Positions 1 through 64,000 of a stretch of 64,000 nucleotides of DNA are shown in pieces; the stretch's first letter is position 1; each line of letters opens with the position of its first letter. Source of the stretch: Chionoecetes opilio (Eukaryota > Arthropoda > Malacostraca > Decapoda > Majidae); the NCBI GenBank assembly GCA_016584305.1, contig JACEEZ010002650.1:732473-796472 (forward strand), in the 5' to 3' direction. Made by a program: the position numbers and the translations under genes. The notes beneath the pieces were generated by a model that saw nothing but the letters and a program-made list of their open reading frames with translations, had not been told where the DNA came from and did no database searches.

Positions 1-452
1 GGGGATGGAGTCACTAGGGAGTTATAAAAGGAGGCTAGACAGTGTTATGGATGGGGATGGAGTCAATAGGGAGTTATAAAAGGAGGCTAGACAGTGTTAT
101 GGATGGGGATGGAGTCAATAGGGAGTTATAAAAGGATGCTGGACAGTGTTATGGATGGGGATGGAGTCAATAGGGAGTTATAAAAGGATGCTAGACAGTG
201 TTATGGATGGGGATGGAGTCAATAGGGAGTTTTAAAAGGAGGCTGGACAGTGTTATGGATGGGGATGGAGTCAATAGGGAGTTATAAAAGGATGCTAGAC
301 AGTGTTATGGATGGGGATGGAGTCAATAGGGAGTTATAAAAGGAGGCTAGACAGTGTTATGGATGGGGATGGAGTCAATAGGGAGTTATAAAAGGAGGCT
401 AGACAGTGTTATGGATGGGGATGGAGTCAATAGGGAGCTATAAAAGGAGGCA
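1..452. repeat. 52-bp minisatellite
   Basis: About 8.7 copies of a unit starting GGGGATGGAGTCAATAGGGA. The copies differ by few substitutions. The array continues upstream of the window. From 453 to 730 I see only AT-rich intron without a recognisable element. Confidence 0.95.
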
Positions 453-732
453 TAGCTATTGTGTTTAAATTGCTATGAAAATGTAATATAAATGACGAGG
501 ACTTCTCTACTCTATCATTAGTCTTAAAAATTGGAAAAACTTGCAGTAATAGAAAAATCTTAATTAGCCTCAAAAATAAGAAAATGCTTGAGTCACCTCA
601 GAAATTAGAAAAGCTTGCAGGTGAGTAGGTGAGAGGCAGCAGGAATACTGCAGTGTTGGCATGGGGTGGCCACGACAAAAATGTAATAAATTTAGAAAGA
701 CTACCTTCTACCTACTCACTACCTACCGACTA

Positions 733-1100
733 CAGATTGAAGTTCCCAAACTCGGCATCCCAAGACTCGGCAACACCCAAAACTCGGCTATGGTTCCGGA
801 TTTTCCAAAACACGGCAGAACACCCAAAACCTGGCGCGTAGTTGCTGGGTCGGCCGCTGGGTGCCACCACACTAGGCCGCTTGGTTTCTCCCGCCGATTT
901 GTTTGTTGTTATTGTTCAGTGGTGTTGACTGTAGAGTTGTGTACACTGTTATTTTGTGTACTTCTACAGGTCTGTTATTGGTATTATGGCTCCCAAACCA
1001 TTTTTTTCCCCTTAATATATCTACGTTCTAAAAGTCGGACAATTCCCTTACTCGGCTCGGCGCTGGTCCCGAGGTTGCCGAGTTTGGGAACTTCAACCTG
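733..1100. mobile_element. Tigger-derived MITE, internally deleted copy
   Basis: Terminal inverted repeats (CAGATTGAAGTTCCCAAACT at the left, its mirror CAACCTG at the right) are bounded by TA on both sides. The internal sequence is nearly identical to the copy at 20490-20951 but has lost the piece that encodes the start of the transposase after the codons for MAPK. A non-autonomous pogo/Tigger-type element in an intron of TUBGCP6. Confidence 0.85.
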
Positions 1101-1102
1101 TA

Positions 1103-1468
1103 CCTACAAGAATTAGAAATATTTAAGGTTGGTTGAAAATATAGAGCAGCGATTCTTAACCTAGGGGGGCGTCCCATTAGGGGGGGGGGGGTGAGGCAAG
1201 AGAGAAAAAGGAAGAAGTGTCAAGTATTTAGCTACTTGAAGCTCGGCCTTTATTTTAACATGAAGAACATAACTATGCTTGAACATGAAGGGTGCGCTGC
1301 GAGGGTGAGCGTCGCCACAGAGAAGCAAGTGTGGCGGAAAACCTCTGTGGTGACGCCTTGCCGGGTTTGACTAACTCTACAGACTTTTATGCTAGAGTAT
1401 TTTTTATTATTATTACTATAAGTCTATCTTGGTAGGGTACATAAATAGGAGTACATCCTAACCCCCAG
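1103..1468. other. Intron with hAT-like terminus remnant
   Basis: At 1147 CAGCGATTCTTAACCTAGGG resembles a hAT inverted-repeat end, followed by a G run and GC-rich sequence. No matching right end or coding potential was seen. Confidence 0.3.
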
Positions 1469-1505
1469 GCCACTTGGAGTCCGGCAGTGACGTGAGGGGG
1501 TGTTC
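1469..1505 (+). pseudogene. Partial copy of exon 1 start with acceptor
   Basis: The 17 bases before 1469 and the 37 after it repeat the acceptor and first bases of exon 1 (2227) with a few changes: CCTAACCCCCAG then GCCACTTGGAGTCCGGCAGT. The copy stops after about 37 bases, so it cannot serve as a full exon. Confidence 0.85.
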
Positions 1506-1555
1506 AAGCTCCTTATATTACATTTTAGAGTTGTATTTGTTGTATTTGCTCTCCC

Positions 1556-2180
1556 ATTCTCTCTTTCTTTCTCACCTCATCTCTCTTTCTTTCTCACCCC
1601 TTCTCTCTTTCTTTCTCACCTCATCTCTCTTTCTTTCTCACCCCTTCTCTCTTTCTTTCTCACCTCATCTCTCTTTCTTTCTCACCCCTTCTCTCTTTCT
1701 TTCTCACCTCATCTCTCTTTCTTTCTCACCCCTTCTCTCTTTCTTTCTCACCGCTTCTCTCTTTCTTTCTCACCCCATCTCTCTTTCTTTCTCACCTCTT
1801 CTCTCTTTCTTTCTCACCTCATCTCTCTTTCTTTCTCACCTCATCTCTCTTTCTTTCTCACCCCTTCTCTCTTTCTTTCTCACCCCTTCTCTCTTTCTTT
1901 CTCACCCCTTCTCTCTTTCTTTCTCACCCCTTCTCTCTTTCTTTCTCACCCCTTCTCTCTTTCTTTCTCACCTCTTCTCTCTTTCTTTCTCACCTCTTCT
2001 CTCTTTCTTTCTCACCTCTTCTCTCTTTCTTTCTCACCCCTTCTCTCTTTCTTTCTCACCTCTTCTCTCTTTCTTTCTCACCCCTTCTCTCTTTCTTTCT
2101 CACCCCTTCTCTCTTTCTTTCTCACCTCTTCTCTCTTTCTTTCTCACTTCATCTCTCTTTCTTTCTCACCTCTTCTCTCA
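1556..2180. repeat. 22-bp polypyrimidine minisatellite
   Basis: About 28 copies of CACCCCTTCTCTCTTTCTTT plus two bases, all pyrimidine on the + strand apart from one or two A. It lies between the decoy acceptor (1468) and the real acceptor of exon 1 (2226). It looks like an amplified pyrimidine tract. Long open frames through it are an artefact of the composition. Confidence 0.95.
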
Positions 2181-2226
2181 TCTCCCTCTTTTCTCCTCAT
2201 AACTACGAGTGTATCCTAACCCCCAG

Positions 2227-60870
<58,644 letters not shown>

Positions 60871-63800
60871 GTGAGTTGGAACTTAATGGACTTAGAATGG
60901 AAATGGGACTTAGAACTTAATGGACTTAGAATGGCAATGAGACTTAGAACTTAATGGACTTAGAATGGCAATGAAACTTAGAACTTAATGGACTTAGAAT
61001 GGCAATGAGACTTAGAACTTAATGGACTTAGAATGGCAATGAAACTTAGAACTTAATGGACTTAGAATGGCAATGAGACTTAGAACTTAATGGACTTAGA
61101 ATGGCAATGAGACTTAGAATGGAAATGTGAGTTGGGACTTAATGGACTTAGAATGGAAATGGGACTTAGAACCTAATGGACTTAGAATGGAAATGTGAGT
61201 TGGGACTTAATGGACTTAGAATGGAAATGGGACTTAGAACCTAATGGACTTAGAATGGCAATGGGACTTAGAACTTAATGGACTTAGAATGGAAATGGGA
61301 CTTAGAACTTAATGGACTTAGAATGGCAATGGGACTTAGAACTTAATGGACTTAGAATGGCAATGGGACTTAGAACTTAATGGACTTAGAATGGAAATGG
61401 GACTTAGAACTTAATGGACTTAGAATGGCAATGGGACTTAGAACTTAATGGACTTAGAATGGCAATGGGACTTAGAACTTAATGGACTTAGAATGGAAAT
61501 GGGACTTAGAATGCAATGTGAGTTGGAGACTTAGATGGACTTAGAATGGAAATGGGACTTAGACTTAATGGACTTATGATGATTGAACTATGGACTTAGA
61601 ATGAATGGACTTAGAATTGGACTTAGATGGAACTTAGAACTTAATGGAATGTGATTGGACTAATGGACTTAGAATGGCAATGTGAGTTGGAACTTAATGG
61701 ACTTGTAGAATGGCAATGGATTGACTTAATGACTTAGAATGGCAATGTGATTGGGACTTAGAATAGGACTTAGAATGGAAATGGGACTTAGAACTTAATG
61801 GACTTAGAATTGGACTAATAATGGACTTAGAATGGCAATGTGAGTTGGAACTTAATGGACTTAGAATGGAAATGGGACTTAGAATGGCAATGTGAGATTA
61901 GGACTTAATGGACTTAGAATGGAATGGGGACTTATTAGAATACTTAATGGACTTAAGAATGGACTAATTGGGGGATTAGAATGGAATGGATTGAAATGGA
62001 CTTAATTAATGGACTTAGAATGGCAATGTGAGTTGGGACTTAATGGACTTAGAATGGAAATGGGACTTAGAACTGCTAAGTGATTGGGACTAATGGACTT
62101 AGAATGGAATGGGACTTAGAATGGCAATGTGAGTTGGAACTTAATGGACTTAGAATGGCAATTGAGTTGGGACTTAATGGACTTAGAATGAATGGATAAA
62201 TGGACTAGTTTAATGGACTTAGAATGAATGAGAACTGGACTTAGAATGGCAATGTGAGTTGGACTTAATGGACTTAGAATGGAATGTGATTGGAACTTAA
62301 TGGACTTAGAATGGAATGGGACTTAGACTTAATGACTTAGATGGAATGGACTTGAACTTAAGGACTTAGAATGGAAATGGACTAATATGGAGTGGACTTA
62401 ATGGACTTAGAATGGAAATGGGACTTAGAATGGAATGTGAGTTGGGACTTATGACTAAATGGATGGACTTAGAATGGAAATGGGACTTAGAATTAATGGA
62501 CTTAGAATGGCAATGTGAGTTGGGACTTAATGGACTTAGAATGGAAATGGGACTTAGAATGGCAATGTAGTTGGACTTAATGGACTTAGAATAGTGCAAT
62601 GTAGTTGGGACTTAATGGACTTAAGGGAATGGACTAGAATGGCAATGTGAGTTGGGACTTAATGGACTTAGAATGGAAATGGGTTGACTTAATGGACTTA
62701 GAATGGAAATTTAGATGGATGTGAACTTAATGGACTTAGAATGGCAATGTGAGTTGGGACTTAATGGACTTAGAATGAAATGGGACTTAGAATTAATGGA
62801 CTTAGAATGGCAATGTGAGTTGGACTTAATGGACTTAGAATGGAAATGGGACTTAGCTAATGGACTTAGATGCAATGTGAGTTGGGACTTAATGGACTTA
62901 AGGAATGGGACAGAATGGGACTTAGAATGGCAATGTGAGTTGGACTAATGGACTTAGAATGGCAATGTGAGTTGGGACTTAATGGACTTAGAATGGAAAT
63001 GGGACTTAGAATGGCAATGTGAGTTGGGACTTAATGGACTTAGAATGGAATGGACTTAGAATGGCAATGTGAGTTGGACTTAATGGACTTAGAATGGAAA
63101 TGGGACTTAGATGGCAATGTGAGTTGGGACTATAATGGACTTAGAATGGAAATGGGACTTAGAATGGCAATGTGAGTTGGGCTTAAGGACTTAGATGGAT
63201 GGGACTTAGAATGGCAATGGATTGGAACTTAATGGACTTAGAATAGCAATGTGAGTTGGGACTTAATGGACTTAGAATGGAATGGGACTTAGAATGGCAA
63301 TGTGAGTTGGGACTACTAATGACTTAGAATGGAATGGGTTGACTTATGGAAGAATGGCAATGTGAGTTGGGACTTAATGGACTTAGAATGGAAATGGGAC
63401 TTAGAACTTAATGGACTTAGAATGGCAATGTGAGTTGGACTTAATGGACTTAGAATGGAATGTGAGTTGGGACTTAGGACTTAAATGGGACTTAGAATGG
63501 CAATGTGAGTTGGACTTAATGGACTTAGAATGGCAATGTGACTTAGACTTAATGGACTTAGAATGGAAATGGGACTTAGAATGGCAATGTGAGTTGGGAC
63601 TTAATGGACTTAGAATGGAAATGGGACTTAGAATGGCAATGTGAGTTGGGACTTAATGGACTTAGAATGGAAATGGGACTTAGAATGGCAATGTGAGTTG
63701 GGACTTAATGGACTTAGAATGGAAATGGGACTTAGAATGGCAATGTGAGTTGGGACTTAATGGACTTAGAATGGACATGGGACTTAGAATGGCAATGTGA

Positions 63801-64000
63801 GTTGGAACTTAATGGACTTAGAATGGCAATGTGAGTTGGGACTTAATGGACTTAGAATGGAAATGGGACTTAGAACTTAATGGACTTAGAATGGCAATGT
63901 GAGTTGGGACTTAATGGACTTAGAATGGAAATGGGACTTAGAACTTAATGGACTTAGAATGGAAATGGGACTTAGAATGGCAATGTGAGTTGGGACTTAA
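60871..64000 (+). repeat. Minisatellite starting at exon 23 donor
   Basis: Composite units of about 34 and 21 bp: GTGAGTTGGGACTTAATGGA, CTTAGAATGGAAATGGGACT, TAGAATGGCAAT. The first unit begins exactly at the donor (AAAT then GTGAGTTGG), and dozens of later units carry AAT then GTGAGTTGG. 60871-61500 is dominated by units without the donor word, later parts by units with it; 61500-63500 has many small deletions. It continues past the window. Confidence 0.95.

Follow-up and report, generated by a model that had tools for sequence, protein, structure and literature searches.

The introns of a crab TUBGCP6 gene appear to hold a fossil record of its own splice sites

The introns of one gene in the snow crab Chionoecetes opilio contain many stretches that resemble the adjoining exon–intron borders, which raises the question of whether these are local duplications of the borders and whether they lie there more often than chance allows. 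The gene, on the + strand of the window (the whole stretch of 64,000 nucleotides that was analysed), is TUBGCP6 (gamma-tubulin complex component 6), which encodes a cell-division protein. The GCP6 N-terminal, GCP N-terminal and GCP C-terminal families are each found in separate exons (Pfam), and the top PDB matches of two exons are GCP6 chains. Twenty exons with AG/GT borders join into a single uninterrupted frame when spliced, with the border-proximal splice sites alone. The annotated C. opilio GCP6 spans half of the query and is 99% identical to the spliced product over that half, followed by Scylla, Portunus, Eriocheir and other decapod orthologues as next-best matches. The public protein of C. 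opilio TUBGCP6 includes a translated minisatellite, a stretch that is intronic according to the spliced frame; annotators of genes should take this as a warning.

The exons needed below are as follows; the labels E1–E14 and E20–E23 are the numbers of the first-pass annotation of this DNA, provided that the optional exon is counted, and E19 follows the same numbering.

2227..2360, + strand, E1, first in the window, TUBGCP6 coding exon, continuous frame
3796..4034, + strand, E2, continuous frame
5303..5453, + strand, E3, continuous frame
10428..10537, + strand, E6, continuous frame
11561..11671, + strand, E7, continuous frame
14949..15061, + strand, E8, continuous frame
18958..19057, + strand, E12, continuous frame
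26048-26134, optional exon of 29 codons, conserved, 97% identical to the orthologous peptide
about 43275-43420, first of two exons in a noisy stretch, read by eye; tblastn gives no support
43950..44107, + strand, E19, read by eye through noisy sequence; tblastn match
47999..48166, + strand, E20, continuous frame
49964..50079, + strand, E21, continuous frame
50856..50965, + strand, E22, continuous frame
60668..60870, + strand, E23, continuous frame; matches the GCP6 C-terminal region

The query for each border extended 60 bases to each side, with the alignment anchored at the junction, and was scored against as much as 1.5 kb of the neighbouring intron; the reversed target and 19 shuffles served as nulls. 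Forty-two clean borders were scored, namely 40 plus the two of the optional exon. A score of at least 140 is reached by 11 of the 42 (11 of 40 without the optional exon, at whose two borders this scoring found no copy), or about a quarter. These are the acceptors of E1, E2, E6, E7, E8, E12 and E23 and the donors of E7, E20, E21 and E23, all of which beat the reversed target and the 19 shuffles; the exon-side score is weak in three of the donors (E7, 28; E20, 23; E23, 36). Stricter scorings used earlier were replaced, having missed diverged copies such as those of the E12 acceptor, the E20 donor and the E23 donor.

The matches are local: borders match adjacent but not far sequence. When 40 borders were each scored against 12 stretches at least 5 kb distant, 2 of the 480 comparisons reached 120 and none reached 125. 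Below the threshold of 140, a copy of the E3 donor is probable, as it scores 124 and its nulls reach at most 102. The E22 donor copy (28 of 37 bases matching; exon side 89 against a null maximum of 88, n = 61) is graded as probably real because the match stops exactly at the GT where an array begins. The E4 donor (109 against a null of 91) and the E13 acceptor (118 against 114) were left uncounted, since about two of 40 borders are expected to beat their nulls by chance.

The individual single copies are these:

1440..1513, + strand, copy of the E1 acceptor with about 45 exon bases, 64/75 identical
2512..2634, + strand, copy of the E2 acceptor, 93/127
3554..3670, + strand, second copy of the E2 acceptor, diverged, AG lost, 81/118
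5757..5788, + strand, probable copy of the E3 end and donor, 28/32
10055..10109, + strand, copy of the E6 acceptor with 29 exon bases, 44/55
10603..10682, + strand, older copy of the E7 acceptor, AG lost, 58/85
11407..11491, + strand, copy of the E7 acceptor, 66/87
14845..14877, + strand, copy of the E8 acceptor with 16 exon bases, 30/33
18761..18827, + strand, copy of the E12 acceptor with about 56 exon bases, 51/67
48300..48381, + strand, copy of the E20 donor and the intron after it, 59/82 over the core, little exon sequence
51129..51165, + strand, probable copy of the E22 end with GTA, heading the next array, 28/37

The duplicated blocks measure about 30-120 bp, and the diverged copies are roughly 65-91% identical to their source borders. 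To judge from their letters, not every copy was kept as a splice site, because the second E2 copy and the older E7 copy have lost the AG.

In addition to single copies, several borders adjoin or lie near tandem arrays (a caret marks the exon–intron border):

1557..2195, + strand, 22-bp pyrimidine array separating the E1 copy from the real E1
11685..11982, + strand, 38-bp array that begins 13 bp past the E7 donor, no clear exon bases
19059..20208, + strand, 60-bp array at the E12 donor, with a diverged first unit from intron base +2, no clear exon bases
44108..47150, + strand, E19 donor array, units of about 71 bp with the E19 end and AACA^GTGAGTAC, noisy
50064..50478, + strand, E21 donor array, 32-bp units of CTATGTGGTCAGCCAG^GTATGTGCCCTTCTGG
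51166..54080, + strand, 28-bp array that begins at the donor of the E22 copy
54730..55730, + strand, left part of the E23 acceptor array, units ending CTGTAG^GTGTTTC
55731..60592, - strand (strand of its ORF), hAT-like transposon splitting the E23 acceptor array
60593..60667, + strand, right part of the E23 acceptor array, adjoining the real acceptor
60868..64000, + strand, E23 donor array, 35 copies of ATGTGAGTTGG with the real site, continuing past the window end

The E21 array repeats CAG^GTATGT 12 times, the real donor counted, with 16 exon and 16 intron bases per unit. It is a splice-site minisatellite of the IFI6 type, a tandem series of exon end and donor that starts from the real exon end. 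By the same measure the E23 donor array is marginal: its 35 copies of ATGTGAGTTGG have three exon bases in common in 32 units and four in 3, the real site included. The E23 acceptor array carries TAGG(T/A)GTTTC 29 times, counting the real site. Most arrays are ordinary intronic minisatellites with units of roughly 10-100 bp, and 11 of the 14 counted arrays include no border. One of 33 bp at 21752-22728 shows by eye no relation to any border. An ATT microsatellite lies 10 bp from E9.

Set against these data, much of the first-pass description stands. It listed upstream acceptor copies at E1, E2, E6, E7, E8, E12, E13 and E23, seven of which score at least 140, whereas that of E13 (118 against 114) is not established. 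Its downstream donor copies at E19–E23 are recovered at E20, E21 and E23 at the same threshold and are probable at E22; at E19 an array is visible in an error-rich stretch. The description of these as exon end plus donor is too broad, as the E20 copy holds little exon and the E23 units share three or four exon bases. The E12 donor had been read as the first unit of its array; a diverged first unit does lie at that donor, but it starts at intron base +2 and has no clear exon bases. Four arrays had been put at 10 to about 80 units, and we count 12 (E21), 29 (E23 acceptor) and 35 (E23 donor), the E19 count being unreliable. To the list we add the E7 donor and, as probable, the E3 donor.

The unit count at E19 is unreliable because that array sits in a homopolymer-rich, error-rich stretch (40.7-47.2 kb), with 33 homopolymer runs of at least 5 bases per kb against 5 elsewhere. 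This stretch is a reason to consider that the arrays are artefacts of assembly, and array lengths elsewhere may also be wrong. Homopolymer density is low again beyond 47.5 kb (500-base bins), however, and copies that are only roughly 65-91% identical are not an assembly product. Furthermore, one array is interrupted by a transposon. The termini of this element are CAGGGGTCGGCAA, and the 8 bp at its two sides, CTGTAGGG and CTGTAGGT, both match sequence of the E23 acceptor array. Its Pfam matches are a zinc finger above the cut-off and DUF4371 below it. hAT elements are characterized by this kind of terminal repeat and by an 8-bp target duplication, and partly on these traits we take 55731-60592 to be hAT-like. 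Because the transposon lies inside the E23 acceptor array and its flanks match the array, the array predates the insertion and is not a product of assembly. Altogether we consider an artefact very improbable as the source of the border copies.

The excess over chance depends on what is counted. A local copy scoring at least 120 is found at 38% of 1100 random non-exon positions and at 51% of 777 random positions outside TE blocks; random positions often have one because arrays fill these introns. The latter figure lies above the share of borders, and a per-base (coverage) enrichment at borders was rejected. These numbers are compatible with the absence of any border effect, in which introns saturated with minisatellites have some of them touching borders by chance. 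Outside arrays, the excess at a score of at least 120 (8 of 36 borders against 48 of 411 random positions, p = 0.07) is likewise not significant. On the other hand, the random matches lie mostly within large arrays, each of which is one event, and the array-collapsed sequence does show an excess. Several of the random-position matches outside arrays are, judged by position, themselves border-derived copies. At a score of at least 140, a copy is present outside arrays for 7 of 36 borders and for 30 of 411 random positions (p = 0.02). Acceptors account for 6 of 19 (p = 0.003) and donors, which show no excess, for 1 of 17. Chance contact between borders and minisatellites is, in our judgement, a rather unlikely account of the whole pattern.

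Counting by event gives a clearer picture. We scanned the window without reference to exons, masking the noisy stretch, the arrays and the TE blocks and discarding low-complexity matches. The 2825 positions, one every 9 bp from 460 to 61000, were each compared with the following 1.5 kb at a threshold of 140. The scan yielded 13 duplication events outside arrays, of which 7 straddle a border where 1.6 are expected (p = 0.0003); at thresholds of 150, 160 and 180 the counts are 6/11, 6/11 and 5/10. It replaces an earlier event list (8 of 16 straddling), to which E7 had been added by hand since BLAST missed it. For a Monte Carlo test, the 14 arrays were collapsed to one unit each and joined to the 13 events, giving 27 founders placed uniformly relative to 42 borders; event and unit lengths were entered by hand, as was the straddling status of the arrays. 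Of the 27 founders, 10 include a border where 2.3 would be expected (p = 4e-5), and using 40 borders changes this very little. The event excess is about 4.4-fold, or 2.4-fold with detection odds doubled. Arrays alone give a weak signal: 3 of 14 straddle a border (p = 0.03), and if the E23 donor array is left out the count is 2 of 14 (p = 0.13).

The first-pass annotation had argued that chance would not place so many minisatellite edges on exon borders. By coverage this fails (51% of 777 random positions), and by event it holds (10 of 27 against 2.3). It had also proposed counting repeat edges near borders. In this gene, a border is crossed or lies no more than 20 bp away at 4 of 13 array edges, against 0.4 expected (p = 0.0004), and the count rises to 6 of 13 at a distance of 50 bp, against 0.96 expected. 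This count used 40 borders and 13 arrays; the array at the window start, microsatellites, TE-internal arrays and the noisy array were excluded.

An excess by event is what would be predicted if exon–intron borders were mutational hotspots, at which duplication or slippage preferentially begins, with introns growing from their ends; transcription-linked breaks, or template switching at polypyrimidine tracts, are examples of how this might occur. Many borders and several ages are involved, in line with such a preference. Where the exon edge is under constraint, however, its copy should stay recognisable longer than a neutral pair, and this slower decay inflates the number of border events, so we raised the detection odds of borders accordingly. 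With odds of 1.5, 2 and 3, the p-value for 10 of 27 founders becomes 0.0006, 0.004 and 0.035. The E23 donor array is doubtful, since most of its units have just three exon bases in common and fail a four-base rule; with this array left out, 9 of 27 include a border (p = 0.0002, and 0.002, 0.013 and 0.086 at the three odds). Donors outside arrays have no excess, and all of these p-values are optimistic because this single gene was chosen for looking striking. A hotspot at borders seems to us rather unlikely as the leading cause.

The reading that we favour, with modest confidence, is that the introns repeatedly gained short local duplications, many of them straddling borders, which were tolerated as the outermost original site still works. 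A duplication across a donor would keep the first donor in place, and one across an acceptor would keep the last acceptor. The copied acceptor would thus fall upstream and the copied donor downstream, and the border-proximal original site would still yield a normal mRNA. The duplicated block would be pinned at the border and grow into the intron, because the exon is constrained. A few border duplications would later have expanded into minisatellites. The mutational step was presumably slippage, unequal exchange or template switching, and tolerance of the duplications was probably neutral. We infer that the original border-proximal site is the one spliced, because the spliced frame stays open. 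The first-pass annotation had proposed a common process, either slippage or duplication that starts at borders, or the survival of duplications in which a splice site stays intact; this fits the anatomy and the event excess, although its argument from chance was flawed. Under tolerance alone, no excess per duplication is expected, but borders do show one. Part of it may come from border copies decaying more slowly and the rest from a mutational preference for borders; in one gene, tolerance is inseparable from a border-specific mutational start.

The copies are of unequal age, some single and old and others present dozens of times. The first eight E21 units are 99% uniform and ten E23 acceptor units 100%, and the remaining parts of the E23 arrays are much more varied. 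Because copies and array units differ in age, a recurring process is indicated and not one event. A comparison of residues with up to six orthologues, with columns read off alignments, points in the same direction. In the copied segments of E2, E6, E12 and E22, eight exon residues differ from the orthologue majority. In five cases the copy agrees with the majority (E2-8, E6-2, E12-3, E12-13 and E22-9), in one it agrees with the exon (E22-6), and in two it has neither residue (E2-1 and E12-19). The E2 copy at 2512..2634 encodes Ser, as in 4 of 5 orthologues, where E2 itself has Pro. Likewise, the E6 copy has Glu (4 of 6) for Asp in E6, the E12 copy Val (5 of 6) and Gln (4 of 6) for Leu and His in E12, and the E22 copy Ile (4 of 6) for Thr in E22. 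The majority residue is probably the ancestral one. The copies at E1 (Ser) and E7 (Gln) each carry one departing residue of the exon itself, and changes private to the copies include E6-9, E12-6, E12-9, E12-16 and E22-3. A bolder reading, which we put forward only tentatively and would not expect to hold, is that borders are preferred starts of duplication in this crab lineage, so that splice sites are recopied again and again and become datable fossils, some of which retain amino acids lost from the exon.

The extra sites could instead be spare or alternative splice sites, with arrays kept for alternative isoforms as in human IFI6, where repeat units serve as donors according to the excerpted report (PMC4526556). 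No stop is met on the way to 7 of the 11 extra E21 donors, and 2 of the 7 are in frame (offsets 96 and 192). Nine of the 11, however, shift the frame or hit a stop, two old acceptor copies lack the AG, and the E21–E22 junction has no insert in the six other orthologues aligned (a truncated C. opilio record was set aside). We regard a role in isoforms as quite improbable, and return to tolerated duplication as the preferred reading.

Within the scope of this one gene, then, the introns of crab TUBGCP6 appear to hold a fossil record of its own splice sites. Even if the phenomenon is limited to this gene, a single locus displays the stages from a lone diverged copy to a large array. If the border excess is genome-wide, it would represent one route of intron lengthening, and the intronic fossils would record ancestral exon sequence and date duplications. 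It would also offer a large natural set of duplicated sites on spliceosome choice among identical donors (12 at E21, 35 at E23).

Among open-licence papers, we found no report of one gene with many borders copied into its own introns, nor of one affected at a quarter of its borders, with old copies next to young ones. Introner-like elements are similar copies dispersed over many unrelated introns; here, within the window, border sequences reached 125 in 0 of 480 comparisons with far stretches. The AGGT model concerns a new intron created in coding sequence, and the present copies are intronic, with a continuous spliced frame. The array in IFI6 starts at an exon end. A splice-donor minisatellite in this gene was reportedly described by Turri et al. 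in 1995. In the available excerpt on human IFI6 (6-16), repeat units are used as alternative donors, two downstream units among them (PMC4526556). The likeness is that every tandem unit provides a potential splice donor. As far as that excerpt goes, one border is affected in IFI6 and downstream units are used, whereas in crab TUBGCP6 many borders are affected, acceptors as well as donors, and these are known from DNA alone. In potato RdRp, the excerpted account describes intron gain via tandem duplication across an intron–exon boundary (PMC4974935). There, too, the duplicated segment spans an exon border with its splice signals; in the crab, unlike the potato gene as excerpted, no new intron is seen and the copies lie inside existing introns (PMC4974935). 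Human segmental duplications contain internal tandem repeats at exon–intron boundaries, and the excerpt describes minisatellites of about 30 bp at borders that alter gene structure, which is the resemblance (PMC2812944). The human case, as excerpted, involves many recent paralogues, whereas in the crab a single gene has a quarter of its borders involved, and old copies occur together with young ones (PMC2812944).

Further features of the window that carries the GCP6 gene include the following:

31580-32119 and 58493-58817, 107-bp tandem unit (GTCCCAAGGTTGG...), two distant sites with nearly identical units
34266-35615, + strand, reverse transcriptase reading frame, large intron 3' of exon E16
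38211-39020, - strand, second reverse transcriptase reading frame, same intron
26048-26134, conserved optional exon, peptide within QVGGEVLKERGRSIHGHASDAVIHKLLCKN

One of the two sites of the 107-bp unit is located within the hAT-like transposon. Given this position and the distance between the sites, the unit is probably part of a mobile element. Furthermore, CCCAAGACTCGGCA repeats and similar reading frames are found at both 730-1116 and 20469-20900, and on this sequence likeness a dispersed element seems to be present twice. At 28296-29106, units of ~156 bp with a donor-like ACATAG|GTGAGTTGG give way to a 43-bp array; no recognised exon adjoins these donor-like units. The stretch at 40650-47250 is error-rich, and two exons and one array are hidden there. 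Homopolymer runs of at least 5 bases number 33 per kb in this stretch, compared with 5 elsewhere.

Among the proteins shown, those of Homarus and Eriocheir contain the optional exon and the Scylla isoform lacks it.

A 33-bp minisatellite extends over 21752-22728, and the public C. opilio protein (P0006) reads into this array from exon 13. P0006 contains 29 copies of YQHKRWLQKQ. At this point its annotation looks wrong, since exon 13 is directly joined to exon 14 in our spliced frame, as in the other orthologues aligned.
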